DNA of 64,000 nucleotides. Origin: Actinocorallia populi (GTDB lineage Bacteria > Actinomycetota > Actinomycetes > Streptosporangiales > Streptosporangiaceae). Below the pieces are notes generated by a model. The model did no database searches. It saw nothing but the letters and a program-made list of their open reading frames with translations, and was not told where the DNA came from. The translations under genes and the position numbers were made by a program. This document shows, piece by piece, positions 1-64,000 of the stretch. The first letter of the stretch is position 1. Each line of letters opens with the position of its first letter. Location of the stretch: NCBI RefSeq assembly GCF_002995495.1, contig NZ_PVZV01000002.1:186001-250000 (forward strand), given 5' to 3'.

Positions 1-330
1 GAACAGGGCCGGGCGGGAGCCTGCGTGCAGGCGGACGTGTGCGAGCCTGCTGGTCTTCACCCAGGAGGCACCGCAGCGGAACCAGTCGGCGCCCGCCGAC
101 ATGGACGGCATGCGCGCCCACACGACCAGGGCGGCCAGCGCGGACAGAACCGCGGGGATGAGCCACAGCAGCGGTTCGGCGGTCCAGGCGAGGCCGCCGT
201 CGGCCAGGCTGAACAGGGCGGCGGACAGCAGCATCAGGCCGAGGAACACCGACAGGAGGCGCCGCGGGTCGCGGCCCGTCCACGCCAGGGGCGCGGTCTG
301 GCCGGGCGGCGGCTGGGGCCTGCGTGCCAA
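1..330 (-). CDS. Membrane protein, C-terminally truncated by the window edge
   Basis: The reading frame on the minus strand is open from a TTG at 330 to base 1 (110 codons seen). The TTG has a GGAG six bases upstream. A short Pro/Arg-rich cytoplasmic lead is followed by two hydrophobic segments (about residues 33-50 and 56-75), then a soluble part with the pattern ADWFRCGASWV and several Arg/His residues. Two closely spaced TM helices followed by a soluble domain recall small actinobacterial PH-like membrane proteins, but I do not recognise the family. It lies 41 bp downstream of the helicase-like gene in the same orientation, so co-transcription is likely. Plus-strand ORFs across this stretch have no RBS and are shadows. 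Confidence 0.55.
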   Translation of the reverse strand, partial: MARRPQPPPGQTAPLAWTGRDPRRLLSVFLGLMLLSAALFSLADGGLAWTAEPLLWLIPAVLSALAALVVWARMPSMSAGADWFRCGASWVKTSRLAHVRLHAGSRPALF

Positions 331-371
331 GGCGCACTCCGTTCTGGCTGTTCGCGGCGCGCCGCGGCCCG

Positions 372-3300
372 CTAGGCGCGCAGCGACTGGACGGCGTAGC
401 GGAGGCGGGCCTCCGCGATGTGCAGCTCGTCCGGCGGGCAGGCCAGCACGTCCCGGGCGCGGGCGACGAGCTGCTCGTCGGTGAGCGTGGTGTCAGCGGC
501 CAGCCTACGCACCAGTTCGACCAGCTCGGCCCGCTGATAGGCGACGATGGAGCGGCCGGGCGCGAACTCGAGCGGCTCCTCGCCGGAGCGGGGCGCGGGC
601 ACCTCGGGACGCTCGGGCGGGGGAGGGGGCAGCCGGCGCGAACCGTCCGCGCCCACCTCCAGCACCGGGAACCGGGCGGCCAGCGTGCCGAAGAACGTCG
701 ACTCGGGGGTGAGGGTGCGCTCGGCCGGGACGGGCCCGCCCGGACCCAGCACCATCACCCGGGGGGCGTGCCACAGCAGCAGGAGCCACTCGACGCCCTC
801 GCCCGCCTGGTCGACCACCACGACGTCGAAGGAGTCGGGGTCGGCGGGCAGGGCGGAGGCGGCCTCGGCGGGCGGCATGATCCACAGCGGCGGCTCGCCG
901 CCCGGGCGGGACAGCGCCCAGCCCCACGCGTGGCGGTGGGCCAGGGCGTCCCCGGCCTCGCGGGCGCGTTCGCGGGCCTGCTCCAGCTCCTCGGTCAGCT
1001 CCAGGTCCTCGCGGGCGCGCGGGTGGGCCAGCAGCAGGGACGACAGGTGCGCCCAGCGCCAGGCCTCCTCCCACTCCTCGGGCACCAGCGTCGGCCGCCG
1101 GGCCAGGTCGGGGTGGACCGCGCGCAGCCGCTCCAGCAGCTCGTCGCAGCGCAGCTGCGCCGCCTGCTCCCTGCGGGCGCGTGCCAGGTCCTCCAGGCTC
1201 TGCTCGTAGGCGGCCAGGTCGCGCGCCGACAGGGCGGCGGCCGCCGCCCTCAGCTCCGGCGGCGCCTGCCCCTCGCCGATCTCCAGCTCGACGGTCTGCC
1301 GCAGGGAGGCCAGCGCCGCCCAGGCCGTCGAGGCGCGCTGGCGCACCCGCACGAGCTCCAGCGCCCGCTGGTACTCCCGCCACGCCGCGGGCGTCTGCAG
1401 CACGAGCGGCAGGCCGATCCGGCGCAGCAGCCGGTGGGTCTCGGTGACGGCCCGCAGCGCCGTCCTGACCTGGCCGAGCTTGGCGTACAGCACCGACAGC
1501 TGGGCCACCAGCCCGTCGAGCGCCTGGCTGTCGGCGAGCTCCACCCCGACCGAGCGCCACGCCTCGGCCAGCTCGCCCACCGCCTGCCGGCTCTCCAGCG
1601 CGGCGATGACCACGTCCAGCTTCTCCGGCGTGCGGGGCGGGCCGCCGTCCACGGTGGACTCCTCCAGCAGCAGCTCGGCGCGCTTCTGCGCGGCGGGCCG
1701 CAGCGGTCCGCGTTTGAGCGTGCCGCCGGAGACCAGGTGGTGGCGCAGCTCCCGCGCCGCCTCGATGAGCTCGCCCTCGGGGCCCGGCGGCAGCACCACC
1801 CAGTGGCCGCCGACGGCGCGCAGCGCCCGGTCGGCGGTGGCGGCGCGTCCGGCCAGGTCGCCCAGGTACTCCCACAGCGGGGCGGGGCCGGCCAGGCCGT
1901 CGCGCAGGGCGCGGGCCGTCCAGTCGCCGCCGCCCCAGCCGATGCCCAGGGAGTCCATGACGGTCTGGACGGTGGTGGCGTACTCCTCGAGCCGCTCCAA
2001 TGCCTCGGGCCCGCGGTCGGCGAGCCGCTGGGCCAGGTCGCCGGGCTCCGCCGCGGGCGCCTGCGCCATCGCCACCAGCAGCCGCACCCGGCCGGGCGCG
2101 GGCAGCACGGACGGGTCGGGCATGCGCTGGCGGCTCCTGGCCTCGCGGCCGGGCCCGGAGGCGGCCAGCAGGTCGGTGAGCTCGGCCGCCTCCGCGGCGG
2201 TGAGCGGCGGCTCGGCAGGCAGCCCCGGCAGCACCGGCAGCCAGGGGAAGCCGGGGGACAGGGCGGCCTCCAGCTCCTCGCGGGTGCCGCGGTAGCCGGG
2301 GGCGAGCTCCAGGCGCTCCTCCTGGCGGAAGGCGGCCAGCCGCGCCTGCAGCGCGGCGGCCTCGCGGTCGAGCTCGACGGCCTCGGCCTGGTGCTCGGCC
2401 AGCGCCCGCTCGTCGTGTTCGGGGTCGTGGGCGGCGAAGCGGGCGGCCAGCTCCCGCCTCTGCTCGGCGAGGTCGGACCCGGCGGCGGTGAACGTGGCGG
2501 CCAGCCCGGAGACCTCCGGGGGCAGGGCGTCGCGGATCTCTCGCGGGCGCCCGGTGGTGACCAGGACGCGCCGCCCCCGGGAGAGCAGGGCGCACAGCAG
2601 CCCGGCCGCGGCCGAGCGGTCCGGCACGTGCGCCAGCCGGTCGTCCGGGCCCGGCTGGAGGAACCTGGCGATCCCGGAGGGCACCGGGCCGTTGCGCACT
2701 CTGGTGAGCATGCCCTCCAGCAGCTCGACCAGGGCCGTACCGGAGCGCGGGCGCAGGACCAGCGCGGGCGCGAGCCGGAGCCGGTCGCCGGCGCCGCCCT
2801 CGTCCGCCCAGTCCTCGCGGAAGGGCACGGGTTCGGCGAAGGCGGACGAGCCCCACTTGCGCAGCACGTCGGAGACGGAGGCGTGCAGGGCCGCGCCCTG
2901 CCCGGCCCGGACCGCCTCGCGCAGCCAGTCCGTCCGGGAGGGCTGGAAGCCGGGCACGTCGCCCAGCACGTCGAGGTCCTGCAGGACGGCCGGGCCCTGG
3001 CCGACCAGCACGTCGACCCGTTCGGTGCGGGAGTCCAGGGCCACCCGCAGCGGGGTGGCCAGCAGGTGGTTGCGCACCTGGACCGGCCGGCCGTCGGCGC
3101 CGCCCGCCCAGGTGAGCAGCCCGGTGGCCAGGACGACCTCCCTGCCGTCCGCGTCCTGCGGCGCCTCCAGCGCCTCGGCCAGCCCGCGCAGCGCCCGGTA
3201 CCAGCGGCGCAGGGCGAGCCAGGTGGCGAACCCCTCGGCGTCGGCGACCGAGTCGGGCGCCTCCAGCGGGATCGGGGGCAGGCCGAAGAGCACCTCGCCG

Positions 3301-3461
3301 GGGCCCGCGTCGGGGTGGAGCCGCACGTCGGAGGGCAGCTCGGCGAGCCAGTGCACCTGGTCGTAGGCGGCCAGGTCGGGCACCCGCACCCGGCGGGACC
3401 GGGCGACGTCGCGCAGGAAGCGCAGCAGCTGCTCCGCCTCGGCCTCGGTCTCGCCGCCCAC
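372..3461 (-). CDS. Large helicase-like protein with degenerate ATPase motifs
   Basis: About 1029 aa. The layout matches large SF1 (DNA2/NAM7-type) helicase-like proteins of actinomycetes: an N-terminal region of alpha/beta character, a segment like RLAPALVLRPRSGTALVELL, the strand RRVLVTTGRPREIRDALP that normally follows motif I, a long coiled-coil Glu/Arg/Ala-rich insert, and a Walker B-like stretch FDVVVVDQAGEG near the C-terminus. The GPPGTGKT loop expected just before RVLVTT is absent; the segment reads QPGPDDRLAHVPDRS. Walker B has Gln instead of the catalytic Glu, and the C-terminal helicase lobe looks missing. Activity as an ATPase is therefore doubtful. I chose the GTG at 3461 (GGGGG five bases upstream) because codons between 3461 and 3602 lose the high GC3 of the gene; an ATG at 3602 is the alternative. 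Confidence 0.65.
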   Translation of the reverse strand: MGGETEAEAEQLLRFLRDVARSRRVRVPDLAAYDQVHWLAELPSDVRLHPDAGPGEVLFGLPPIPLEAPDSVADAEGFATWLALRRWYRALRGLAEALEAPQDADGREVVLATGLLTWAGGADGRPVQVRNHLLATPLRVALDSRTERVDVLVGQGPAVLQDLDVLGDVPGFQPSRTDWLREAVRAGQGAALHASVSDVLRKWGSSAFAEPVPFREDWADEGGAGDRLRLAPALVLRPRSGTALVELLEGMLTRVRNGPVPSGIARFLQPGPDDRLAHVPDRSAAAGLLCALLSRGRRVLVTTGRPREIRDALPPEVSGLAATFTAAGSDLAEQRRELAARFAAHDPEHDERALAEHQAEAVELDREAAALQARLAAFRQEERLELAPGYRGTREELEAALSPGFPWLPVLPGLPAEPPLTAAEAAELTDLLAASGPGREARSRQRMPDPSVLPAPGRVRLLVAMAQAPAAEPGDLAQRLADRGPEALERLEEYATTVQTVMDSLGIGWGGGDWTARALRDGLAGPAPLWEYLGDLAGRAATADRALRAVGGHWVVLPPGPEGELIEAARELRHHLVSGGTLKRGPLRPAAQKRAELLLEESTVDGGPPRTPEKLDVVIAALESRQAVGELAEAWRSVGVELADSQALDGLVAQLSVLYAKLGQVRTALRAVTETHRLLRRIGLPLVLQTPAAWREYQRALELVRVRQRASTAWAALASLRQTVELEIGEGQAPPELRAAAAALSARDLAAYEQSLEDLARARREQAAQLRCDELLERLRAVHPDLARRPTLVPEEWEEAWRWAHLSSLLLAHPRAREDLELTEELEQARERAREAGDALAHRHAWGWALSRPGGEPPLWIMPPAEAASALPADPDSFDVVVVDQAGEGVEWLLLLWHAPRVMVLGPGGPVPAERTLTPESTFFGTLAARFPVLEVGADGSRRLPPPPPERPEVPAPRSGEEPLEFAPGRSIVAYQRAELVELVRRLAADTTLTDEQLVARARDVLACPPDELHIAEARLRYAVQSLRA

Positions 3462-3626
3462 CTGCACCCCCTTCGGTGACCCCGGTGTCCTGGGTGACCC
3501 CCGATGCTCCCGGGCGGTCCTCGCTCCGTCAAGCAGAGCGGTGCCCCATACTGCCGTGGTCCAGTCGGTAGCGTACGGTGACGCGTGGAACACCGTACGC
3601 ATTTTCCCGGATTTCGGGGCCGTCCG

Positions 3627-3830
3627 TCAGATCCGGGCGGCCCGGTACTTGTCCTCGCCGGGCATCATCACCCACAGGATGGCGTAGGCGATGAACTGGG
3701 GTCCCGGCAGCAGGCAGGACAGCACGGTCAGCACGCGGACGAGCCGCGGGCTCATCCCGAACCTCCGTGCCAGTCCGGCGCAGACCCCGGCGATCACTCT
3801 TCCCTGGCTGGGGCGGTAGAGGCTGGTCAT
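3627..3830 (-). CDS. PspC domain protein
   Basis: A 67-aa protein of the PspC family (phage shock protein C type). It begins with a short polar segment (LYRPSQGRVIAGVCAGLARRF), the usual PspC signature with Gly-Val-Cys-Ala-Gly-Leu-Ala, followed by one hydrophobic helix (about residues 36-56) and a short charged tail. Such small PspC proteins sit in the membrane and are linked to envelope stress; the exact role here is unknown. The ATG at 3830 has AGGAG six bases upstream and is preferred over an upstream start at 3860 that lacks one. It lies upstream of the helicase-like gene in the same direction. Confidence 0.85.
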   Translation of the reverse strand: MTSLYRPSQGRVIAGVCAGLARRFGMSPRLVRVLTVLSCLLPGPQFIAYAILWVMMPGEDKYRAARI

Positions 3831-3865
3831 GTCGGCTCCTTCACTCGGTGGTGCGATCACTTTCC

Positions 3866-3892
3866 AAGTTACGGAGCCGACACGCTTGACAA
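3866..3892 (-). promoter_or_regulatory. Candidate promoter for the PspC gene
   Basis: On the minus strand, TTGTCA (3892-3887) is followed after 15 bases by TAACTT (3871-3866). The -10 box ends 35 bp before the PspC start codon. The spacer is short, so this is a weak call. The flanking 3831-3944 stretch is AT-richer than its surroundings and holds no gene. Confidence 0.25.
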
Positions 3893-3944
3893 ATCGGTCT
3901 TATGTACTGTTCTTAGCTGGTACTTGCGGGGTAAGGGAAGCCCC

Positions 3945-4586
3945 CTAGGGGGCCAGCAGCGCCGGGAGCTCGGCGAGCGAGTCCAGCCGGAAGCGGCAGC
4001 GGGCGAGCGCCTCGTCGTCCCGCTGGACGTGGCCCCACGGACCCCGCCGCAGGAAGGCCACCTGGACGCCCGCGGCGAGGCCGGGCCGGACGTCGTTGTC
4101 GATGCGGTCGCCCACGTACAGGATGTCCGCCGCCGGCAGGCCCGCCTCGGCGCAGACCCGGGCGAAGAACTCCGGCGACGGCTTCTCCACGCCCCAGTCC
4201 TCGGACATGCCGACGATGTCGGCCTCCAGGCCCAGCGCGGCGAACTGGGCGGCGGCCTCCTTCGGCTGGTTGCCGGCCACGCCCACCACCAGCCCCATCG
4301 CCCGCAGGCCGGCCAGGCACGCCCGCGCGTCGGGGTAGAGGTCCGCGGGCCCGAAGCCGTTCGGCACCCCGGCGGCGCGCCGCGCCGCCTCCTCCTCGGC
4401 CAGGTCGAACCCCGGCTTGAAGTGCTCGAGCACCTCCAGGTGGTGCCCGCCGCGGGCGATCACCCCGCCGAGGACCGCGTTGAAGGTGTGCCGGGGCACC
4501 CCCAGCCAGTCGGCCCACTCGCCGTAGATGCGCCCCTCGTTGATGAGGGTTTCGCCGACATCGAAGAACACCGCCTTGATCTCCAC
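3945..4586 (-). CDS. HAD-family hydrolase
   Basis: 213 aa, a haloacid dehalogenase-type phosphatase. All four motifs are visible: motif I FFDVGETL (Asp-9 would be the nucleophile; the second Asp of DxD is replaced by Gly-Glu), motif II VAGNQ, motif III Lys in VEKPSPEFF, and motif IV YVGDRIDND. A helical cap (residues about 18-80) separates motifs I and II, as in subfamily IA enzymes such as phosphoglycolate phosphatases. The substrate cannot be told from sequence. The GTG start has no Shine-Dalgarno but lies 6 bases after a TAAAAT box, so the mRNA is probably leaderless. It is divergent from the phosphotransferase gene at 4677. Confidence 0.9.
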   Translation of the reverse strand: MEIKAVFFDVGETLINEGRIYGEWADWLGVPRHTFNAVLGGVIARGGHHLEVLEHFKPGFDLAEEEAARRAAGVPNGFGPADLYPDARACLAGLRAMGLVVGVAGNQPKEAAAQFAALGLEADIVGMSEDWGVEKPSPEFFARVCAEAGLPAADILYVGDRIDNDVRPGLAAGVQVAFLRRGPWGHVQRDDEALARCRFRLDSLAELPALLAP

Positions 4587-4592
4587 TTTTCC

Positions 4593-4598
4593 ATTTTA
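4593..4598 (-). promoter_or_regulatory. -10 box of leaderless HAD gene
   Basis: TAAAAT on the minus strand ends 6 bases before the GTG start codon. There is no SD sequence, so transcription probably starts at or within a base or two of the GTG. Confidence 0.5.
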
Positions 4599-4646
4599 GG
4601 GAGACCCTTTCCATCCTCGGCCCCGGGGATTACGGTCGCAGAACCT

Positions 4647-4660
4647 ACCTAGCGCTTGGT
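4647..4660. promoter_or_regulatory. Candidate TetR-family operator
   Basis: The 14-mer ACCTAGCGCTTGGT is an imperfect inverted repeat. It differs at one position from the AnCAAGnnCTTGnT consensus known for KstR2, a TetR-type regulator of steroid and acyl-CoA catabolism. It ends 16 bp before the start of the phosphotransferase gene, overlapping where the promoter or TSS should be. The regulator itself is not identified in the window. Confidence 0.45.
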
Positions 4661-4676
4661 AAGAGAGGAGGGCGGT

Positions 4677-5705
4677 GTGCCGGTACCCGACCAGCGCGAC
4701 CCCGCGCTCACCCGGGAAGTCCTCGACCGCTGGCTCGGCGGGCGTTCCCCGGGAGCCGTCGTGGAGCATCTGGAGACCCCCGCCTCCAGCGGTTTCTCCG
4801 CGGAGACACTGATCTTCCGCGCGGGCGGCGCGGACTACGTCGCCAAGGTGGCGCCGACGGGGCACCAGATCTTCCCCGAGCCGCGCTTCGAGGAGCAGTA
4901 CCGCGTGCTGCGCGAACTGCGCCGGCGGGGGGTGCCCGTCCCGGAGGTGTTCTGGTACGAGCCTGACCCGTCGCTGCTGGGCGCGCCGTTCTTCGTGATG
5001 GCCGCCTGCCCCGGACGGGCCCCCTCCGACATGCCGCCCTACCACCAGGAGGGATGGGTCACCGAGGTCTCCCCGCGGGAGCGGGCCGCGCTGTGGGACA
5101 ACGGGCTGCACGCGATGGCCTCCGTGCACGCCCAGCCCGTCGAGGGCCTGGAGTACGTGGACCAGACCGCGTACGGCCCGACCGGCCTGGAGCAGCGGCT
5201 CAACTACTACGAGCACTACCTGCACTGGTCCTACGACGGGAAGGTGCCGCTCGCCGAGCGGGCGCTGGAGTGGCTGCGCGCCAACCGCCCCGAAGAGAGC
5301 CGCCCGCCGTCACTGCTGTGGGGGGACTCCCGGATCGGCAACCTCCTGTTCGTGGACGGCGAGGTCAGCGCGATCCTCGACTGGGAGATGGTCACCCTCG
5401 GCCAGCCGGAGGAGGACCTCGCCTGGTACCTCTACCTCGACCGGCACCACTACACGGCCGTCGGCCTCCCCCCGCTGGAAGGCTTCCCGGGCAGGGAGCA
5501 CACCATCGCGCGGTACGAGGAACTGCTCGGCAGGCCCATGGAGAACATGCGCTACTACGAGGTGCTCTCCGGTCTGAAGTTCACGGTCGTGATGGCGCGG
5601 ATCGGCCAGCTGTTCATCAACTACGAACTGGTCCCCCCGGACGACGTCTTCCCCCACACCAACACCGCCACCTCGCTGCTCGCCACCGTGCTGGAAGAAC
5701 TGTGA
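4677..5705 (+). CDS. APH/ACAD10-type phosphotransferase family protein
   Basis: 342 aa, kinase-like fold of the aminoglycoside phosphotransferase superfamily. Visible features are the N-lobe strand with the presumed ATP-binding Lys (DYVAKVAP), the catalytic loop LLWGDSRIGNLLF (Asp and Asn of the HGDxxxxN motif, with Trp-Gly-Asp in place of His-Gly-Asp) and the metal-binding ILDWEM. The WGDxRxGN variant is typical of the ACAD10/11-like subgroup, which is tied to acyl or hydroxyacyl-CoA metabolism rather than antibiotic resistance. The GTG start at 4677 has AGGAGG at the right distance; a TTG at 4656 has none. The upstream TetR-type operator and the nearby SDR and LLM oxidoreductases suggest lipid or steroid catabolism. 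It is convergent with the LLM gene. Confidence 0.9.
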   Translation: MPVPDQRDPALTREVLDRWLGGRSPGAVVEHLETPASSGFSAETLIFRAGGADYVAKVAPTGHQIFPEPRFEEQYRVLRELRRRGVPVPEVFWYEPDPSLLGAPFFVMAACPGRAPSDMPPYHQEGWVTEVSPRERAALWDNGLHAMASVHAQPVEGLEYVDQTAYGPTGLEQRLNYYEHYLHWSYDGKVPLAERALEWLRANRPEESRPPSLLWGDSRIGNLLFVDGEVSAILDWEMVTLGQPEEDLAWYLYLDRHHYTAVGLPPLEGFPGREHTIARYEELLGRPMENMRYYEVLSGLKFTVVMARIGQLFINYELVPPDDVFPHTNTATSLLATVLEEL

Positions 5706-5725
5706 CACCGAGGAAGAACGGCGAA

Positions 5726-5755
5726 GGCCACCTCGCCCGAGCGGGCGGGGCGGCC
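5726..5755. terminator. Hairpin between convergent genes
   Basis: GGCC and GGCC flank an inner perfect CGCCCG / CGGGCG stem with a 2-nt AG turn. It lies between the stops of the phosphotransferase and LLM genes. There is no U-tract, as is common in high-GC actinomycetes, so function as a bidirectional terminator is inferred. Confidence 0.35.
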
Positions 5756-5768
5756 TCCAGGAGACGCG

Positions 5769-6716
5769 TCAGGCCGTGGGGGCCAGGGCGCGGACCGCTT
5801 CGGCGCCGTTGATCTGGCTGTTGGGCAGGAGCATCAGGATCGGGGTGGTCAGGCCGTTCGCGACGTACTCCCGGATGCGCTCGCGGCACTCGGCGGGTGA
5901 GCCGTGGACGATGAGGTCGTCGACGACCTCATCGGGGATGGCCTTCAGCGCGCCCTGGCGGTCGCCGGACGCCCACGCCTCGTTCATGGGGCGCAGGGCC
6001 TCGCCGCGGCCCAGCCACTCGTGGAACTTCTGGTAGACGGGGACGTTCAGGTAGGAGGTGATCAGCCACCGGCCGAGCTTGCGGGCCTCGTCGGCGTCCT
6101 CGGTCGGGACGACGAAGAGGCGGGCGAGCAGCTCCTTGTCCGGGTGGAACGCCCCGCGGACCGTCCGGACGTCCTGTGGGGACAGCCAGTTGGTGATGGC
6201 CGCGTCCGCCTCGCGGGCCGCCAGGCGCAGCATGCCGGGGCGCAGGGCGGCCAGCGCGATCTGCGGCGGGACCTCGGGGGCGGACTCCAACCGGAAGCCC
6301 TTCACGCCCAGCGCCTCGTCGGTGACCTTCTCCCCGGCCAGCGCCTTGCGCAGGAAGCGCAGCGTGTCGCGGACCTTCGCGAAGGGCTCGGTGAAGGGGA
6401 TGCCGTTCCAGCGCTCCACGATGGTGTCGCTGGAGGTGCCGATCCCGAGCACGAACCTGCCGGGCGCCAGGTCGGCCAGGGTCGCGGCCTGCTGGGCCAG
6501 CAGCGCGGGGCCGCGCGTGTAGACGGGCACGATCGCCGGTCCCAGCCGCAGCTCCGGCGCCCACTGCGAGGCGAGCGCCAGCGGGGTGAACCCGTCGTTG
6601 CCGTTGGTCTCGGCCGACCAGACGTCGGTGTAGCCCAGGGCGGGCAGCTCCCGGACGAGCTCCTTGTGCGCGCCCAGCTTGATCCCGGGCAGTGGAACGG
6701 TCAGTCCCCAGTTCAC
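5769..6716 (-). CDS. LLM-class F420-dependent oxidoreductase
   Basis: 315 aa, luciferase-like monooxygenase (TIM-barrel) family. The start MNWGLTVPLPG, the segment LGYTDVWSAE, RLGPAIVPVYTRGPALLAQQAATLADLAPGR-type core and the ending RERIREYVANGLTTPILM are characteristic of actinobacterial F420-dependent members. The substrate is unknown; related enzymes act in lipid, sterol or xenobiotic oxidation. The GTG start has GAGGAG five bases upstream. It lies 30 bp downstream of the SDR gene and is almost certainly in the same transcript, pairing two redox enzymes. Confidence 0.92.
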   Translation of the reverse strand: MNWGLTVPLPGIKLGAHKELVRELPALGYTDVWSAETNGNDGFTPLALASQWAPELRLGPAIVPVYTRGPALLAQQAATLADLAPGRFVLGIGTSSDTIVERWNGIPFTEPFAKVRDTLRFLRKALAGEKVTDEALGVKGFRLESAPEVPPQIALAALRPGMLRLAAREADAAITNWLSPQDVRTVRGAFHPDKELLARLFVVPTEDADEARKLGRWLITSYLNVPVYQKFHEWLGRGEALRPMNEAWASGDRQGALKAIPDEVVDDLIVHGSPAECRERIREYVANGLTTPILMLLPNSQINGAEAVRALAPTA

Positions 6717-6746
6717 GTGGTCTCCTCAGGCTCTCGTACGTCGGTG

Positions 6747-7514
6747 TCAGGCGATGGACGGGCGGATGATGGAACCGCCGTCGACGACCATGGTCTGCCC
6801 CGTCATCCAGGAGGAGGCGTCGCCGGCGAGGAAGACCGCGGCGTTGGCGATGTCCTCGGGCACGCCGAGGCGGCCCAGCGGGAGGGCCTTGCTGATGGCC
6901 TCCTCGTTCTCCTCCCACAGCGCGCGGGCGAGGTGCGTCTTGACCAGGCCGGGCGCGATCGCGTTGACCCGCACCCCGGGCGACAGCTCCATCGCGAACT
7001 GCCGCGACAGGTGGATGACCGCGGCCTTGGTGGCGTTGTAGTACCCGATGCCGTGCTCGGTCACCAGGCCGCCCACGCTGGCGATGTTGACGATCGACCC
7101 GCCGTGCTCGCGCATCGAGGCGTTCCAGACCAGCTGCGTCCACAACACGACGGCGAACTGGTTGACCTCGACGGTCTTGGCGGCGAGGGAGGCGCTGATG
7201 TCCACCATCGGCCCGTAGTGCGGGCTGGTCCCCGCGTTGTTGACCAGCACGTCGACCCGCCCGAACTCGGCGACCGCCGCGTCGACGCAGGCCCGTGCCT
7301 GCTCCTCGTCCCCGACGTGCGCGGCCTTGGCCAGCACGCCCGCCCCGGGGTGCTCGGCCCGGATCCGCGCCGCCACCTCGTCCAGCGCCTCCTGCCTGCG
7401 CGAGGAGAGCACCACGTTGGCACCCTCCGCCGCCAGCGCGAAGGCGATCGCCTCGCCGATCCCCCGCGACGCGCCCGTGATCAGCGCGGTCTTCCCTGCC
7501 AGCCCAGTCCGCAT
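6747..7514 (-). CDS. SDR-family oxidoreductase (FabG-like)
   Basis: 255 aa, classical short-chain dehydrogenase/reductase. The cofactor loop TGASRGIG is at residues 14-21, NNAG near 90, the catalytic Ser in NIASVGG, and Tyr and Lys in YYNATKAA. The C-terminal SSWMTGQTMVVDGG is the usual FabG ending. It probably oxidises a hydroxyacyl or alcohol substrate with NAD(P). It is the first gene of a two-gene operon with the LLM oxidoreductase and carries candidate operators just upstream. The ATG has TGGAGG five bases ahead. Confidence 0.93.
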   Translation of the reverse strand: MRTGLAGKTALITGASRGIGEAIAFALAAEGANVVLSSRRQEALDEVAARIRAEHPGAGVLAKAAHVGDEEQARACVDAAVAEFGRVDVLVNNAGTSPHYGPMVDISASLAAKTVEVNQFAVVLWTQLVWNASMREHGGSIVNIASVGGLVTEHGIGYYNATKAAVIHLSRQFAMELSPGVRVNAIAPGLVKTHLARALWEENEEAISKALPLGRLGVPEDIANAAVFLAGDASSWMTGQTMVVDGGSIIRPSIA

Positions 7515-7525
7515 GTCAGCCTCCA

Positions 7526-7578
7526 GAACGTGGTTCGCCGCGCACTCTACCCACTAACTGACTCACGGGTTACTTGGG
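7526..7578. promoter_or_regulatory. Two inverted repeats upstream of the SDR-LLM operon
   Basis: GAAC-GTG-GTTC at 7526-7536 is a perfect 4+4 inverted repeat immediately upstream of the SDR ribosome binding site. A second, longer imperfect dyad runs from CCCACTAAC (7550-7558) to GGTTACTTGGG (7568-7578). Both are placed where a TetR- or GntR-type repressor would bind. The rest of 7579-7784 holds GC-rich repeats (GGCCGGCC runs) and no gene. Confidence 0.35.
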
Positions 7579-7784
7579 CCCCCGGGCCGCGCGGCGCACC
7601 GATATGGTCTAGGGGGCGGCCCCCGGGCCCTCCAAGGCCGGCCGGCCGGCCCTCGCTTCGCCGCGGTCGTCCGACCAGTGCGGGAGTTCACGTTCACCGG
7701 CGAACTTCCCGGGTAAGCAGGACGTCTAAGGCTTCAAGCGGGGCCGCTGTCGCGGCGCTGACGTTATGCACCTTCGAACCTGGA

Positions 7785-7790
7785 TATGGT
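7785..7790 (+). promoter_or_regulatory. -10 box of leaderless kinase gene
   Basis: TATGGT ends 7 bases before the ATG at 7798. No SD lies in the intervening bases, so a leaderless transcript is predicted. Confidence 0.5.
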
Positions 7791-7797
7791 CGCTTCT

Positions 7798-9459
7798 ATG
7801 CCGAACGAGACCTCGAGTGACCGGTTGCTGGCACGTCGATACCGGCTTCACACACAGGTCGGCAGGGGCGGGATGGGAACGGTCTGGCAGGCCTTCGACG
7901 AGGTGCTGGGACGGGACGTCGCCGTCAAGGAGGTCATCCTCCCCTACGGGCTCAGCGACGAGGAGCGCGACCTGCAGCACCGCCGCACGTTCCGGGAGGC
8001 GCGCACGGCCGCGCGGCTGGCGCACCCCGGCGTCGTCACCGTCTACGACGTGGTCGAAGAGGACGACCGGCCGTGGATCGTCATGGAGCTCATCAAGTCG
8101 CGCTCCCTCGACCAGGTCATCAAGAAGGACGGGGCGCTGCCGTTCCAGCGCGCGGCGGCCATCGGCGGGCAGATGCTCAGCGCGCTGCACGCCGCGCACG
8201 AGGCAGGCGTGCTGCACCGCGACGTCAAGCCGTCCAACGTGCTGCTCGCCCCCGGCGACAGGGCCGTCCTCACCGACTTCGGCATCGCCACCGCCACCGG
8301 CGACGCCACGCTGACCGCCACGGGCCTCGTCATGGGCTCGCCCGCCTACATCGCGCCCGAGCGGGCGCGGGGCAAGGTCGCCGGGCCCGCCTCCGACCTG
8401 TGGTCGCTGGGCATCACCCTGTACGCGATGGTCGAGGGCCGCTCGCCCTACGACCGGCCCGAGCCGATGGCCTCGCTGATCGCCATCATCACCGACCAGG
8501 TGCCGCACTCGGAGAAGGCCGGGCCGCTGTGGCCCGTCATCCAGGGCCTGCTCGACAAGAACCCCGAGACCCGGCTGACCGCCATGGAGGCGGGCCGGAT
8601 GCTGGACGAGATCGCGCAGAACGGCACCGTCACCCTGCCGGACTCCAGCACCCGCACGCTGCCCGAGTCCCGGGTCGAGGAGGCCTCCGAACTGCCGCAG
8701 ACCGGCCAGGTCGCGCGTCCGGAGAGCGGGGACGGCGGGCTCGACCTGTTCGACGCCCAGCCCACGCAGGCGGGAGGGAACGGCGACCGGGGCGGGCGGG
8801 CCACCGCGCTGGTCGTCGCCGCGATCACGCTGGTGACCGCGCTGGTCGTCGGCGGCCTGATCTGGATGCAGAGCGGCGACGGCGGGGCCGAGGAGAAGAA
8901 GACACCCGATCCCGTGCCGACGAGCCAGAGCACGTCCCAGGGGGCCTCCACGCCCGCGCAGCCGACCTCCTCGACCCCGAGCACGACGCCCTCCGGGCCG
9001 CCGGAGGGATTCCGCGCGTACACGGATCCGAGCGGCTACTCGCTGTTCATCCCGAACGACTTCCCCGCGGAACCCGAGCGCAGCGATCCGGAGAACCACT
9101 ACTTCCGCGCGCCCAACGGCATCACCCTGCAGATCGGGCAGACCGCCAGCCCCGGCGAGAGCGCGCTGGAGGACTGGAAGCAGATGTCGCGGTCATCCGG
9201 CTTCAACGGCTACGAGGAGCTCCGCGTCGAGAAGACCGGGAACCACCCCCCGGTGCCCGACACCGAGGACGGGTCGAAGTCCGCGGACTGGGAGTTCACC
9301 TTCGCAGGCAACAGCGGCGGCAGGATGCACGCCCTGAACCGCGGCTTCGTGATGGGGGGCAAGGGCTACGCGCTCTTCCTCATGGCGCCGGAGAGCGTGT
9401 GGACCGAGACCTGGACGCGGCTGCAGCCGTCGTACGGGAGTTTCCGGGGCGGAAGCTGA
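7798..9459 (+). CDS. Membrane Ser/Thr protein kinase with extracellular domain (kinase 1)
   Basis: 553 aa, PknB-type (Hanks) kinase. The Gly loop VGRGGMGTVW starts at residue 21, the ATP Lys is in VAVKEV (K44), the catalytic loop is HRDVKPSN, the Mg loop DFGIA and the APE region IAPERARG. The kinase domain ends near 275. A low-complexity linker precedes one TM helix (about 337-359), then a Ser/Thr/Pro-rich stalk and an extracellular domain of about 150 aa (SGYSLFIPNDFPAE to the end) with no PASTA repeats. The extracellular part resembles those of kinases 2 and 4, suggesting a shared ligand-binding fold. First of three kinase genes in tandem. The start follows from the -10 box at 7785. Confidence 0.93.
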   Translation: MPNETSSDRLLARRYRLHTQVGRGGMGTVWQAFDEVLGRDVAVKEVILPYGLSDEERDLQHRRTFREARTAARLAHPGVVTVYDVVEEDDRPWIVMELIKSRSLDQVIKKDGALPFQRAAAIGGQMLSALHAAHEAGVLHRDVKPSNVLLAPGDRAVLTDFGIATATGDATLTATGLVMGSPAYIAPERARGKVAGPASDLWSLGITLYAMVEGRSPYDRPEPMASLIAIITDQVPHSEKAGPLWPVIQGLLDKNPETRLTAMEAGRMLDEIAQNGTVTLPDSSTRTLPESRVEEASELPQTGQVARPESGDGGLDLFDAQPTQAGGNGDRGGRATALVVAAITLVTALVVGGLIWMQSGDGGAEEKKTPDPVPTSQSTSQGASTPAQPTSSTPSTTPSGPPEGFRAYTDPSGYSLFIPNDFPAEPERSDPENHYFRAPNGITLQIGQTASPGESALEDWKQMSRSSGFNGYEELRVEKTGNHPPVPDTEDGSKSADWEFTFAGNSGGRMHALNRGFVMGGKGYALFLMAPESVWTETWTRLQPSYGSFRGGS

Positions 9460-9490
9460 TCATCTTTATGGTTCCGTGAAGAACTCTCGA

Positions 9491-9496
9491 TAGGGT
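9491..9496 (+). promoter_or_regulatory. -10 box of leaderless kinase gene
   Basis: TAGGGT ends 6 bases before the ATG at 9503, with no SD. The same arrangement is seen at kinases 1, 4 and 5. Confidence 0.5.
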
Positions 9497-9502
9497 CCGC
9501 GC

Positions 9503-11311
9503 ATGACACAGGGGGAGGAGCGGCTGCTGGGAGGCCGCTACCGGCTGGACAGAATGCTCGGGCGGGGCGGGATGGGGACCGTCTGGCACGCCGTGGACGA
9601 GGTGCTGAGCAGGTCCGTCGCGGTCAAGGAGGTCATCACCCCTCCGGGACTGGACGACGGGGCCCGCGCGGTGATGCACGAGCGCATGCTGCGCGAGGCG
9701 CGCGCCGCGGCGCGGCTGACCCACCCGGGCATCGTCACCGTCCACGACGTGGTCGAGGAGGACGGGGTCCCCTGGATCGTCATGGAGTTCGTGCAGGCGC
9801 GCACCCTGCAGGACGTCGTCGACGCCGAGGGGCCGCTGCCGGTCTCCAGGGTCGCCGAGATCGGCCGGCAGCTGCTGGGGGCGCTGCGGGCCGCGCACGC
9901 GGCAGGGATCCTGCACCGCGACGTCAAGCCGGCGAACGTCATGCTCAGCCAGGACCGCGCCATCCTCACCGACTTCGGCATCGCCCAGATGGAGGGCGAC
10001 GCCTCGCTCACCCAGACGGGCATCGTCATGGGCTCGCCCTCCTACCTGTCGCCGGAGCGGGCGCAGGGCCTGAAGCCGGGCGCGCCCTCGGACCTGTGGG
10101 CGCTGGGCGCGACGCTGTTCACCGCGGTCGAGGGGTTCGCGGCGTTCGAGCGGCCCGAGGTGCTCTCCACGCTGGCGGCGGTGATGATGGAGCCGGTGCC
10201 GCCGATGCAGCGCGGCGGCCCGCTCGTCCCGGTGATCCACGGCCTGCTGGAGAAGGACCCCGACACCCGGCTCAACGCGGCGGCCGCCGCCGAGCTGCTG
10301 CACCGCGTCGACACCGCCCCGCCGCTCACCACCACCGCGCCCGACCGGTCGCGGCACGAGTTCCAGGCCACGGCGGCCCTCGTGGAGGAGCGCCCGCCGG
10401 TGGGCGAGGGGTTCGACTCCCTGTACCGGCCGGGGCACATGCCCGCCCGCCCGTCCCGCCAGGAGGAGCCGGCCCCGCCGACGTTCCACACCGCCTCGGC
10501 CCTCCCGCCCGTCCGGCACGCGCCGCCGCCCCGGCAGCCCGCCTACGAGCCGACCCAGCCGCCGGTCTACGAGCAGCCGCAGCACGTCTACGAACCGGCG
10601 CCCGCGGTGTACGAGCCCACCCCGCAGCCGGTCTCCTACGCCTACGAGCAGGCGCCCCAGCCGGTCCGCGAGCAGCCGCAGCCCGTGTACCACCGGCCCC
10701 CCACGCAACCCTCGCACCAGCCGTCCCGCTCCTCCGACGAGCAGTGGATCCGGGAGATCGACGGGGGCCGCCGCCCCGCCCGCCCCTCCCGGCCCGGCGG
10801 CCGGGGCCTGGGGTTCTCCGCGCTGGTCGGCTCGGTGGTGGGCATCCTGGCGATCGTCGCGATGGTCTTCGTCCTGAAGCCCACGATGATCTTCGGCGAG
10901 TTCAAGAAGGAGTCGGGGGACGGCTTCAGCATCGAGGTGCCCAGGAACTGGGAGAAGCGGACGGACAAGGACTACATCATCTGGAACGACCCTGACACCG
11001 ACGCCTACGTCCACGTCGACTGGAGGGACTGGAGCGCCGAGCACGGCACCGTCAAGGCATCGCTCAAGAGTCTGCGGAACGGTCCCACCTTCGAGAAGGA
11101 GATCGGGCTTCGGGGCGCCCGGCTCGCCGGACAGGAGGGGGCTGAGCTGGAGTACCGGTTCTACAGCCCGACCAAGGAGCTCCGGCACGGCATCAACCGG
11201 CGGGCGAAGGTGGAGGGCAAGGCCTGGGCGGTCCTCGTGGCCTTCCCCGCGGACGAGTGGCCCGAGAGCAAGGACACCGCTCTCAATATTCTCGATTCGT
11301 TCCAGCCGTGA
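9503..11311 (+). CDS. Membrane Ser/Thr protein kinase with Pro/Gln/Tyr-rich linker (kinase 2)
   Basis: 602 aa. The N-terminal Hanks kinase has [35 protein letters not shown] and LSPERAQG. Residues about 290-430 form a Pro/Gln/Tyr-rich linker with repeated YEP and QPV units. One TM helix (about 437-459) leads to an extracellular domain of about 145 aa beginning GDGFSIEVPRNWEKR, similar in style to the ends of kinases 1 and 4. It lies 43 bp after kinase 1 but has its own -10 box. A TnpB element remnant begins just past its stop codon. Confidence 0.93.
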   Translation: MTQGEERLLGGRYRLDRMLGRGGMGTVWHAVDEVLSRSVAVKEVITPPGLDDGARAVMHERMLREARAAARLTHPGIVTVHDVVEEDGVPWIVMEFVQARTLQDVVDAEGPLPVSRVAEIGRQLLGALRAAHAAGILHRDVKPANVMLSQDRAILTDFGIAQMEGDASLTQTGIVMGSPSYLSPERAQGLKPGAPSDLWALGATLFTAVEGFAAFERPEVLSTLAAVMMEPVPPMQRGGPLVPVIHGLLEKDPDTRLNAAAAAELLHRVDTAPPLTTTAPDRSRHEFQATAALVEERPPVGEGFDSLYRPGHMPARPSRQEEPAPPTFHTASALPPVRHAPPPRQPAYEPTQPPVYEQPQHVYEPAPAVYEPTPQPVSYAYEQAPQPVREQPQPVYHRPPTQPSHQPSRSSDEQWIREIDGGRRPARPSRPGGRGLGFSALVGSVVGILAIVAMVFVLKPTMIFGEFKKESGDGFSIEVPRNWEKRTDKDYIIWNDPDTDAYVHVDWRDWSAEHGTVKASLKSLRNGPTFEKEIGLRGARLAGQEGAELEYRFYSPTKELRHGINRRAKVEGKAWAVLVAFPADEWPESKDTALNILDSFQP

Positions 11312-11325
11312 GATGCTGTCAGCTT

Positions 11326-11378
11326 CTCGGCCCTGTAGGGCCGAGCTTGCAGCTCTTCGCCACATCTGGCGGGTGTGG
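11326..11378 (-). ncRNA. Possible right end / guide-RNA scaffold remnant of a TnpB element
   Basis: Downstream of the tnpB stop there are two hairpins: CCACA / TGTGG arms (11360-11378) and the 20-nt CTCGGCCCTGTAGGGCCGAG (11326-11345). In IS200/IS605 and IS607 elements the right end, with such stem-loops, encodes the omegaRNA/reRNA scaffold, and the guide comes from the adjacent flank. That flank here would be the 3' end of kinase 2. The ncRNA call is inferred from position and structure only. Confidence 0.3.
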
Positions 11379-11405
11379 TTCAGGCCGCGTCGTCGGCAGC
11401 GTGAC

Positions 11406-12306
11406 TCACTGCCCAGGCCGCTTCACCGCGTTGGCGAGGTTGCAGCCTGCGTTCACGTCGGCGTGCTCAGCGAAGCCGCACGACGTGCAATGGAAGGTGG
11501 ACTGGTCAGGCCGGTTGCTCCGGCTGATGTGGTGGCAGCGGCTGCACTCCTGCGAGGTGTGGCGGGGATCCACGAACACCACCGCCACTCCCGCCAGGGC
11601 CGCCTTGTAGGAGACGAACGCGCCCAGTTGCGCGAACGACCAGGAGTGCAGCGTGACCCGCTGGGGCTTACGGAGCCGTACCCTGTCGCGGATGCCGCCC
11701 AGGTCTTCCAGGGCGATACCGCGGCAGGTGCGTTGAGCCTCGGTCACCAACTGCTTGGCGATGCGATGATTGGTGTCGGCCGCGAACCGCGCCTCCCGGC
11801 CCGACAGCTTGCGCAGGAGCCGTTTGGCGGACTTGGTGCCCTTCTTCTGCAACTTGGCGCGTAGCCGACGATGGCGGTGGCGGACCTGGTTGAGGTGCTT
11901 GCCCGCATACCGGTCGCCGTCGCTGGTGGTGGCGATGTTCACGATGCCCAGATCCACACCCAGGAAGCCGACCGGGTCACCCGGCTCGGGCTCGGGGACG
12001 TCGCAGACCGCGTACAGATACCAGTTCCCGCCCGTGGTTCCCGGCTTTCAGGTTCGCTTTCAAGGTGGCGTAGGCACCGGCGGTCTTGCGCACGGCGTGC
12101 AGGGCGGGCTGGGCGGACAGGCCCATCGCCTTCACCTCTGCGTACACCAGCTGCTGGAGTGCCCGTCCGCCCTTGACGTCGGTGTCGAACGCACGCCGGG
12201 AGGCGTGGTTGGCGGCCCGGTTGCAGGTGTGCAGCGTCTCCCGCAGAGCCGCCTGAGCGGTCTCGTCCGGGAGTAGTTTCACCTGCACCACGAGCTTCAC
12301 GCGCAC
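11406..12306 (-). pseudogene. tnpB: TnpB (IS200/IS605- or IS607-type) remnant with internal deletion and frameshift
   Basis: The N-terminal frame (12306 down to about 12040) reads MRVKLVVQVKLLPDE...LHTCNRAANHAS, the usual TnpB start, and ends in LKAGN. The C-terminal frame, shifted, resumes with NWYLYAVCDVPEPEPGDPV and continues through GVDLGIVNIA (RuvC-I Asp), IALEDLGGI (RuvC-II Glu), the zinc ribbon CSRC / CTSCG and HADVNAG (RuvC-III Asp) to the stop. Complete homologues have roughly 80 extra residues between the two parts. So a central deletion plus frameshift near 12022-12042 has destroyed the gene, although every nuclease residue survives in the separate pieces. No tnpA or serine resolvase is present. 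It separates kinase 2 from kinase 3. Confidence 0.85.
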
Positions 12307-12623
12307 AACGTAGCGTTTCCTTTACGGCACTGAGAGTTGTTTCCTGTATCTCGACATGCGCAAAGGGGGCGAAGCTTCGTCTACGACCTGCATGTTCGTT
12401 GTGTCTTGGATGGCAGGAACGCCCTGGCTGACCGATGCGCGGCGCTCGACCCCGCCCCGTGGGGGCAATTCCTCCCGGCCGTGAACGGCCGGGATTTCTT
12501 GCTACGGTAAGTCCCGTTGAACTTTGGGGGAGGCTGAGGCGTCCCATGTAAGGCCAGCGGGGTCGCGGCCGGTGAGGCCGTGACCGCGAGGAGTTCTCCA
12601 CAGTTCAGGGGAGAAACCGGATT
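12307..12623. other. Gene-free stretch between tnpB remnant and kinase 3, with hairpin
   Basis: A 9-bp hairpin CCCGGCCGTGAACGGCCGGG lies at 12474-12493, set in the context CCTCCC...GGGATTTCTTGC, which resembles IS200/IS605 terminal stem-loops. It may mark an element end or a remnant of a second copy. It is on the far side of tnpB from the other hairpins. The bases between 12500 and 12610 precede kinase 3 and presumably hold its promoter; I see no clear -35/-10 pair. Confidence 0.35.
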
Positions 12624-13934
12624 ATGGGACAGGAGTCGGCGGGGCGTCTGCTCGGTGGCCGCTACCGGCTGAGCGCCGAGATCGGCCGGGGCGGGATGGG
12701 CGCGGTGTGGCGCGCCCACGACACGATGCTCGGCCGCGAGGTCGCGATCAAGGAAGTGACGTTCGGGCCCGGCCTGAGCGGCCGCGAGAAGGACGTCCTC
12801 AAGGAGCGCACCCTGCGCGAGGCGCGGGCCTCCGCCCGGCTCAACCACCCCAACGTGGTGACCGTCCACGACGTGGTGGAGGAGGAGGGCCGGCCGTGGA
12901 TCGTCATGGAGCTGGTCAAGGCCCGCTCCATGCAGCAGATCCTCGACGACGAGCGGACGATCCAGCCGTGGCGCGCCGCCGACATCGGGCGCCAGGTGCT
13001 GGACGCGCTGCGCGCCGCGCACTCCCAGGGCATCCTGCACCGCGACGTCAAGCCCAGCAACATCCTCATCACCGGCGACCAGCCGGCCCGGGTGGTGCTC
13101 ACCGACTTCGGCATCGCCCAGATGGAGGGCGACGTCACCCTGACCCAGACCGGCCTGGTCATGGGCTCGCCCGCCTACATCCCGCCGGAGCGGGTGCAGG
13201 GCGAGAAGGCGACGGCCGCCTCGGACCTGTGGTCGCTGGGCGCGACGCTCTTCGCCGCGGTCGAGGGGTACGCCCCCTACGAGCGGCAGGACGCGATGGC
13301 GGCGCTGTCGGCCGCGCTGTCGGAGCCGGTGCCCCGGCCGCGCAACGCCGGGCAGCTCACCCGGGTGCTGGAGGGGCTGCTGTCGCGTGAGCCCGCCACC
13401 CGGATGACGGGCGAGCAGGCGATGCCGCTGCTGGCGGACGTGGCGTCCTCCCGGCCGAACCCGGTCCTGGCCGCGGCCACCCAGTTCGACGAGACGGTGC
13501 TGGACCGGCCGCGCGAGGACCCGCGCGCGGACCCCCTGGAGACCGTCCTGGACCCGGGGCAGCTCGGCCAGATGTCCCGGCAGATCCCGCGGCAGCGCCC
13601 GGCCGCGGGGCAGCCGTCCACACCGTCGACGCCGTCCAGGCCGTTCACGCCGTCGACACCGTCCACGCCGCCGGTCGCCCCGCCGCCGCCGACGGTGGAC
13701 CCGGAGGCCAGGACGCTGCTGGAGCCGGGCGCCTGGCAGGCGGCCGTGGACCAGCACCGGCAGGCGCAGCCGCCGCCCTACCCGTACGACTACGGGCAGG
13801 CCTCCTACCAGCGGCCCGGCCCGGTCCAGGGCGGCGCGGCGGCGGCCGGGGGCGGCCGCACGAAGGCGATCACCGTGCTGTCGGTGGTGATCGCCCTGGT
13901 CGCGCTGGTGCTGCTGGTGTTCCTGGTGAACTGA
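12624..13934 (+). CDS. Membrane Ser/Thr protein kinase without extracellular domain (kinase 3)
   Basis: 436 aa. Hanks kinase domain with [37 protein letters not shown] and IPPERVQG (Pro replaces the usual Ala of APE). A Thr/Pro/Ser-rich linker (about 290-400) with TPSTPS repeats leads to a single C-terminal TM helix (about 416-435) that ends the protein, so it has no sensor outside the cell. It has an SD-like GGGGAGA about ten bases before the ATG, unlike the other four kinases. Third of the tandem set at 7.8-13.9 kb. Confidence 0.92.
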   Translation: MGQESAGRLLGGRYRLSAEIGRGGMGAVWRAHDTMLGREVAIKEVTFGPGLSGREKDVLKERTLREARASARLNHPNVVTVHDVVEEEGRPWIVMELVKARSMQQILDDERTIQPWRAADIGRQVLDALRAAHSQGILHRDVKPSNILITGDQPARVVLTDFGIAQMEGDVTLTQTGLVMGSPAYIPPERVQGEKATAASDLWSLGATLFAAVEGYAPYERQDAMAALSAALSEPVPRPRNAGQLTRVLEGLLSREPATRMTGEQAMPLLADVASSRPNPVLAAATQFDETVLDRPREDPRADPLETVLDPGQLGQMSRQIPRQRPAAGQPSTPSTPSRPFTPSTPSTPPVAPPPPTVDPEARTLLEPGAWQAAVDQHRQAQPPPYPYDYGQASYQRPGPVQGGAAAAGGGRTKAITVLSVVIALVALVLLVFLVN

Positions 13935-14071
13935 GCGCCCTGCGGCGCGGCCCGCCGGACGGAACGGCCAATCATGGTCATTTCCTTACTGAGTGGTGCA
14001 TTTGAGACCTCCCTTTGGCCCTGTTCCCCCCGTGCATGGGGGAGGATTGCGGTGAGCACAGGAGGTGTCCC

Positions 14072-14674
14072 TTGACCGGCGACGTACGGATCACCGTCAC
14101 GCGCACTCTGAGCAAGGAGCAGCAGGCGCGGCGGGCACGGCTGGTCCAGGCCGCCCGGGACCTCGCGAGCGCGGGCGGCTACTCCGCGGTGACCATGCAC
14201 GACGTCGCCGACAGGGCGGGAGTGGCGCGGGCGACGGTGTACCGCTACTTCTCGTCCAAGGACCACCTGCTCACCGAGGTCGCCGCCGATTGGGCGCAGC
14301 TGATCGCCGACGTGACGGTGCCGGGCGCGGACCCGGCCGAGCGGCTGAGCGTGCTGCTGGAGGCGCTGGTCGACCTGGCCGCCGCCGACCTCCCGCTCAC
14401 CTCGGCCATCGTCCAGGCGGCCACCTCCCAGGACGCCGGGGTGGACGAGGCGCGCAACGAGCTGTTCCGCTACGTCCGCGACCGGTTCAGCGGGGCCATC
14501 GACCCCGACGGGACGCTCGGCTCGGTGGCCGGTGTCGGCCTCGAGGACATCGAGGCCGTCGTGGGGCAGCTGGTGCTGTCCGCTCTGATCAGCCTGACGT
14601 CGCTGGCCCTGCCGAGGGACGAGGTCCGTGCCATGGTGCGTACCGCGTCGCGCCTTCTCGTGGGTCCGCGGTGA
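14072..14674 (+). CDS. TetR/AcrR-family transcriptional regulator
   Basis: 200 aa. The DNA-binding domain is clear: TMHDVADRAGVARATVYRYFSSKDHLL (residues about 39-65). The ligand-binding C-terminal half is all helical and not assignable to a known ligand. The TTG at 14072 is chosen because AGGAGG lies about seven bases upstream; the upstream part of the open frame has no RBS. It is followed on the same strand by a PucR-type regulator. A CCCCC...GGGGG dyad (about 14027-14043) just upstream could be part of its own control region. Confidence 0.9.
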   Translation: MTGDVRITVTRTLSKEQQARRARLVQAARDLASAGGYSAVTMHDVADRAGVARATVYRYFSSKDHLLTEVAADWAQLIADVTVPGADPAERLSVLLEALVDLAAADLPLTSAIVQAATSQDAGVDEARNELFRYVRDRFSGAIDPDGTLGSVAGVGLEDIEAVVGQLVLSALISLTSLALPRDEVRAMVRTASRLLVGPR

Positions 14675-14734
14675 TTTCTTATCACATCCGTAACAACTGG
14701 TCCGGTGCTTTTGTCGGCGTACTAGCTGCATCCT

Positions 14735-14765
14735 GGTGAACGTGCCGGTAACTTGCGAGTTCACC
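14735..14765. promoter_or_regulatory. Inverted repeat upstream of the PucR-type gene
   Basis: GGTGAAC (14735-14741) and GTTCACC (14759-14765) form a perfect 7-bp inverted repeat separated by 17 bases. It ends 28 bp before the start codon at 14794. It could be an operator for the adjacent TetR protein or for the gene product itself. Confidence 0.4.
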
Positions 14766-14793
14766 GCACCACACCGATCCAGGGAGGCCAGCC

Positions 14794-16005
14794 ATGCCCA
14801 TCGCCTTGGACGGATCCTCGGCACGGGCCTTCCCCCAGCTGCCCGGTGAGTGGGCGGGCTTCTTCGAGTCCTTCCTCACCAGCGTCGCCGGCGAGATGAT
14901 CACCGAGATCCGGGCGAAGGTCCCCGAGTACTCCCGGCTGGACCCCGCCTACAACGACAACCTGAACGCCGCGGTCGAGGGGGCGCTCCAGCACTTCGTC
15001 GAGCTGGTCGCCGACCCCGACGCGTCGCTGGACAAGCTCACCGAGGTCTACCGGTTCATCGGCTGGGGCGAGGCCCGCGAGGGCCGCGGCCTGGACAACC
15101 TGCAGATCGCGATGCGGCTGGGGGCGCGGGTCGCGCTCCGCCGCATCACCGCCGAGTCCGAGCGCTACGACCTGCCGCGCTCGGCGCTGGGCGAGATGGC
15201 CGAGGCCATCCTGCTCTTCCTGGACGAGCTGGCCGCCGCCGCGGCGGCCGGGTACCACGCGGCCAGCGAGCAGGTCGCCGGCGAGCAGAGCAGGCGCCGC
15301 CGCCGGCTGCTGGACCTGCTGCTGGCCGAGCCGCCCGCCGCCCCCGCGGCGATCGCCGAGGCGGCGCGCAGTGCCGAGTGGCGCGTCCCGCGCTCGGTGG
15401 CGGCCGTGGCGCTGCGCGAGCGGCAGGCCGGGGAGTTCCTGCAGCCCGCGCTGCCCCCGGACGTCCTGATGGACCTCAACCGCCACGAGCCCTGCCTGAT
15501 CGTGCCGGACCCCGACGGGCCGGGCCGCAGGCAGATGCTGGAGAGCGCGCTGCAGGACTGGAGCGCCGCGATCGGCCCGACGGTCGAGGCGGGCGAGCTG
15601 GGCAGGTCGCTGCGCTGGGCCAGGGAGGTGCTGGTGCTGGCGGAGCGGGGCGTGGTGCCCGACGACGGGCTGATCCGCTGCGTGGACCACATGCCGAGCC
15701 TGGTGGTCTTCCAGGACGAGGAGCTGGTCTGGACGGTGGCCAGGACGCGGCTGGCGCCGCTGCTGGGCATCCGCGCCCGGCACCGCGACCGGCTGGCGCG
15801 CACCCTGCTGGCCTGCCTGCAGAGCGGCTTCAACGCCACCGAGGTCGCCAACCGGCTGCACGTGCACCCGCAGACCGTCCGGTACCGGCTGCACCAGCTG
15901 GAGGAGCTGTTCGGCGAGCAGCTCTACGACCCCGAGGCCCGGATGGCGTTCGAGATGTCGTTGCGGGTGTGGCTGACGCTGGTCGCCGAGGGCCGCGAGG
16001 TCTGA
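14794..16005 (+). CDS. PucR-type helix-turn-helix transcriptional regulator
   Basis: 403 aa. The C-terminal end carries the PucR-type HTH (LLACLQSGFNATEVANRLHVHPQTVRYRLHQLEELFG, residues about 337-371), preceded by a GGDEF-like degenerate domain typical of CdaR/PucR proteins. The N-terminal half is helical (RsbT/RsbRD-like, with FIGWGEAREGRGLDNLQIAMRLGARVALRR). Members regulate diverse catabolic and developmental genes in actinomycetes; targets are unknown here. The ATG has AGGGAGG six bases upstream. It is convergent with the aldolase gene, with 3 bp between the stops. Confidence 0.88.
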   Translation: MPIALDGSSARAFPQLPGEWAGFFESFLTSVAGEMITEIRAKVPEYSRLDPAYNDNLNAAVEGALQHFVELVADPDASLDKLTEVYRFIGWGEAREGRGLDNLQIAMRLGARVALRRITAESERYDLPRSALGEMAEAILLFLDELAAAAAAGYHAASEQVAGEQSRRRRRLLDLLLAEPPAAPAAIAEAARSAEWRVPRSVAAVALRERQAGEFLQPALPPDVLMDLNRHEPCLIVPDPDGPGRRQMLESALQDWSAAIGPTVEAGELGRSLRWAREVLVLAERGVVPDDGLIRCVDHMPSLVVFQDEELVWTVARTRLAPLLGIRARHRDRLARTLLACLQSGFNATEVANRLHVHPQTVRYRLHQLEELFGEQLYDPEARMAFEMSLRVWLTLVAEGREV

Positions 16006-16008
16006 GCC

Positions 16009-16824
16009 TCAGCCGGACACCACCCGCAGCAGGTGGGCGACGGTGGCGGCCATGGCGTCGCGGGCGGGCGCCAGGTAGGCGCGCGGGTCGACCCGGGACG
16101 GCAGGTGCTCGGCGACCGCGCCGGTGAACGCCTTGTTCAGCGCGGTACCGATGTTGATCTTGACCATGCCGGCGGCCACCGCGCGGCGCAGCTCGCCGTC
16201 CGGGACGCCGGAGGAGCCGTGCAGGACGAGGGGGACGGGCAGCGCGTCGCGCAGCCGCCGGATGAGGTCGTGGTCGAGCTCGGCGGTGCGCTCGGTCATG
16301 GCGTGGGAGCTGCCCACGGCCACGGCCAGGGCGTCCACGGCGGTCTCCGCGGTGAAGCGGGCGGCCTCGCCCGGGTCGGTGCGGACGCCGGGGGCGTGCG
16401 CACCGTCCTTGCCGCCGATCTCGCCGAGCTCGGCCTCCAGCCACAGCCCCTGGGAACGCGCCCAGGCGGCGGCCTCGGCGGTGCGCCTGACGTTCTCGGC
16501 GTAGTCGTGGCGGGAGCCGTCGTACATGACCGACCCGAAGCCGTGGTCGGCCGCCTGGCGGAGCAGCGCCTCGTCCGTCACGTGGTCCAGGTGCAGGGCG
16601 ACGCGGGCCGAGGAGGACTCCGCGAGGGCGCGGGTGGCGGCGGCGATGGGGGCCAGGCGGCCGTGGTGGAACCGGACGGCGTTCTCGCTGATCTGGCAGA
16701 TGACGGGGCGGCCCGTCTCCTCCGCGCCCGCGATGATCGCCTCGGCGTGCTCCAGCGTGATCACGTTGAACGCGGCGATCCCGGTGCCGGGGGAGACGAT
16801 CTCGGCGGTCTTCACCAGGGGCAT
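16009..16824 (-). CDS. Class II ketose-bisphosphate aldolase (tagatose/fructose type)
   Basis: 271 aa. Zinc-dependent class II aldolase of the GatY/KbaY/Fba group. Visible are HLDHVTD (catalytic Asp region and zinc His), EAELGEIGGKDG, GSSHAM, LHGSSGV (zinc His and phosphate loop) and KINIGT. It cleaves tagatose- or fructose-1,6-bisphosphate to DHAP and glyceraldehyde-3-phosphate. It is the last gene of a four-gene operon with PfkB kinase, NagA and AgaS, which favours tagatose-1,6-bisphosphate as substrate. The ATG at 16824 has GGAAG upstream and overlaps the kinase 3' end by 13 nt. The longer open frame to 17052 is antisense-like, arginine-rich and has no RBS. Confidence 0.9.
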   Translation of the reverse strand: MPLVKTAEIVSPGTGIAAFNVITLEHAEAIIAGAEETGRPVICQISENAVRFHHGRLAPIAAATRALAESSSARVALHLDHVTDEALLRQAADHGFGSVMYDGSRHDYAENVRRTAEAAAWARSQGLWLEAELGEIGGKDGAHAPGVRTDPGEAARFTAETAVDALAVAVGSSHAMTERTAELDHDLIRRLRDALPVPLVLHGSSGVPDGELRRAVAAGMVKINIGTALNKAFTGAVAEHLPSRVDPRAYLAPARDAMAATVAHLLRVVSG

Positions 16825-17684
16825 GGCACTTCCTTCACGCTGACTTTCGGCAGGAACCGCCGGTAGGCGGCGGGGTCGACGGCCCCCGCGACGGGGGCGA
16901 GAACGGCCGCCGCGGACAGGGCAACGGCATCGCGCAGCGCCTCTTCCCACGGGGCGCCGTCGCGCAGCGCCACGGCCAGGGCGGCGGCCGCGGCGTCCCC
17001 GGCGCCCGTGGGGTTGCCGGAGAGGACTTCGGGGGGGCGCGCCTCCCAGCATCTCCCGTCCGCCATGGCGAGCATCCCTTCCCCGCCTCGGGAGACGACG
17101 AGGGGCCCGGCAGGAGAGAGACCGGCCTCGGCGAACTCCAGCGCGTTGGGCTTGATGAGATCGGGGGAGGCGGCCGCGGCGTGGCTCAGGGCCGGTCCGC
17201 TGGTGTCGACGAGCACTTTCGCGCCCTTCGCCAGCCGTATGAGGGTCGCGTACGCGTCATCGGGCAGGCCCGGAGGGAGGCTGCCGGAGAGGACGACGAC
17301 GTGCGCCGACTTCACGAGCCGAGCGAAGTGGGCTTGAAAGAGCGACCATTCGGCGGCGGAGACGAGCGGACCGGGTTCGTTGAAGACGGTCGCGTCGTCG
17401 TCCACGACCGTCACGGCGCGGCGGGTGTCGCCGGAGATGGTGTGGAAGGCATGGGGGACACCCGCCTCGTCGAGGTCCCCGCGCACGAAGTCGCCCGTGG
17501 GGCCGCCGCACAGGCCCGTGGCGAGCGTCTCCTGACCCAGGGAGGCGAGCACACGTGCGACGTTGACGCCCTTGCCTCCCGCGCGTTGACGCACCCTCTG
17601 GACCCGGTGAGTGGCGTGTCGGGTGAGCGTTTCGACGTCGTAGGTGACGTCCAGCGCGAGGTTGAGGGTGACGGTGAGGATCAC
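16812..17684 (-). CDS. PfkB-family hexose-phosphate kinase (tagatose-6-P / fructose-1-P kinase type)
   Basis: 290 aa. Ribokinase/PfkB fold, LacC/FruK subgroup: N-terminal MILTVTLNLALDVTY, GGKGVNVARVLASLG (substrate loop), VVLSGSLPPGLP, and the catalytic anion-hole motif NPTGAGDAAAAA with the base Asp. In the aga/lac pathways this step phosphorylates tagatose-6-phosphate to the bisphosphate for the aldolase. Its ATG overlaps the nagA stop by 4 nt (ATGA), showing translational coupling. Fructose-1-phosphate kinase is the alternative, but no fructose PTS is seen nearby. Confidence 0.88.
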   Translation of the reverse strand: MILTVTLNLALDVTYDVETLTRHATHRVQRVRQRAGGKGVNVARVLASLGQETLATGLCGGPTGDFVRGDLDEAGVPHAFHTISGDTRRAVTVVDDDATVFNEPGPLVSAAEWSLFQAHFARLVKSAHVVVLSGSLPPGLPDDAYATLIRLAKGAKVLVDTSGPALSHAAAASPDLIKPNALEFAEAGLSPAGPLVVSRGGEGMLAMADGRCWEARPPEVLSGNPTGAGDAAAAALAVALRDGAPWEEALRDAVALSAAAVLAPVAGAVDPAAYRRFLPKVSVKEVPCPW

Positions 17685-18796
17685 GGAACCTCGATGACCC
17701 GCAGGTCGTCGTCGAGGAAGACGAGGTCGGCGCGCGCGCCCGGAACGAGTGTGCCGCGGTCGGTGAGGCCGAGCACCCGGGCGGGGACGGCGGAGGCGTA
17801 GCGGGAGGCCGTCTCGATCGGCAGGCCGACCTCCTTGACGGCGCGGCGCAGAGCGGCGTCCATGGTCAGCGTGCTGCCCGCCAGGGAGCCGTTCTCGACG
17901 AGGCGCGCCTGGCCGTCCGCCACACGTACGCGCATCGCGCCCAGGAGGTACTCGCCGTCGCCGATGCCGGTGGCGTCGATGGCGTCGGTGATGAGGGCGA
18001 GCCTGCCGGGGACCAGGCGATCGAGCATCCGGACGATCGCGTCGTTCAGGTGCACGCCGTCGTTGATGGCCTCCAGGACGACCTCGGGGTGCTCGGAGGC
18101 CGCGAGGAGGGGGCCGGGTTCGCGGTGGTGCAGGCCGCGCATGCCGTTGAAGACGTGCGTGACGAGCCGCGCGCCCGCCTCGATGCCCGCCTGCGTCTGC
18201 TCGTAGGTGGCGTCCGTGTGGCCGATGGCGGCGATGACGCCGTCGGCCGTCAGGTCGCGGATGAGGTCGATGCCGGTGTCGCCGTTGTCGTTGACCAGTT
18301 CAGGGGCGACGGTCACCTGGCGGATCGTGCCGCGTCCGGCGTCCAGGAGCCGCCGGAGCCGCCGGCGGTCGGGGGCCTGGAGCGCGGCCGGGTCCTGCGC
18401 GCCGCAGCGGGAGTGCGCGAGGAAGGGGCCCTCGAAGTGACCGCCGAGGATCAGGCCCTCCTCGGTGAGGTCGGCGATCCAGCCTGCGGCCTCCGCCAGC
18501 CGCTCCAGCGGGGCCGTGACCAGGCTGACCAGCGTCGAAGTGGTGCCGTGGGCGCGGTGGAAGGCGACGGCCTCGCGGATCGCGTCCCGCGAGGCCATGG
18601 CCGAGTGGCCGCCGCCTCCGTGGACGTGCAGGTCGATGAAGCCGGGCAGCACCCAGGCTCCGCCCAGGTCGCGGCCTTCGGCGGGGCCTTCGCCCAGCGC
18701 CTCGACGCGGCCGCCGGCGACGCGCAGCCAGCCGTTCTCGATGATCCCCGACGGGGTGACCAGACGGGCGTTGGTGTAGGTGAGAGAAGTCGTCAT
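17681..18796 (-). CDS. nagA: N-acetylhexosamine-6-phosphate deacetylase
   Basis: 371 aa, amidohydrolase superfamily. Seen are the metal site DLHVHGGGG, the metal Glu in GGHFEGPFL, IGHTDATYEQ, THVFNGMRGLHHREPG and the catalytic ITDAIDATG. It removes the N-acetyl group from GlcNAc-6-P or GalNAc-6-P. With an AgaS-type isomerase, a PfkB kinase and a class II aldolase beside it, the AgaA role (GalNAc-6-P) is the better fit. It starts 3 bp after the agaS stop. Most actinomycetes carry a second, GlcNAc-dedicated nagA elsewhere, which I cannot check. Confidence 0.93.
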   Translation of the reverse strand: MTTSLTYTNARLVTPSGIIENGWLRVAGGRVEALGEGPAEGRDLGGAWVLPGFIDLHVHGGGGHSAMASRDAIREAVAFHRAHGTTSTLVSLVTAPLERLAEAAGWIADLTEEGLILGGHFEGPFLAHSRCGAQDPAALQAPDRRRLRRLLDAGRGTIRQVTVAPELVNDNGDTGIDLIRDLTADGVIAAIGHTDATYEQTQAGIEAGARLVTHVFNGMRGLHHREPGPLLAASEHPEVVLEAINDGVHLNDAIVRMLDRLVPGRLALITDAIDATGIGDGEYLLGAMRVRVADGQARLVENGSLAGSTLTMDAALRRAVKEVGLPIETASRYASAVPARVLGLTDRGTLVPGARADLVFLDDDLRVIEVP

Positions 18797-18799
18797 GGC

Positions 18800-19684
18800 T
18801 CAGGTGAGGATGATCGAACGGGTGAGGTTGCGGGGTTCGTCGGGGTCGAGGCCCTTGTGCTCGGCGACCGCCACGGCCAGCCGCTGCGCCCGGATGAGGT
18901 CGGCCGCCGGGTCCAGGCCGGAGGCGGAGACGACGGCTCCCGTCGCCCTCACCTCCTCCGCCAGGCCCTCCGGAGGAGCGCCGAAGAACCACGTGACGCT
19001 GTGCTCGTCCGTCACGCTGATGGGGCCGTGCCGGTACTCCATGGCCGGGTAGGACTCCGTCCAGGACCCCGACGCCTCACGGACCTTCAGCGCGGCCTCG
19101 TGCGCGAGGCCGTTCGTCCATCCCGCGCCCAGGAACGTGAACTGCGTGCGTTCGACCGCCCCTTCGGGAAGCGGCGCGTTCACCGCCTCCTCGGCCTGCT
19201 CCACGAGGTCTTCCGGCAGCAGGGACGGCTCGGAGAGCGCCAGGTGGGCGCGGAGCAGGGTGAAGGCGGTGGTGGCGAAGCGGGTCTGGACGACCGACTT
19301 CTCGTCCGCGAACTCCAGGGGGATGACGGCGTCGGCGATCCGCACGATCGGGGTCGTGGGGTCGCCGATGACCGCGACGTTGGGCGTGCCGGTGCGCCGC
19401 AGCAGCTCCAGCACCTCCGTCGTGGTGCCGGAGCGGCAGATCGCCACCACGCGGTCGTACTCGCGCGCGTAGGGGAACTCGGAGGCGGGGAAGGCGTCCG
19501 TCTCGCCGAGCCCGGCGGACTCCCGGAGCGCGGCGTAGGACTGCGCGATGAACAGGGAGGTGCCGCAGCCGACGACCGCGACCCGCTCACCGGTGGAGGG
19601 CAGACCCTCGACCTCCCCCGCGAGGGCGATGGCCCGTTCCCAGCACCGCGGCTGCGCGGCGATCTCTTCGGCGGTGAACGACAA
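18800..19684 (-). CDS. agaS: SIS-domain sugar isomerase/deaminase (AgaS-like)
   Basis: 294 aa with two SIS domains: the first holds VVGCGTSLFIAQSY and AICRSGTTTEVLELL, the second FLGAGWTNGLAHEAALKVREA and AMEYRHGPIS. This is the isomerase half of GlmS without the glutaminase domain, as in AgaS, the galactosamine-6-phosphate deaminase/isomerase that yields tagatose-6-phosphate. A GlcN-6-P deaminase or FrlB-like role cannot be excluded from sequence. First gene of the operon; the TTG start at 19684 is the least certain point. The divergent DeoR repressor shares the upstream region. Confidence 0.85.
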   Translation of the reverse strand: MSFTAEEIAAQPRCWERAIALAGEVEGLPSTGERVAVVGCGTSLFIAQSYAALRESAGLGETDAFPASEFPYAREYDRVVAICRSGTTTEVLELLRRTGTPNVAVIGDPTTPIVRIADAVIPLEFADEKSVVQTRFATTAFTLLRAHLALSEPSLLPEDLVEQAEEAVNAPLPEGAVERTQFTFLGAGWTNGLAHEAALKVREASGSWTESYPAMEYRHGPISVTDEHSVTWFFGAPPEGLAEEVRATGAVVSASGLDPAADLIRAQRLAVAVAEHKGLDPDEPRNLTRSIILT

Positions 19685-19696
19685 GGAAGCCCCCGT

Positions 19697-19764
19697 TTGC
19701 TCAATCCTGCTCTAATTACCCGCTAAACGTACAAGAATCATCAACTCACTGCAAGAATGAGCAA
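19697..19764. promoter_or_regulatory. DeoR-type operator region between agaS and the repressor gene
   Basis: Two direct repeats CAAGAAT (19732-19738 and 19752-19758) lie exactly 20 bp apart, two helical turns. An inverted pair TTGCTCA (19697-19703) and TGAGCAA (19758-19764) spans the whole divergent interval. Phased direct repeats are typical operators for DeoR-family sugar-phosphate repressors. The right-hand copies overlap the start of the repressor gene, which suggests autoregulation. Confidence 0.5.
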
Positions 19765-20527
19765 CATGGCCTCCGCACACGACCGCCGCACCCGGCTGCT
19801 GGAACTCCTGGCCGCCCGGGGCCGCCTCGACGTCGACGAGGCGGCGCACGCCCTGGACGTCTCGCCCGCCACCATCCGCCGCGACCTGGACGAGCTGGCC
19901 CGCCAGCAGCTCCTCCAGCGCACCCGGGGCGGCGCCGTCTCCGCCGAGGTCGCCTACGACCTGCCGCTGCGCTACAAGGCGGCCCGCGCCGCCGAGGAGA
20001 AGCAGCGCATCGCCGCGGCCGCCGCCGCGCTGGCCGAGCCGGGCATGTCCGTCGGGCTGAACGGCGGCACCACCACCACGGAGGTGGCCCGGGAGCTGGC
20101 CGGGCGGCCGGACCTGACCGTGGTGACGAACGCGGTGAACATCGCCGCCGAGCTCACCGTCCGGCCCACCATCAAGATCGTCATGACGGGCGGGGTGGCC
20201 CGGCCCAACTCCTACGAGCTGATCGGGCCGCTGGCCGCCGCCACCCTGCAGGAGCTCTGGCTGGACCTGGCGATCCTGGGCGTGGACGCCCTGGACGCGG
20301 CCTTCGGCGCCGCCGCCGGGCACGAGGGGGAGGCCGCGGTCAACCGGCTGATGGCCGAGCGCTCCGCCCGCGTCGTCGTGGTCGCCGACGCCTCCAAGCT
20401 CGGCACCCGGGCCTTCGCCCGGATCTGTCCGATCGCGCGGATCGCCACCCTGGTCACCGATTCCGCCGCCGGCGAGGAGCGGCTCGCGCCCTTCCGGGAG
20501 GCGGGGCTGTCGATCATCCAGGCTTAG
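19757..20527 (+). CDS. DeoR/GlpR-family transcriptional repressor (AgaR-like)
   Basis: 256 aa. N-terminal DeoR HTH (TRLLELLAARGRLDVDEAAHALDVSPATIRRDLDEL) with the family signature; C-terminal DeoR sensor domain (NGGTTTTEVARELAG, LAILGVDALD, VADASKLGTRAFARI) that binds a phosphosugar. It is divergent from the agaS-nagA-pfkB-aldolase operon with about 70 bp between, so it is the obvious local repressor, relieved by a pathway sugar phosphate. An ATG at 19766 is an alternative start. Confidence 0.93.
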   Translation: MSNMASAHDRRTRLLELLAARGRLDVDEAAHALDVSPATIRRDLDELARQQLLQRTRGGAVSAEVAYDLPLRYKAARAAEEKQRIAAAAAALAEPGMSVGLNGGTTTTEVARELAGRPDLTVVTNAVNIAAELTVRPTIKIVMTGGVARPNSYELIGPLAAATLQELWLDLAILGVDALDAAFGAAAGHEGEAAVNRLMAERSARVVVVADASKLGTRAFARICPIARIATLVTDSAAGEERLAPFREAGLSIIQA

Positions 20528-20659
20528 TACGGCCAATCCGATAAAAAGGGCATTTTCTCGAGTTATCTGTGCTGACTTACTGGGTTAAGGGGGAAATCGG
20601 AGACGGTTGCGGCACGATGGAGCAGGCCGGGTAGGGGCCCGGCGGGAAAGGTGCCGACC

Positions 20660-21268
20660 GTGACGAGAGTGCGCATCATCGAGAGCGATCCGGTGCTCCG
20701 GCTGGGCGTGGCGGCGCTGCTGCGGGAGGCCGGGGACGTCCGCGTGGTGGCGGGGGACGCCGAGGTGCTGGTCTACGGGCTGGCCGGCGCGGCGGGCGTC
20801 CGGGAGGTCGAGCGGCTGGCCCGCCAGGGGGCGGTGGTGGCGCTGACCTCGCTGGAGAGCCCCTCGCTGCTGGTGGGGGCGCTGGCCGCGGGCGCCCGAG
20901 GGCTGCTGCGCCACGGCTGCTTCGACGCCGCGGACCTGGCCGGGGCGGTCCGCGCCGCCGCGCGCGGCCAGGCCTTCCTGTCGCCTCCGGTGGCGACGGC
21001 GCTGGTGGAGTGGCTGCACTCCCGCGCGCCGGCCGGGGCGGGGCGGGCGGGGTCCGGGCGGTTGCGGGCGCTGGAGCACGGGCTCACGCCCCGGGAGGCG
21101 GAGATCATGGAACTCGTCGCCCAGGGCAGGGACAACCGGAACATCGCCGCTCGGCTCTTTATATCCGAGAAAACGGTCAAAAACCATATTCACCATATCT
21201 ACCGCCGTCTCAAAGCCGACAATCGGCAGCATGCTATTGCGAAATGGTGTGATATCGGGGCTTTTTAG
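20660..21268 (+). CDS. Orphan LuxR-family regulator with degenerate receiver
   Basis: 202 aa. The N-terminal half has the shape of a response-regulator receiver (RVRIIESDPVLRLGVAALLREAG) but the strand that should carry the phospho-acceptor Asp reads EVLVYGLAGAAG, with no Asp. The C-terminal LuxR HTH is intact: LTPREAEIMELVAQGRDNRNIAARLFISEKTVKNHIHHIYRRL. The last 40 codons use many A/T-ending codons (for example AAA, ATA, CAT), unlike the first two thirds. No histidine kinase is adjacent. It probably works without phosphorylation. It sits just upstream of the exopolysaccharide cluster and may regulate it. The GTG at 20660 has GGGAAAG about nine bases upstream; a GTG at 20651 is too close to that sequence. 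Confidence 0.85.
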   Translation: MTRVRIIESDPVLRLGVAALLREAGDVRVVAGDAEVLVYGLAGAAGVREVERLARQGAVVALTSLESPSLLVGALAAGARGLLRHGCFDAADLAGAVRAAARGQAFLSPPVATALVEWLHSRAPAGAGRAGSGRLRALEHGLTPREAEIMELVAQGRDNRNIAARLFISEKTVKNHIHHIYRRLKADNRQHAIAKWCDIGAF

Positions 21269-21386
21269 TTGACGGTGGAGTCCTAGGACCGGCCCATTCC
21301 TGTTTTTGGGCCTCCGTTTACCTCTCCATGACCTTGTGGATGCCGGACCCTACAGAGGGCAACCATTCGATCACAGGAGAGTCGCA

Positions 21387-23399
21387 GTGAACGGTCCGCT
21401 CCTCAGGGCACTGTCGGTGCTCGCGCTCACGGCAGGCCTCGTCGCCCAGCCGCAGGCCGCCCGTGCGGCGGGCCCGCGCGTCGAGCTCAGAGTCCTCGTC
21501 GTCAGCGACGGCGGCCCGTCCGTCCGGGCGATGACCGAGCAGCTGCGGTCCGAGGGGGTGCCCCACCGGGTCGTGGACCTGAACGACGGCTCGCGGCCGG
21601 CCATCGACGCCGGCTTCCTGCAGGACACGGTGGCCGGAGCCCCCCGCGCCAGGTACCAGGCCGTCATCCTGCCCAACGGAGACCCCTTCGAGAACGACGC
21701 GGAGATGGCCGCGCTCGTCGCCTTCGAGCGGCGGTTCGGCATCCGCCAGCTCAGCGCGTACGTGTACCCGGGCGCCGCGTCCGGACTCGGCGCGCCCACC
21801 CACGCGGGCCCGATGGACGGAGCCACGGCGGAGCTGACGCCCGCCGCGAGAGCCGGAGCCTTCCGCTACCTCAAGGGCACGGTGCCCTTCGAAGACCTCG
21901 TGCCGGGCGTCACGGAGACCTACGGCTACCTCGCCACCCCGCTCCCCGGCACCGAGGGCGCCGGCTTCGAGCCCTACCTGACCAAGGACGGAGCCGTGCT
22001 CGCGGGCGTCCACACCCGTGACGGCCGCAGCGAGATGGTGCTGACGTTCAGCACCAACGCCCACCAGACGCAGTTCCGCACCCTCGCCCATGGCCTCCTC
22101 ACCTGGCTGACCAGAGGCGTGCGGCTGGGCATGAACCGGCAGTACCTCAGCGTCCACGTGGACGACGTGTTCGCGGCCGACTCCCGCTGGAGCACCTCCG
22201 GGAACTGCACGCCCGGCGAGGACTGCGCCGACCCCGAGACCACGACACAACCCATCCGGATGACACCCGCCGACGTGACGCAGGCAGCCGACTGGCAGGA
22301 CCAGCGCGACTTCAAACTCGACATGTACTTCAACGGAGGCGGCAGCAACGACGCCGTCCAGCAGAACGGCTCGGACCCGCTCCTGGCGGCCTTCCAGCAG
22401 AAAAAGGGTCGGTTCCGCTTCTCCAATCACACCCTGGACCACACGTACCTGGGCTGCGAACAGGACTTCACGGTGCGTCCGTGGGTCTGCAAGAAGAACG
22501 CGCAGGGTGAGACGGTGTGGGCGACCCGCCCCTACATTCGCTCGCAGTTCGCCGACAACCGCGCCTGGGCGGTGCGGAAGGGCTTCTCCTCCCAATGGGA
22601 CGAGGTCGTCACGGGTGAGCACTCCGGCCTGCGGCTCCTGCCGCAACAACCGCAGGACAACCCCAACCTCAGCGGGGCGGTGGCCGACACCGGCGTCAAA
22701 TGGCTCGGCTCCGATGCCTCGCGCGACTTCGAGCAGCGTCCCGTCGGCCAGGCGCTGACCGTCCCGCGATACCCGATGGCCAACTACTTCAACGTCGGCA
22801 CCGCCGCCGAGATGGTCGACGAGTACAACTGGATCTACAACAGCCGCGCCGACGGCGGCAGCGGCATCTGCGAGGACGACCCGCAGACCGTCACGTGCAT
22901 CGAACCCCTCGACCCGGCCACCGGATACGCCGGGCACATCGTTCCCCTGGACGCGCGGATCACCCTCTCGCACATCCTGCGCAACGACCCCCGCCCGCAC
23001 TACGTGCACCAGTCGAACCTCGCCGAAGGACGGATCCTCTACCCGCTGCTGGACAGGATTCTGAGCGACTACCGCGCGGTGTTCGCCGACAACAGCCCGC
23101 TGATCAACCAGCGGATGCGTGACAACGGCGCCGAACTCAAGCGCCAGGCGGCGTGGAACGACGCGAAGAACGACGTCACCGCCTACTGGCAGGACGGAAA
23201 GGTCCACATCTCCGGCGGTGGGAGCACCCCCGTGCCGATCACGATGCCCGAAGGCACCAAGGACAGCTCCGGAGGACTGCTCGGAGGGCTCCTGGGCGGG
23301 GCGCTCGGCACCGACACGTTCGGCGTCAGGTACGGCGGCGAGAGGTCGGACTACAAGACCGGCGTCATCACCCTGACGGTCGGTGCGACGACGGTATGA
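21387..23399 (+). CDS. Secreted Agd3-like polysaccharide deacetylase
   Basis: 670 aa. The GTG start has AGGAG seven bases upstream; a signal peptide (LLRALSVLALTAGLVAQPQAARA) ends near residue 28. Residues about 30-240 look like the N-terminal sandwich/carbohydrate-binding part; the catalytic part follows with HVDDVF (residues 257-262, the Asp pair) and NHTLDH (about 347-352, an HxxxH metal site), the arrangement of NodB-like metal-dependent deacetylases. Overall architecture and motifs resemble fungal Agd3 (CE18), the galactosaminogalactan deacetylase, and its bacterial homologues. A Gly-rich stretch (GGLLGGLLGGALG) lies near the C-terminus. Its stop overlaps the next gene (ATGA). Role inferred: partial deacetylation of an exported GalNAc-type polymer. 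I rate family membership likely, substrate inferred. Confidence 0.78.
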   Translation: MNGPLLRALSVLALTAGLVAQPQAARAAGPRVELRVLVVSDGGPSVRAMTEQLRSEGVPHRVVDLNDGSRPAIDAGFLQDTVAGAPRARYQAVILPNGDPFENDAEMAALVAFERRFGIRQLSAYVYPGAASGLGAPTHAGPMDGATAELTPAARAGAFRYLKGTVPFEDLVPGVTETYGYLATPLPGTEGAGFEPYLTKDGAVLAGVHTRDGRSEMVLTFSTNAHQTQFRTLAHGLLTWLTRGVRLGMNRQYLSVHVDDVFAADSRWSTSGNCTPGEDCADPETTTQPIRMTPADVTQAADWQDQRDFKLDMYFNGGGSNDAVQQNGSDPLLAAFQQKKGRFRFSNHTLDHTYLGCEQDFTVRPWVCKKNAQGETVWATRPYIRSQFADNRAWAVRKGFSSQWDEVVTGEHSGLRLLPQQPQDNPNLSGAVADTGVKWLGSDASRDFEQRPVGQALTVPRYPMANYFNVGTAAEMVDEYNWIYNSRADGGSGICEDDPQTVTCIEPLDPATGYAGHIVPLDARITLSHILRNDPRPHYVHQSNLAEGRILYPLLDRILSDYRAVFADNSPLINQRMRDNGAELKRQAAWNDAKNDVTAYWQDGKVHISGGGSTPVPITMPEGTKDSSGGLLGGLLGGALGTDTFGVRYGGERSDYKTGVITLTVGATTV

Positions 23400-24817
23400 A
23401 CATCACTCTGGTCACCGAGGGCACCTACCCCCATGGCCATGGCGGAGTGAGCGTCTGGTGCGACCAGCTCCTCCGGGGCATGCCCGAGCACGCGTTCCGA
23501 GTGGTGGCGCTGACCGCGACCGGCGCCGAGCAACTCGCCTGGGAGCCCCCTCCGCACGTCACCGTGGAAGCCGTGCCGCTGTGGGGACCCCTTCCGACCG
23601 GTCGCGCCCCGGCCGGAAAGGACGCCCACGAGTTCACCTGGCTCTGCAGGGCACTGTTCGACCTGATCCTGGACGGCGGGCCGCCTCAGGTGTTCTCCGC
23701 CGTGCTGGAAGCCCTCCACGAGTTCGCCCAACGGGAGTCGCTGCCGGTCGCGCTCAACGGGGAAGAACCGGTGGCCGGCCTGCTCGGAGCATGGAGCGAA
23801 CGACCGCTGCCCGAAGGGGTGGCACCGACCGTGTACGACGCGCTGACGGCGATCTCGCTCCTGGAGCACGCGCTGCGTCCGCTGAGCCGTCCGGCGGTGA
23901 AGGGGGACGTGACGCACGCCGTCTCCAACGGGATGGCGGTACTCCCTGCACTGGTGGCCAAATGGACCTACGGGACGCCGCTGTGCCTCACCGAACACGG
24001 GATCTACCTGCGTGAGCGGTACCTCGGCTACGGCAAGGGCCTTCCGTGGCCCGTCAAGGCGTTCATCCTCGGGTTCTTTCGCCTTCTGTGCCAGACGGGA
24101 TACCAGGCGGCCGACCTGGTGACGCCGGGAAACCGCTACAACCACCGCTGGGAGACGCGGTGCGGAGCACGGCCGGAGGACATCCGGACGATCTACAACG
24201 GCGTCGACCCGGCCGCCTTCCCGCCTGCGGGAGACGAGCCGGACCGCCTCACACTGAGCTGGGCCGGACGAGTGGACCCGATCAAGGACCTGGAGACACT
24301 GATCCGGGCGTTCGCGATCGTCCACGAGCAGTTGCCAGAGGTCCGTCTGCGGCTCTTCGGCGGGGGAGACGCGGATTACCGGACCCGTTGTGAACGGCTC
24401 GCGGCCGACCTGGACATCGCGGAACACGTTGTTTTCGAAGGACGTGTGCCGGATATCCGCGATGCGTACGTGGCGGGGAGCGTCGTGATGCTCTCCAGCA
24501 TCTCCGAAGGCTTCCCGTACACACTCATCGAAGCCATGACGTGCGGACGGCCGACTGTCTCAACCGATGTGGGAGGCGTCAGCGAAGCCGTGGCAGCCGT
24601 CCCGGAACGGTCGGTAGGGGAGAGCGGGCTGGTCGTTCCGCCTCGCGATCCGCAGGCGATGGCCTGGGCCGCTTTGCGGCTGCTGCGCGATCCGGAGCTA
24701 CGCCGACGCATGGGGGAGGCCGCCCGTCGCAAGGCACTGGAGTTCTTCACCGTCGACCAGGCAGTGACGTCCTTCCGCGGTATCTACCGTGAACTGGCAC
24801 GGACGGTGACGTCGTGA
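23396..24817 (+). CDS. PelF-type GT4 glycosyltransferase
   Basis: 473 aa. The start MNITLVTEGTYPHGHGGVSVWCDQL is the hallmark of the PelF/DUF3492 subgroup of GT4 enzymes, followed by the long subgroup-specific N-terminal domain and the GT-B C-terminal domain with SWAGRVDPIKDLETLIRAFA, RLRLFGGGDADY and the E-x7-E nucleotide-sugar site in SISEGFPYTLIEAMTCG (about residue 370). PelF in Pseudomonas polymerises UDP-GalNAc into Pel from the cytoplasmic side. It is coupled by 4-nt overlaps to both the deacetylase upstream and the membrane protein downstream, so the three act as one unit. No signal peptide or TM helix. Confidence 0.9.
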   Translation: MNITLVTEGTYPHGHGGVSVWCDQLLRGMPEHAFRVVALTATGAEQLAWEPPPHVTVEAVPLWGPLPTGRAPAGKDAHEFTWLCRALFDLILDGGPPQVFSAVLEALHEFAQRESLPVALNGEEPVAGLLGAWSERPLPEGVAPTVYDALTAISLLEHALRPLSRPAVKGDVTHAVSNGMAVLPALVAKWTYGTPLCLTEHGIYLRERYLGYGKGLPWPVKAFILGFFRLLCQTGYQAADLVTPGNRYNHRWETRCGARPEDIRTIYNGVDPAAFPPAGDEPDRLTLSWAGRVDPIKDLETLIRAFAIVHEQLPEVRLRLFGGGDADYRTRCERLAADLDIAEHVVFEGRVPDIRDAYVAGSVVMLSSISEGFPYTLIEAMTCGRPTVSTDVGGVSEAVAAVPERSVGESGLVVPPRDPQAMAWAALRLLRDPELRRRMGEAARRKALEFFTVDQAVTSFRGIYRELARTVTS

Positions 24818-26175
24818 ACCAGCTGCTGACACAGCCCTTTCCGGTAGAAGAACAGGACTTCGCGGAGCTCGCGGACGAGATAAGGGTCCTGCTCACCGGA
24901 GCGGTGGACACCCTGGAAGTCGCCGCAGGGCTGGAAGCCAAAGGCATAGGCGACAAAACCGCGCACCGCTACGGACAGCCGGACGTCTTCGCACTGGCTG
25001 CGCGCCTTTACGAGAGCACGGTGCGCAGACCGGCCTTCGACCGTCCTGCGGCCAACCCATGGCTCACCGACGAGCCCACGTGGCGGAGAGGGGGACGCCA
25101 TGTGCTGCGCGGGTTGCTGTTCGGGCTGCCCGGGATGGGCTACGTGGCGGCCGGGCCGCTGCTCGGCAGACCGTCCGCAGGACTCGTGCTCACCCTGGCG
25201 CTGGTGGCGTGCTGGCCACTCGGCCAAGGTCTGGCCGCTCTCGCCTCCTCCAGGCCCGACCCCGGAGCGGCCCGGAGCGTGCTCCGGTACGGCGTCCTGG
25301 CCGGGACCACGGCGATGGCCGTCATCTGCGTGGTCTTCGGGGCACTTTTCGGAGCGGACACCGCCGTGGTGGCAGTGGCCTGCGCGCAGAGCCTCTACCT
25401 GCTGGCGGCGACCGCCGCGCTGGTGACCGGAGGCGAGATCTGGCTGCTGGCGGTCCTCCTGCCGGGCCTGTCGGTGTCGTTCGCAGGACCGCCGTGGCAG
25501 CTCGTCCTCGCCGGATGGACGGTCACCGGACTGGGGGTTCTGGTGCTCGCCTACGAGCGCACACGCGACGGCACAGGTACCGGAGTCTCCTGGGCGAGCC
25601 TGCGCATAGCCGTGCCGTACGCGCTGTTCGGGTTGCTCGCGGGCGGGCTGCTCACCTTCACGATCGTCGCTGCGTACACCGGATACGGGGAGCCACCGCC
25701 GACCACCAGCATCGCGATGGTCGCGTTGTCGCTGGCGATGGGACCGGCCGAATGGGTGCTCTACGGCTTCCGGGCACGCGGCCACGACCTGCTGCAGGAG
25801 AGCCACAGCCTGCAGGAATTCGGATGGCACATCCGGGTGACGCTGCTCGAACTGGTCGTGCGGTTCCTCGCCGTGCTGGCCGTCCTGCTGGGGCTGGCGT
25901 TCATGGTCGCGGAAGCGTCCCGGGGGACCCTCCAGGTGGCGGCCTGCTCCCTGCTGCTGGGAGGGGCGCTGTTCGTCGCGTTGATGCTGCAGTCCTGCGG
26001 TCGGGCGACGGCCTCCCTCGTCTGCTGCGCCGTCGCACTCGTCCTGGAGACCGCCGCCCTGGTGCTGGCCGCGCCTCCGCCCGTGGCGGTGCAGCTCGGC
26101 GGGGCCGCCGGCCTGTTCACCGTCCTGCTCGCCTATGCCGTGGTCGTCCTGGGACGCGCCACAGCACACCGCTGA
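24814..26175 (+). CDS. Polytopic membrane protein, putative polysaccharide exporter partner
   Basis: 453 aa. A cytoplasmic N-terminal region of about 95 residues (VEEQDFAELADEIRVLL...) is followed by about 12 hydrophobic segments to the C-terminus. In Pel loci PelG is a 12-TM flippase-like protein next to PelF; position and topology here match, but sequence motifs of PelG are not evident to me, so this may be an analogue or a divergent member. GTGA overlap with the PelF-like gene shows translational coupling. Confidence 0.75.
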   Translation: MNQLLTQPFPVEEQDFAELADEIRVLLTGAVDTLEVAAGLEAKGIGDKTAHRYGQPDVFALAARLYESTVRRPAFDRPAANPWLTDEPTWRRGGRHVLRGLLFGLPGMGYVAAGPLLGRPSAGLVLTLALVACWPLGQGLAALASSRPDPGAARSVLRYGVLAGTTAMAVICVVFGALFGADTAVVAVACAQSLYLLAATAALVTGGEIWLLAVLLPGLSVSFAGPPWQLVLAGWTVTGLGVLVLAYERTRDGTGTGVSWASLRIAVPYALFGLLAGGLLTFTIVAAYTGYGEPPPTTSIAMVALSLAMGPAEWVLYGFRARGHDLLQESHSLQEFGWHIRVTLLELVVRFLAVLAVLLGLAFMVAEASRGTLQVAACSLLLGGALFVALMLQSCGRATASLVCCAVALVLETAALVLAAPPPVAVQLGGAAGLFTVLLAYAVVVLGRATAHR

Positions 26176-26205
26176 CACCGCCGACACCGCCGACAACGCT
26201 GACAA
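26176..26205 (+). repeat. Short 9-bp tandem repeats in an operon gap
   Basis: The 39-bp gap before the next gene holds about four degenerate copies of GACACCGCC (GACACCGCC, GACACCGCC, GACAACGCT, GACAAGGAG); the last runs into the ribosome binding site AAGGAG. Likely slippage-derived spacer with no obvious function. Confidence 0.5.
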
Positions 26206-26214
26206 GGAGAAGGC

Positions 26215-27210
26215 ATGAAGGAGACCGACCATCTGGTCGCCGTCACGGGAGCGGACGGTTTCATCGGCTCCCACCTGGTGGAACTGCTCGTCACACGGGG
26301 CCATCGGGTGCGCGCGCTCGCCCAGTACAACTCGTTCGGGTCCTGGGGCTGGCTCGACACGCTGCCACCGGACGTCCTGGCACAGGTCGAGGTCCACCTG
26401 GGGGACGTGCGCGACACCGGCTGCGTCGACACCCTGGTGAAGGGCACCGAGGCGGTCTACCACCTGGCCGCGCTGATCGCGATCCCGTACTCCTACCACG
26501 CGCCCCGCTCGTACGTGGAGACGAACGTCACCGGGACGCTCAACGTGCTGGAAGCCGTCCGCGCCCACGGCGTAAGGCGGATGGTGCACACCTCCACCAG
26601 CGAGACGTACGGGACGGCGCAAAGCGTCCCGATCAGCGAAACCCATCCGCTGCAGACGCAGTCCCCGTACGCGGCGTCCAAAGCGGCGGCGGACAAGCTC
26701 GTGGAAAGCTACTACGCCAGCTTCGAGACACCGGTCGTCACGCTCCGGCCGTTCAACACCTTCGGGCCGCGCCAGTCCGCACGCGCGTTCATCCCCACGG
26801 TCATCACCCAGCTCGCGGCGGGCGCCTCCGACATCAAAGTGGGTTCGCTGACGCCGACCCGCGACTTCACCTACGTCCGCGACACCGCCGCCGCGTTCGT
26901 CGCCGCGGCCACCGTCCCGGGGCTGGAAGGGCGGCTGTTCAACGCGGGGACCGGCCAGGAGGTGTCCATGGGGGACCTCGCCCGGACGATCGCCGTGCTG
27001 ATGGGACGCTCCGACGCCCGGTTCGTCACCGACGACGCCCGCAGGCGCCCCGACAAGTCCGAGGTGATGCGTCTCGTCTGCGACAGCTCACGGCTGCGCA
27101 CGGCCACCGGATGGGCGCCCCGACACAGCCTCGAGGAGGGTCTCGCCGAGACCGCCCACTGGCTCGCAGGCAACCTCGACCGCTACCGGCCCGGCGTCTA
27201 CGCCGTCTGA
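26215..27210 (+). CDS. NAD-dependent nucleotide-sugar epimerase/dehydratase (LegB-like SDR)
   Basis: 331 aa, extended SDR. GADGFIGSHL (residues 11-20) binds NAD; STSETYG and SPYAASK (Tyr about 152, Lys four later) are the active site; RPFNTFGPRQSARAFIPTVI and GSLTPTRDFTYVRDTA resemble LegB-type 4,6-dehydratases acting on GDP- or UDP-GlcNAc. A 4-epimerase that supplies UDP-GalNAc would be the need of a Pel-like system; sequence alone does not settle which reaction it performs. The ATG has AAGGAG upstream. Same direction as the polysaccharide genes. Confidence 0.85.
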   Translation: MKETDHLVAVTGADGFIGSHLVELLVTRGHRVRALAQYNSFGSWGWLDTLPPDVLAQVEVHLGDVRDTGCVDTLVKGTEAVYHLAALIAIPYSYHAPRSYVETNVTGTLNVLEAVRAHGVRRMVHTSTSETYGTAQSVPISETHPLQTQSPYAASKAAADKLVESYYASFETPVVTLRPFNTFGPRQSARAFIPTVITQLAAGASDIKVGSLTPTRDFTYVRDTAAAFVAAATVPGLEGRLFNAGTGQEVSMGDLARTIAVLMGRSDARFVTDDARRRPDKSEVMRLVCDSSRLRTATGWAPRHSLEEGLAETAHWLAGNLDRYRPGVYAV

Positions 27211-27230
27211 TCCCGACAAGGAGAGTTCCG

Positions 27231-27944
27231 ATGCACGCGGTGATCCTGGCCGGAGGCAAGGGCGTCCGGCTCCGCCCCTACACCAGCACCCTGCCCAAAC
27301 CCCTGGTGCCGATCGGCGACCGGTACTCGATCCTGGAGATCGTGCTGCGCCAGCTCGCCTCCCAGGGGTTCGGCTCCGTCACCCTGGCGATCGGACACCT
27401 GGGGCACCTCATCCGCGCCTACGTCGGCGACGGCGGGCGCTGGGGACTCCGGGTGCGCTACGCCGACGAGGAGTCGCCGCTGGGCACCGTCGGGCCGCTG
27501 CTGGGGCTGCGGGACCTGCCCGAGGACTTCCTGGTGATGAACGGGGACGTGCTCACCGACCTGCCGTTCGCCGGACTGCTGGAGGCGCACCGGGCGGCCG
27601 GCGCGCCGCTCACCATCGCCACCCACCGCCGCCAGGTGAAGGTCGACTTCGGGGTGCTGACCGCCGTGGGCGGCCGGATCACCGAGTTCACCGAGAAGCC
27701 GACCTTCGACTACCGGGTGAGCATGGGCGTCTACGGCTTCAACCGGGCGGCCCTGGAGGGGTACCGGCCGGGACTGCCGCTCGGCTTCGACGAGCTGGTG
27801 CTGGACCTGCTGGCCGAAGGCCGCCGCCCGCTGGACTACTCCTTCGACGGCTACTGGCTCGACATCGGCCGCCCGGACGACTACGACCGCGCGAACGCGG
27901 ATTTCGGCACCCTGTGGCCCGCGCTCCTGGGCGGTGCGGGATGA
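27231..27944 (+). CDS. Sugar-1-phosphate nucleotidyltransferase
   Basis: 237 aa. N-terminal pyrophosphorylase signature LAGGKGVRLRPYTSTLPKPLVPI, then VMNGDVLTD (metal Asp) and FTEKPTFDYRVSMGVYGF. It activates a sugar-1-phosphate to an NDP-sugar; the base and sugar are not determined, GDP- or dTDP- types being possible. No hexapeptide acyltransferase domain. ATG at 27231 with AAGGAGAG upstream; an apparent longer open frame starting at 25059 is a shadow of upstream genes. The stop overlaps the next start by 4 nt. Pairing with a LegB-like SDR recalls GDP-GlcNAc routes for nonulosonate-type sugars, an alternative to GalNAc supply. Confidence 0.9.
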   Translation: MHAVILAGGKGVRLRPYTSTLPKPLVPIGDRYSILEIVLRQLASQGFGSVTLAIGHLGHLIRAYVGDGGRWGLRVRYADEESPLGTVGPLLGLRDLPEDFLVMNGDVLTDLPFAGLLEAHRAAGAPLTIATHRRQVKVDFGVLTAVGGRITEFTEKPTFDYRVSMGVYGFNRAALEGYRPGLPLGFDELVLDLLAEGRRPLDYSFDGYWLDIGRPDDYDRANADFGTLWPALLGGAG

Positions 27945-28792
27945 GGCTGCTCCTCTTCGGCGCGACGGGTTTCCTCGGCCGCCACGTCGCGGCGAGGGCC
28001 GCCGGTCATGACGTGGTCGCGGTGTCGCGGCGGCCCGGCGCGGCGGACCTCTGGCTCGACCCGGCCGAGGACCCGGCCGGGGCGGCGGAGGCGCTGCGCC
28101 TCGTCCGGCCCGACGTGGTGGTGAACTGCGGCGGTTCCGTCGACGGCACCCCCGCCGAACTCGTGGAGGGCAACGTCACCGCGGTCTCCCGCCTCGTCGA
28201 GGCCGTCCGCGACCGGGGATGCCGCCTCGTCCACGTGGGTTCGGCCGCCGAGTACGGCCCGGTGCCCGAGGGCGTGCCCGTCGCGGAGACGACGTGCCCG
28301 CAGCCCGCCGGCATCTACGGCGTGACGAAACTGGCGGGCACCGCCCTGGCCCTGACCCTCCCGGACGCCGTGGTCATGCGCGTCTTCAACCCCATAGGCC
28401 CCGGCGCGCCCCCCGCCTCCCTTCTGGGAAGCGCCCTCGCCCAGGTGACGTCCGGCTCCCGCGAGATCCGCACGGGCCCCCTCGACACCACCCGCGACTA
28501 CGTGGACGTCCGCGACGTCGCCGACGCGATCCTCGCCGCCGCGGAATCCACCGCCCACGGCGTCCTCAACGTCGGCAGCGGCCGCCCCACCTCCTCCCGC
28601 ACCCTGCTCCACACCCTCCTGTCCCTGCTCCCCGGCCGCACCCTGGCGGAGACCTCCGAAGGCTCCCCCCGCTCCCCGTCCGTCCCCTGGCAGCAGGCCG
28701 ACCTGACCACCACCACGACCACCCTCCCCTGGAAGCCCACCACCCCCCTCCCCACCACCCTCCGAGACCTCCTCCGAGAAGCCGGATGCTGA
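27941..28792 (+). CDS. NAD-dependent epimerase/dehydratase
   Basis: 283 aa, extended SDR with GATGFLGRH (residues 7-15), VHVGSAAEYG and IYGVTK (Tyr and Lys of the active site), PFAM-type epimerase ending. RVFNPIGPGAP and TRDYVDVRDVADAIL are the substrate-domain motifs. It could be a 4-epimerase or a 4-ketoreductase following the LegB-like enzyme. ATGA overlap with the nucleotidyltransferase shows coupling. The last 100 codons are unusually rich in C-ending Ser/Thr/Pro codons. Confidence 0.88.
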   Translation: MRLLLFGATGFLGRHVAARAAGHDVVAVSRRPGAADLWLDPAEDPAGAAEALRLVRPDVVVNCGGSVDGTPAELVEGNVTAVSRLVEAVRDRGCRLVHVGSAAEYGPVPEGVPVAETTCPQPAGIYGVTKLAGTALALTLPDAVVMRVFNPIGPGAPPASLLGSALAQVTSGSREIRTGPLDTTRDYVDVRDVADAILAAAESTAHGVLNVGSGRPTSSRTLLHTLLSLLPGRTLAETSEGSPRSPSVPWQQADLTTTTTTLPWKPTTPLPTTLRDLLREAGC

Positions 28793-28861
28793 CCCCGAAA
28801 CCCCCACCCCCCACCGACAACCGAGAACACCGACCCGCCGAACCTTCCCCCGACGACGAAA

Positions 28862-29062
28862 CCCCCCGCCATACGGACGCCGCACGTAAAGCGGGACGCC
28901 GCCCGTCGGCTCTTTCCAGGGCGTGGGGCTGTGCGGGTGCCGTCCGTGAGGCGAGGCGACGGTCCGTTGGGTTCTTTCAGGGCGGCGGGGCGCGGGGTCG
29001 TGCGGGTGTCGTCCGTGAGGCGGGATGCCGGTCCGCCAGGGGCTTTTCTGCGGAGGCGTGGT
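28862..29062. repeat. Three degenerate 69-bp tandem repeats
   Basis: Units beginning near 28862, 28931 and 29000 share cores such as GTGCGGGTGCCGTCCGTGAG and a C/TTTTC-AGGGCG tail. They fill most of the 300-bp gap (28793-29095) between the epimerase and the spherulin-4 gene. I see no terminator or protein-coding signal in the gap; the open frames across the repeats on both strands are products of the composition. Confidence 0.6.
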
Positions 29063-29095
29063 GCGGGGGCGGTCGGGGTCCGGGCGGGGGGCGTG

Positions 29096-29878
29096 GTGTT
29101 GAGCCGTAGGAGACTTCTTCAGGTCGCCGCGGCCGCGGCCGCGGCGCCTGCGGCCACGGTGCGGTCCGGGACCGCAGAGGGGGCCGTCGGCACCCTGGTG
29201 CCCGCCTACTTCCATCCGGCGGTCGCTCCCGGGGGCTGGCGCCGCCTGGCGGATCCGGGGCCGCACTCGGTCGTCCTCAACGTCGCCAGCGGTCCCGGTG
29301 AGGTTCCGGACCCGGTCTTCCAGCGGGCCGTCCAGGCCGTCCGAGACGCGGGGGGGACCGTCACGGCCTACGTGGACGTCTCCTACGCCCGCCGCGACCC
29401 CGCTCTGGTGGAGGAGGACCTGCGCCGCTACCGGGCCTGGTACGGGGTGAGCGACGTCTTCTTCGACCAGGCGCCGGCCGCTCCCGACGCGCTGCCCTAC
29501 CTGCGCGCCGTGACCGAGTCGGCCCGCGTCTCAGGCGCCGCCCTCGTCGTGCTCAACCACGGCACCCACCCCGACCCCGGCTATCTCGCCCTGGCCGACG
29601 TCCTCGTCACCTTCGAAGGCCCCGCCTCCGCCTACCTGTCCCTCACCCCGCCCTCCTGGACCCGCGCCCACCCCCGCCACCGCTTCTGCCATCTCGTCCA
29701 CACCTGCCCCTCCGGCACCCTCCTGCGGGTCCTCACCCGGGCGCGGGACCGCGCGGGCCTCCTCTACGTCACCGACCGCTCTCTGCCCAATCCCTACGAC
29801 CGCCTTCCGCCCCACTTCCCCCACCTCCTGCCCTCCGGCGTCCGGTGGGGCGGGTGGTCAGCGGAGGCGGACGGGTAG
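29096..29878 (+). CDS. Tat-exported spherulin-4 family protein (GH135/Sph3-like)
   Basis: 260 aa. A Tat motif SRRRLLQ followed by an Ala-rich hydrophobic stretch marks export. The mature part matches the spherulin-4 (TIM barrel) family: VPAYFHP near the start, VTAYVDVSYARRD, GVSDVFFDQAP, VVLNHGTHP and LADVLVTFEG. Fungal Sph3 (GH135) of this family cuts galactosaminogalactan. The position that I recall as an Asp-Glu pair in Sph3 reads Asp-Gln here (FFDQ), and the later Glu (TFEG) is kept. GTG 29096 is preferred, with GTG 29093 or TTG 29099 possible. It converges with and overlaps the P450 3' end by 21 nt. Role inferred: trimming of the polymer made by the upstream genes. Confidence 0.8.
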   Translation: MLSRRRLLQVAAAAAAAPAATVRSGTAEGAVGTLVPAYFHPAVAPGGWRRLADPGPHSVVLNVASGPGEVPDPVFQRAVQAVRDAGGTVTAYVDVSYARRDPALVEEDLRRYRAWYGVSDVFFDQAPAAPDALPYLRAVTESARVSGAALVVLNHGTHPDPGYLALADVLVTFEGPASAYLSLTPPSWTRAHPRHRFCHLVHTCPSGTLLRVLTRARDRAGLLYVTDRSLPNPYDRLPPHFPHLLPSGVRWGGWSAEADG

Positions 29879-31324
29879 GTGTTCGAAACCGCGGAGCATG
29901 GTGCCGGGAGAACGGTAGGTGGGCGTGGCGGCGGGGCGCAGGCCGGGGAAGCGCTCGAACAGGAGCGGGAAGAGGACCTCGGACTGGAGGCGGGCCAGGG
30001 GAGCGCCCAGGCAGTAGTGGGCGCCCGCGCCGAAGGACAGGGCCGGGGTGGGCGTCCGGGTGATGTCGAAGCGGTCGGGGTCGGAGACGGCGAGGGAGTC
30101 GCGGTTGCCGGAGGCCAGCAGGCCGAAGACGACGCCGTCGCGGGGAATGGGGACACCGGCCAGATGCGTGTCCCGATGGGCGGTGCGGGTGACGAGGTGG
30201 ACGGGGGAGTCGTGGCGCAGGACCTCCTCGGCGGCACGGCGGGCCAGGGACGGGTCGGCGCGGAGCAGGGCGGCCTGCTCCGGGTGGTCCATGAACAGGC
30301 CGGCGCCCAGGCCCACCGCGCTGGCGGGCGAGTCGAACCCCGCGCCGAACAGCATGACGACCGTGCTGAGCGCCTCCCGCAGAACGTCCTCCCGAGCGCC
30401 CTCCCCGGCGGAACGGCCGGTCGCCCGGCCCTCCCCGGCGTGCCGGTCGCCCCTTCCGCCTTCCTCACCGGAACGGCCGGTCGCCTCGTCTCCTCCGGCG
30501 GAGCGGCCGAGTGCCTCGTCTTCCCCATCGGAACGGCCGGCTGCCACGCCTTCCCCGGTGGAGCGGCCGGTCACCTCGTCTTCTCCGGTGGAGCGGTCGG
30601 TCTCCGTGCTCTCCGGGGCGGGGTGGCGGGAGACGAGGCGGGTCAGCAGGTCGTCCTGCGGGGCGCGGAGCCGGTCGGCCAGGAGGGCGCCCAGCAGGTC
30701 GACGATCCGCTCGCCCGCCCGGTGCTGGGACGCGCGCTGCGCGGCGGTGGCCATCGGCTCGAAGACGGTGCTCGCGACGCGGGACAGCCGGGACAGCTCC
30801 AGCGCGAGGCCGTCCGGGACGCCGAGGGCGCGGCCGATGGTCAGTGCGGCGAACGGCAGCGCGAGGGTGTCCATCAGGTCGGTCTCGCGGCCGTCGCGGG
30901 CGATGCCGTCCAGCAGTTGCTCGGCCAGCAGGGTGAGGGACTCGCGGTGGGCCGAGGCGGTGCGGGCGGAGAAGTCGCCGGCGACCAGCCCCCGGTTGGC
31001 CCGGTGGTCGCCGCCGCTGCGGAAGGCCATCGACCGGTAGATGCAGGAGGTGAGCGGCTGCCGCCGCCAGCCCGGCGACAGCAGGTCCAGCCGGGCGTGC
31101 GACAGCGGGCCGAAGTCCCGGTGCCGCAGCAGCAGCGCCACTTCGGCGTGGGCGGCCGCCACCCACGCCTCGCCCAGACCGGGCAGCCGGATGGTGTGGA
31201 CGGGCGCGAGCTCGCGCAGCCGCCGGTAGTCGGGGTACGGGTCGGCCTGGGGGCGGGGCCGGATCAACCGGAGGAAGACGCGTTTGGCCGTGGCCCCCGC
31301 GGGGGCGGGCGCGGTCACCGTCAC
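29858..31324 (-). CDS. Cytochrome P450 with an internal repeat insertion
   Basis: 488 aa. Heme loop FGAGAHYCLGAPLARLQ near the C-terminus, K-helix Glu and Arg in EEVLRHDSP, and I-helix LFGAGFDSPAS with Ser in place of the conserved Thr. Between about residues 243 and 312, just before the I-helix, there is a 70-residue insert of seven 10-aa units of type GRSxGEDExT that no ordinary bacterial P450 has. The GTG start overlaps the hydrolase stop (GTGA). Third gene of a coupled GT1-hydrolase-P450 operon, so it is likely a tailoring oxidase on a glycosylated or lipid-like product. No ferredoxin gene is nearby. Confidence 0.9.
   Translation of the reverse strand: MTVTAPAPAGATAKRVFLRLIRPRPQADPYPDYRRLRELAPVHTIRLPGLGEAWVAAAHAEVALLLRHRDFGPLSHARLDLLSPGWRRQPLTSCIYRSMAFRSGGDHRANRGLVAGDFSARTASAHRESLTLLAEQLLDGIARDGRETDLMDTLALPFAALTIGRALGVPDGLALELSRLSRVASTVFEPMATAAQRASQHRAGERIVDLLGALLADRLRAPQDDLLTRLVSRHPAPESTETDRSTGEDEVTGRSTGEGVAAGRSDGEDEALGRSAGGDEATGRSGEEGGRGDRHAGEGRATGRSAGEGAREDVLREALSTVVMLFGAGFDSPASAVGLGAGLFMDHPEQAALLRADPSLARRAAEEVLRHDSPVHLVTRTAHRDTHLAGVPIPRDGVVFGLLASGNRDSLAVSDPDRFDITRTPTPALSFGAGAHYCLGAPLARLQSEVLFPLLFERFPGLRPAATPTYRSPGTMLRGFEHLPVRLR
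30389..30598 (-). repeat. Coding minisatellite, seven 30-bp units inside the P450 gene
   Basis: Seven in-frame units encode DRSTGEDEVT, GRSTGEGVAA, GRSDGEDEAL, GRSAGGDEAT, GRSGEEGGRG, DRHAGEGRAT and GRSAGEGARE. Period is exactly 30 nt, so copy-number change would keep the frame. The block lies in the surface region before the I-helix, where an insertion can be tolerated. Confidence 0.85.
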
Positions 31325-32160
31325 CGGCAGACCTCCCGAGCGGTCTCCAGCAGGCTCAGCAGCGTCATGACCGTGGCCTCGGGCCGCTCCACGACGGGGC
31401 TGTGCGCGGCGCCCGGCAGCACGACCTCGGTGGCGCCGAGCCGGACGGCCATCTCGTGGTAGGCCTCGTGGCTCCACAACCTCCGGTCGCGGGAGCCGTA
31501 CAGCACCAGCACCGGCACCCCGCTGGCGGCCAGCTCCCCGGTGAGGTCGGGGGTCAGGCGCATGGAGTCGGCGGTGCCCTGCACGTAGGCGTGGTTCATC
31601 GTCTCGAGCTTGTTGCGCCAGAAGCCGGCGGCGAGCTCGTCGCCCTCGGGCAGCAGCCGCTGCACGGTCGGCCACATGCCCATCAGGCCGGTGGTCGCCA
31701 GCATCCCGTCGAGCTTCACCCACATCGCCCGGTGCCGCAGCCCGTGCATGTGCGGGCCGCAGCACACCAGCGACAGGCTGCGGGCGAGCGCGGGCCGGTC
31801 GAGCACGGCGCGGCGGGCGACCAGCCCGCCCATGCAGTGCCCCAGGTAGTGCACCGGCCGCTCGCCGACGAGCTCGACGAGGTCGGCGGCGAGCAGCTCC
31901 AGGGTGTAGTCGTTGTAGGAGTCCAGCCCGGTCGCGCTGAACTGGTCGGTGTAGTCGTAGGCCCAGCAGTCGTACCCGGCGGCGGCCAGCAGCGGCATGA
32001 CCAGCCGGAAGTCCTCCTTGGAGCCGAAGTGCCCGGGGACCATCACCACCGTCTCGCCGCGGTCGCGTCCCGCGGCGGCGGGATGGCGGATCGCCTCGAC
32101 GGTGCCGCGCCGCAGGCGCAGCAGATGTCTTTCGAAGCCCTCGGGGAGCGGAAGGATCAC
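31321..32160 (-). CDS. Alpha/beta hydrolase with Cys nucleophile
   Basis: 279 aa. The oxyanion loop is MVPGHFGSKEDF, the nucleophile elbow is GHCMGG (Cys where most family members have Ser), the acid is in LYGSRDRRLW and the His in PGAAHSPV. A Cys nucleophile is known from a few thioesterases and acyltransferases of the fold, so acyl transfer rather than simple hydrolysis is possible. The GTG start overlaps the glycosyltransferase stop by 4 nt and its stop overlaps the P450 start by 4 nt. No signal peptide. Confidence 0.9.
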   Translation of the reverse strand: MILPLPEGFERHLLRLRRGTVEAIRHPAAAGRDRGETVVMVPGHFGSKEDFRLVMPLLAAAGYDCWAYDYTDQFSATGLDSYNDYTLELLAADLVELVGERPVHYLGHCMGGLVARRAVLDRPALARSLSLVCCGPHMHGLRHRAMWVKLDGMLATTGLMGMWPTVQRLLPEGDELAAGFWRNKLETMNHAYVQGTADSMRLTPDLTGELAASGVPVLVLYGSRDRRLWSHEAYHEMAVRLGATEVVLPGAAHSPVVERPEATVMTLLSLLETAREVCR

Positions 32161-33476
32161 AACTTCACCATCGTTTCCGGTGATTCGGGGAATTCGGGAA
32201 AATCAGCTGACCCTGCGGGCATCCCGGGCAGGACGCCCTGCACGGGCCCGGTGGACGCGCCGAGCAGCCGCAGCGCCTGGCCGGTGCCGTCCTCGGCCCG
32301 CACCCGCCGCCCCAGCTCCTCGGCCCGGTAGGTCAGCTGCAGGTCGTTCAGCACGGCGTCGAGGGCGGGCACCAGGCCGCGCACCGACAGCTCGCGCAGG
32401 CTCGGCGCGGCGGCCGCCACCTTCAGGTGCCGCATCCGGCGCCCCCAGAACGGCTGGTCGAGCCCGGCAGGGCAGATGACCTGCGGCACACCCGCCGCGG
32501 CGGCCGCGCCCGTGGTGCCCGCGCCGCCGTGGTGCACCACCCCGGCGCACCGGGGGAACAACCAGTCGTGCGGGACGTGCCGCACCAGGTGCACCCGGTC
32601 GGAGTTGACGACACCGCGCAGCCCCCGGTACCCGCCCGCCAGCAGCACCCGTCCGCCGGCCTCGGCCGCGGCCTCGACGATGATGCGGGCCAGCCGCTGC
32701 GGCTCGGGCAGCGGCATGCTGCCGAACCCCACGTACACCGGGGGCTCGCCCGCCTCCAGGAACTCCCGGAGCCGCCGCCCCGGGGTGAAGGGCGCCTCGG
32801 GCAGCCGCCAGTAGCCGGTGAGGTGCGCGGCGGCGGGCCAGTCGGACGGCCGGGGCAGCACCTGCGGGCTGATCGCGTGCAGCACCGTCGCCGGCTCCCC
32901 GTCCGGGCGCACCAGAGGGTCGCGCCAGCCGGACCGCCTGCGCAGGCCCAGCGTGTGGTGCCGCCAGTGGTCGAGCTCCTGCGCCCAGGACCGCAGGAAC
33001 ACCCGGCGCGCGACGGAGTAGGAGGCGCGGGGGAAGGGCAGGCGCATCCCCCACGCCGGGGAGCTGAAGGCGCGGGTGGGCAGGATCGTGGGGATGGGGG
33101 CCGCGACCACCGACGGCACGCCCGCCCAGTCGGCGAGGTGGTGGCCCAGGGGGAGCATCGGATGGTGGACGACGACGTCGAAGTCGCCTTCGGCCGCCCG
33201 CACCACGCTCTCCAGCGCCGCCGGGGCCAGCGCGCCCAGCGCCTGCGCGAACCGCAGGAACTGCCGCACCCCGAACGCCCCCTCCAGCGCGTCGGAGACG
33301 CGCAGCATGTCCAGCTCCAGTGGGGCGAACGGGACGTGGTGCGTCTCGGCCAGTTTCTGGAACAGCAGGGGCGCGGCCAGCAGCGGCTGGTGCCCCTCCC
33401 GGCGCAGCCTCTCGGCCAGCGCGACGAACGGCAGCACGTCCCCTTGCGACCCGACGGTCAGCAACAGCACTCTCAT
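32157..33476 (-). CDS. GT1-family glycosyltransferase (sterol/natural-product UGT type)
   Basis: 439 aa. MRVLLLTVGSQGDVLPFVALAERLRREGH is the typical N-terminus of GT1 UGTs; the sugar-nucleotide site is GVVHHGGAGTTGAAAAAGVPQVICP with LDQPFWGRRM following. The closest familiar relatives are sterol 3-beta-glucosyltransferase-like and MGT-like bacterial enzymes, so a lipophilic acceptor is plausible. The ATG at 33476 is preferred to an upstream start at 33590 because the extra N-terminus is not part of the fold and a GGGGGA lies upstream of 33476. First gene of the three-gene operon. Confidence 0.92.
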   Translation of the reverse strand: MRVLLLTVGSQGDVLPFVALAERLRREGHQPLLAAPLLFQKLAETHHVPFAPLELDMLRVSDALEGAFGVRQFLRFAQALGALAPAALESVVRAAEGDFDVVVHHPMLPLGHHLADWAGVPSVVAAPIPTILPTRAFSSPAWGMRLPFPRASYSVARRVFLRSWAQELDHWRHHTLGLRRRSGWRDPLVRPDGEPATVLHAISPQVLPRPSDWPAAAHLTGYWRLPEAPFTPGRRLREFLEAGEPPVYVGFGSMPLPEPQRLARIIVEAAAEAGGRVLLAGGYRGLRGVVNSDRVHLVRHVPHDWLFPRCAGVVHHGGAGTTGAAAAAGVPQVICPAGLDQPFWGRRMRHLKVAAAAPSLRELSVRGLVPALDAVLNDLQLTYRAEELGRRVRAEDGTGQALRLLGASTGPVQGVLPGMPAGSADFPEFPESPETMVKL

Positions 33477-33638
33477 GTCACTCGATCCCCCCTGGAGTGT
33501 CACTGAAAGTAACCATAGGGGATCGGATCTGAGAAGACGCGCCATTGCGGGAACGCCTGTGGATTGTTCAGCGAGCGACAGCGCGTCCAACCGCAGGGAG
33601 CGCGCCGTCAGGCGTGCATCTCTCCTGCGGAAGAAATA

Positions 33639-34532
33639 TCAGTCGCCGGTCCGGCGGCGCGGCGGCAGCGGGATCCGGTCGAGGTCGCGGGCGAGCACCG
33701 CGCCGGGGAAGCCCGCCTGCTCCAGGAAGAGCGGCTCGTCGGCCTCGGTGTACCGCTCGGAGAAGTGGGTCAGCACCAGCCTGCGCACCCCGCACTCGCG
33801 GGCGACCCGCCCGGCCTGGCGCGCGGTCAGGTGCCCGTGCTCGGCGGCCTGGCGCTCCTCGGAGTCGAGGAAGGTCGACTCGATGACCAGCAGGTCCACC
33901 CCCTCGGCGAGCGCGAAGACGTTGTCGCACAACCGCGTGTCCATGACGAACGCCATCTTCTGCCCCGGTCGCGGCACGCTGCACTCCTCCAGCAGCGGCC
34001 CGCTGAGCCGGCCGATCTCCGGCCCCCGGATGCCGTGCTCGCGCAGCTTCTCCGGCAGCATCGTCCGGCCGTCGGGTTCGGCCAGCCGGTAGCCGTACGC
34101 CTCGATCCCGTGGTCGAGCCGCAGCGCGGTGAGGGTGAAGCCCGCGCCCGCCAGTTCCGCTCCGCCGCCCTGGACGGGATGCTCGGCGATGTCGGCGGTG
34201 TCGTGGAAGGACGCCGCGTGCCGCAGCCGCTCCCAGTACGCCGCGCCGCTCGCCGGATAGACCGCGTTCACCGGATGCGCGACGCCGTCCCGCGCGATCC
34301 GCTGCACGACGCCCGGCACGCCCAGGCAGTGGTCGCCGTGGAAGTGCGTGACGCACACCCAGTGCAGGTCGTTCGCGGCCAGCCCGGCGTGCGACATCTG
34401 CCGCTGCGTTCCCTCGCCCGGGTCGAAGAGCAATCCCTGCCCGTCCCAGCGCAGCAGGTAGCCGTTGTGGTTGCGGCGCCGCGTGGGCACGGCGCTGGCC
34501 GTGCCGAGGACGAACAGCTCCCTGTTGGACAT
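33639..34532 (-). CDS. rnz: Ribonuclease Z
   Basis: 297 aa, metallo-beta-lactamase fold tRNA 3'-endonuclease. [19 protein letters not shown], the metal loop [20 protein letters not shown] and the final His in LTHFSERY are all present. It processes pre-tRNA 3' ends before CCA addition. The ATG at 34532 follows GGGGG. It is divergent from kinase 4 with about 60 bp between, which must hold both promoters. Confidence 0.92.
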
Positions 34533-34578
34533 GCCCCCATCCTGGCGCACGGGCCTGCCCCGCCGGCGCCGCGCCCGG

Positions 34579-34584
34579 TATCGT
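34579..34584 (+). promoter_or_regulatory. -10 box of leaderless kinase 4
   Basis: TATCGT ends 6 bases before the GTG at 34591; no SD. Identical in sequence to the -10 boxes proposed at 58055 and 63815. Confidence 0.55.
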
Positions 34585-34590
34585 CGCCCC

Positions 34591-36072
34591 GTGCCCCCCG
34601 AAAAGATCATCGTGGACCGCTACGAGCTGATCGAGCCGCTCGGCAGGGGCGGGATGGGCGCGGTGTGGCGCGCCCTCGACCGGCTCCTGGGCCGGGAGGT
34701 GGCGCTCAAGGAGGTCAGCCCGCCGCCCGGCGTCGACCCCGCGCCCCTGTACGCCAGGATCATCCGCGAGGCCAGGTCCGCGGCCCGGCTCGACCACCCC
34801 GGCATCGTGACCGTCCACGACGTCGTGGAGGAGGCCGGGCGGCCGTGGATCGTCATGCGCTACGTGCGGGCCAGGTCGCTGGACAGGGTGCTGGCCGAAA
34901 GCGGTCCGCTCTCCCCGTCCGAGACGGCCGTGCTCGGCCTGCAGCTCCTGGAGGCGCTGCGCGTCGCGCACGCCGCGGGAGTGGTGCACCGCGACGTCAA
35001 GCCCGCCAACGTCCTGATGGAGAGCGGGCGCGCGGTGCTCACCGACTTCGGCATCGCCAGCCTCGTCGGGGATCCCGAGCTCACCCGGACGGGCGTTCTC
35101 ATCGGCTCCCCGATGTACCTCTCTCCCGAGCAGGCCAGACGGCGTCCCGCACTCCCCGCGTCGGACCTGTGGTCGCTCGGCGCCACTCTCTACGCCGCGG
35201 TGGAGGGCCGTCCGCCGTTCAACGGCGAGGACGTCATCGGTGTCCTGTCCGCCCTGCTGACGGAGGAGCCGGACCCGCCGCGCCGTGCAGGCCCCCTCAC
35301 CCCGGTGCTCGCGGGCCTGCTGCGCAAGGACCCCGACGAGCGCCTCCACCCGGACGACGCGGCGCGCCTCCTGGCCGAGGCCGCCGCGCCCGACGGCTCC
35401 GTCCGGCTCGCAGGCACCGATCCCGGAACGTGGTCGTGGACAGGGACGCTGCCCCCGACCGGGCCGCCACAGTCGAAAGAAGGACGCAACCGCCACCTTC
35501 CGGTGCTCGCCGGAGGCTCCGTGCTGCTCCTGTCCACCGTCATAGGCCTCTTCGCCCTCTCCCAGCAGGGAGACGAACCCGACCCCAAACCGTCGATCAC
35601 CTCTGTCGTGCAGTCCACGTCCACAGAGGCCCCGACGTCAGCGTCGGCGTTGAGAGAGGATGAAAAGGAGCACAAGGGCCGCGACTACACGGCGGCCATC
35701 CCCGCGGCCTGGACCAGCAAGGACGAAGAGACGGCCCTCGCCCCGGTGAAGGACGGGCGAAGTCTCGGCATCGTCGTCGCGTCACCGCCCACGACCTTCG
35801 GCCTGCGCCAGGAGCTGGAGGCCGCCGAAACGAAGCTCGACTATCCCGGCTACCGGAAGGTGGGAGACATCAGGAGCGTCTCCCAGCAGGGCCTGGAGGC
35901 TTACGAACTGGAGTTCACCTTCGTCCAGGACGAGCGGCCGGCCCACGCCAGGGTGCGGATCTTCACGGTGCTCGGCCAGAACTTCCAGGTGATGCTGATG
36001 GCCAACGAGGAGCGCTGGCAGGAGGGGCAGCCGGTCTACGACCGCTTCCTGGAGACGTTCCGCGCGGGCTGA
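34591..36072 (+). CDS. Membrane Ser/Thr protein kinase with extracellular domain (kinase 4)
   Basis: 493 aa. Kinase domain with [35 protein letters not shown] and LSPEQARR (residues about 8-265), a short linker, one TM helix (about 303-324), then a stalk and an extracellular domain of about 140 aa starting [15 protein letters not shown], similar in style to kinases 1 and 2. The GTG at 34591 is chosen from the leaderless -10 box; a longer open frame from 34465 overlaps the divergent RNase Z gene. Ligand unknown. Confidence 0.93.
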
Positions 36073-36092
36073 ACGGCCCGTCCCCGGCGCGC

Positions 36093-36632
36093 TCAGCCGA
36101 CGGGGGCGAGGGCGAGGCGGGGGGCGGCGAGGGTGCCGTCGGTCAGGGGGACGATCCACTGGTCCCGGTAGAGGGCGAGCAGTGCCAGGTGGAGGTCGTC
36201 CAGACCGGCGAAGCCGCAGACGTGGCTCTCGTGCACGAAGCTCGCCTCCCGGTCGGAGGTCTCCACGCCCTGGAAGTCCAGGGCTGCGGCCTCCAGCACG
36301 GCGAGGTCGGCGGGGATGAAGTCGCCGTAGCGGGTGGTGACCGCCTCGCAGTACCGTTCGCCCTCCTCCCAGCCGGACATCCAGTCCGACACCCAGGGCA
36401 GGGCGAGGAACTCCGCGCGCCCCCACACCAGGCCGGTGGCCGGCAGCCAGGCGGGCGACCCGGAGGGGTCGACGAGCGCGGCCAGCTGGGCCAGTGTCAG
36501 CGGAGGGTCGGCGGGCACCAGCCGGTACCCGTCCGGGTCGTAGGAGTCGTCCGGGACAGGGGGACGGGGGACGTTGGCCGTGCAGCGCCAACGCACATGG
36601 CGGACCTGCCGCCCGGCCCGCGATCGGCCCAT
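36093..36632 (-). CDS. Conserved hypothetical protein
   Basis: 179 aa, soluble, no signal peptide. Rich in Trp, Asp and Leu (LPWVSDWMSGWEEGERYCEAV), no motif I recognise. The ATG has GGAGGG eight bases upstream and GC3 is high along the frame, so it is a real gene. Convergent with kinase 4, 20 bp apart. Confidence 0.75.
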   Translation of the reverse strand: MGRSRAGRQVRHVRWRCTANVPRPPVPDDSYDPDGYRLVPADPPLTLAQLAALVDPSGSPAWLPATGLVWGRAEFLALPWVSDWMSGWEEGERYCEAVTTRYGDFIPADLAVLEAAALDFQGVETSDREASFVHESHVCGFAGLDDLHLALLALYRDQWIVPLTDGTLAAPRLALAPVG

Positions 36633-36861
36633 CGCGCAACCCTCCGTACTCCCACGAGCCGTTCAGGACGCTGCGATCCTAGACAGGACGAACCGATCAC
36701 GTCCCGCCTGTCCAGCCGTTAAGACGAATCGGCACCGTACCTTTACCGAATTTCCGGCCCTCCTGACCGGCCTGTCACCCCCGTCGCGGTGACCGCCGCC
36801 TGAAGGATCCATTGCCCGCAGCGGGGTTTCACCCGTGAACCGGAGGGCGACACTCGAGATC

Positions 36862-37110
36862 ATGGTCGAAGCTGCGAGCAGACTGCTCAGAGACGTCGCG
36901 TGCTGGTACCTGGGGGAGGCGGGCCGGGAACGGTTGAAGCCCTGCCCCGACCAGTGGAAGATCAAGGAGTGGGAGAGCCGCTGCGACTTCGTCCTGCTGG
37001 AGCGCGAACTGCTGGACGTGGCGCGGTACGACGAACTGGAGCGCATCATCGCGCACTACGGCGCGCTGCTGTCCCGGCTGATCGAGGACTACCGCGCCGA
37101 CCGCCACTGA
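36862..37110 (+). CDS. Small conserved hypothetical protein
   Basis: 82 aa, predicted all-helical, with many Glu, Arg and Trp residues (ACWYLGEAGRERL, WESRCDFVLLERELLDVARYDELERI). No known domain. GGAGGG lies 14 bases before the ATG, which is long; a GTG at 36835 is an alternative start. Convergent with the Pro/Ser-rich protein gene, 7 bp between stops. Confidence 0.6.
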   Translation: MVEAASRLLRDVACWYLGEAGRERLKPCPDQWKIKEWESRCDFVLLERELLDVARYDELERIIAHYGALLSRLIEDYRADRH

Positions 37111-37117
37111 CCGCCCG

Positions 37118-37879
37118 TCACGGCCCCCACAGGACCGACGTCCAGGCGGGGCAGCCGAACAGCGGCAGCAGCAGGCCGTGGCACTCCCGGTACTCCCGCG
37201 GGACGGGCCCGGGGTCGAGGGACGTCCTGCGCTCGGTCGGGACGGGCGCGGCGGACGGCGATTCGGTCGAGGCGGCGCGGGCGGCGGAGGGCTCGGACCG
37301 GGTCTGAACGGGTGAAGGCTCCCCGGTGCTCCGCGTGAGCGCGGTGCTCGAAGAGGGCGAAGGGACCGTCGTGGGGGACGTCGCGGCCGCCACTGTCTCC
37401 GCGAGCCGCGCGGCGTCCGTGCCGGACGGCCGCGGTCCGCCGGCCTCGGTGGGCGCCCCGGTCTCCGGCCGCCGCGTCTCTTTCGCCTCCCGGGGGTCGG
37501 GCCTTCCGCCGGAGGGCGTGGGCGCGGGCCGCGGAGCCAGCGCGGGCCGCGCCGGGGGCAGGGGGCGCGACGTGGCCGCCGGCGTCAGGCGGGGCCCGGC
37601 GGCGAGGGCCCGGGACGGCTGGTCCGACGACCCCCGGGGGGCGGGCGCCGGGCTCTTCGGCGGGCGGAGCGCCGACTGGGCGATCTCCTCGGGCGGGGCG
37701 GACGGCCCGGAATCCTCGATGTTCGTGACATGCCTGACGAGCGGTACCGGGCCGGGGGGCTGGTGCAGCAGCCCGGCGGCCATCCACGACAGGACGGCCA
37801 GCACGGGCAGGCCGAGGGCGGTGGCCCTCCTGCCCCGGTACTCACTGCGAGCGGCATGCAACGCTGGGTATCTGCGCAC
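37118..37879 (-). CDS. Membrane-anchored Pro/Ser/Thr-rich protein
   Basis: 253 aa. A short basic N-terminus is followed by one TM or uncleaved signal helix (ALGLPVLAVLSWMAAGLL, about 22-39). The remaining 200 residues are Pro, Ser, Thr and Ala-rich, without fold signals until a short Cys-containing tail (ECHGLLLPLFGCPAW). It is probably exported and unstructured. No family recognised. The start is a GTG without a clear SD. Confidence 0.5.
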   Translation of the reverse strand: MRRYPALHAARSEYRGRRATALGLPVLAVLSWMAAGLLHQPPGPVPLVRHVTNIEDSGPSAPPEEIAQSALRPPKSPAPAPRGSSDQPSRALAAGPRLTPAATSRPLPPARPALAPRPAPTPSGGRPDPREAKETRRPETGAPTEAGGPRPSGTDAARLAETVAAATSPTTVPSPSSSTALTRSTGEPSPVQTRSEPSAARAASTESPSAAPVPTERRTSLDPGPVPREYRECHGLLLPLFGCPAWTSVLWGP

Positions 37880-38000
37880 GGGGGGAACCGTCGCACACCG
37901 CGAGGGGAACCGGCCAGGAATTATTCATCTTTTGTTATGGATCACTTGGTGATCGGACGGTCACTGCGCGTGCTGATATCCGGTCTAACCGGAAAAAGAC

Positions 38001-38033
38001 AAAAAAGCCCCGCCGCGGTGTCCGCGGCGGGGC
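38001..38033 (-). terminator. Intrinsic terminator of the integration host factor gene
   Basis: A perfect 12-bp stem GCCCCGCCGCGG / CCGCGGCGGGGC with a 3-nt loop, followed on the minus strand by six Ts. This is the clearest U-tract terminator in the window, 16 bp after the stop codon. Confidence 0.9.
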
Positions 38034-38048
38034 CCATGCGGGTCCGGA

Positions 38049-38354
38049 TCAGCCGATCTCGGCCAGCAGCTTGGCGCGCTGCTGCTCGCCGAGGCCGCCG
38101 ACCCGGCGGTTCTCGTCGATGCCCAGCTTCTCGATGAGCGCGGCCACCTTGGCGGGGCCGTAACCCGGCAGGGCCTTCAGCACCTGGGTGACCTTGGTCT
38201 TCTTGGCCACGGCGTCCTCGCGCGCGAGCACGTCGCCCAGGCTCAGCGTCCCGGCCTTGAGGGCGGCCAGCAGCTCGCTGCGCGCCTTGCGGGCCTCCTG
38301 GGCCTTGGCGAGAGCTTCGGCCCGCTGCTCGGGGGTCAGCGTCGGCAGAGCCAT
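38049..38354 (-). CDS. mihF: Integration host factor, actinobacterial type
   Basis: 101 aa. MALPTLTPEQRAEALAKAQEARKARSELL and the helix-two-turn-helix end LPGYGPAKVAALIEKLGIDENRRVGGLG match mIHF/sIHF, the essential nucleoid protein of actinobacteria that binds DNA and affects topology and sporulation. The ATG has GAGGAG upstream. It is monocistronic with a strong terminator downstream. Confidence 0.97.
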   Translation of the reverse strand: MALPTLTPEQRAEALAKAQEARKARSELLAALKAGTLSLGDVLAREDAVAKKTKVTQVLKALPGYGPAKVAALIEKLGIDENRRVGGLGEQQRAKLLAEIG

Positions 38355-38453
38355 CGTTTCTCCTCATCGTCGTCGAACCGCCCATGCCGTCGGGCCGGGC
38401 GTTACGACCCATCATGGCGAACCGCGTGACCCAATGCCCACTTGAGCAGCGGA

Positions 38454-38603
38454 TTAGTTCGATTCGACGTGGTCCGGTGACCGAACGTGATCACGCTCGG
38501 CCCGCTGCTCCAGCAGGGCGGCCACCGCGAGGGCCCGCAGGGACCGGGATCGAAGGGGGGAATCAGTAGTTTCTTCGCGTCGCCGTCGGATGACGGTGTC
38601 CAA
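38454..38603 (-). CDS. Possible small protein of 49 aa
   Basis: A TTG start has GGAGGAG three bases ahead, and the frame reads LDTVIRRRREETTDSPLRSRSLRALAVAALLEQ-type helical, Arg/Glu-rich sequence to a TAA. GC3 is about 70 percent, lower than the neighbours, so coding status is uncertain. It lies in the 338-bp gap between the M16 gene and mihF. Confidence 0.25.
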   Translation of the reverse strand: MDTVIRRRREETTDSPLRSRSLRALAVAALLEQRAERDHVRSPDHVESN

Positions 38604-38638
38604 AAACTCCTCCTGACATGGCTTGTAGGCGGTAGTGA

Positions 38639-38649
38639 TACACCGTGTA
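38639..38649. promoter_or_regulatory. Palindrome TACACCGTGTA
   Basis: A perfect 5+5 palindrome about one central base in an AT-richer stretch between the M16 gene and the possible small ORF. Likely an operator for a repressor of the GntR or similar type. The rest of 38355-38692 shows no clear gene besides the small ORF. Confidence 0.35.
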
Positions 38650-38692
38650 CAACAATCTGGGACGTCTGTTATTCCCGGGACGAGAAAAACGT

Positions 38693-41107
38693 TCAGCCCA
38701 GGCCGAGCAGATTGCGCGCCTGCCTGTACTCCTTCTCGCTCTCGCGGGCGTACAGCCAGGCCAGCGACAGGTCCTTGCGGGGGTGCGCCATCGACAGGTG
38801 GTGGCGGGCCCGGTCGAGGTCCCGCACGTGGTAGAAGGCCGCGCCGAAGTACTGGTGGGCCTCCTGAGCCTTGGGGTGGTTCTGCGGCGCCGCCAGGAAC
38901 TTCGCGGACGCCGCCACCAGCCGTCCGTAGATGTCGGGACGCGCCAGGTGGACGCGCGCCTCGTCGTCGGAGGCGACGGCGGTCTCCAGGCAGACGGAGG
39001 CCACGATGGCGTTCAGGGCGTGGCCGGGCGGGGCCCGGTGGAGGGTCTCGTCGGCGAACTCCAGGCTCTCTGCGTCCGAACCCTGCCATTTGGCGGCCAG
39101 GACCTGGGCACGGTTGTAGTGCGCCGGGTACAGGTACGGATCACGCCGCACGACCTCGGCCCAGTAGCGGTCGAGGTCCGGCCGGGGGAGCTGCATGCCG
39201 AGCCCGTAGAACTGCAGGGTGTCCCAGGGGGCCGGGTCGTCGGGCAGCAGGTGCGCGGCGCGCAGCAGCGGCTCGCCCGCCTGGGAGAGCACCAGCCAGA
39301 ACCGGGTGAACTGCTCCCGCGCCACGTACTCGGCCCGCGCGTCGCTGCGGATGCGCCACGCCTCCTGGATGCGCGCCGAGCCGGCCCACAGCAGCAGGTC
39401 GGGATCGTCGGGGCGAGCGGCGCGCAAGGGGCCCAGGTCGGCGGGCGAGCAGGCGTCGGAGAGAAAGGACAGGCGGCGGTCCCGCAGATCGTGCTGTCCG
39501 CGGCTGGCCGCGAGCACCGCCAGGCCCGCCTCGGGCCGTCCGGCACGCACCGCGGTGAGCGCCTCGGCGAGCGGGGGATCGGATTCGTCCGAGCGCCTGC
39601 GCTTGAACAGGCCCCGGCGCTCCTGCTCCGGAGGGGGAGCGGTCAGCGACAGCGGCGGTCCGCCGTCCTCGGGCCGGGGCGCGTGCTCGCGCGGCGGCAT
39701 CCGGACGAAGGCGTCGGGCCGTACGGACCGGTCGACGGCGTGGACGAGCGGGGCGGCGTCCCGGAACAGCCCCGGCTCGACCCGGACGGTGACGCCGTCG
39801 GGTCCGAAGAGCTGCCGTGCACCGTCCGGCCAGGCCAGGACCGCGGTGCAGTCGGCGTACCGGATGGTCGTTATGGCCGTCCCGGACACCTTGGTCAGCC
39901 CGGCGGGGGCCGCGATGAGGTACTCGGAGCCGCTCCAGGGATGCAGGACGTGTCCTTCCATCGCGTACGGCGAGTGGCCGGGCGCGGCCTGGTACCGCCG
40001 GTCCGCGGGCTCCACCCCGGGAGGGAGCGCGAGCAGCGCCGAATCCCGCACCTGGACGCCGGTCCGTCGGACGTCCTGCGGAGTCACCCGCAGCATCCGG
40101 TCGAGCTGCTCGCGGGGCGTGCGGACTGCGGCACCCATCAACTCGTCCCAGGCGACCGACGTGACGAGCGCCGTGGCGGCGTCCCGGTGCTCGAAGTTCT
40201 CCCGCGAGCGCTCCTTGGCCTCCGCCAGCTCCGCTTCGCCGACGGGGTGGGAGGCCAGGCCGTCCACCACCTCCAGGAAGGCGGTGGCGAGCTCGTCGAA
40301 GACCGACTGGAGGCCGTCGGCGAAGGCGACGATCTCGGCGGTGTTCGCCTCGTCGGGGCGGTACTCGACCGAGGTGGTGTAGCTCAGCGCGCGTTCGCGG
40401 CGCAGCACGTCGTGCAGCCTGCGCTGGAGGACCTGCCGGTAGAGGGAGGCGCCGGGGCCGCGCTCCACCTCGGCGTGCAGCATGAGGCCGTCCAACGGCA
40501 TCGGGAAGTGGGCGGGGAACCGGGGGAGCACCGGCGCGGACGGTGCGGTGGGGCGGCGCGGTCCGTCGGGGAGGTCGAGGACCAGGCCCTCCGGCGGCGG
40601 GCCGCCGGAGAAGGCGAGCACCGCATTTCCCCGGGTGAACCAGTACCTCGTCCAGGAGGCGATCAGTTCGGGGGAGATCTCAGGCAGTCCGAGCTCGTGG
40701 TAGCCCAGCAGGCCGCGGCCGCGGGAGCCGTACCGCCACAGCAGCAGGTCGCCGAGCGCGCGTCCTCCCTGGCCGGCCTCCTCGGTGCGCAGCACCTGCT
40801 TTTCGGCCTCCAGGCGCTCCATGGGCGGGCGGGCCAGCCCGGCGCAGACGCCCTTGAGGTAGCGGGCGACCTCTTCGGGGGAGCCCTGCTTGACGAACAT
40901 GGTGGTACGGGCGTCGACCATGCCGTTGAAGTGCCGTTCGACGCCGCCGAGTTCGTACAGGGCCAGGTGCTCGACGAGGTGGGTGATCCCGCTCCGGGCC
41001 AGGGTCTCGTCGGCACGGCCCACGCGGAACATGAGCGCCGCCCGGTACTCGGGCCCGTCCGTCCAGTAGGCGGGGACCCCTCCGACGTCGGTACGCGTGA
41101 TCTCCAC
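38693..41107 (-). CDS. M16-family peptidase with C-terminal helical-repeat domain
   Basis: 804 aa. Residues 1-400 are M16-like: the inverted zinc motif HLVEHL is intact, with a distal Glu in RLEAEKQVLRTEE, and a second M16-like domain follows (HAEVERGPGASLYRQVL...). After a linker with GLFKRRRSDES, the C-terminal 300 residues are TPR-like helical repeats (LAEALTAVRAGRPEAGLAVLAASRG ... HYNRAQVLAAKWQG). No signal peptide, so probably cytoplasmic. The GTG has GGAGGA four bases upstream. Peptide substrate unknown. Confidence 0.85.
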   Translation of the reverse strand: MEITRTDVGGVPAYWTDGPEYRAALMFRVGRADETLARSGITHLVEHLALYELGGVERHFNGMVDARTTMFVKQGSPEEVARYLKGVCAGLARPPMERLEAEKQVLRTEEAGQGGRALGDLLLWRYGSRGRGLLGYHELGLPEISPELIASWTRYWFTRGNAVLAFSGGPPPEGLVLDLPDGPRRPTAPSAPVLPRFPAHFPMPLDGLMLHAEVERGPGASLYRQVLQRRLHDVLRRERALSYTTSVEYRPDEANTAEIVAFADGLQSVFDELATAFLEVVDGLASHPVGEAELAEAKERSRENFEHRDAATALVTSVAWDELMGAAVRTPREQLDRMLRVTPQDVRRTGVQVRDSALLALPPGVEPADRRYQAAPGHSPYAMEGHVLHPWSGSEYLIAAPAGLTKVSGTAITTIRYADCTAVLAWPDGARQLFGPDGVTVRVEPGLFRDAAPLVHAVDRSVRPDAFVRMPPREHAPRPEDGGPPLSLTAPPPEQERRGLFKRRRSDESDPPLAEALTAVRAGRPEAGLAVLAASRGQHDLRDRRLSFLSDACSPADLGPLRAARPDDPDLLLWAGSARIQEAWRIRSDARAEYVAREQFTRFWLVLSQAGEPLLRAAHLLPDDPAPWDTLQFYGLGMQLPRPDLDRYWAEVVRRDPYLYPAHYNRAQVLAAKWQGSDAESLEFADETLHRAPPGHALNAIVASVCLETAVASDDEARVHLARPDIYGRLVAASAKFLAAPQNHPKAQEAHQYFGAAFYHVRDLDRARHHLSMAHPRKDLSLAWLYARESEKEYRQARNLLGLG

Positions 41108-41165
41108 CGTTCCTCCACGTTCGCGGAGTGGAGATCATAATGGGGTCTCGTATTCCGCCATACGG

Positions 41166-41810
41166 TTAGAAGACGGAAGTCGGCGGGTGGATGTCCGAGA
41201 CCTGGATCGGGCCGGGGCACGGGCTCCACGCCTTGGCGAGCCGCACCGGGGCGTTCCCGGCGTCCCCGGGAGCCTGGAAGGCCAGCCCCGCGGCGTCGGG
41301 GCAGGACTTGCCGTCGGCGTCGTTGGCGTTGATGACCACATAGAGGACGGCCTTGCCGCCCTTCTCCAGGGTGACCTTCCCCGGCTTCCCGCCGATCGTC
41401 CCGAAGTCGGCGGGGACGGAGGCGGTCTCGAACCCCTTCACCCGGGCGCCCTCGGCGTCGTAGGGGTAGACCTCGGGCCGTCCCTGGAGGGTGCACAGCG
41501 CCCCGCTGTTGGTGATCTCCAGTCGCTGGATGTGGGTGCCCGCGCCGCCCTGCCCTCCGGCGGCGGCCAGGGCGAGCTGGGGGTTCTTGCAGGCGGGCGT
41601 GCCCGCCGGGGCGGGCGGCGCGGTGGAGGCGGCGGGCGTCGGCCGCGTCTCGATCTCGTGCGGCACGGGGACCGAGGGCGCGGCCTGCTCGGAGCGTTCG
41701 GGGGAGCCCTGGGCGGACCTCTCCTCCCCGCCGCCCCCGCAGGCGGACAGCGCCAGCCCGGCGAGCACGGCGGTGGCGGCGAGGGTGAGGGGGGATCGTC
41801 CGGAACGCAT
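41166..41810 (-). CDS. DUF4232-type lipoprotein
   Basis: 214 aa. Signal peptide and lipobox TLAATAVLAGLALSAC (Cys about residue 24) followed by a Gly/Pro/Ala-rich tether, then a domain with THIQRLEITNSGALCTLQGRPEV and a paired-Cys pattern typical of DUF4232. It is attached to the outer face of the membrane; function unknown. ATG at 41810 with GAGGAG upstream; longer frame to 41933 is not supported. It lies 59 bp upstream of the M16 gene in the same direction. Confidence 0.88.
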   Translation of the reverse strand: MRSGRSPLTLAATAVLAGLALSACGGGGEERSAQGSPERSEQAAPSVPVPHEIETRPTPAASTAPPAPAGTPACKNPQLALAAAGGQGGAGTHIQRLEITNSGALCTLQGRPEVYPYDAEGARVKGFETASVPADFGTIGGKPGKVTLEKGGKAVLYVVINANDADGKSCPDAAGLAFQAPGDAGNAPVRLAKAWSPCPGPIQVSDIHPPTSVF

Positions 41811-41913
41811 GGGTCTCCTCGGTGGCCGGGGTCGGCGGACGTCTTGGAGTCTGCCCCAAATGCCACGAAGAGTGGGAAACGCCGGAGAACCGCGAGGTCG
41901 CGGGGGAAAGCAG

Positions 41914-41945
41914 AAGGCCCTGTAGGTGATCACCTACAGGGCCTT
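41914..41945. terminator. 32-bp perfect palindrome downstream of tRNA-Arg
   Basis: Arms AAGGCCCTGTAGGTGA and TCACCTACAGGGCCTT form a perfect 16-bp inverted repeat without a loop base. On the minus strand it follows the tRNA 3' end by about 10 bases and is followed by CTGCTTTCC. Likely the tRNA terminator; it can also stop transcription in the other direction. Confidence 0.7.
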
Positions 41946-41955
41946 CTCCCTGATG

Positions 41956-42027
41956 CGCTCCCGGCAGGATTCGAACCTGCGCTTTTGCCTCCGGAGGGCA
42001 ACGCTCTATCCCCTGAGCTACGGGAGC
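41956..42027 (-). tRNA. tRNA-Arg (anticodon CCG)
   Basis: Minus-strand cloverleaf: acceptor GCTCCCG/CGGGAGC, D arm GCTC-AGGGGATA-GAGC, anticodon stem TTGCC/GGCAA with loop CTCCGGA (anticodon CCG, U33 present), T arm GCAGG-TTCGAAT-CCTGC, discriminator G. CCA is not encoded. It reads CGG, a frequent Arg codon in this genome. Confidence 0.95.
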
Positions 42028-42163
42028 TCGCAACGACAAGAAGATTACCAGGATTCCGGAGGAGGCGCGCACCCGTTCACGAGCGCGGCGGCCGAAGGCG
42101 ACGGCGCGCGGAAGTCAGCGCGCCGACGGCGTTCGTTTTCGTGCGGCGCGGGGTGCGGCGGGT

Positions 42164-42169
42164 TAGCCT
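42164..42169 (+). promoter_or_regulatory. -10 box of leaderless response regulator gene
   Basis: TAGCCT ends 6 bases before the ATG at 42176, with no SD in between. Confidence 0.4.
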
Positions 42170-42175
42170 CGGTTG

Positions 42176-42622
42176 ATGGCTGAGAGTCTCGGGCGGGTAC
42201 TGGTCGTCGACGACGACGAGGTGATTCGGCAGCTGATCGCGGTCAACCTCCAGCTCGAGGGGTTCGAGGTGCACACCGCGGTGGACGGGTGGGACTGCCT
42301 GGAGCGGGTGCGCGGGGTGGCCCCCGACGTGATCACGCTGGACGTGATGATGCCCCGGCTGGACGGGTGGGAGACCGCCGTCCGGCTGCGCGGCGATCCG
42401 CGGACCGCGGGGATCGGGGTGGTAATGATCACCGCACGGGCGCAGGAGCGGGACGTCGACCGGGGCGTGGGGATCGGTGTCGACGCCTACGTGACCAAGC
42501 CCTTCGACCCGGCCGAGCTGATCCGGACGGTGCGGGCGCTGGCACTGCGCGCGGCGGGCGCGCGGGGCGCCGGCGGCGGGGAGGGGCGCGAGCCGCTCCC
42601 CGGCCGCGCCAACGGGGTGTGA
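42176..42622 (+). CDS. Single-domain response regulator
   Basis: 148 aa, receiver domain only: VLVVDDDEVIRQLI (acidic pocket), VITLDVMMPRLDGWE (phospho-acceptor Asp), MITARAQ (Thr) and VTKPFDPAEL (Lys). A short Gly/Ala/Arg-rich tail follows, without output domain. Such CheY-like proteins act by protein contact; the partner kinase is not nearby. It is encoded just upstream of nrtL and divergent from tRNA-Arg. Confidence 0.92.
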   Translation: MAESLGRVLVVDDDEVIRQLIAVNLQLEGFEVHTAVDGWDCLERVRGVAPDVITLDVMMPRLDGWETAVRLRGDPRTAGIGVVMITARAQERDVDRGVGIGVDAYVTKPFDPAELIRTVRALALRAAGARGAGGGEGREPLPGRANGV

Positions 42623-42652
42623 AACCTGTCGTTTGTCCAGATGCTGGTCGGC

Positions 42653-42658
42653 TACCCT
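42653..42658 (+). promoter_or_regulatory. -10 box of leaderless nrtL gene
   Basis: TACCCT ends 7 bases before the GTG at 42666; no SD lies between. Confidence 0.4.
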
Positions 42659-42665
42659 CGGTGCC

Positions 42666-43316
42666 GTGACTCCCGGTGACGTGAACGAGGCGGTGCTGGC
42701 CGCGGTGGACGTCGTGTACGGCCTGCGGCTGGCCGACGCGTCGATCACCTGGGAGGACACCTACGTCTCGCCGGTCGCCCCGCGGCACCGGCTGGACCCG
42801 GCGCCGCTCGCCGGGCGGTTGCGGCGGCACCGGCACATCTCACATGTCGAGACGCGCGGACCGGGCCTGCTGGCGCTGCACCTGGCCGTCCCGGGCCGGA
42901 TCGCCGCGGCCGTCGCCGGGGACGAGGGATACGGCCGGGGTGAGATGATCGAGGGGTCCTGGGACGACTTCCCCAGGACGTTCGACAACCCCGGATTCCG
43001 TGTGCGTTTCGCCTATGAGCGGGCCTGCGCGGTGGAGCGCCGGGCCCGTGATCTCCAGGTGCCGCCGGGCGACCCGGCGGCGTTGACCGCGCCCGGGGAG
43101 CTCAGGCTGCTCGGGCTGCTGGCGGGGTTCGAAGGGCACCGAAAACCGATGCTCCAGCTGGAACGGATCGCGGACGCCTACCACGACGTCCACGAGAGTT
43201 CCCGCGAGGAGCCCACCCCGCTGCACGGCGCCCGCGTGATCCTCGCCGGAGCCGTGCGCGTCACCTTGAGGAACGGGCTGAGCAGGCTCGGCGAGACGGC
43301 AAGAGAGAGATTGTGA
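42666..43316 (+). CDS. nrtL: ArgS-related anticodon-binding protein (NrtL-like)
   Basis: 216 aa. The C-terminal half is a DALR anticodon-binding domain like that of arginyl-tRNA synthetase ([19 protein letters not shown] ... [32 protein letters not shown]); the catalytic HIGH/KMSKS domain is absent. Actinobacteria keep this truncated ArgS relative directly upstream of lysA, as here. Function unknown. The GTG start is leaderless by the -10 box; its stop overlaps the lysA start by 4 nt, so it is the first gene of the lysA-hom operon. Confidence 0.88.
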
Positions 43317-44707
43317 GCAGAGTTCATCCCGCGGGCGACCGGCATGCCGACGTCCTGACCGAAGACCACCCGATGCCGCCCCCGGCGGACCTGAACGCCC
43401 TGGCCCCGGTGGTGTGGCCGCGCACCGCCCGCCGGGTGGAGGGCGCCCTGCAGGTCGGCGGAGTCGACGTCCGCGACCTGGCGCGCGAGTTCGGCACCCC
43501 GCTGTACGTCCTGGACGAGGAGGACGTGCGCCAGCGCGCCCGCGAGTACGCCGCGGCCTTCTCCGACGGCAGCGTGCACTACGCCGGCAAGGCGTTCCTG
43601 TGCGGCGCGCTCGTGCGCTGGCTGGCCGAGGAGGGCCTCGGCCTGGACGTGTGCTCCGGCGGCGAGCTGGCGCTGGCACTGGCGGCGGGCTTCCCGCCCG
43701 AGAAGATCACCCTGCACGGCAACAACAAGTCGGTCGGCGAGCTGGTCGCGGCGCTGGAGGCCGGGGTCGGGCACATCGTGGTCGACTCCTTCGAGGAGAT
43801 CGCCCGCCTGGGCTACCACGCCGAGCGGCTCGGCGTGCGCCCCAAGGTCATGATCCGGGTGACCACCGGCGTCGAGGCGCACACCCACGAGTTCATCGCC
43901 ACCGCCCACGACGACCAGAAGTTCGGGCTCTCCCGCAACTCCGGCGCGGCGCTGGAGGCGGCGCGGCGGGTGCTGGCGCTGCCCTCGCTGGAGCTGGTCG
44001 GCCTGCACTCCCACATCGGCTCGCAGATCTTCGAGACCGACGGCTTCGAGATCGCCGCGCACCGCGTCGCCGAGCTGCTGGTGGCCATCCGCGACGAGCA
44101 CGGCGTGGTGCTGCCCGAGCTCGACCTCGGCGGCGGCTTCGGCATCGCCTACCTGCCGGGCGACGACCCGATCGACGCCAAGCTGATCGCCGACAACATG
44201 CGCCGGATCGTGGCCAAGGAGTGCGGCTCCTACGGGCTGCCGGTGCCGAGGCTGACGGTCGAGCCCGGCCGGGCGATCATCGGCCCCGGCGGGATCACCC
44301 TCTACGAGGTCGGCACGATCAAGGACGTCGAGGGCATCCGCACCTATGTGAGCGTCGACGGCGGGATGAGCGACAACCTCCGCACCGCCCTCTACGGCGC
44401 CGAGTACACCGCCGGTCTGGTCAGCCGCGAGTCCGAGGCCGCACCCATGCTCAGCAGAGTTGTCGGAAAGCACTGCGAAAGCGGGGACATCGTGGTGCGT
44501 GACCTATGGTTGCCCGAAGATATTGCGGCAGGGGACCTGGTGGCGGTCGCCGCCACCGGTGCGTACTGTCGGTCGATGGCGAGCAACTACAACTACTTGA
44601 CCAAGCCGGCCGTGGTGGCGGTCCGGAACGGCGAGGCGCGCGTCATCGTCCGCAGGGAGACCGTGGACGACCTGTTGAGGCTTGATGCGGAGGTTGGTGA
44701 GTCGTGA
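43313..44707 (+). CDS. lysA: Diaminopimelate decarboxylase
   Basis: 464 aa, PLP-dependent group IV decarboxylase making L-lysine from meso-DAP. The PLP Lys is in [14 protein letters not shown] and [10 protein letters not shown] line the barrel, [12 protein letters not shown] binds phosphate, EPGRAI follows, and the second-site Cys is in HCESGDIV. Longer N-terminus than E. coli LysA, as usual in actinobacteria. Overlaps nrtL (GTGA) and hom (GTGA), so the three are translationally coupled. Confidence 0.97.
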
Positions 44708-45987
44708 AACCGGTGCGGGTGGCGTTGCTCGGGTGCGGTGTGGTCGGCACCGAGATCGTCCGGCTGCTGCACGAGCAGTCCGACGACCTGGCGGCCCGGG
44801 TGGGCGCTCCGGTCGAACTGGCGGGCATCGCGGTCCGCCGGCCCGACCGGGTGCGCTCCGGGGTGCCCAGGGAGCTGCTGACCACGGACGCCATGGGCCT
44901 GGCCACCCGCGCGGACGTCGACCTGGTGGTGGAGGTGATCGGCGGGATCGAGCCCGCCAGGTCCCTGATCCTGGGCGCGCTGAAGACCGGCAAGTCGGTG
45001 GTGTCGGCGAACAAGGCGCTGCTGGCCGAGGACGGCGAGACGCTCTTCGCCGCGGCCCGCGAGTTCGGCGCCGACCTGTACTACGAGGCCTCGGTGGCGG
45101 GCGCCATCCCGCTGCTGCGGCCGCTGCGCGAGTCCCTGGTCGGCGACCGGATCCACCGGGTGCTGGGCATCGTCAACGGCACCACCAACTACATCCTCGA
45201 CCAGATGGACACCCACGGCGCCGGTTTCGCCGAGGCGCTGGAGGAGGCCCAGGAACTCGGATACGCCGAGGCGGACCCGACCGCGGACGTGGAGGCCTTC
45301 GACGCCGCCGCCAAGGCGGCGATCCTGGCCCGGCTGGCCTTCCACACCCCGGTGACGGCCGCCGACGTGTACCGCGAGGGCATCACCGAGGTCACCGCGC
45401 AGGACGTGGCGGGCGCCAAGGCCGTGGACTGCGTGGTCAAGCTCCTGGCCATCTGCGAGCGGTCCGAGGACCGCGGCGTCTCCGTGCGCGTCTACCCGGC
45501 GATGATCCCGCGCTCGCACCCGCTGGGCTCGGTCCACGGCGCGTTCAACGCGGTGTTCGTGGAGGCCGAGTCGGCGGGCAGCCTGATGTTCTACGGCGCG
45601 GGCGCGGGCGGCGCCCCGACGGCCTCGGCCGTGCTGGGCGACATCGTGGCGGTCTCCCGCAACCTGGTCAGCGGTGCCAGCGGTCCCGCCGAGACCAGCT
45701 ACGCGGCCCTGCCCGTGCTGCCCATGGGCGAGACGGTGACCCGCTACCACGTGCAGCTCGACGTGGCCGACCAGGCGGGCGTCCTGGCGCAGGTCGCCGA
45801 GGAGTTCGCCAAGAACGACGTCTCCATCCAGGCGGTCCGCCAGCAGGGCCACGGCGACGACGCCCAGCTCGTCATCGTCACGCACCGCGCCTTCGACCGC
45901 GCCCTGGCCGCCACGGTCGAGTCCCTGCGCTCCCACCCGTCGGTGCGGGAGGTCGCGTCGGTGATGCGCGTGGAGGGCGACCTGTAG
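44704..45987 (+). CDS. hom: Homoserine dehydrogenase
   Basis: 427 aa. NAD(P) fold [42 protein letters not shown] and the catalytic domain with [20 protein letters not shown]. The C-terminal ACT domain ([27 protein letters not shown]) predicts feedback control by threonine. It reduces aspartate semialdehyde to homoserine, feeding thrC and thrB downstream. Confidence 0.97.
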
Positions 45988-46064
45988 TCCGGGCGCGCGG
46001 CCGGCCGTCCGGAGTGGTTGTCCACATCCTGAACGCCCCTGGAACCGGCCCGCCCGTCAGCCAA

Positions 46065-46112
46065 TAGACTCAAGCCACCAGCCCGACCCGCACAACGGAA
46101 CCCCGCGCTGGT
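46065..46112 (+). promoter_or_regulatory. Candidate promoter and leader hairpin upstream of thrC
   Basis: TAGACT (46065-46070) is a possible -10. It is followed by a short ACCAGC / GCTGGT dyad (46077-46112) that runs into TTTT. With about 150 bp left before thrC this could be a leader or attenuator. No clear -35 box was found and the arms are only 6 bp, so the call is weak. The rest of 45988-46263 holds no gene. Confidence 0.25.
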
Positions 46113-46263
46113 TTTAAGGGAACGCTCGCCGCGGTCGGCGCCCGCCCGTCCGGACCGAGGATCCCGATCACCCCCCGAGGCGATCGAGATCCGAAGGGGG
46201 ACGGCGGATCCCGGGCGCCGATCGCAGCCGTGACGCAGTCGCGGCAGTCAGACAGGAGGGGCC

Positions 46264-47319
46264 GTGAGCGCTTGGCGCGGGCTGATAGAGGAATACCGTG
46301 ACCGGTTGCCGGTCACCGAGAACACTCCCGTGGTCACGCTGCTCGAGGGGAACACGCCGCTCGTCCCGGCGCCCCGGGTCTCCGCGCGGACGGGGTGCGA
46401 GGTCTTCCTCAAGGTCGAGGGCCTGAACCCGACCGGTTCGTTCAAGGACCGCGGCATGACGATGGCGATCTCCAAGGCGGCCGAGGAGGGCGCCAAGGCC
46501 GTCATCTGCGCCTCCACCGGCAACACCTCGGCCTCGGCCGCGGCGTACGCGGTGCGGGCGGGCATGACGTGCGCGGTGCTGGTGCCGCGCGGCAAGATCG
46601 CGATGGGCAAGCTGGCCCAGGCGCTGGTGCACGGCTCGAAGCTGCTGCAGGTGGACGGCAACTTCGACGACTGCCTGGAGCTGGCGCGCAAGCTGGCGGT
46701 GGACTACCCGGTGGCGCTGGTCAACTCGGTGAACCCGTTCCGCCTGCAGGGGCAGAAGACCGCCGCCTTCGAGATCGTCGACGCCCTCGGCGACGCCCCC
46801 GACGTGCACTGCCTGCCGGTCGGCAACGCCGGCAACATCTCGGCGTACTGGATGGGCTACAAGGAGTACGCCGCCGACGGGGTCTCCTCCCGGCGGCCCC
46901 GGATGATGGGCTTCCAGGCCAGCGGCGCCGCCCCGTTCGTGGCGGGCGGCCCGGTCGCCAACCCGCAGACGATCGCGACGGCGATCCGGATCGGCAACCC
47001 GGCCTCGTGGGAGCTGGCGAGCAACGCCAGGGACGAGTCGGGCGGCGCGATCGGCGCGGTCACCGACCGGCAGATCCTGGCGGCCTACCGGCTGCTCGCC
47101 CGCGAGGAGGGCGTGTTCGTCGAGCCCGCCTCGGCCGCCTCGGTGGCGGGCCTGCTGCAGGCCCGCGAGCAGGGCCTGCTGGACGCGGGCCTGAAGGTGG
47201 TCTGCACGGTCACCGGCAACGGACTGAAGGACCCGGACTGGGCGATCTCGGGTGCGCCCGCGCCGACCACCGTGCAGGTGGACGCGCACGCGGCGGCCTC
47301 GGCGCTCGGCCTGGCATGA
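46264..47319 (+). CDS. thrC: Threonine synthase
   Basis: 351 aa, PLP enzyme of the short bacterial type. [17 protein letters not shown] Lys in TGSFKDRGM, phosphate site [17 protein letters not shown] and [12 protein letters not shown]. Makes threonine from O-phosphohomoserine. GTG with CAGGAGG upstream. ATGA overlap with thrB. Confidence 0.97.
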
Positions 47320-48254
47320 CGGCTCCGGACACCGCGGGCGCGCCCGCGTCGGCCCGGGTGACGGTCGAGGTGCCGGCCACCAGCGCCAACCTCGGCCCCG
47401 GGTTCGACGCGCTGGGCCTGGCCCTGTCGCTCTTCGACGAGGTGAGCGTGGAACTGGCCGGCGACGGCCTGGAGATCGTGATCCGGGGCGAGGGCGAGGA
47501 ACTGGCCGGGCTCGGCGAGGACCACCTGATCGTCGCGGTCTTCCGCCGGACGTGGGAGCGCATCGGGGGCGCCCCCCGGCCGGAGGGGCTGCGCCTGGAG
47601 TGCGTGAACCGCATTCCGCACAGCCGGGGCATGGGCTCGTCGTCGGCGGCGATCGTCGCGGGGATCACCGCGGCCCGCGCGCTGCACCCGGCGGGAGGCT
47701 CCTTCTCCGACGCCGACGCGCTGCGGCTGGCCACCGAGATCGAGGGCCATCCCGACAACGTGGCGCCCTGCCTGGCGGGCGGCCTGACGGTCGCCTGGAG
47801 CGGGGCGGACGGCCCGCGCCTGGTCCGGCTGGACCTGGACCGGGAGGTCACGGTCTTCGTCCCGGAGCAGCGGCTGGCGACCGAGCAGGCGCGCGGACTT
47901 CTCCCAGAAACCGTGTCGCATCACGACGCAGCGGCGAATTCTGGGCGCGCGGCCTTGCTCATCGCCGCGCTGACCAGCAAACTGGGCTACGACGTGCTGT
48001 TGGACGCGACCGAAGACCGGTTGCACCAGTCCTACCGGGCGCCCGCGATGCCGGGCTCGGCTGCGCTGGTGGAACGGCTCCGGCAGGCGGGAGTTCCGGC
48101 GGTGGTCTCCGGTGCCGGGCCTACCGTCCTGGCGTTCGGATGGCCGTCCTCCGGTTGGCCGGGTGTCGATACGGGTAATGGCTGGCATATACACCAGCTG
48201 AACGTCAGCCCCTTCGGCGCCCGTGTTCAGCCGCGCGATTCGCGGACACGCTGA
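47316..48254 (+). CDS. thrB: Homoserine kinase
   Basis: 312 aa, GHMP kinase. [19 protein letters not shown] at the N-terminus, ATP motif [29 protein letters not shown] near the end. Phosphorylates homoserine for ThrC. Start is the ATG overlapping the thrC stop; the open frame reaching back to 46395 is a shadow of thrC. Confidence 0.97.
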
Positions 48255-48538
48255 CCTCAAGGAATCCAAGTGCACCCTGGTGGTGTTAGGCTGGAAGCCG
48301 CACCAGATGCCCCGCTCGGGGCCATAGGCCCATCGGCAGTGCCGATGCGCCCGTGCACCAGACTCTGCACTTCTGATTCCCTCGGGGCAGGGGACGAGTA
48401 CGCGATCATCTGGCTGTATTCAGAAATTCTCTCAGGCGGTCTGGAAAACGATCGCCGCGTTCGGCGCCCCCGCCGAAGCGAACCATCGGGTAGATCGGCC
48501 TCATCCGGCCCACACCCGCTCCCTGGGAAGGACCCTTT
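48255..48538 (+). promoter_or_regulatory. rho promoter and long 5' leader
   Basis: TAGGCT (48287-48292) is a likely -10, which would leave a leader of about 240 nt before the rho start. No ORF with an RBS is seen. Autoregulation of rho through premature Rho-dependent termination in its leader is known in other bacteria, and a long leader here is consistent. The lower half of the leader is AT-richer. Confidence 0.35.
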
Positions 48539-50533
48539 GTGAGCGAATCCAGCGAACTGCTGAACGAAGCGACGGGCGAAAAGCCCGCGCCGAAGCGCGC
48601 CCGCCGGGGCACCGGACTGTCGGCCATGGTGCTCCCCGAGCTGAAGACCCTCGCCTCCCAGCTGGGCATCAGCGGCACCACGGGGATGCGCAAGAGCCAG
48701 CTCATCGCTGCCATTCAGGAGAAGCAGGGCGGCGCGGCCGCGGGCGCGCAGGGGGCCGCCGCCAAGGCCGAGGCCAAGCCCGAGAGCGCCGCCAGGACCA
48801 CGGCCAGGACCCCGGCGAAGGCCGCCGAGGCCAAGGCGGAGAGCAAGCCCGAGAACAAGGCCGAGGCCCCGGCCGCCGAGAAGGCGGACAAGGCCGAGAA
48901 GCCCGCCGAGCAGGCTCCCGAGCAGCCGGCCAGGGCGGAGCGTCCCGAGCGCACCCGGCGCGGCCGCGCCGCGCAGCGCGAGGAGGCCGCCGAGGAGCAG
49001 GCCGAGAGTCGGCCCGCGGCGGAGAAGCCCGCCGAGGAGCAGCAGAGCGAGGGCGGTGGCGGCCAGCAGCGCGAGGGCCGCCAGCGCAGCCGCAACGGCC
49101 GTGAGCGCGGCGACCGCCAGCGGGACCGCGGCGAGCGTGGCGACCGCGGTGACCGCGGCGAGCGCGGGGACCGGGGTGACCGCGGCGGCCAGAACGAGCG
49201 CGGTGACCGCGGCGACCGTGGTGACCGCGGCGACCGTGGTGACCGCGGCCAGCAGGGCGACCGCGGTGACCGCGGCGGCCAGCAGGGCGGCGAGCACGAC
49301 GACGAGCGCGGTGGCCGCAGGGGCCGCCGGTTCCGTGAGCGCAACCGGGGCCGGGGCACCGGCCGCGAGCGCTACGAGGCCGAGCCGGTCGTCTCCGACG
49401 ACGACGTGCTGATCCCGGTCGCCGGCATCCTCGACATCCTCGACAACTACGCGTTCGTGCGCACCACCGGCTACCTGCCGGGCCCCAACGACGTGTACGT
49501 CTCGCTGGCCCAGGTCCGCAAGAACGGCCTGCGCAAGGGCGACGTGATCACCGGCGCGGTCCGCCAGGCCCGCGAGGGAGAGCGGCGCGAGAAGTTCAAC
49601 GCGCTGGTCCGCCTCGACACCGTCAACGGCATGGAGCCCGACCAGGCCCGCGGCCGGGTGGAGTTCTCCAAGCTCACCCCGCTGTACCCGCAGGAGCGGC
49701 TGCGCCTGGAGACCGACCCGGGCATCCTGACCACCCGGATCATCGACCTGGTCAGCCCGATCGGCAAGGGCCAGCGCGGCCTGATCGTCTCGCCGCCCAA
49801 GGCCGGCAAGACGATGGTGATGCAGTCGATCGCCAACGCGATCACCAAGAACAACCCCGAGTGCCACCTGATGGTCGTGCTGGTGGACGAGCGGCCCGAA
49901 GAGGTCACCGACATGCAGCGGTCGGTCAAGGGCGAGGTCATCCACTCGACCTTCGACCGTCCCGCCGAGGACCACACCACCGTCGCCGAGCTCGCCATCG
50001 AGCGCGCCAAGCGGCTGGTGGAGCTGGGCCACGACGTGGTCGTGCTGCTGGACTCCATCACCCGGCTGGGCCGCGCCTACAACCTGGCGGCCCCCGCCTC
50101 GGGCCGCATCCTGTCCGGTGGTGTGGACTCCACCGCGCTGTACCCGCCCAAGCGGTTCTTCGGCGCGGCCCGCAACATCGAGAACGGCGGCTCGCTGACC
50201 ATCCTGGCCACCGCGCTGGTGGAGACCGGCTCGCGGATGGACGAGGTGATCTTCGAGGAGTTCAAGGGCACCGGCAACATGGAGCTCAAGCTCAGCCGCC
50301 AGCTCGCCGACAAGCGCATCTTCCCCGCGGTGGACGTGGACGCCTCCAGCACCCGCAAGGAGGAGATCCTCATGGCCCCCGAGGAGCTGCGGGTGGTCTG
50401 GTCGCTGCGCCGGGTGCTGCACGCCCTCGACACCCAGCAGGCCCTCGAGCTGCTGCTGGAGAAGATGAAGGAGACCAAGTCGAACGCGGAGTTCCTGCTC
50501 CAGGTCCAGAAGACCACCGTCGCGCACGACTGA
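48539..50533 (+). CDS. rho: Transcription termination factor Rho with long Arg/Gly/Asp-rich insert
   Basis: 664 aa. Rho_N domain (MVLPELKTLASQLGISGTTGMRKSQLIAAIQ, about 22-60), then an extended insert of about 220 aa, first Ala/Glu/Lys-rich and then Arg/Gly/Asp-rich, then the primary RNA-binding domain (GILDILDNYAFVRTTGYLPGPNDVYVS), and the ATPase with Walker A SPPKAGKT, Walker B MVVLVDERPEEV and VVVLLDSITRLGRAYN. Such inserts are typical of actinobacterial Rho and bind RNA. GTG with GGGAAGGA upstream. Confidence 0.97.
   Translation: MSESSELLNEATGEKPAPKRARRGTGLSAMVLPELKTLASQLGISGTTGMRKSQLIAAIQEKQGGAAAGAQGAAAKAEAKPESAARTTARTPAKAAEAKAESKPENKAEAPAAEKADKAEKPAEQAPEQPARAERPERTRRGRAAQREEAAEEQAESRPAAEKPAEEQQSEGGGGQQREGRQRSRNGRERGDRQRDRGERGDRGDRGERGDRGDRGGQNERGDRGDRGDRGDRGDRGQQGDRGDRGGQQGGEHDDERGGRRGRRFRERNRGRGTGRERYEAEPVVSDDDVLIPVAGILDILDNYAFVRTTGYLPGPNDVYVSLAQVRKNGLRKGDVITGAVRQAREGERREKFNALVRLDTVNGMEPDQARGRVEFSKLTPLYPQERLRLETDPGILTTRIIDLVSPIGKGQRGLIVSPPKAGKTMVMQSIANAITKNNPECHLMVVLVDERPEEVTDMQRSVKGEVIHSTFDRPAEDHTTVAELAIERAKRLVELGHDVVVLLDSITRLGRAYNLAAPASGRILSGGVDSTALYPPKRFFGAARNIENGGSLTILATALVETGSRMDEVIFEEFKGTGNMELKLSRQLADKRIFPAVDVDASSTRKEEILMAPEELRVVWSLRRVLHALDTQQALELLLEKMKETKSNAEFLLQVQKTTVAHD
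49108..49290 (+). repeat. Nine-nucleotide repeats encoding RGD units in rho
   Basis: Many copies of CGCGGCGAC/CGCGGTGAC in frame give repeated Arg-Gly-Asp. The array is prone to slippage but any whole-unit change keeps frame. It encodes the intrinsically disordered RNA-binding insert. Confidence 0.75.
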
Positions 50534-50560
50534 TCACCTGACGCCTGACCGAGGCCTCGA

Positions 50561-50597
50561 CGGCAGGGCCCGCACGCATCCCGTGCGGGCCCTGCCG
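50561..50597 (+). terminator. Rho gene terminator hairpin
   Basis: A perfect 16-bp stem CGGCAGGGCCCGCACG / CGTGCGGGCCCTGCCG with a 5-nt loop, 27 bp after the rho stop. No U-tract, as usual for this genome. Confidence 0.75.
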
Positions 50598-50653
50598 CTG
50601 TCCGGGCGCCTTCACCCACCGCCATCCGCAAGCCCCGCCCTCGCGCCCGTCGC

Positions 50654-50850
50654 CTTCCGCCTGCCGCCACCTGGGCGCTTCCGGCCAGCCGGACGCGGTG
50701 CCCTCCGGCTGGCCGGAGGGTTTCTCCGCCTTTCGGGTCGGGCTGCCTTGCCGTTGTCTGGTATCGGTATTCGAGGCTTCCGTCTGCCGCCGTCTGGGGG
50801 CTTTCGTCTGCCGGATACGGCGCTCTGCGGTCTGTCGGCGGGGCTCGCCG
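50654..50850. repeat. Degenerate direct repeat, 123-bp spacing, downstream of rho
   Basis: A segment starting CTTCCGCCTGCCGCC at 50654 recurs in degenerate form from 50777 (CTTCCGTCTGCCGCC), the two being similar over about 60 bases. They fill most of the 456-bp gap (50534-50989) between rho and the histidine kinase. Open frames on both strands reflect the repeats and carry no start signals, so I call the stretch non-coding. Confidence 0.5.
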
Positions 50851-50989
50851 CCCCTCTCGGGGCGGGTCGTGTTCTCCCGGGGTGCGGCGGGAGGGGGTTT
50901 TCCCCACCTTCGGGAGGGAGGGTCGCGGGATGGTCCGCGAGGGGCCGGTCCGGGAGCCTTGGAGGACGAGGAGAGGAAGGCCCCCTGAG

Positions 50990-52345
50990 ATGACAGAGCC
51001 GAACGAGCCGGAGCGGGCGAAGCACGCGTTGCCGGGCGGGAGTGCGGCCGCAGAGGACACGCCGCCGGGCGTGCGTTTCTCCGTGGAGGTGCCGACGCCG
51101 CTGCGGCTGATCAGAGATCCCGCGGCGTGGAAGACCGCCGTCTACCTTCCGTTGAACGGGCCGCTGGGCCTGGGCTGGTTCCTCCTGCTGTGCGCGGGGG
51201 TGCCGCTGGCGGCCGCGACCACGATCATCTGGATCGGTCTGCCGCTGTGGGCGCTGCTGCTGCTGGCGCTGCGCGGCGGATCGATGCTCGACCGGAGGCT
51301 GATCGGCCTCGCGTCCGGCTCCCGCATCCCCGACCCCTACCGCCCGCTCCCGCAGGACGGGCTGCTGAAGAAGGGCGGGGCGATCCTCGGCGACCCGGCC
51401 ACCTGGAAGGACCTGGCCTTCCAGCTCATCCGGATCCCCTTGGCCTTCTGCTACTTCGTCGGGTTCGCCGTGATGTGGTCGGTGATCGCGGCGTTCCTGT
51501 TCGCCCCCGTGTTCGGGCAGTGGGACGAGGGGTTCGTCCCCGACATCGGGCCGTACCAGCCCGAGGTGGACAGCTGGTACGAGGGCCTGCCGTACAGCGT
51601 CGTGGGCGTCTTCGGGGTGTTCCTGGGCCTGTACGCGGTCAAGGCCGTGGGCGCCGTCCACCTCCTGCTCGCCAGGGCGCTGCTCGGCCCGTCGGAGAAG
51701 CAGGAGCTGCGGGCGAGGGCGTCGCGGCTGCAGGCCAGCCGGGCGCGCGGCGTGGACGCCGCGGAGGCCGAGCGGCGGCGGATCGAGCGGGACCTGCACG
51801 ACGGGGCGCAGCAGCAGCTGCTGGCCGTGGCGATGGACATCGGGCGGGCCAGGAGCAAGCTGGACGCCGACCCCGAGGGCGCCCGGCAGCTGATCGACCA
51901 GGCGCACACCGGGGCCCGCGCGGCGATCACCGAGCTGCGGCAGCTCGCCCGCGGCATCTACCCGGCGATCCTCACCGACCGCGGGCTGGACGCCGCCCTG
52001 TCCGCGCTGGCGGCGCGCTCGCCGGTCCCGGTGCGGCTGGACGTCCGCCTGGCGGAGCGGCCCCCGGCGGCGGTGGAGTCGATCGCCTACTTCACGGTGG
52101 CCGAGGCGCTGACCAACGCCGGCAAGTACGCCAGGGCGTCCGAGGTGGTGGTCGAGGCGCGCAGGGACCGGGACGAGGTCGTCGTCGAGGTGCGGGACGA
52201 CGGCGTCGGGGGCGCCGCGGTCCAGCCCGGAGGAGGGCTGGCGGGGCTGGCCGACCGTGCGGCGACCATCGACGGGACGCTGACCGTGGACAGCCCGCCG
52301 GGGGGTCCCACGGTGGTGCGGGCGGTTCTGCCCTGTAGCTGGTGA
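50990..52345 (+). CDS. NarL-type sensor histidine kinase
   Basis: 451 aa. Several hydrophobic segments between about 50 and 240 (four TM helices, YLPLNGPLGLGWFLLLCAGVPL and others), then the HisKA_3 dimer with phospho-His in RRRIERDLHDGAQQQLLAVAMDIG and a HATPase_c ending with AEALTNAGKYA (N box, Gly replacing His) and DDGVGGA. It phosphorylates the adjacent LuxR response regulator. The ATG at 50990 is preferred; the ORF upstream to 50882 lacks an RBS. Confidence 0.92.
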   Translation: MTEPNEPERAKHALPGGSAAAEDTPPGVRFSVEVPTPLRLIRDPAAWKTAVYLPLNGPLGLGWFLLLCAGVPLAAATTIIWIGLPLWALLLLALRGGSMLDRRLIGLASGSRIPDPYRPLPQDGLLKKGGAILGDPATWKDLAFQLIRIPLAFCYFVGFAVMWSVIAAFLFAPVFGQWDEGFVPDIGPYQPEVDSWYEGLPYSVVGVFGVFLGLYAVKAVGAVHLLLARALLGPSEKQELRARASRLQASRARGVDAAEAERRRIERDLHDGAQQQLLAVAMDIGRARSKLDADPEGARQLIDQAHTGARAAITELRQLARGIYPAILTDRGLDAALSALAARSPVPVRLDVRLAERPPAAVESIAYFTVAEALTNAGKYARASEVVVEARRDRDEVVVEVRDDGVGGAAVQPGGGLAGLADRAATIDGTLTVDSPPGGPTVVRAVLPCSW

Positions 52346-52346
52346 A

Positions 52347-52982
52347 ATGGGTTCCATGCGCATCGTGATCGCCGAGGACTCCGTACTGCTGCGCGAGGGC
52401 CTGTCCCGGCTGCTCGCCGACGAGGGCATCGAGACCGTCGGGGCGGCCGGCGACGGGGAGGGGCTGGTGGCGCTGGTCGCCGAGCACCGGCCCGACCTGG
52501 CGATCGTCGACGTGCGGATGCCGCCGGGCTTCACCGACGAGGGGCTGCGCGCGGCGCTGGCCGTGCGGCCCGTGCCCGTCCTGGTGCTCTCGCAGTACGT
52601 GGAGGAGCAGTACGCCGCCGAGCTGCTCGGCGGCGGCGCGCGCGGCGTGGGCTACCTGCTCAAGGAGCGGGTGTCGGACGTGGCGGAGTTCACCGACGCG
52701 GTCCGGCGGGTCGCCGCGGGCGGCACGGTCATCGACCCGGAGGTGATCTCCCAGCTGCTGGGCCGCAGGACCCTGGACCCCCTGACCCCGCGGGAGCGGG
52801 AGGTCCTGGCCCTGATGGCCGAGGGCCTGTCGAACGCGGGGCTCGCCCGCCGGCTGGTGGTCGGCGAGGGCGCGGTGGAGAAGCACATCTCCCGGATCTT
52901 CCTCAAGCTGGGGCTGGAGAACTCCCAGGACGCCCACCGCCGGGTGCGGGCGGTGCTGGCCTACCTCAGGGGCAGGGAATAG
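52347..52982 (+). CDS. LuxR-family response regulator
   Basis: 211 aa. Receiver with IAEDSVLLREGLSRLL, acceptor Asp in LAIVDVRMPP, LVLSQYVEE (Ser) and YLLKERVSDV (Lys), then LuxR HTH (LTPREREVLALMAEGLSNAGLARRLVVGEGAVEKHISRIFLKLGL). Immediately after the histidine kinase gene, so the pair is one two-component system. ATG 52356 (MRIVIAEDS) is an equally likely start. Target genes are unknown. Confidence 0.93.
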   Translation: MGSMRIVIAEDSVLLREGLSRLLADEGIETVGAAGDGEGLVALVAEHRPDLAIVDVRMPPGFTDEGLRAALAVRPVPVLVLSQYVEEQYAAELLGGGARGVGYLLKERVSDVAEFTDAVRRVAAGGTVIDPEVISQLLGRRTLDPLTPREREVLALMAEGLSNAGLARRLVVGEGAVEKHISRIFLKLGLENSQDAHRRVRAVLAYLRGRE

Positions 52983-53093
52983 CGCCCGGTCCCGGCACGT
53001 TCTGGTATCCGGCATACTTGAAAGGCCCAAGGCTCCGGTTCACGGCCCGCCATCGCGCGGCCGACCCGGTGCCGTCTCGAAGGAGATCATCCC

Positions 53094-53315
53094 ATGAAGC
53101 CTGACATCCACCCGAACTACGTGGTCACCGAGGTGACCTGTACGTGCGGCGCGACGTTCAAGACCCGCAGCACCGTGGAGAGCGGCGTCATCCGCTCCGA
53201 CGTGTGCTCCCAGTGCCACCCGTTCTACACGGGCAAGCAGAAGCTCCTCGACACCGGCGGCCGCGTGGCCCGCTTCGAGGCGCGCTTCGGCAAGAAGAAG
53301 GCCGCGGACAAGTAG
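53094..53315 (+). CDS. rpmE: 50S ribosomal protein L31
   Basis: 73 aa. [26 protein letters not shown] and [21 protein letters not shown] are diagnostic. The zinc-binding Cys residues (CTC and CSQC) are present, so this is the zinc-containing (C+) form used under zinc sufficiency. ATG with AAGGAG upstream. Confidence 0.98.
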
Positions 53316-53321
53316 GCGGAC

Positions 53322-53366
53322 GGCGAGCCCGGCCGCGGATCGCGAAGGCGTTCCCGCGGCCGGGCT
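53322..53366 (+). terminator. Terminator hairpin after rpmE
   Basis: A perfect 15-bp stem CGAGCCCGGCCGCGG / CCGCGGCCGGGCTCG with a 15-nt loop, 7 bp after the rpmE stop. It may lower expression of the prfA operon relative to rpmE. Confidence 0.7.
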
Positions 53367-53416
53367 CGGCTTCTGTCCCCCCGTCCGCACGGCCCGTTGC
53401 CTGAAGAGAGCACACA

Positions 53417-54472
53417 GTGAACTTCGACCTCGACGACTTCCTGCGCGAGTACGCCGACATCGAGCAGGCGCTCGGTGACCCGGCCGTCCACGCCGACCAG
53501 AAGAAGGCGCGCGAGCTGAGCAAGCGCTACGCCCACCTGCGCCCGATCGTCGAGACGTACAAGGAGCTGGAGGCGGCCGAGGACGACCTGGGCACCGCCC
53601 GGGAGCTGGCCGCCGAGGACAGGGCGTTCGCCGAGGAGGCGGACGCGCTGGAGAAGCAGATCGCCGAGCTGGGCGAGCGCCTCAAGCGCCTGCTGGTGCC
53701 GCGCGACCCCAACGACGACAAGGACGTGATCGTCGAGATCAAGGCGGGGGAGGGCGGCGAGGAGTCCGCCCTGTTCGCCGGCGACCTCCTGCGCATGTAC
53801 AGCCGCTACGCCGAGCGCGCCGGGTGGAAGACCGAGGTCATCGACTCCCAGCTGTCGGACCTGGGCGGCTACAAGAGCGTCACCATGGCCGTGAAGGCCA
53901 AGGAGGGCGCCTGGTCGCGGCTGAAGTGGGAGGGCGGCGTGCACCGCGTGCAGCGGGTGCCGGTCACCGAGTCCCAGGGCCGCATCCACACCTCGGCGGC
54001 CGGGGTGCTGGTCACGCCCGAGGCCGAGGAGATCGACATCCAGATCGACCCGAACGACCTGCGCGTCGACGTCTTCCGCTCCGGCGGCCCCGGCGGCCAG
54101 TCGGTCAACACCACCGACTCGGCCGTGCGGATCACCCACATCCCCACCGGCACGGTCGTGCAGTGCCAGAACGAGAAGAGCCAGCTGCAGAACAAGGAGT
54201 CGGCGCTGCGCGTCCTGCGCTCCCGGCTGCTGGCCGTCGCGCAGGAGGAGGCGGACGCCGCCGCGTCCGCCGAGCGCAAGGCCCAGGTGCGCACGGTCGA
54301 CCGCTCCGAGCGCATCCGCACCTACAACTTCCCGGAGAACCGCATCTCCGACCACCGCGTGGGCTTCAAGGCGTATAACCTCGACCAGGTGATGGACGGA
54401 GACCTGCAGGCCGTGATCCAGGCGCTGGTCGACGCGGACATGGAACGCAGGCTGGACGAAATTCAGCAGTAA
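53417..54472 (+). CDS. prfA: Peptide chain release factor 1
   Basis: 351 aa. Codon-recognition tripeptide Pro-Val-Thr in [15 protein letters not shown] and the catalytic GGQ in [21 protein letters not shown]. It releases peptides at UAA and UAG codons; the Gln of GGQ is methylated by PrmC, encoded next. Stop and prmC start overlap by one base (TAATG). Confidence 0.98.
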
Positions 54473-55332
54473 TGAACTTGCTTCTCGACGAGATCGCGCG
54501 CGCGACGGCACGGCTGGCCGAAGCCGGTGTCGCCTCGCCGCGCGCCGACGCCGAGGAGCTGGCGGCCGCGGTGCACGGGGTGGGCCGCGGCGAGCTGCAC
54601 AACCTGCCCGACAGCGCCTTCGACGCGCGCTACTGGGAGGGCATCGCCCGGCGGGAGGCCGGGGAACCGCTGCAGCACATCACCGGCCGCGCCTTCTTCC
54701 GCTACCTGGAGCTGTCGGTGGGGCCCGGGGTGTTCGTCCCCCGCCCGGAGACCGAGGTCGTCGCCGGCTGGGCCATCGACACCCTGCGCGAGATGGACGT
54801 CGCCGACCCGGTCGTGGTCGACCTGGGCACCGGCTCCGCCGCGATCGCGCTGTCGGTCGCCCAGGAGGTCCCCCAGGCCCGCGTCCACGCCGTCGAGCTC
54901 GACGCCGACGCCCACCGGTGGGCGGCCCGCAACATCGAGAACCTGGACGAGCGCGGCCAGGTCACCCTGCACCACACCGACTTCGCCGGGGCGCTGCACG
55001 AGCTCGACGGCCTGGTCGACCTCGTGGTCAGCAACCCGCCCTACATCCCGATGAGCGAGTGGGAGTACGTGCCGCGCGACGTGCGCGACCACGATCCCGC
55101 CGCGGCCCTGTGGGGCGGCGGGGACGACGGCCTGGACGCCGTCCGCGTGGTCGAGCGCACCGCGCGCAGGCTGCTGCGGCCCGGCGGTTTCGTGGCGGTC
55201 GAGCACAGCGACCTGCAGGGCGCCCCCGTCTACTGGATCTTCGCCGAGGAGAACGGCTGGCGCGACCAGCGCAACCGTCGTGATCTCACCGACCGGGACC
55301 GGTTCGTCACGGCCCGCCTGACCACGGAGTAG
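54472..55332 (+). CDS. prmC: Release factor glutamine methyltransferase
   Basis: 286 aa. N-terminal helical domain, then Rossmann-type methyltransferase with VVVDLGTGSAAIALSVA and the substrate motif VSNPPYIP. It methylates the GGQ glutamine of RF1/RF2. The one-base overlap with prfA shows coupling. Confidence 0.97.
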   Translation: MNLLLDEIARATARLAEAGVASPRADAEELAAAVHGVGRGELHNLPDSAFDARYWEGIARREAGEPLQHITGRAFFRYLELSVGPGVFVPRPETEVVAGWAIDTLREMDVADPVVVDLGTGSAAIALSVAQEVPQARVHAVELDADAHRWAARNIENLDERGQVTLHHTDFAGALHELDGLVDLVVSNPPYIPMSEWEYVPRDVRDHDPAAALWGGGDDGLDAVRVVERTARRLLRPGGFVAVEHSDLQGAPVYWIFAEENGWRDQRNRRDLTDRDRFVTARLTTE

Positions 55333-55339
55333 CACCCGC

Positions 55340-56215
55340 ATGAGCCGGCACTACGACTGTTCGGACCCCCTCGAGCGCGTCCGGGGGATCGCGGACGCGG
55401 CCTCCTGCCTGCGCAGGGGGGAGCTCGTCGTCCTCCCCACCGACACCGTCTACGGCATCGCCGCCGACGCCTTCACGCCCCCGGCGGTGCAGAGGCTGCT
55501 GGACGCCAAGGGGCGGGGCCGGGACATGCCGCCGCCGGTCCTGGTCGGCTCGGTGCGCGCGGCCACCGCGCTGATCGAGGACCTGGGCCCCTACGGACAG
55601 GACCTCATCGACGAGTTCTGGCCGGGCGCGCTGACCGTCGTCTGCCAGGCCAACCCGAGCCTGTCGTGGAACCTGGGCGAGACCAAGGGCACCGTGGCGG
55701 TGCGGATGCCGCTGCACGACCTGGCGCTGGAACTGCTCAAGGAGACCGGCCCCCTGGCGGTCTCCAGCGCGAACCTGAGCGGCTCGCCGGCCGCCCGCAC
55801 CGCGGCCGAGGCCGAGGAGATGCTGGGCGAGAGCGTCGCGGTCTACCTCGACGGCGGCCCCGCGGGGGAGGGCAGGGCCTCCTCGATCGTGGACCTCACC
55901 GGTTCGCTGCCCAAGCTGCTGCGGCGCGGCGCGATCCGCGAGGACAAGATCCGCGCGGTCTGCGGGGTGCTGCTGCGCGACGAGGACCTGGGCGACGACG
56001 AGGACGAGGACGACCCGTCGGCGCTGCTCCACCTGGACGACGAGGACGGCGGCGAGGCGGGGCGGCCGGTGGCCTTCGAGAAGGACGCGGCTTCGGTGCG
56101 GGAGCCGGCCGACGGCGAGGACGCGCCGGACGACAAGGACGCCGCGGACGGCCCCGTGCCGCCCGAGGTGCCGGCCGAGCCCTGGTGGGAGAAGAAGGAC
56201 GGCCCCGAGCGCTAG
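55340..56215 (+). CDS. tsaC: L-threonylcarbamoyladenylate synthase (Sua5/YciO/YrdC)
   Basis: 291 aa. YrdC domain: GGELVVLPTDTVYGIAADAF-like start, GRGRDMPPPVLVGS, LIDEFWPGALTVV and AVSSANLSGSPA. It makes threonylcarbamoyl-AMP for the t6A37 tRNA modification. The last 90 residues are an acidic, Asp/Glu-rich tail rather than a Sua5 domain. Part of the conserved prfA-prmC-sua5 operon, 7 bp after prmC. Confidence 0.96.
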   Translation: MSRHYDCSDPLERVRGIADAASCLRRGELVVLPTDTVYGIAADAFTPPAVQRLLDAKGRGRDMPPPVLVGSVRAATALIEDLGPYGQDLIDEFWPGALTVVCQANPSLSWNLGETKGTVAVRMPLHDLALELLKETGPLAVSSANLSGSPAARTAAEAEEMLGESVAVYLDGGPAGEGRASSIVDLTGSLPKLLRRGAIREDKIRAVCGVLLRDEDLGDDEDEDDPSALLHLDDEDGGEAGRPVAFEKDAASVREPADGEDAPDDKDAADGPVPPEVPAEPWWEKKDGPER

Positions 56216-56218
56216 GGC

Positions 56219-57166
56219 TCAGCCCCGGCGCAGCGCCGGGCGGCGGGCGGCCAGGCCGCCCAGGATCAGCAGCCCCGCCCCGCCCAGCAGCGGGTCGCCC
56301 ACCGACAGCAGGCCGAACCCGCCGGACGCCGTCTCGGCCAGCAGGTCCCACAGCACGACGCAGGCGCCCGCGGCGAGCAGGCCGCGGCGCAGCCATCCCG
56401 GAGTGCGGTAGCGGGCCACCAGGACCAGCGGGAAGGCCAGCAGCAGCGCCATCCAGCCCCAGGGCGTGAAGGCCAGGTGCGAGGGCGCGTAGCGGGGCGT
56501 CAGCGGGCCCAGGACGCCCCGGGGGAACGCGGCGCGTACCTTCATGCCCTCATGGGGGCGAAGGCCGTCCTGGCGGAACTCCACCGCGGTCGGCCCGGCC
56601 TGCCACCGGCCGCAGTGCGTGATCGCTCCGGGGGCCCCGGCCAGGCAGCCGGAGGTGAACGAGGCGGGCCCCTCGATCCGCACGGAGGCCTTCTCCACCG
56701 GTACGGGCCAGCCGGGGTCCAGCGGCTCCCAGACGAGCTCGTCGCGCTCGGCCCCCGGGGTGAGGACGTCCAGCAGCTCGTAGCTCAGCACGTAGGAATG
56801 GCGGCCGGAGACGGGCCTGCCCGCGCCGATCACGATGCTGCGCCGGTGGAGGAAGTCCGCCGTCTCCACGCCGACCGGGGCGCCCGTCGTGCTCGCGACC
56901 GTCAGGCCGCGCATCCGGTAGAGGCGGTCGCCGTCGCGCCGGCGGACGCCGCGCACCAGACCGTGGTCATGGGTGCCGAGGTAGTCGAAGGTGAAGGCCT
57001 CGCGCACGTGGACGGTGCCGCCCTCGCGCACGGTCACCACCGCGTCGTAGGAGGGGACGGAACCCCCGGGCGCGTGTGCGCCGCCCAGCAGGAACGGCAG
57101 GAGCGCCAGCATCAGCAGCGCGCAGAAGGTCATCCCCCCGATGGGGGCGGATCGCCGGAGACTCAT
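56219..57166 (-). CDS. DUF2207-type membrane protein
   Basis: 315 aa. An N-terminal TM or signal helix (about 12-32), an extracellular beta-rich domain with YDAVVTVREGGTVHVREAFTFDYLGTHDHGLVRGVRRR typical of DUF2207, then three or more C-terminal TM segments (about 225-310). Function unknown. It is on the opposite strand to the sua5 operon, convergent with 3 bp between the stops, and interrupts the usual sua5-wecA neighbourhood. The plus-strand ORFs here are shadows. Confidence 0.85.
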   Translation of the reverse strand: MSLRRSAPIGGMTFCALLMLALLPFLLGGAHAPGGSVPSYDAVVTVREGGTVHVREAFTFDYLGTHDHGLVRGVRRRDGDRLYRMRGLTVASTTGAPVGVETADFLHRRSIVIGAGRPVSGRHSYVLSYELLDVLTPGAERDELVWEPLDPGWPVPVEKASVRIEGPASFTSGCLAGAPGAITHCGRWQAGPTAVEFRQDGLRPHEGMKVRAAFPRGVLGPLTPRYAPSHLAFTPWGWMALLLAFPLVLVARYRTPGWLRRGLLAAGACVVLWDLLAETASGGFGLLSVGDPLLGGAGLLILGGLAARRPALRRG

Positions 57167-57169
57167 CAC

Positions 57170-57514
57170 CGCGTGCAGTCTCTCGCGGACGCAGCGGAAT
57201 GGCCAATCCCCCTTTCGGGCAATCCACGCTTTTTCTCAAGAAATGTGTCCAAGATCACATGCAACCATGCGGATGGTGGGGTTCTATCGGAACTCTGCCG
57301 CATCGCCCCAGCTCGAAGGCGGTTTCCGGGCGTGCGGGGGTTCTGCTCCGAGAGTTGCGCATCCGGACTTGGACGAGGAAAACCCCCATTCGGTTCTTCG
57401 GTAAGTCGGATTTCTGCCTTAGCGAATCACTCCATATGCGGGCAATAAAGATGATCTTCATCGAACCGCTACAGTCCCTCACCTATCAGGAAGAACCATC
57501 AGGGAGTGATCACT
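57170..57514. other. AT-richer gene-free stretch with dyads
   Basis: Divergent promoter space between the DUF2207 gene and the small secreted protein. It is clearly AT-richer than the genes around it. GATGA-TCT-TCATC (about 57450-57462) is a perfect inverted repeat; TACAGT (57470-57475) is a possible -10 for the secreted protein gene. No RBS-led ORF seen. Confidence 0.4.
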
Positions 57515-57976
57515 ATGCGGCGTACAGCTGCGGTTGCCATGACCGTCGTCACCCTGGGTGCCGGCGTCGGCCTCACTGCGGTCCCCGCCAGCGCCGCCCC
57601 GAAGAAGGTGACCAAGAAGTGGTCGACCTTCGCGGGGATGAAGGAGCTCAAGGCGGTCCACGCCGGAGGCAGGTACACCCGTTCCGGCAAGAAGATCGTG
57701 ATCAGGGGCCGGATCACCGACAAGGCCAGGAACGGCTGGACCCCCGGCGTGCAGTTCCTCGTCTACAACAACGGCAAGTGGACCGCGACCGACCCCATCG
57801 GCATCTTCCGCGAGCCCGGCCGCACGCCGATCGACGGCCAGGCCACCGTCCCCTCGTGGAACAAGCCGGAGGGCAAGTTCAAGACCCTCCGGGGCACCCA
57901 CCTCAAGGTGCGCGAGCTGGCGATCAGCACGAAGAAGAAGCAGCCCATCGTGGGGGCCTGGAAGAAGGTCTTCTGA
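57515..57976 (+). CDS. Secreted protein with GWTP-VQF domain (paralogue A)
   Basis: 153 aa. Signal peptide MRRTAAVAMTVVTLGAGVGLTAVPASA, then a basic beta-rich domain of about 125 aa containing GRYTRSGKKIVIRGRITDKARNGWTPGVQFLVYNN. The same pattern occurs in the protein encoded at 60724. Not a family I can name. ATG 57515 has GGGAG eight bases upstream. It is separated from the next kinase gene by two hairpins. Confidence 0.85.
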   Translation: MRRTAAVAMTVVTLGAGVGLTAVPASAAPKKVTKKWSTFAGMKELKAVHAGGRYTRSGKKIVIRGRITDKARNGWTPGVQFLVYNNGKWTATDPIGIFREPGRTPIDGQATVPSWNKPEGKFKTLRGTHLKVRELAISTKKKQPIVGAWKKVF

Positions 57977-57984
57977 CGGTGGCC

Positions 57985-58048
57985 GACCGTGCGGCGCCGC
58001 ACGGTCGTACGGCCCGGATGCTCCATCATCCGGGCCGTTCGTCTTTTT
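57985..58048 (+). terminator. Double terminator after secreted protein gene
   Basis: A 22-bp perfect palindrome around GGCGCC (57985-58006) is followed by a 12-bp stem ACGGCCCGGATG / CATCCGGGCCGT (58009-58038) with a 6-nt loop and a T-rich tail TCGTCTTTTTC. It is the second clear U-tract terminator in the window. Confidence 0.85.
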
Positions 58049-58054
58049 CGCCGC

Positions 58055-58060
58055 TATCGT
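58055..58060 (+). promoter_or_regulatory. -10 box of leaderless kinase 5
   Basis: TATCGT ends 7 bases before the GTG at 58068; no SD. Confidence 0.5.
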
Positions 58061-58067
58061 GCCGCGG

Positions 58068-60098
58068 GTGGCCGAGAACGCGGAGCACACGGGGAACAAG
58101 GCGGATGATCTGGTCGCCGGGCGCTACCGGCTGCTGTCGGTGGTGGGGGTCGGCGGCATGGGGCGGGTGTGGCGGGCCCTGGACGAGCGGCTGGATCGCG
58201 AGGTGGCGGTCAAGGAGGTGCTGCTGCCGTCCGGGGTGCGGGGCGAGGAGCGCGAGCGGCTCAACCGCAGGGCGGTCCGGGAGGGCCGCTCGGCCGCCAG
58301 GCTCAGCCATCCGGGCATCATCACGATGCACGACATCGTCATCCACCGGGACGCGCCGTTCCTGGTCATGGAGTACCTGCCCGGCCGCTCCCTGGCCGAG
58401 GCCGTCGGGCTGGACGGGCCGCTGCCGCCGCACCGGGCCGCGCGGGTCGGCCGGGTCGTGGCCGAGGCGCTGCTCGTCGCGCACGGCGCGGGCATCGTCC
58501 ACCGCGACCTGAAGCCGCAGAACGTGCTGCTGCACGGGGAGCGGGTGGTCATCACCGACTTCGGCATCGCCCACCTGGTCGGCGACGCCACGCTGACCGC
58601 GGCCGGGGCGATCATGGGCACCCCCGCCTACATGGCGCCCGAGCAGGCCGAGACCGCCGAGGTGAGCCCGGCCGCCGACGTGTGGTCGCTGGGGGCGACC
58701 CTCTACTCCGCGGTCGAGGGCAGGCCGCCCTTCCCCGGCGCCACCTACGTGGAGGCGCTCACCGCGCTCATCACCGGCGGGCCGAGACCTCCGCGCACCA
58801 CCGGGCCGCTCATCGACCTGGTGATGCGGATCCTGCGCAGGGACCCGGCGGAGCGTCCGGGCCTGTCCGAGCTCGTCCCGCTGCTGGAACGGCTGGAGGA
58901 GCCGGCCGCGGAGCCGCCCGCCGTCCGGGCGGCCCCCGCCCCGCCTCCCGCCCCCGCCGAGCCGGCCCAGGTCTGGACGCCGCCGAGCGGGGGAGCGGTG
59001 CCTCCTCAGGCCGTCTCCACGGAGGCCGCGGCGCCCCCCACGCCGCCCTCGCAGGACTCCCAGGCGGCGTCTGCCCGGCTTCCGGCGCCGGCACGGCCCC
59101 GCATGTGGAGCCGCAGGGACCTCGGCGTCCTCGCCGGGCTGGCCGTGCTGAGCGCGGCGCTCCCCGCCGGGGTGAACCTCGCCCGCGGCGACGGGGGAGG
59201 GGGGCCCGCGCCGAAGCCCCCGGCGGGGGCGCCGCTCTCCCAGGGGCTGAGCGGCGCGGTGCGGGCGCTGGCCTTCGCGGGGGAGGGGACGGTCCTGGCG
59301 ACCGGCAGCGACGGGGACCCGGTGCGGTTGTGGGATCCGGTGCGGCAGGCGGAGACCGGCCGCCTGGAGGGCCCCTCCCCGGTCACCACCCTCGCCTTCG
59401 GGCCCGGCGGCACGCTGCTGGCGGCGGGAGGGGGGGACAGCACGGTCTGGCTCTGGGAGACGGCGTCACGCAGCCGGATCGCGGTGCTGGACGGGCATGA
59501 GGCCGCCGTACGGGCGGTGGCGTTCGCCCCCGACGGGAGACTCCTCGCCTCGGCCGGGGACGACGACGTCGTCCGGCTCTGGGACACCGCGACCCGCCGG
59601 CAGGTGGCCGAACTCGAAGGCCACGACGACGACGTGTGGTCGCTGGCCTTCAGCCCCGACGGACGGACGCTCGCCAGCGGCGGCTGGGACGAGGCCGTGC
59701 GGCTGTGGGACGTGGCGGAGCGCGAGGAGCGGGCCAGGCTGGACGGCCACCGCGCGGTCGTGACGGCGGTGGCCTTCGCCCCGGACGGCCGGACCCTGGC
59801 CAGCGGGAGCCAGGACCACACGGTCCGGATCTGGGACGTGGCGGAGCGCGAGGAGCGGCACGTGCGCAAGGAGCACCGCGACTACGTCTCGGCGGTGGCC
59901 TTCGCCCCGGACGGCCGGACGCTGGTGAGCGCCGGCTGGGACGGCGCCGTGCGGCTGTGGGACACCGAGGGCTACGGGGAGAGGTCCGTCCTGCGGATGC
60001 GCGCCGGCGGCGATCACGTGCTGTCCCTGGCTTCGGCCGGCCGGTACCTGGCGATGGGCGGGCAGAGCCGGCTGGTGAGGGTGTACTCCCTCGGCTGA
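58068..60098 (+). CDS. Membrane Ser/Thr protein kinase with seven WD40 repeats (kinase 5)
   Basis: 676 aa. Kinase domain (VGVGGMGRVW, EVAVKEV, VHRDLKPQNV, TDFGIAHL, MAPEQAE), a Pro/Ala-rich linker, a TM segment at about 350-372, then seven WD40 blades (VRLWDP, VWLWET, VRLWDT, VRLWDV, VRIWDV, VRLWDT, VRVYSL) forming an extracellular beta-propeller. The propeller probably binds a protein or wall ligand. GTG at 58068 from the -10 position; the frame start at 58059 overlaps the -10 box. Secreted paralogues flank it on both sides. Confidence 0.95.
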   Translation: MAENAEHTGNKADDLVAGRYRLLSVVGVGGMGRVWRALDERLDREVAVKEVLLPSGVRGEERERLNRRAVREGRSAARLSHPGIITMHDIVIHRDAPFLVMEYLPGRSLAEAVGLDGPLPPHRAARVGRVVAEALLVAHGAGIVHRDLKPQNVLLHGERVVITDFGIAHLVGDATLTAAGAIMGTPAYMAPEQAETAEVSPAADVWSLGATLYSAVEGRPPFPGATYVEALTALITGGPRPPRTTGPLIDLVMRILRRDPAERPGLSELVPLLERLEEPAAEPPAVRAAPAPPPAPAEPAQVWTPPSGGAVPPQAVSTEAAAPPTPPSQDSQAASARLPAPARPRMWSRRDLGVLAGLAVLSAALPAGVNLARGDGGGGPAPKPPAGAPLSQGLSGAVRALAFAGEGTVLATGSDGDPVRLWDPVRQAETGRLEGPSPVTTLAFGPGGTLLAAGGGDSTVWLWETASRSRIAVLDGHEAAVRAVAFAPDGRLLASAGDDDVVRLWDTATRRQVAELEGHDDDVWSLAFSPDGRTLASGGWDEAVRLWDVAEREERARLDGHRAVVTAVAFAPDGRTLASGSQDHTVRIWDVAEREERHVRKEHRDYVSAVAFAPDGRTLVSAGWDGAVRLWDTEGYGERSVLRMRAGGDHVLSLASAGRYLAMGGQSRLVRVYSLG

Positions 60099-60100
60099 GG

Positions 60101-60577
60101 TCAGACCCGGCGCAGCTCGCCCATCACGACGTCCCCGTCCTCGGTGAGAGCGCTGTAGCGCAGCCTCTCCCCGTGCAGGGCGAGCCTGCCGGACGAGCCC
60201 AGGCAGCCGGAGCCGGACGCCAGCTTCTCGCTGAAGAGGATCGCGTCCGGCTCGGCGCCCTCCAGGACGACGCTGAACCGGCAGGTGGCCGAACCCACTC
60301 CGGACTCCCCGATGGGCTGACCGAGGGCGCCCCGGGTGAGCTCCAGATCCAGTTCGTAGGTCCCGCCGGGCCCCTCCGCGTTCCCCCGCCAGCGGCCGAG
60401 CATGCTCTCGGGCACCCCGTCGAGGGACGGGGGCGAGGCGGTGGGGAGCGGGGGGACGGTGGGCGCGGGGGAGGGAGGCGGGACCGGTGCCGGCCCGCCG
60501 GGGCGGGTCGCCGCCCAGGACCCCGCGGCGATTGCCGCGCAGGTCACCGCCGTCACCGCCCACCTGGCCCAGCGCAC
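60101..60577 (-). CDS. Membrane-anchored small beta-rich protein
   Basis: 158 aa. An N-terminal TM helix (ARWAVTAVTCAAIAAGSWAA) is followed by a Pro-rich tether and a domain of about 105 aa (GRWRGNAEGPGGTYELDLELTRGAL...CRFSVVLEG...) that looks like a small lipocalin-like barrel. No family named. The GTG at 60577 has AGAGGGG upstream. It converges with the kinase 5 gene, 2 bp apart. Confidence 0.75.
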   Translation of the reverse strand: MRWARWAVTAVTCAAIAAGSWAATRPGGPAPVPPPSPAPTVPPLPTASPPSLDGVPESMLGRWRGNAEGPGGTYELDLELTRGALGQPIGESGVGSATCRFSVVLEGAEPDAILFSEKLASGSGCLGSSGRLALHGERLRYSALTEDGDVVMGELRRV

Positions 60578-60723
60578 GGTTCCCCTCTCCGCAACTTTCA
60601 AGACGCGTTTCGGTGGCTCAATTTATCGTGATTCGGATAGCTTTCGCGCCATTGTTCTATGGCATTCATGGACGAAACACTAAAATCCGGCTACCGCTTA
60701 ACAAAGGCACGGGGAGTGACCGA

Positions 60724-61890
60724 ATGAGACGTATCGCTACGGTGGGCCTCGCCGCGGGCTCGCTGGTCCTGGGCATGGCGGCGCACGCCGTGCCCGCCGG
60801 GGCCGAGGAGGCGGCCGCCCCGTCCTCCTCCCGGGCGAAGCCCGTGGCGAAGGGGGGCTTCAAGAGCAAGAACGGGCGTGCCAAGGCCTTTCGCGACATT
60901 GAGGCCAGCGGCAGCTACCAGGTGACCCACGACAGGATCACCGTCAGGTTCAAGGTGCGCGACAAGAAGCGGGACGGCTGGACGCCCGCCGTCCAGTTCG
61001 CCGCGCTGGAGGCATGGGACGGGGAGGGCACGGGCCTGTACTTCCCGCTCGCCAAGAACCTCCGCAACGGGCGCGGCACCCCCAACCCCAACCAGAGCGG
61101 CACCATCGCCGGGCCGCCGATCAGCAACACGGTCGAGCCGAAGGGCTCCGAGCAGCCCGAATGCCGCAGCTGCAGCACGGTCAAGCCCCGGCCGAAACCC
61201 AAGCCGAAGAAGGGCCCCGCCGACGGCAGGTACACCTTCAAGTTCAAGAAGTCCTTCAGCTCCAAGTACACCGAATACCTGGCGGTGCGCGAGGTGCTCC
61301 TGCGCAAGAAGGGCAAGAAGTACCAGTACAAGGTCGGTCCGACGACCATCGTCTACGCGGCCTCCGAGGGGCCGCACCTGGCGCTCGACCCCGCGCAGAA
61401 CGCCCGGACCGCCGACTCCGGCGGCGTCGCCGTCCAGCGGCGCGTGGTCCGTGACGGCCGCTACAAAAAGGCGCTGCGCGACGGCCTGGCGTCCTCCAGG
61501 CGGGCCATCCCCAAGGGCTGGACGCACTTCACCAACAAGAAGCTCCCCGGCCAGCTCGACGGCAACACCGAGACCTGGGGCTACTTCACCGGCTACCGCA
61601 ACGACTCCGGCGGCACCAATGCCCGGCTCACCCTCCGCGTCCGCGACAACAAGGCCGACCGCCGGTACGCGGGCACGATCGTGGCGTTCACCAACGCGGA
61701 CGCCAGCGTCGCCGAGGAGTGGGCGCTGTCCAATCTCCAGGACCTCAAGGGCCGCTGGACCAGCCGGGTGGTGCACTCGGCCTACACCGACCACCTGCTG
61801 TACCAGTCCTGTGTCGGCCTCTACGACCAGGTGGACGGCAGGCTGGTGTTCGTCCCGACGACCTGCGGCGAGCCCCAGGTCCTCTACTGA
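60724..61890 (+). CDS. Secreted protein with GWTP-VQF domain (paralogue B)
   Basis: 388 aa. Signal peptide RRIATVGLAAGSLVLGMAAHAVPAGA, then a domain with SYQVTHDRITVRFKVRDKKRDGWTPAVQF that repeats the pattern of paralogue A, a Lys/Pro-rich linker (KPRPKPKPKKGPADG), and a second beta-rich half. Four Cys residues, two of them in ECRSCS, suggest a disulfide. ATG with GGGGAG upstream. A GCCAT...ATGGC dyad (about 60648-60663) lies in the promoter region. Confidence 0.85.
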   Translation: MRRIATVGLAAGSLVLGMAAHAVPAGAEEAAAPSSSRAKPVAKGGFKSKNGRAKAFRDIEASGSYQVTHDRITVRFKVRDKKRDGWTPAVQFAALEAWDGEGTGLYFPLAKNLRNGRGTPNPNQSGTIAGPPISNTVEPKGSEQPECRSCSTVKPRPKPKPKKGPADGRYTFKFKKSFSSKYTEYLAVREVLLRKKGKKYQYKVGPTTIVYAASEGPHLALDPAQNARTADSGGVAVQRRVVRDGRYKKALRDGLASSRRAIPKGWTHFTNKKLPGQLDGNTETWGYFTGYRNDSGGTNARLTLRVRDNKADRRYAGTIVAFTNADASVAEEWALSNLQDLKGRWTSRVVHSAYTDHLLYQSCVGLYDQVDGRLVFVPTTCGEPQVLY

Positions 61891-62052
61891 TCAAGGGATG
61901 ATCAGGATGTTTCACACCGGGTAAGGGCCTCCTGTGCCCCTCGGTGGGCGTAAGGTGTGCTGATCGTCGGACGGCCGCAGGCAACCTTCGGGGGCCGGTG
62001 GCCGTCTTACAGTTCACAAGGTGACGGCGTCCGGAGGCGGAGGGGCGGGGCA

Positions 62053-63231
62053 ATGCGGGAATACCTGCTGGTCATCCTCACCGGCATCACCGTCACCTAC
62101 CTGCTGGTCACCCCGGTCAAGCGGCTCGCCCTGCTCATCGGGGCGCAGTCCCCGGTGCGGGAGCGGGACGTGCACTCCGTCCCCACGCCCCGGGTGGGCG
62201 GCCTGGCGATGTTCGGCGGGCTGCTGGGCGCCCTGGTGATGGCCAAGAGCCTGCCGCACATGCAGAAGGTCTTCGAGGAGACCAAGACCGCCGAGGCGGT
62301 GATCCTGGCCGGCGCGCTGATCGTCCTGCTGGGCATCGCCGACGACCTGTGGGACATCGACGCCCTGACCAAGCTGTCGGGGCAGGTCGCCGCCTCCGGA
62401 ATCCTGATCATGAACGGGGTCCGGCTCACCACGATCCCGCTGCCCGACGGCGGTTCGCTCGCCCTGCCCCCCCAGTACGGGGTGCCGCTCACGGTCTTCG
62501 TGGTGGTGGCGACGATCAACGCGGTGAACTTCATCGACGGCCTGGACGGCCTGGCCGCCGGCGTCGTGGGCATCGCGGCGTTCGCCCTGTTCCTGCTGTC
62601 CTACCGGCTCGCGGACGTCATCGACATCCCGCTGCTCATCGGCCCCACCATGATCGCCGGCGTGCTGGTGGGCGTCTGCATCGGCTTCCTGGCGCACAAC
62701 TTCCACCCGGCCCGCATCTTCATGGGCGACACCGGCTCGATGCTCATCGGGCTCCTGCTGTCGGCGGCCACCATCCAGCTCATCGAGCTGTTCGACCCCG
62801 CGCTGGTCAAGAAGTACTCGATCTTCCCGCTGTGGCTGCCGCTGCTGCTCGTCCCCATGGTCGTCGTGGTGCCCTACGCCGACATGCTGCTGGCCGTCTG
62901 GCGCCGCACCAACCAGGGCCGTTCGCCCTTCGCCCCCGACAAGCACCACCTGCACCACCGGCTGCTGCGCCTGGGCCACTCCCACCGCAGGTCCGTGCTG
63001 ATCATGTACGGCTGGGTCGGCCTGGTGGGCTCCTGCATGGTCGCCATGTCGTTCGTCCCCCCGGGTTCGCCGGACGTGCTCGCCCTCGTGGTGGGAATCA
63101 CTCTCCTGGTCGCCGCGCTGGGTGCGGTCCTCATGGTCGGGGTGCCCCGGATCATGGCCAGAAGGGCCGCCGCCGCGGCGGCGCAGCGCGTTTCGGACGA
63201 CACCGATACCTTCACCCGGCAGCCGGTTTAA
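62053..63231 (+). CDS. wecA: Polyprenyl-phosphate GlcNAc-1-phosphate transferase (WecA/TagO family)
   Basis: 392 aa, about eleven TM helices. Diagnostic loops: GIADDLWDIDALTK (Asp-Asp), NAVNFIDGLDGLAAG, HNFHPARIFMGDTGS and the His-rich HHLHHRLLRLGHSHR. It transfers a GlcNAc-phosphate to a polyprenyl phosphate, the first step of arabinogalactan or wall-teichoic linkage units. ATG 62053 with a G-rich SD. Location just before the ATP synthase genes is the usual one in actinobacteria. Confidence 0.95.
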   Translation: MREYLLVILTGITVTYLLVTPVKRLALLIGAQSPVRERDVHSVPTPRVGGLAMFGGLLGALVMAKSLPHMQKVFEETKTAEAVILAGALIVLLGIADDLWDIDALTKLSGQVAASGILIMNGVRLTTIPLPDGGSLALPPQYGVPLTVFVVVATINAVNFIDGLDGLAAGVVGIAAFALFLLSYRLADVIDIPLLIGPTMIAGVLVGVCIGFLAHNFHPARIFMGDTGSMLIGLLLSAATIQLIELFDPALVKKYSIFPLWLPLLLVPMVVVVPYADMLLAVWRRTNQGRSPFAPDKHHLHHRLLRLGHSHRRSVLIMYGWVGLVGSCMVAMSFVPPGSPDVLALVVGITLLVAALGAVLMVGVPRIMARRAAAAAAQRVSDDTDTFTRQPV

Positions 63232-63341
63232 GCAGCTGTTCGCCCTACCGTTACCCGAGGGGTAATTGCCGGGCTTCTCGACGCTTGTGATAGCTTTCAC
63301 TAAGTAGAGACGAACACGTTACGTGACCAACCGGAGCCTCC

Positions 63342-63776
63342 ATGGACTCAGGCGCTTCGATCTTCAAGGGTGCCGCCCTGCCCACCGCCCTCGCCGGCGT
63401 CGTGGCCCTGCTCGCGGGGCTGCTCTTCGGCGGGCCGAAGGGTGCGGCGGGCGCCGTGCTGGGGACCGTCGTGGTCGTGGCGTTCTTCTCCATCAGCGCG
63501 TACGTGGTCGCCTGGGCCTCGAAGATCTCCCCGCAGACCCTCATGCTGGCCGGCATCACCAGTTACGTGGTGAAGGTGCTGGGCATGATGATCTTGATTT
63601 CGGCGCTCGGCGACGTCACCCTGTGGAACACGGTGATCTTCGGCTGGACGGTCGTGGCCCTCGCGGTCGTGTGGATCGTCGCCGAGTTCAGGACCACCCT
63701 CCAGACCCGAAGGCCTTACATTGACGAACCCATCACCGACGGCGAGCGGGAAGTCCGTGCCGGGCGCGGCTCGTGA
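63342..63776 (+). CDS. Small membrane protein, AtpI-region type
   Basis: 144 aa with four hydrophobic segments (ALPTALAGVVALLAGLLFGG, AAGAVLGTVVVVAFFSISAYVVA, LMLAGITSYVVKVLGMMILISAL, WNTVIFGWTVVALAVVWIVAEF). This kind of protein is found between wecA and atpB in actinobacteria and resembles ATP synthase protein I. It may assist assembly of the F0 ring. ATG at 63342. Confidence 0.8.
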   Translation: MDSGASIFKGAALPTALAGVVALLAGLLFGGPKGAAGAVLGTVVVVAFFSISAYVVAWASKISPQTLMLAGITSYVVKVLGMMILISALGDVTLWNTVIFGWTVVALAVVWIVAEFRTTLQTRRPYIDEPITDGEREVRAGRGS

Positions 63777-63830
63777 AGGGCTACTCCGATATGACCAGTC
63801 CTCGACTGGCCTGCTATCGTTCGGCGCGCG

Positions 63831-64000
63831 ATGAGCGAGCATTCGGAAGCGCCACGGGAGACTGGCCCCAGCTTCGCCGACGCCGCTTGGTCCGTCCCCA
63901 GCTACCTGCTGTCCGGGATGGCCATCTGGGGCGGAATCGGGTGGCTGTTGAGCGAGTGGTCCGGGTGGGACCTGTTCAAGCCGATAGGGCTGATCATGGG
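63831..64000 (+). CDS. AtpZ/AtpI-like membrane protein, cut by window edge
   Basis: 56 codons seen. MSEHSEAPRETGPSF followed by a TM pair beginning VPSYLLSGMAIWGGIGWLLSEWSGW matches AtpZ/AtpI-type proteins that precede atpB. A TATCGT box (63815-63820) ends 10 bases before the ATG with ATGACC as a possible -35, so the gene may have its own promoter with a very short leader. Confidence 0.75.
   Translation, partial: MSEHSEAPRETGPSFADAAWSVPSYLLSGMAIWGGIGWLLSEWSGWDLFKPIGLIM

Follow-up and report, generated by a model that had tools for sequence, protein, structure and literature searches.

A degenerate, in-frame 30-nt repeat array in the H-I loop of a cytochrome P450 from Actinocorallia populi

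Introduction

Why should a cytochrome P450 gene carry seven tandem 30-nt units within its coding sequence: does the array serve the enzyme, does it vary in length between strains, or is it only tolerated? We addressed this question for a gene of Actinocorallia populi that lies in a 64,000-nt stretch of DNA (contig NZ_PVZV01000002.1, positions 186,001 to 250,000; hereafter the window). A preliminary description, made from the sequence alone, had portrayed the array as a run of exact repeats whose number could change without frameshift, and whose product might form a flexible loop or bind a redox partner.

Results

The features of the locus that are needed for the argument are the following, in window coordinates.

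29858..31324, minus strand: cytochrome P450 gene, 488 aa, GTG start (open reading frame; Pfam PF00067, E 1.4e-13; motifs; PDB fold match)
30389..30598, minus strand: seven degenerate 30-nt units, residues 243-312, in the H-I loop; consensus about GRSxGEDExx (TRF, unit alignment)
30389..30418, minus strand: last unit, GRSAGEGARE, whose end is the start of helix I (residues 306-346 in the model)
31321..32160, minus strand: alpha/beta hydrolase (Pfam PF12697, E 3.9e-19); its stop overlaps the P450 GTG start by 4 bases
32157..33476, minus strand: glycosyltransferase with an EryCIII-like C-terminal domain (Pfam PF06722, E 2.2e-15); its stop overlaps the hydrolase start by 4 bases

The identity of the host gene as a P450 was borne out by the Pfam profile (PF00067, 50.9 bits against a gathering score of 22.8), the heme-ligand cysteine, the ExxR motif and the predicted fold. 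The heme-thiolate motif FxxGxxxCxG is present as FGAGAHYCLG. Its C438 is invariant in the alignment with relatives, as are E367 and R370 of the helix K motif (EEVLR) and the helix C pair H107/R111. P450-type homology flanks the array on both sides in the same frame, and the reading frame contains no stops or frameshifts, with the catalytic motifs all intact. Helix I carries AGFDSP in place of the usual AGFETT; since Asp-Ser replaces the usual Glu/Asp-Thr, the acid-alcohol pair remains. The Ser of this motif (30326-30343), standing for the usual Thr, resembles the A245S variant of P450eryF. Judged from these features and the model described below, the gene probably encodes a catalytically intact, soluble bacterial P450. 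Soluble P450s of the CYP107 kind, such as P450eryF (CYP107A1; 1jip/1oxa) and CYP107P2 (8yhn), match it in fold, heme-Cys motif and ExxR, and similarity to them extends over both sides of the array. They differ from it in the helix I motif, their identity to it is about 23-29% in structural alignments, and an array of this kind is absent from the relatives that we compared.

Inspection of the translation showed that the array consists of seven consecutive 30-nt units, ungapped and in frame, across which the reading frame stays open for all 210 nt. The units read, in order, DRSTGEDEVT, GRSTGEGVAA, GRSDGEDEAL, GRSAGGDEAT, GRSGEEGGRG, DRHAGEGRAT and GRSAGEGARE. The extent, unit length and in-frame position given in the preliminary description were thus correct, but its units are not exact. 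No two are identical: pairwise nucleotide identity ranges from 53 to 87% with a mean of 66%, units 1 and 4 being 87% identical, and amino-acid identity averages 49%; TRF reports 67% matches. Of the proposed GRSxGEDExT-like motif, only the first half is well kept, and the unit is better written as about GRS-x-G-E-(D/G)-x-x-x. The RS-x-G core is present in five of the seven units. The periodicity is nevertheless beyond chance, as the observed mean identity of 0.656 exceeds that of all 20,000 codon shuffles (shuffle mean 0.379, maximum 0.470), and it is the strongest period-30 signal in the window.

Could such a region be an assembly artefact, or part of a decaying pseudogene? It is of low complexity, and codon bias is lower in the array. 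However, the units all differ, which makes a simple duplication or collapse of reads unlikely, and a pseudogene is hard to reconcile with an undisrupted frame and a full set of catalytic motifs. We regard either origin as highly improbable.

To place the array in the fold, the structure was predicted with AlphaFold from a 30-sequence alignment, and the model was compared with the PDB by Foldseek. The model has a pTM of 0.83, with a P450 core mostly above pLDDT 90, and it matched solved P450s with target TM-scores of up to 0.92. The array is flanked by helix H (226-232) on one side and by helix I (306-346) on the other. Its location just before helix I, as first described, is confirmed by the last unit, the end of which opens that helix. 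The pLDDT is below 50 throughout residues 242-300; helix I is intact from residue 306. The array is made up of 79% disorder-promoting and 4% hydrophobic residues, with a net charge of −7 (17 acidic, 10 basic). The product is thus predicted to be a 70-residue, Gly-rich, mildly acidic and disordered surface loop, in keeping with the flexible loop suggested earlier. The surface position between helices H and I and a fold left intact would explain why it is tolerated.

We then compared the H-I segment, measured from DDLL to AGFETT, among P450s. It spans 110 residues in this protein and 40 without the units. The corresponding length is 23-42 residues in 106 relatives and 35-55 in 28 further P450s, 19 of which are paralogues of the same genome; over all 134 proteins it is 23-55, mostly 35-38. 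None of the 134 carries a comparable insert, in agreement with the early impression that P450s seldom do. A literature search likewise turned up no repeat insert of this sort in a P450, which is weak evidence as most subscription papers lay outside the search. Because the segment without its units falls within the normal range, the array is an addition to a complete enzyme. In one paralogue (L180) this segment is not repetitive and, at 55 residues, exceeds the usual length by about 18, which shows that the length of this loop can vary.

The units were next examined for signs of constraint. Between units, dN/dS is 0.78 with a bootstrap interval of 0.27-2.2, and identity is lowest at codon position 2. 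GC3 is 0.77 in the array, against 0.96 in the remainder of the gene. These values fit relaxed constraint, although the dN/dS interval includes strong constraint and some may be present; the frame open over 210 nt and the RS-x-G core in five units would allow for it at the protein level. For new repeat copies, strongly relaxed purifying selection has been reported as a general pattern (Persi et al., PMC5120217).

Whether the genome holds related arrays was also investigated. No second copy of the array was found in the genome, and its peptide is unique there. The unit has other, short matches of 17 to about 70 bases; the sequence around those that were read is unrelated and showed no array. An origin of the unit from a mobile or multi-copy element was therefore rejected. 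Sampling of the genome in 20 stretches, with a count of tandem arrays across 464 kb, gave 94 of 117 arrays with a period divisible by three. Such arrays are thus commonplace in this genome, and that of the P450 is one of many. The excess presumably arises because codon structure favours these periods and other periods break genes. Within the window, a degenerate 18/27/45/63-nt array of RGD-type repeats (49106-49277) lies inside the gene for transcription terminator Rho (48539-50533, plus strand), and in a gene for a protein kinase-WD40 fusion (58059-60098, plus strand) the WD40 repeats are encoded by a 126-nt tandem array (59644-59963). Further long degenerate arrays, with periods of 60 and 65 nt and 68-78% matches, occur elsewhere in the genome (L155:16439-16771 and L149:4342-4639); that of L149, with a period not divisible by three, may be intergenic.

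The P450 gene is, from its sequence context, the last of a three-gene glycosyltransferase-hydrolase-P450 operon, which probably tailors a small molecule. Searches for an orthologue of the P450 gave none in two congeners at 1e-100 and none in 120 family genomes at 1e-45, and samples of the order and class held no relative closer than about 40%. The best match among about 85,000 species representatives was about 40% identical; these searches used pattern or first-look filters on one genome per species, by which close strains may be missed. Seeking the operon through its hydrolase and its glycosyltransferase yielded no orthologous operon either, the glycosyltransferase relatives in family genomes being 40-48% identical. 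In one congener the flanks are syntenic, with 55-79% identity from a spherulin-4-like gene to sugar-nucleotide genes and 76% for a metallo-hydrolase, and an unrelated reading frame (L143:7573-9711) replaces the operon (window 29858-33476). Whether the operon is present at this locus thus differs within the genus. The replacing frame has a weak NACHT match, under the Pfam cut-off.

Discussion

On the basis of these results, we consider it likely, at a probability of roughly three in four, that the array is an old minisatellite expansion, specific to its lineage and tolerated by an intact P450 that carries it in a surface loop, and that it is a neutral side product of the growth of DNA repeats. 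A 30-nt minisatellite would have grown in the H-I loop by tandem duplication, perhaps through slippage or unequal recombination, with units of ten codons keeping the frame open. The copies would then have diverged, almost freely as far as can be measured, and the resulting disordered loop would have been tolerated by the enzyme. The loop probably has no dedicated function.

An active minisatellite that varies in length and tunes the enzyme between strains is an improbable alternative. The 30-nt period preserves the frame and units 1 and 4 remain close to each other, but diverged repeats rarely slip or recombine, and at the mean identity seen here slippage in the present day is disfavoured. The picture of a young, length-variable repeat, which goes with exact units, is not supported. 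Some support for this alternative comes from another actinobacterium, Mycobacterium tuberculosis, in which in-frame variants of intragenic tandem repeats have been described (PMC12817950). The VNTRs of that organism share with our array tandem units divisible by three within coding sequence; they vary between strains, whereas the array described here was read from one genome, has strongly diverged units and sits in a P450 (PMC12817950).

It is likewise unlikely, if marginally less so, that the disordered loop functions by binding some other protein, be it a redox partner or the glycosyltransferase encoded next to the P450. Its net negative charge and recurring core motif could serve such binding; the weak constraint on the units speaks against it. 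For a redox partner in particular, many ferredoxins are acidic and would not be favoured by an acidic loop, the H-I loop presumably lies away from the proximal face of the enzyme, and no ferredoxin or other redox gene was present among the neighbours checked. The proximal face is where redox partners of P450s dock (PMC10416055). Binding of a redox partner, as first suggested, is thus unlikely on general grounds.

The case for the glycosyltransferase as partner draws on P450-like activators of glycosyltransferases (TIGR04515; the EryCII/DesVIII kind). This family is the best full-length NCBIfam match of our P450 (4.5e-42), which also shares its operon with a glycosyltransferase. However, the score of 144.8 bits falls far below the curated cut-off of 343, which counts against partner binding of this type as well. 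Activators of this kind lack the heme-ligand cysteine, and the retained Cys438 argues against membership. That the loop is a selected docking arm which recruits the P450 to a partner from its operon, such as the glycosyltransferase, with the number of repeats setting affinity, so that a minisatellite would tune the enzyme, we hold to be very improbable.

The tolerated expansion that we favour shows what size of insertion may be accommodated in the H-I loop of a P450 with the core still predicted to fold, which would be useful to anyone placing tags or domains at this site. Should the loop prove functional, the protein would be an unusual, repeat-tuned enzyme. At present it is mostly an example of the in-frame minisatellites that decorate the proteins of a high-GC actinobacterium.
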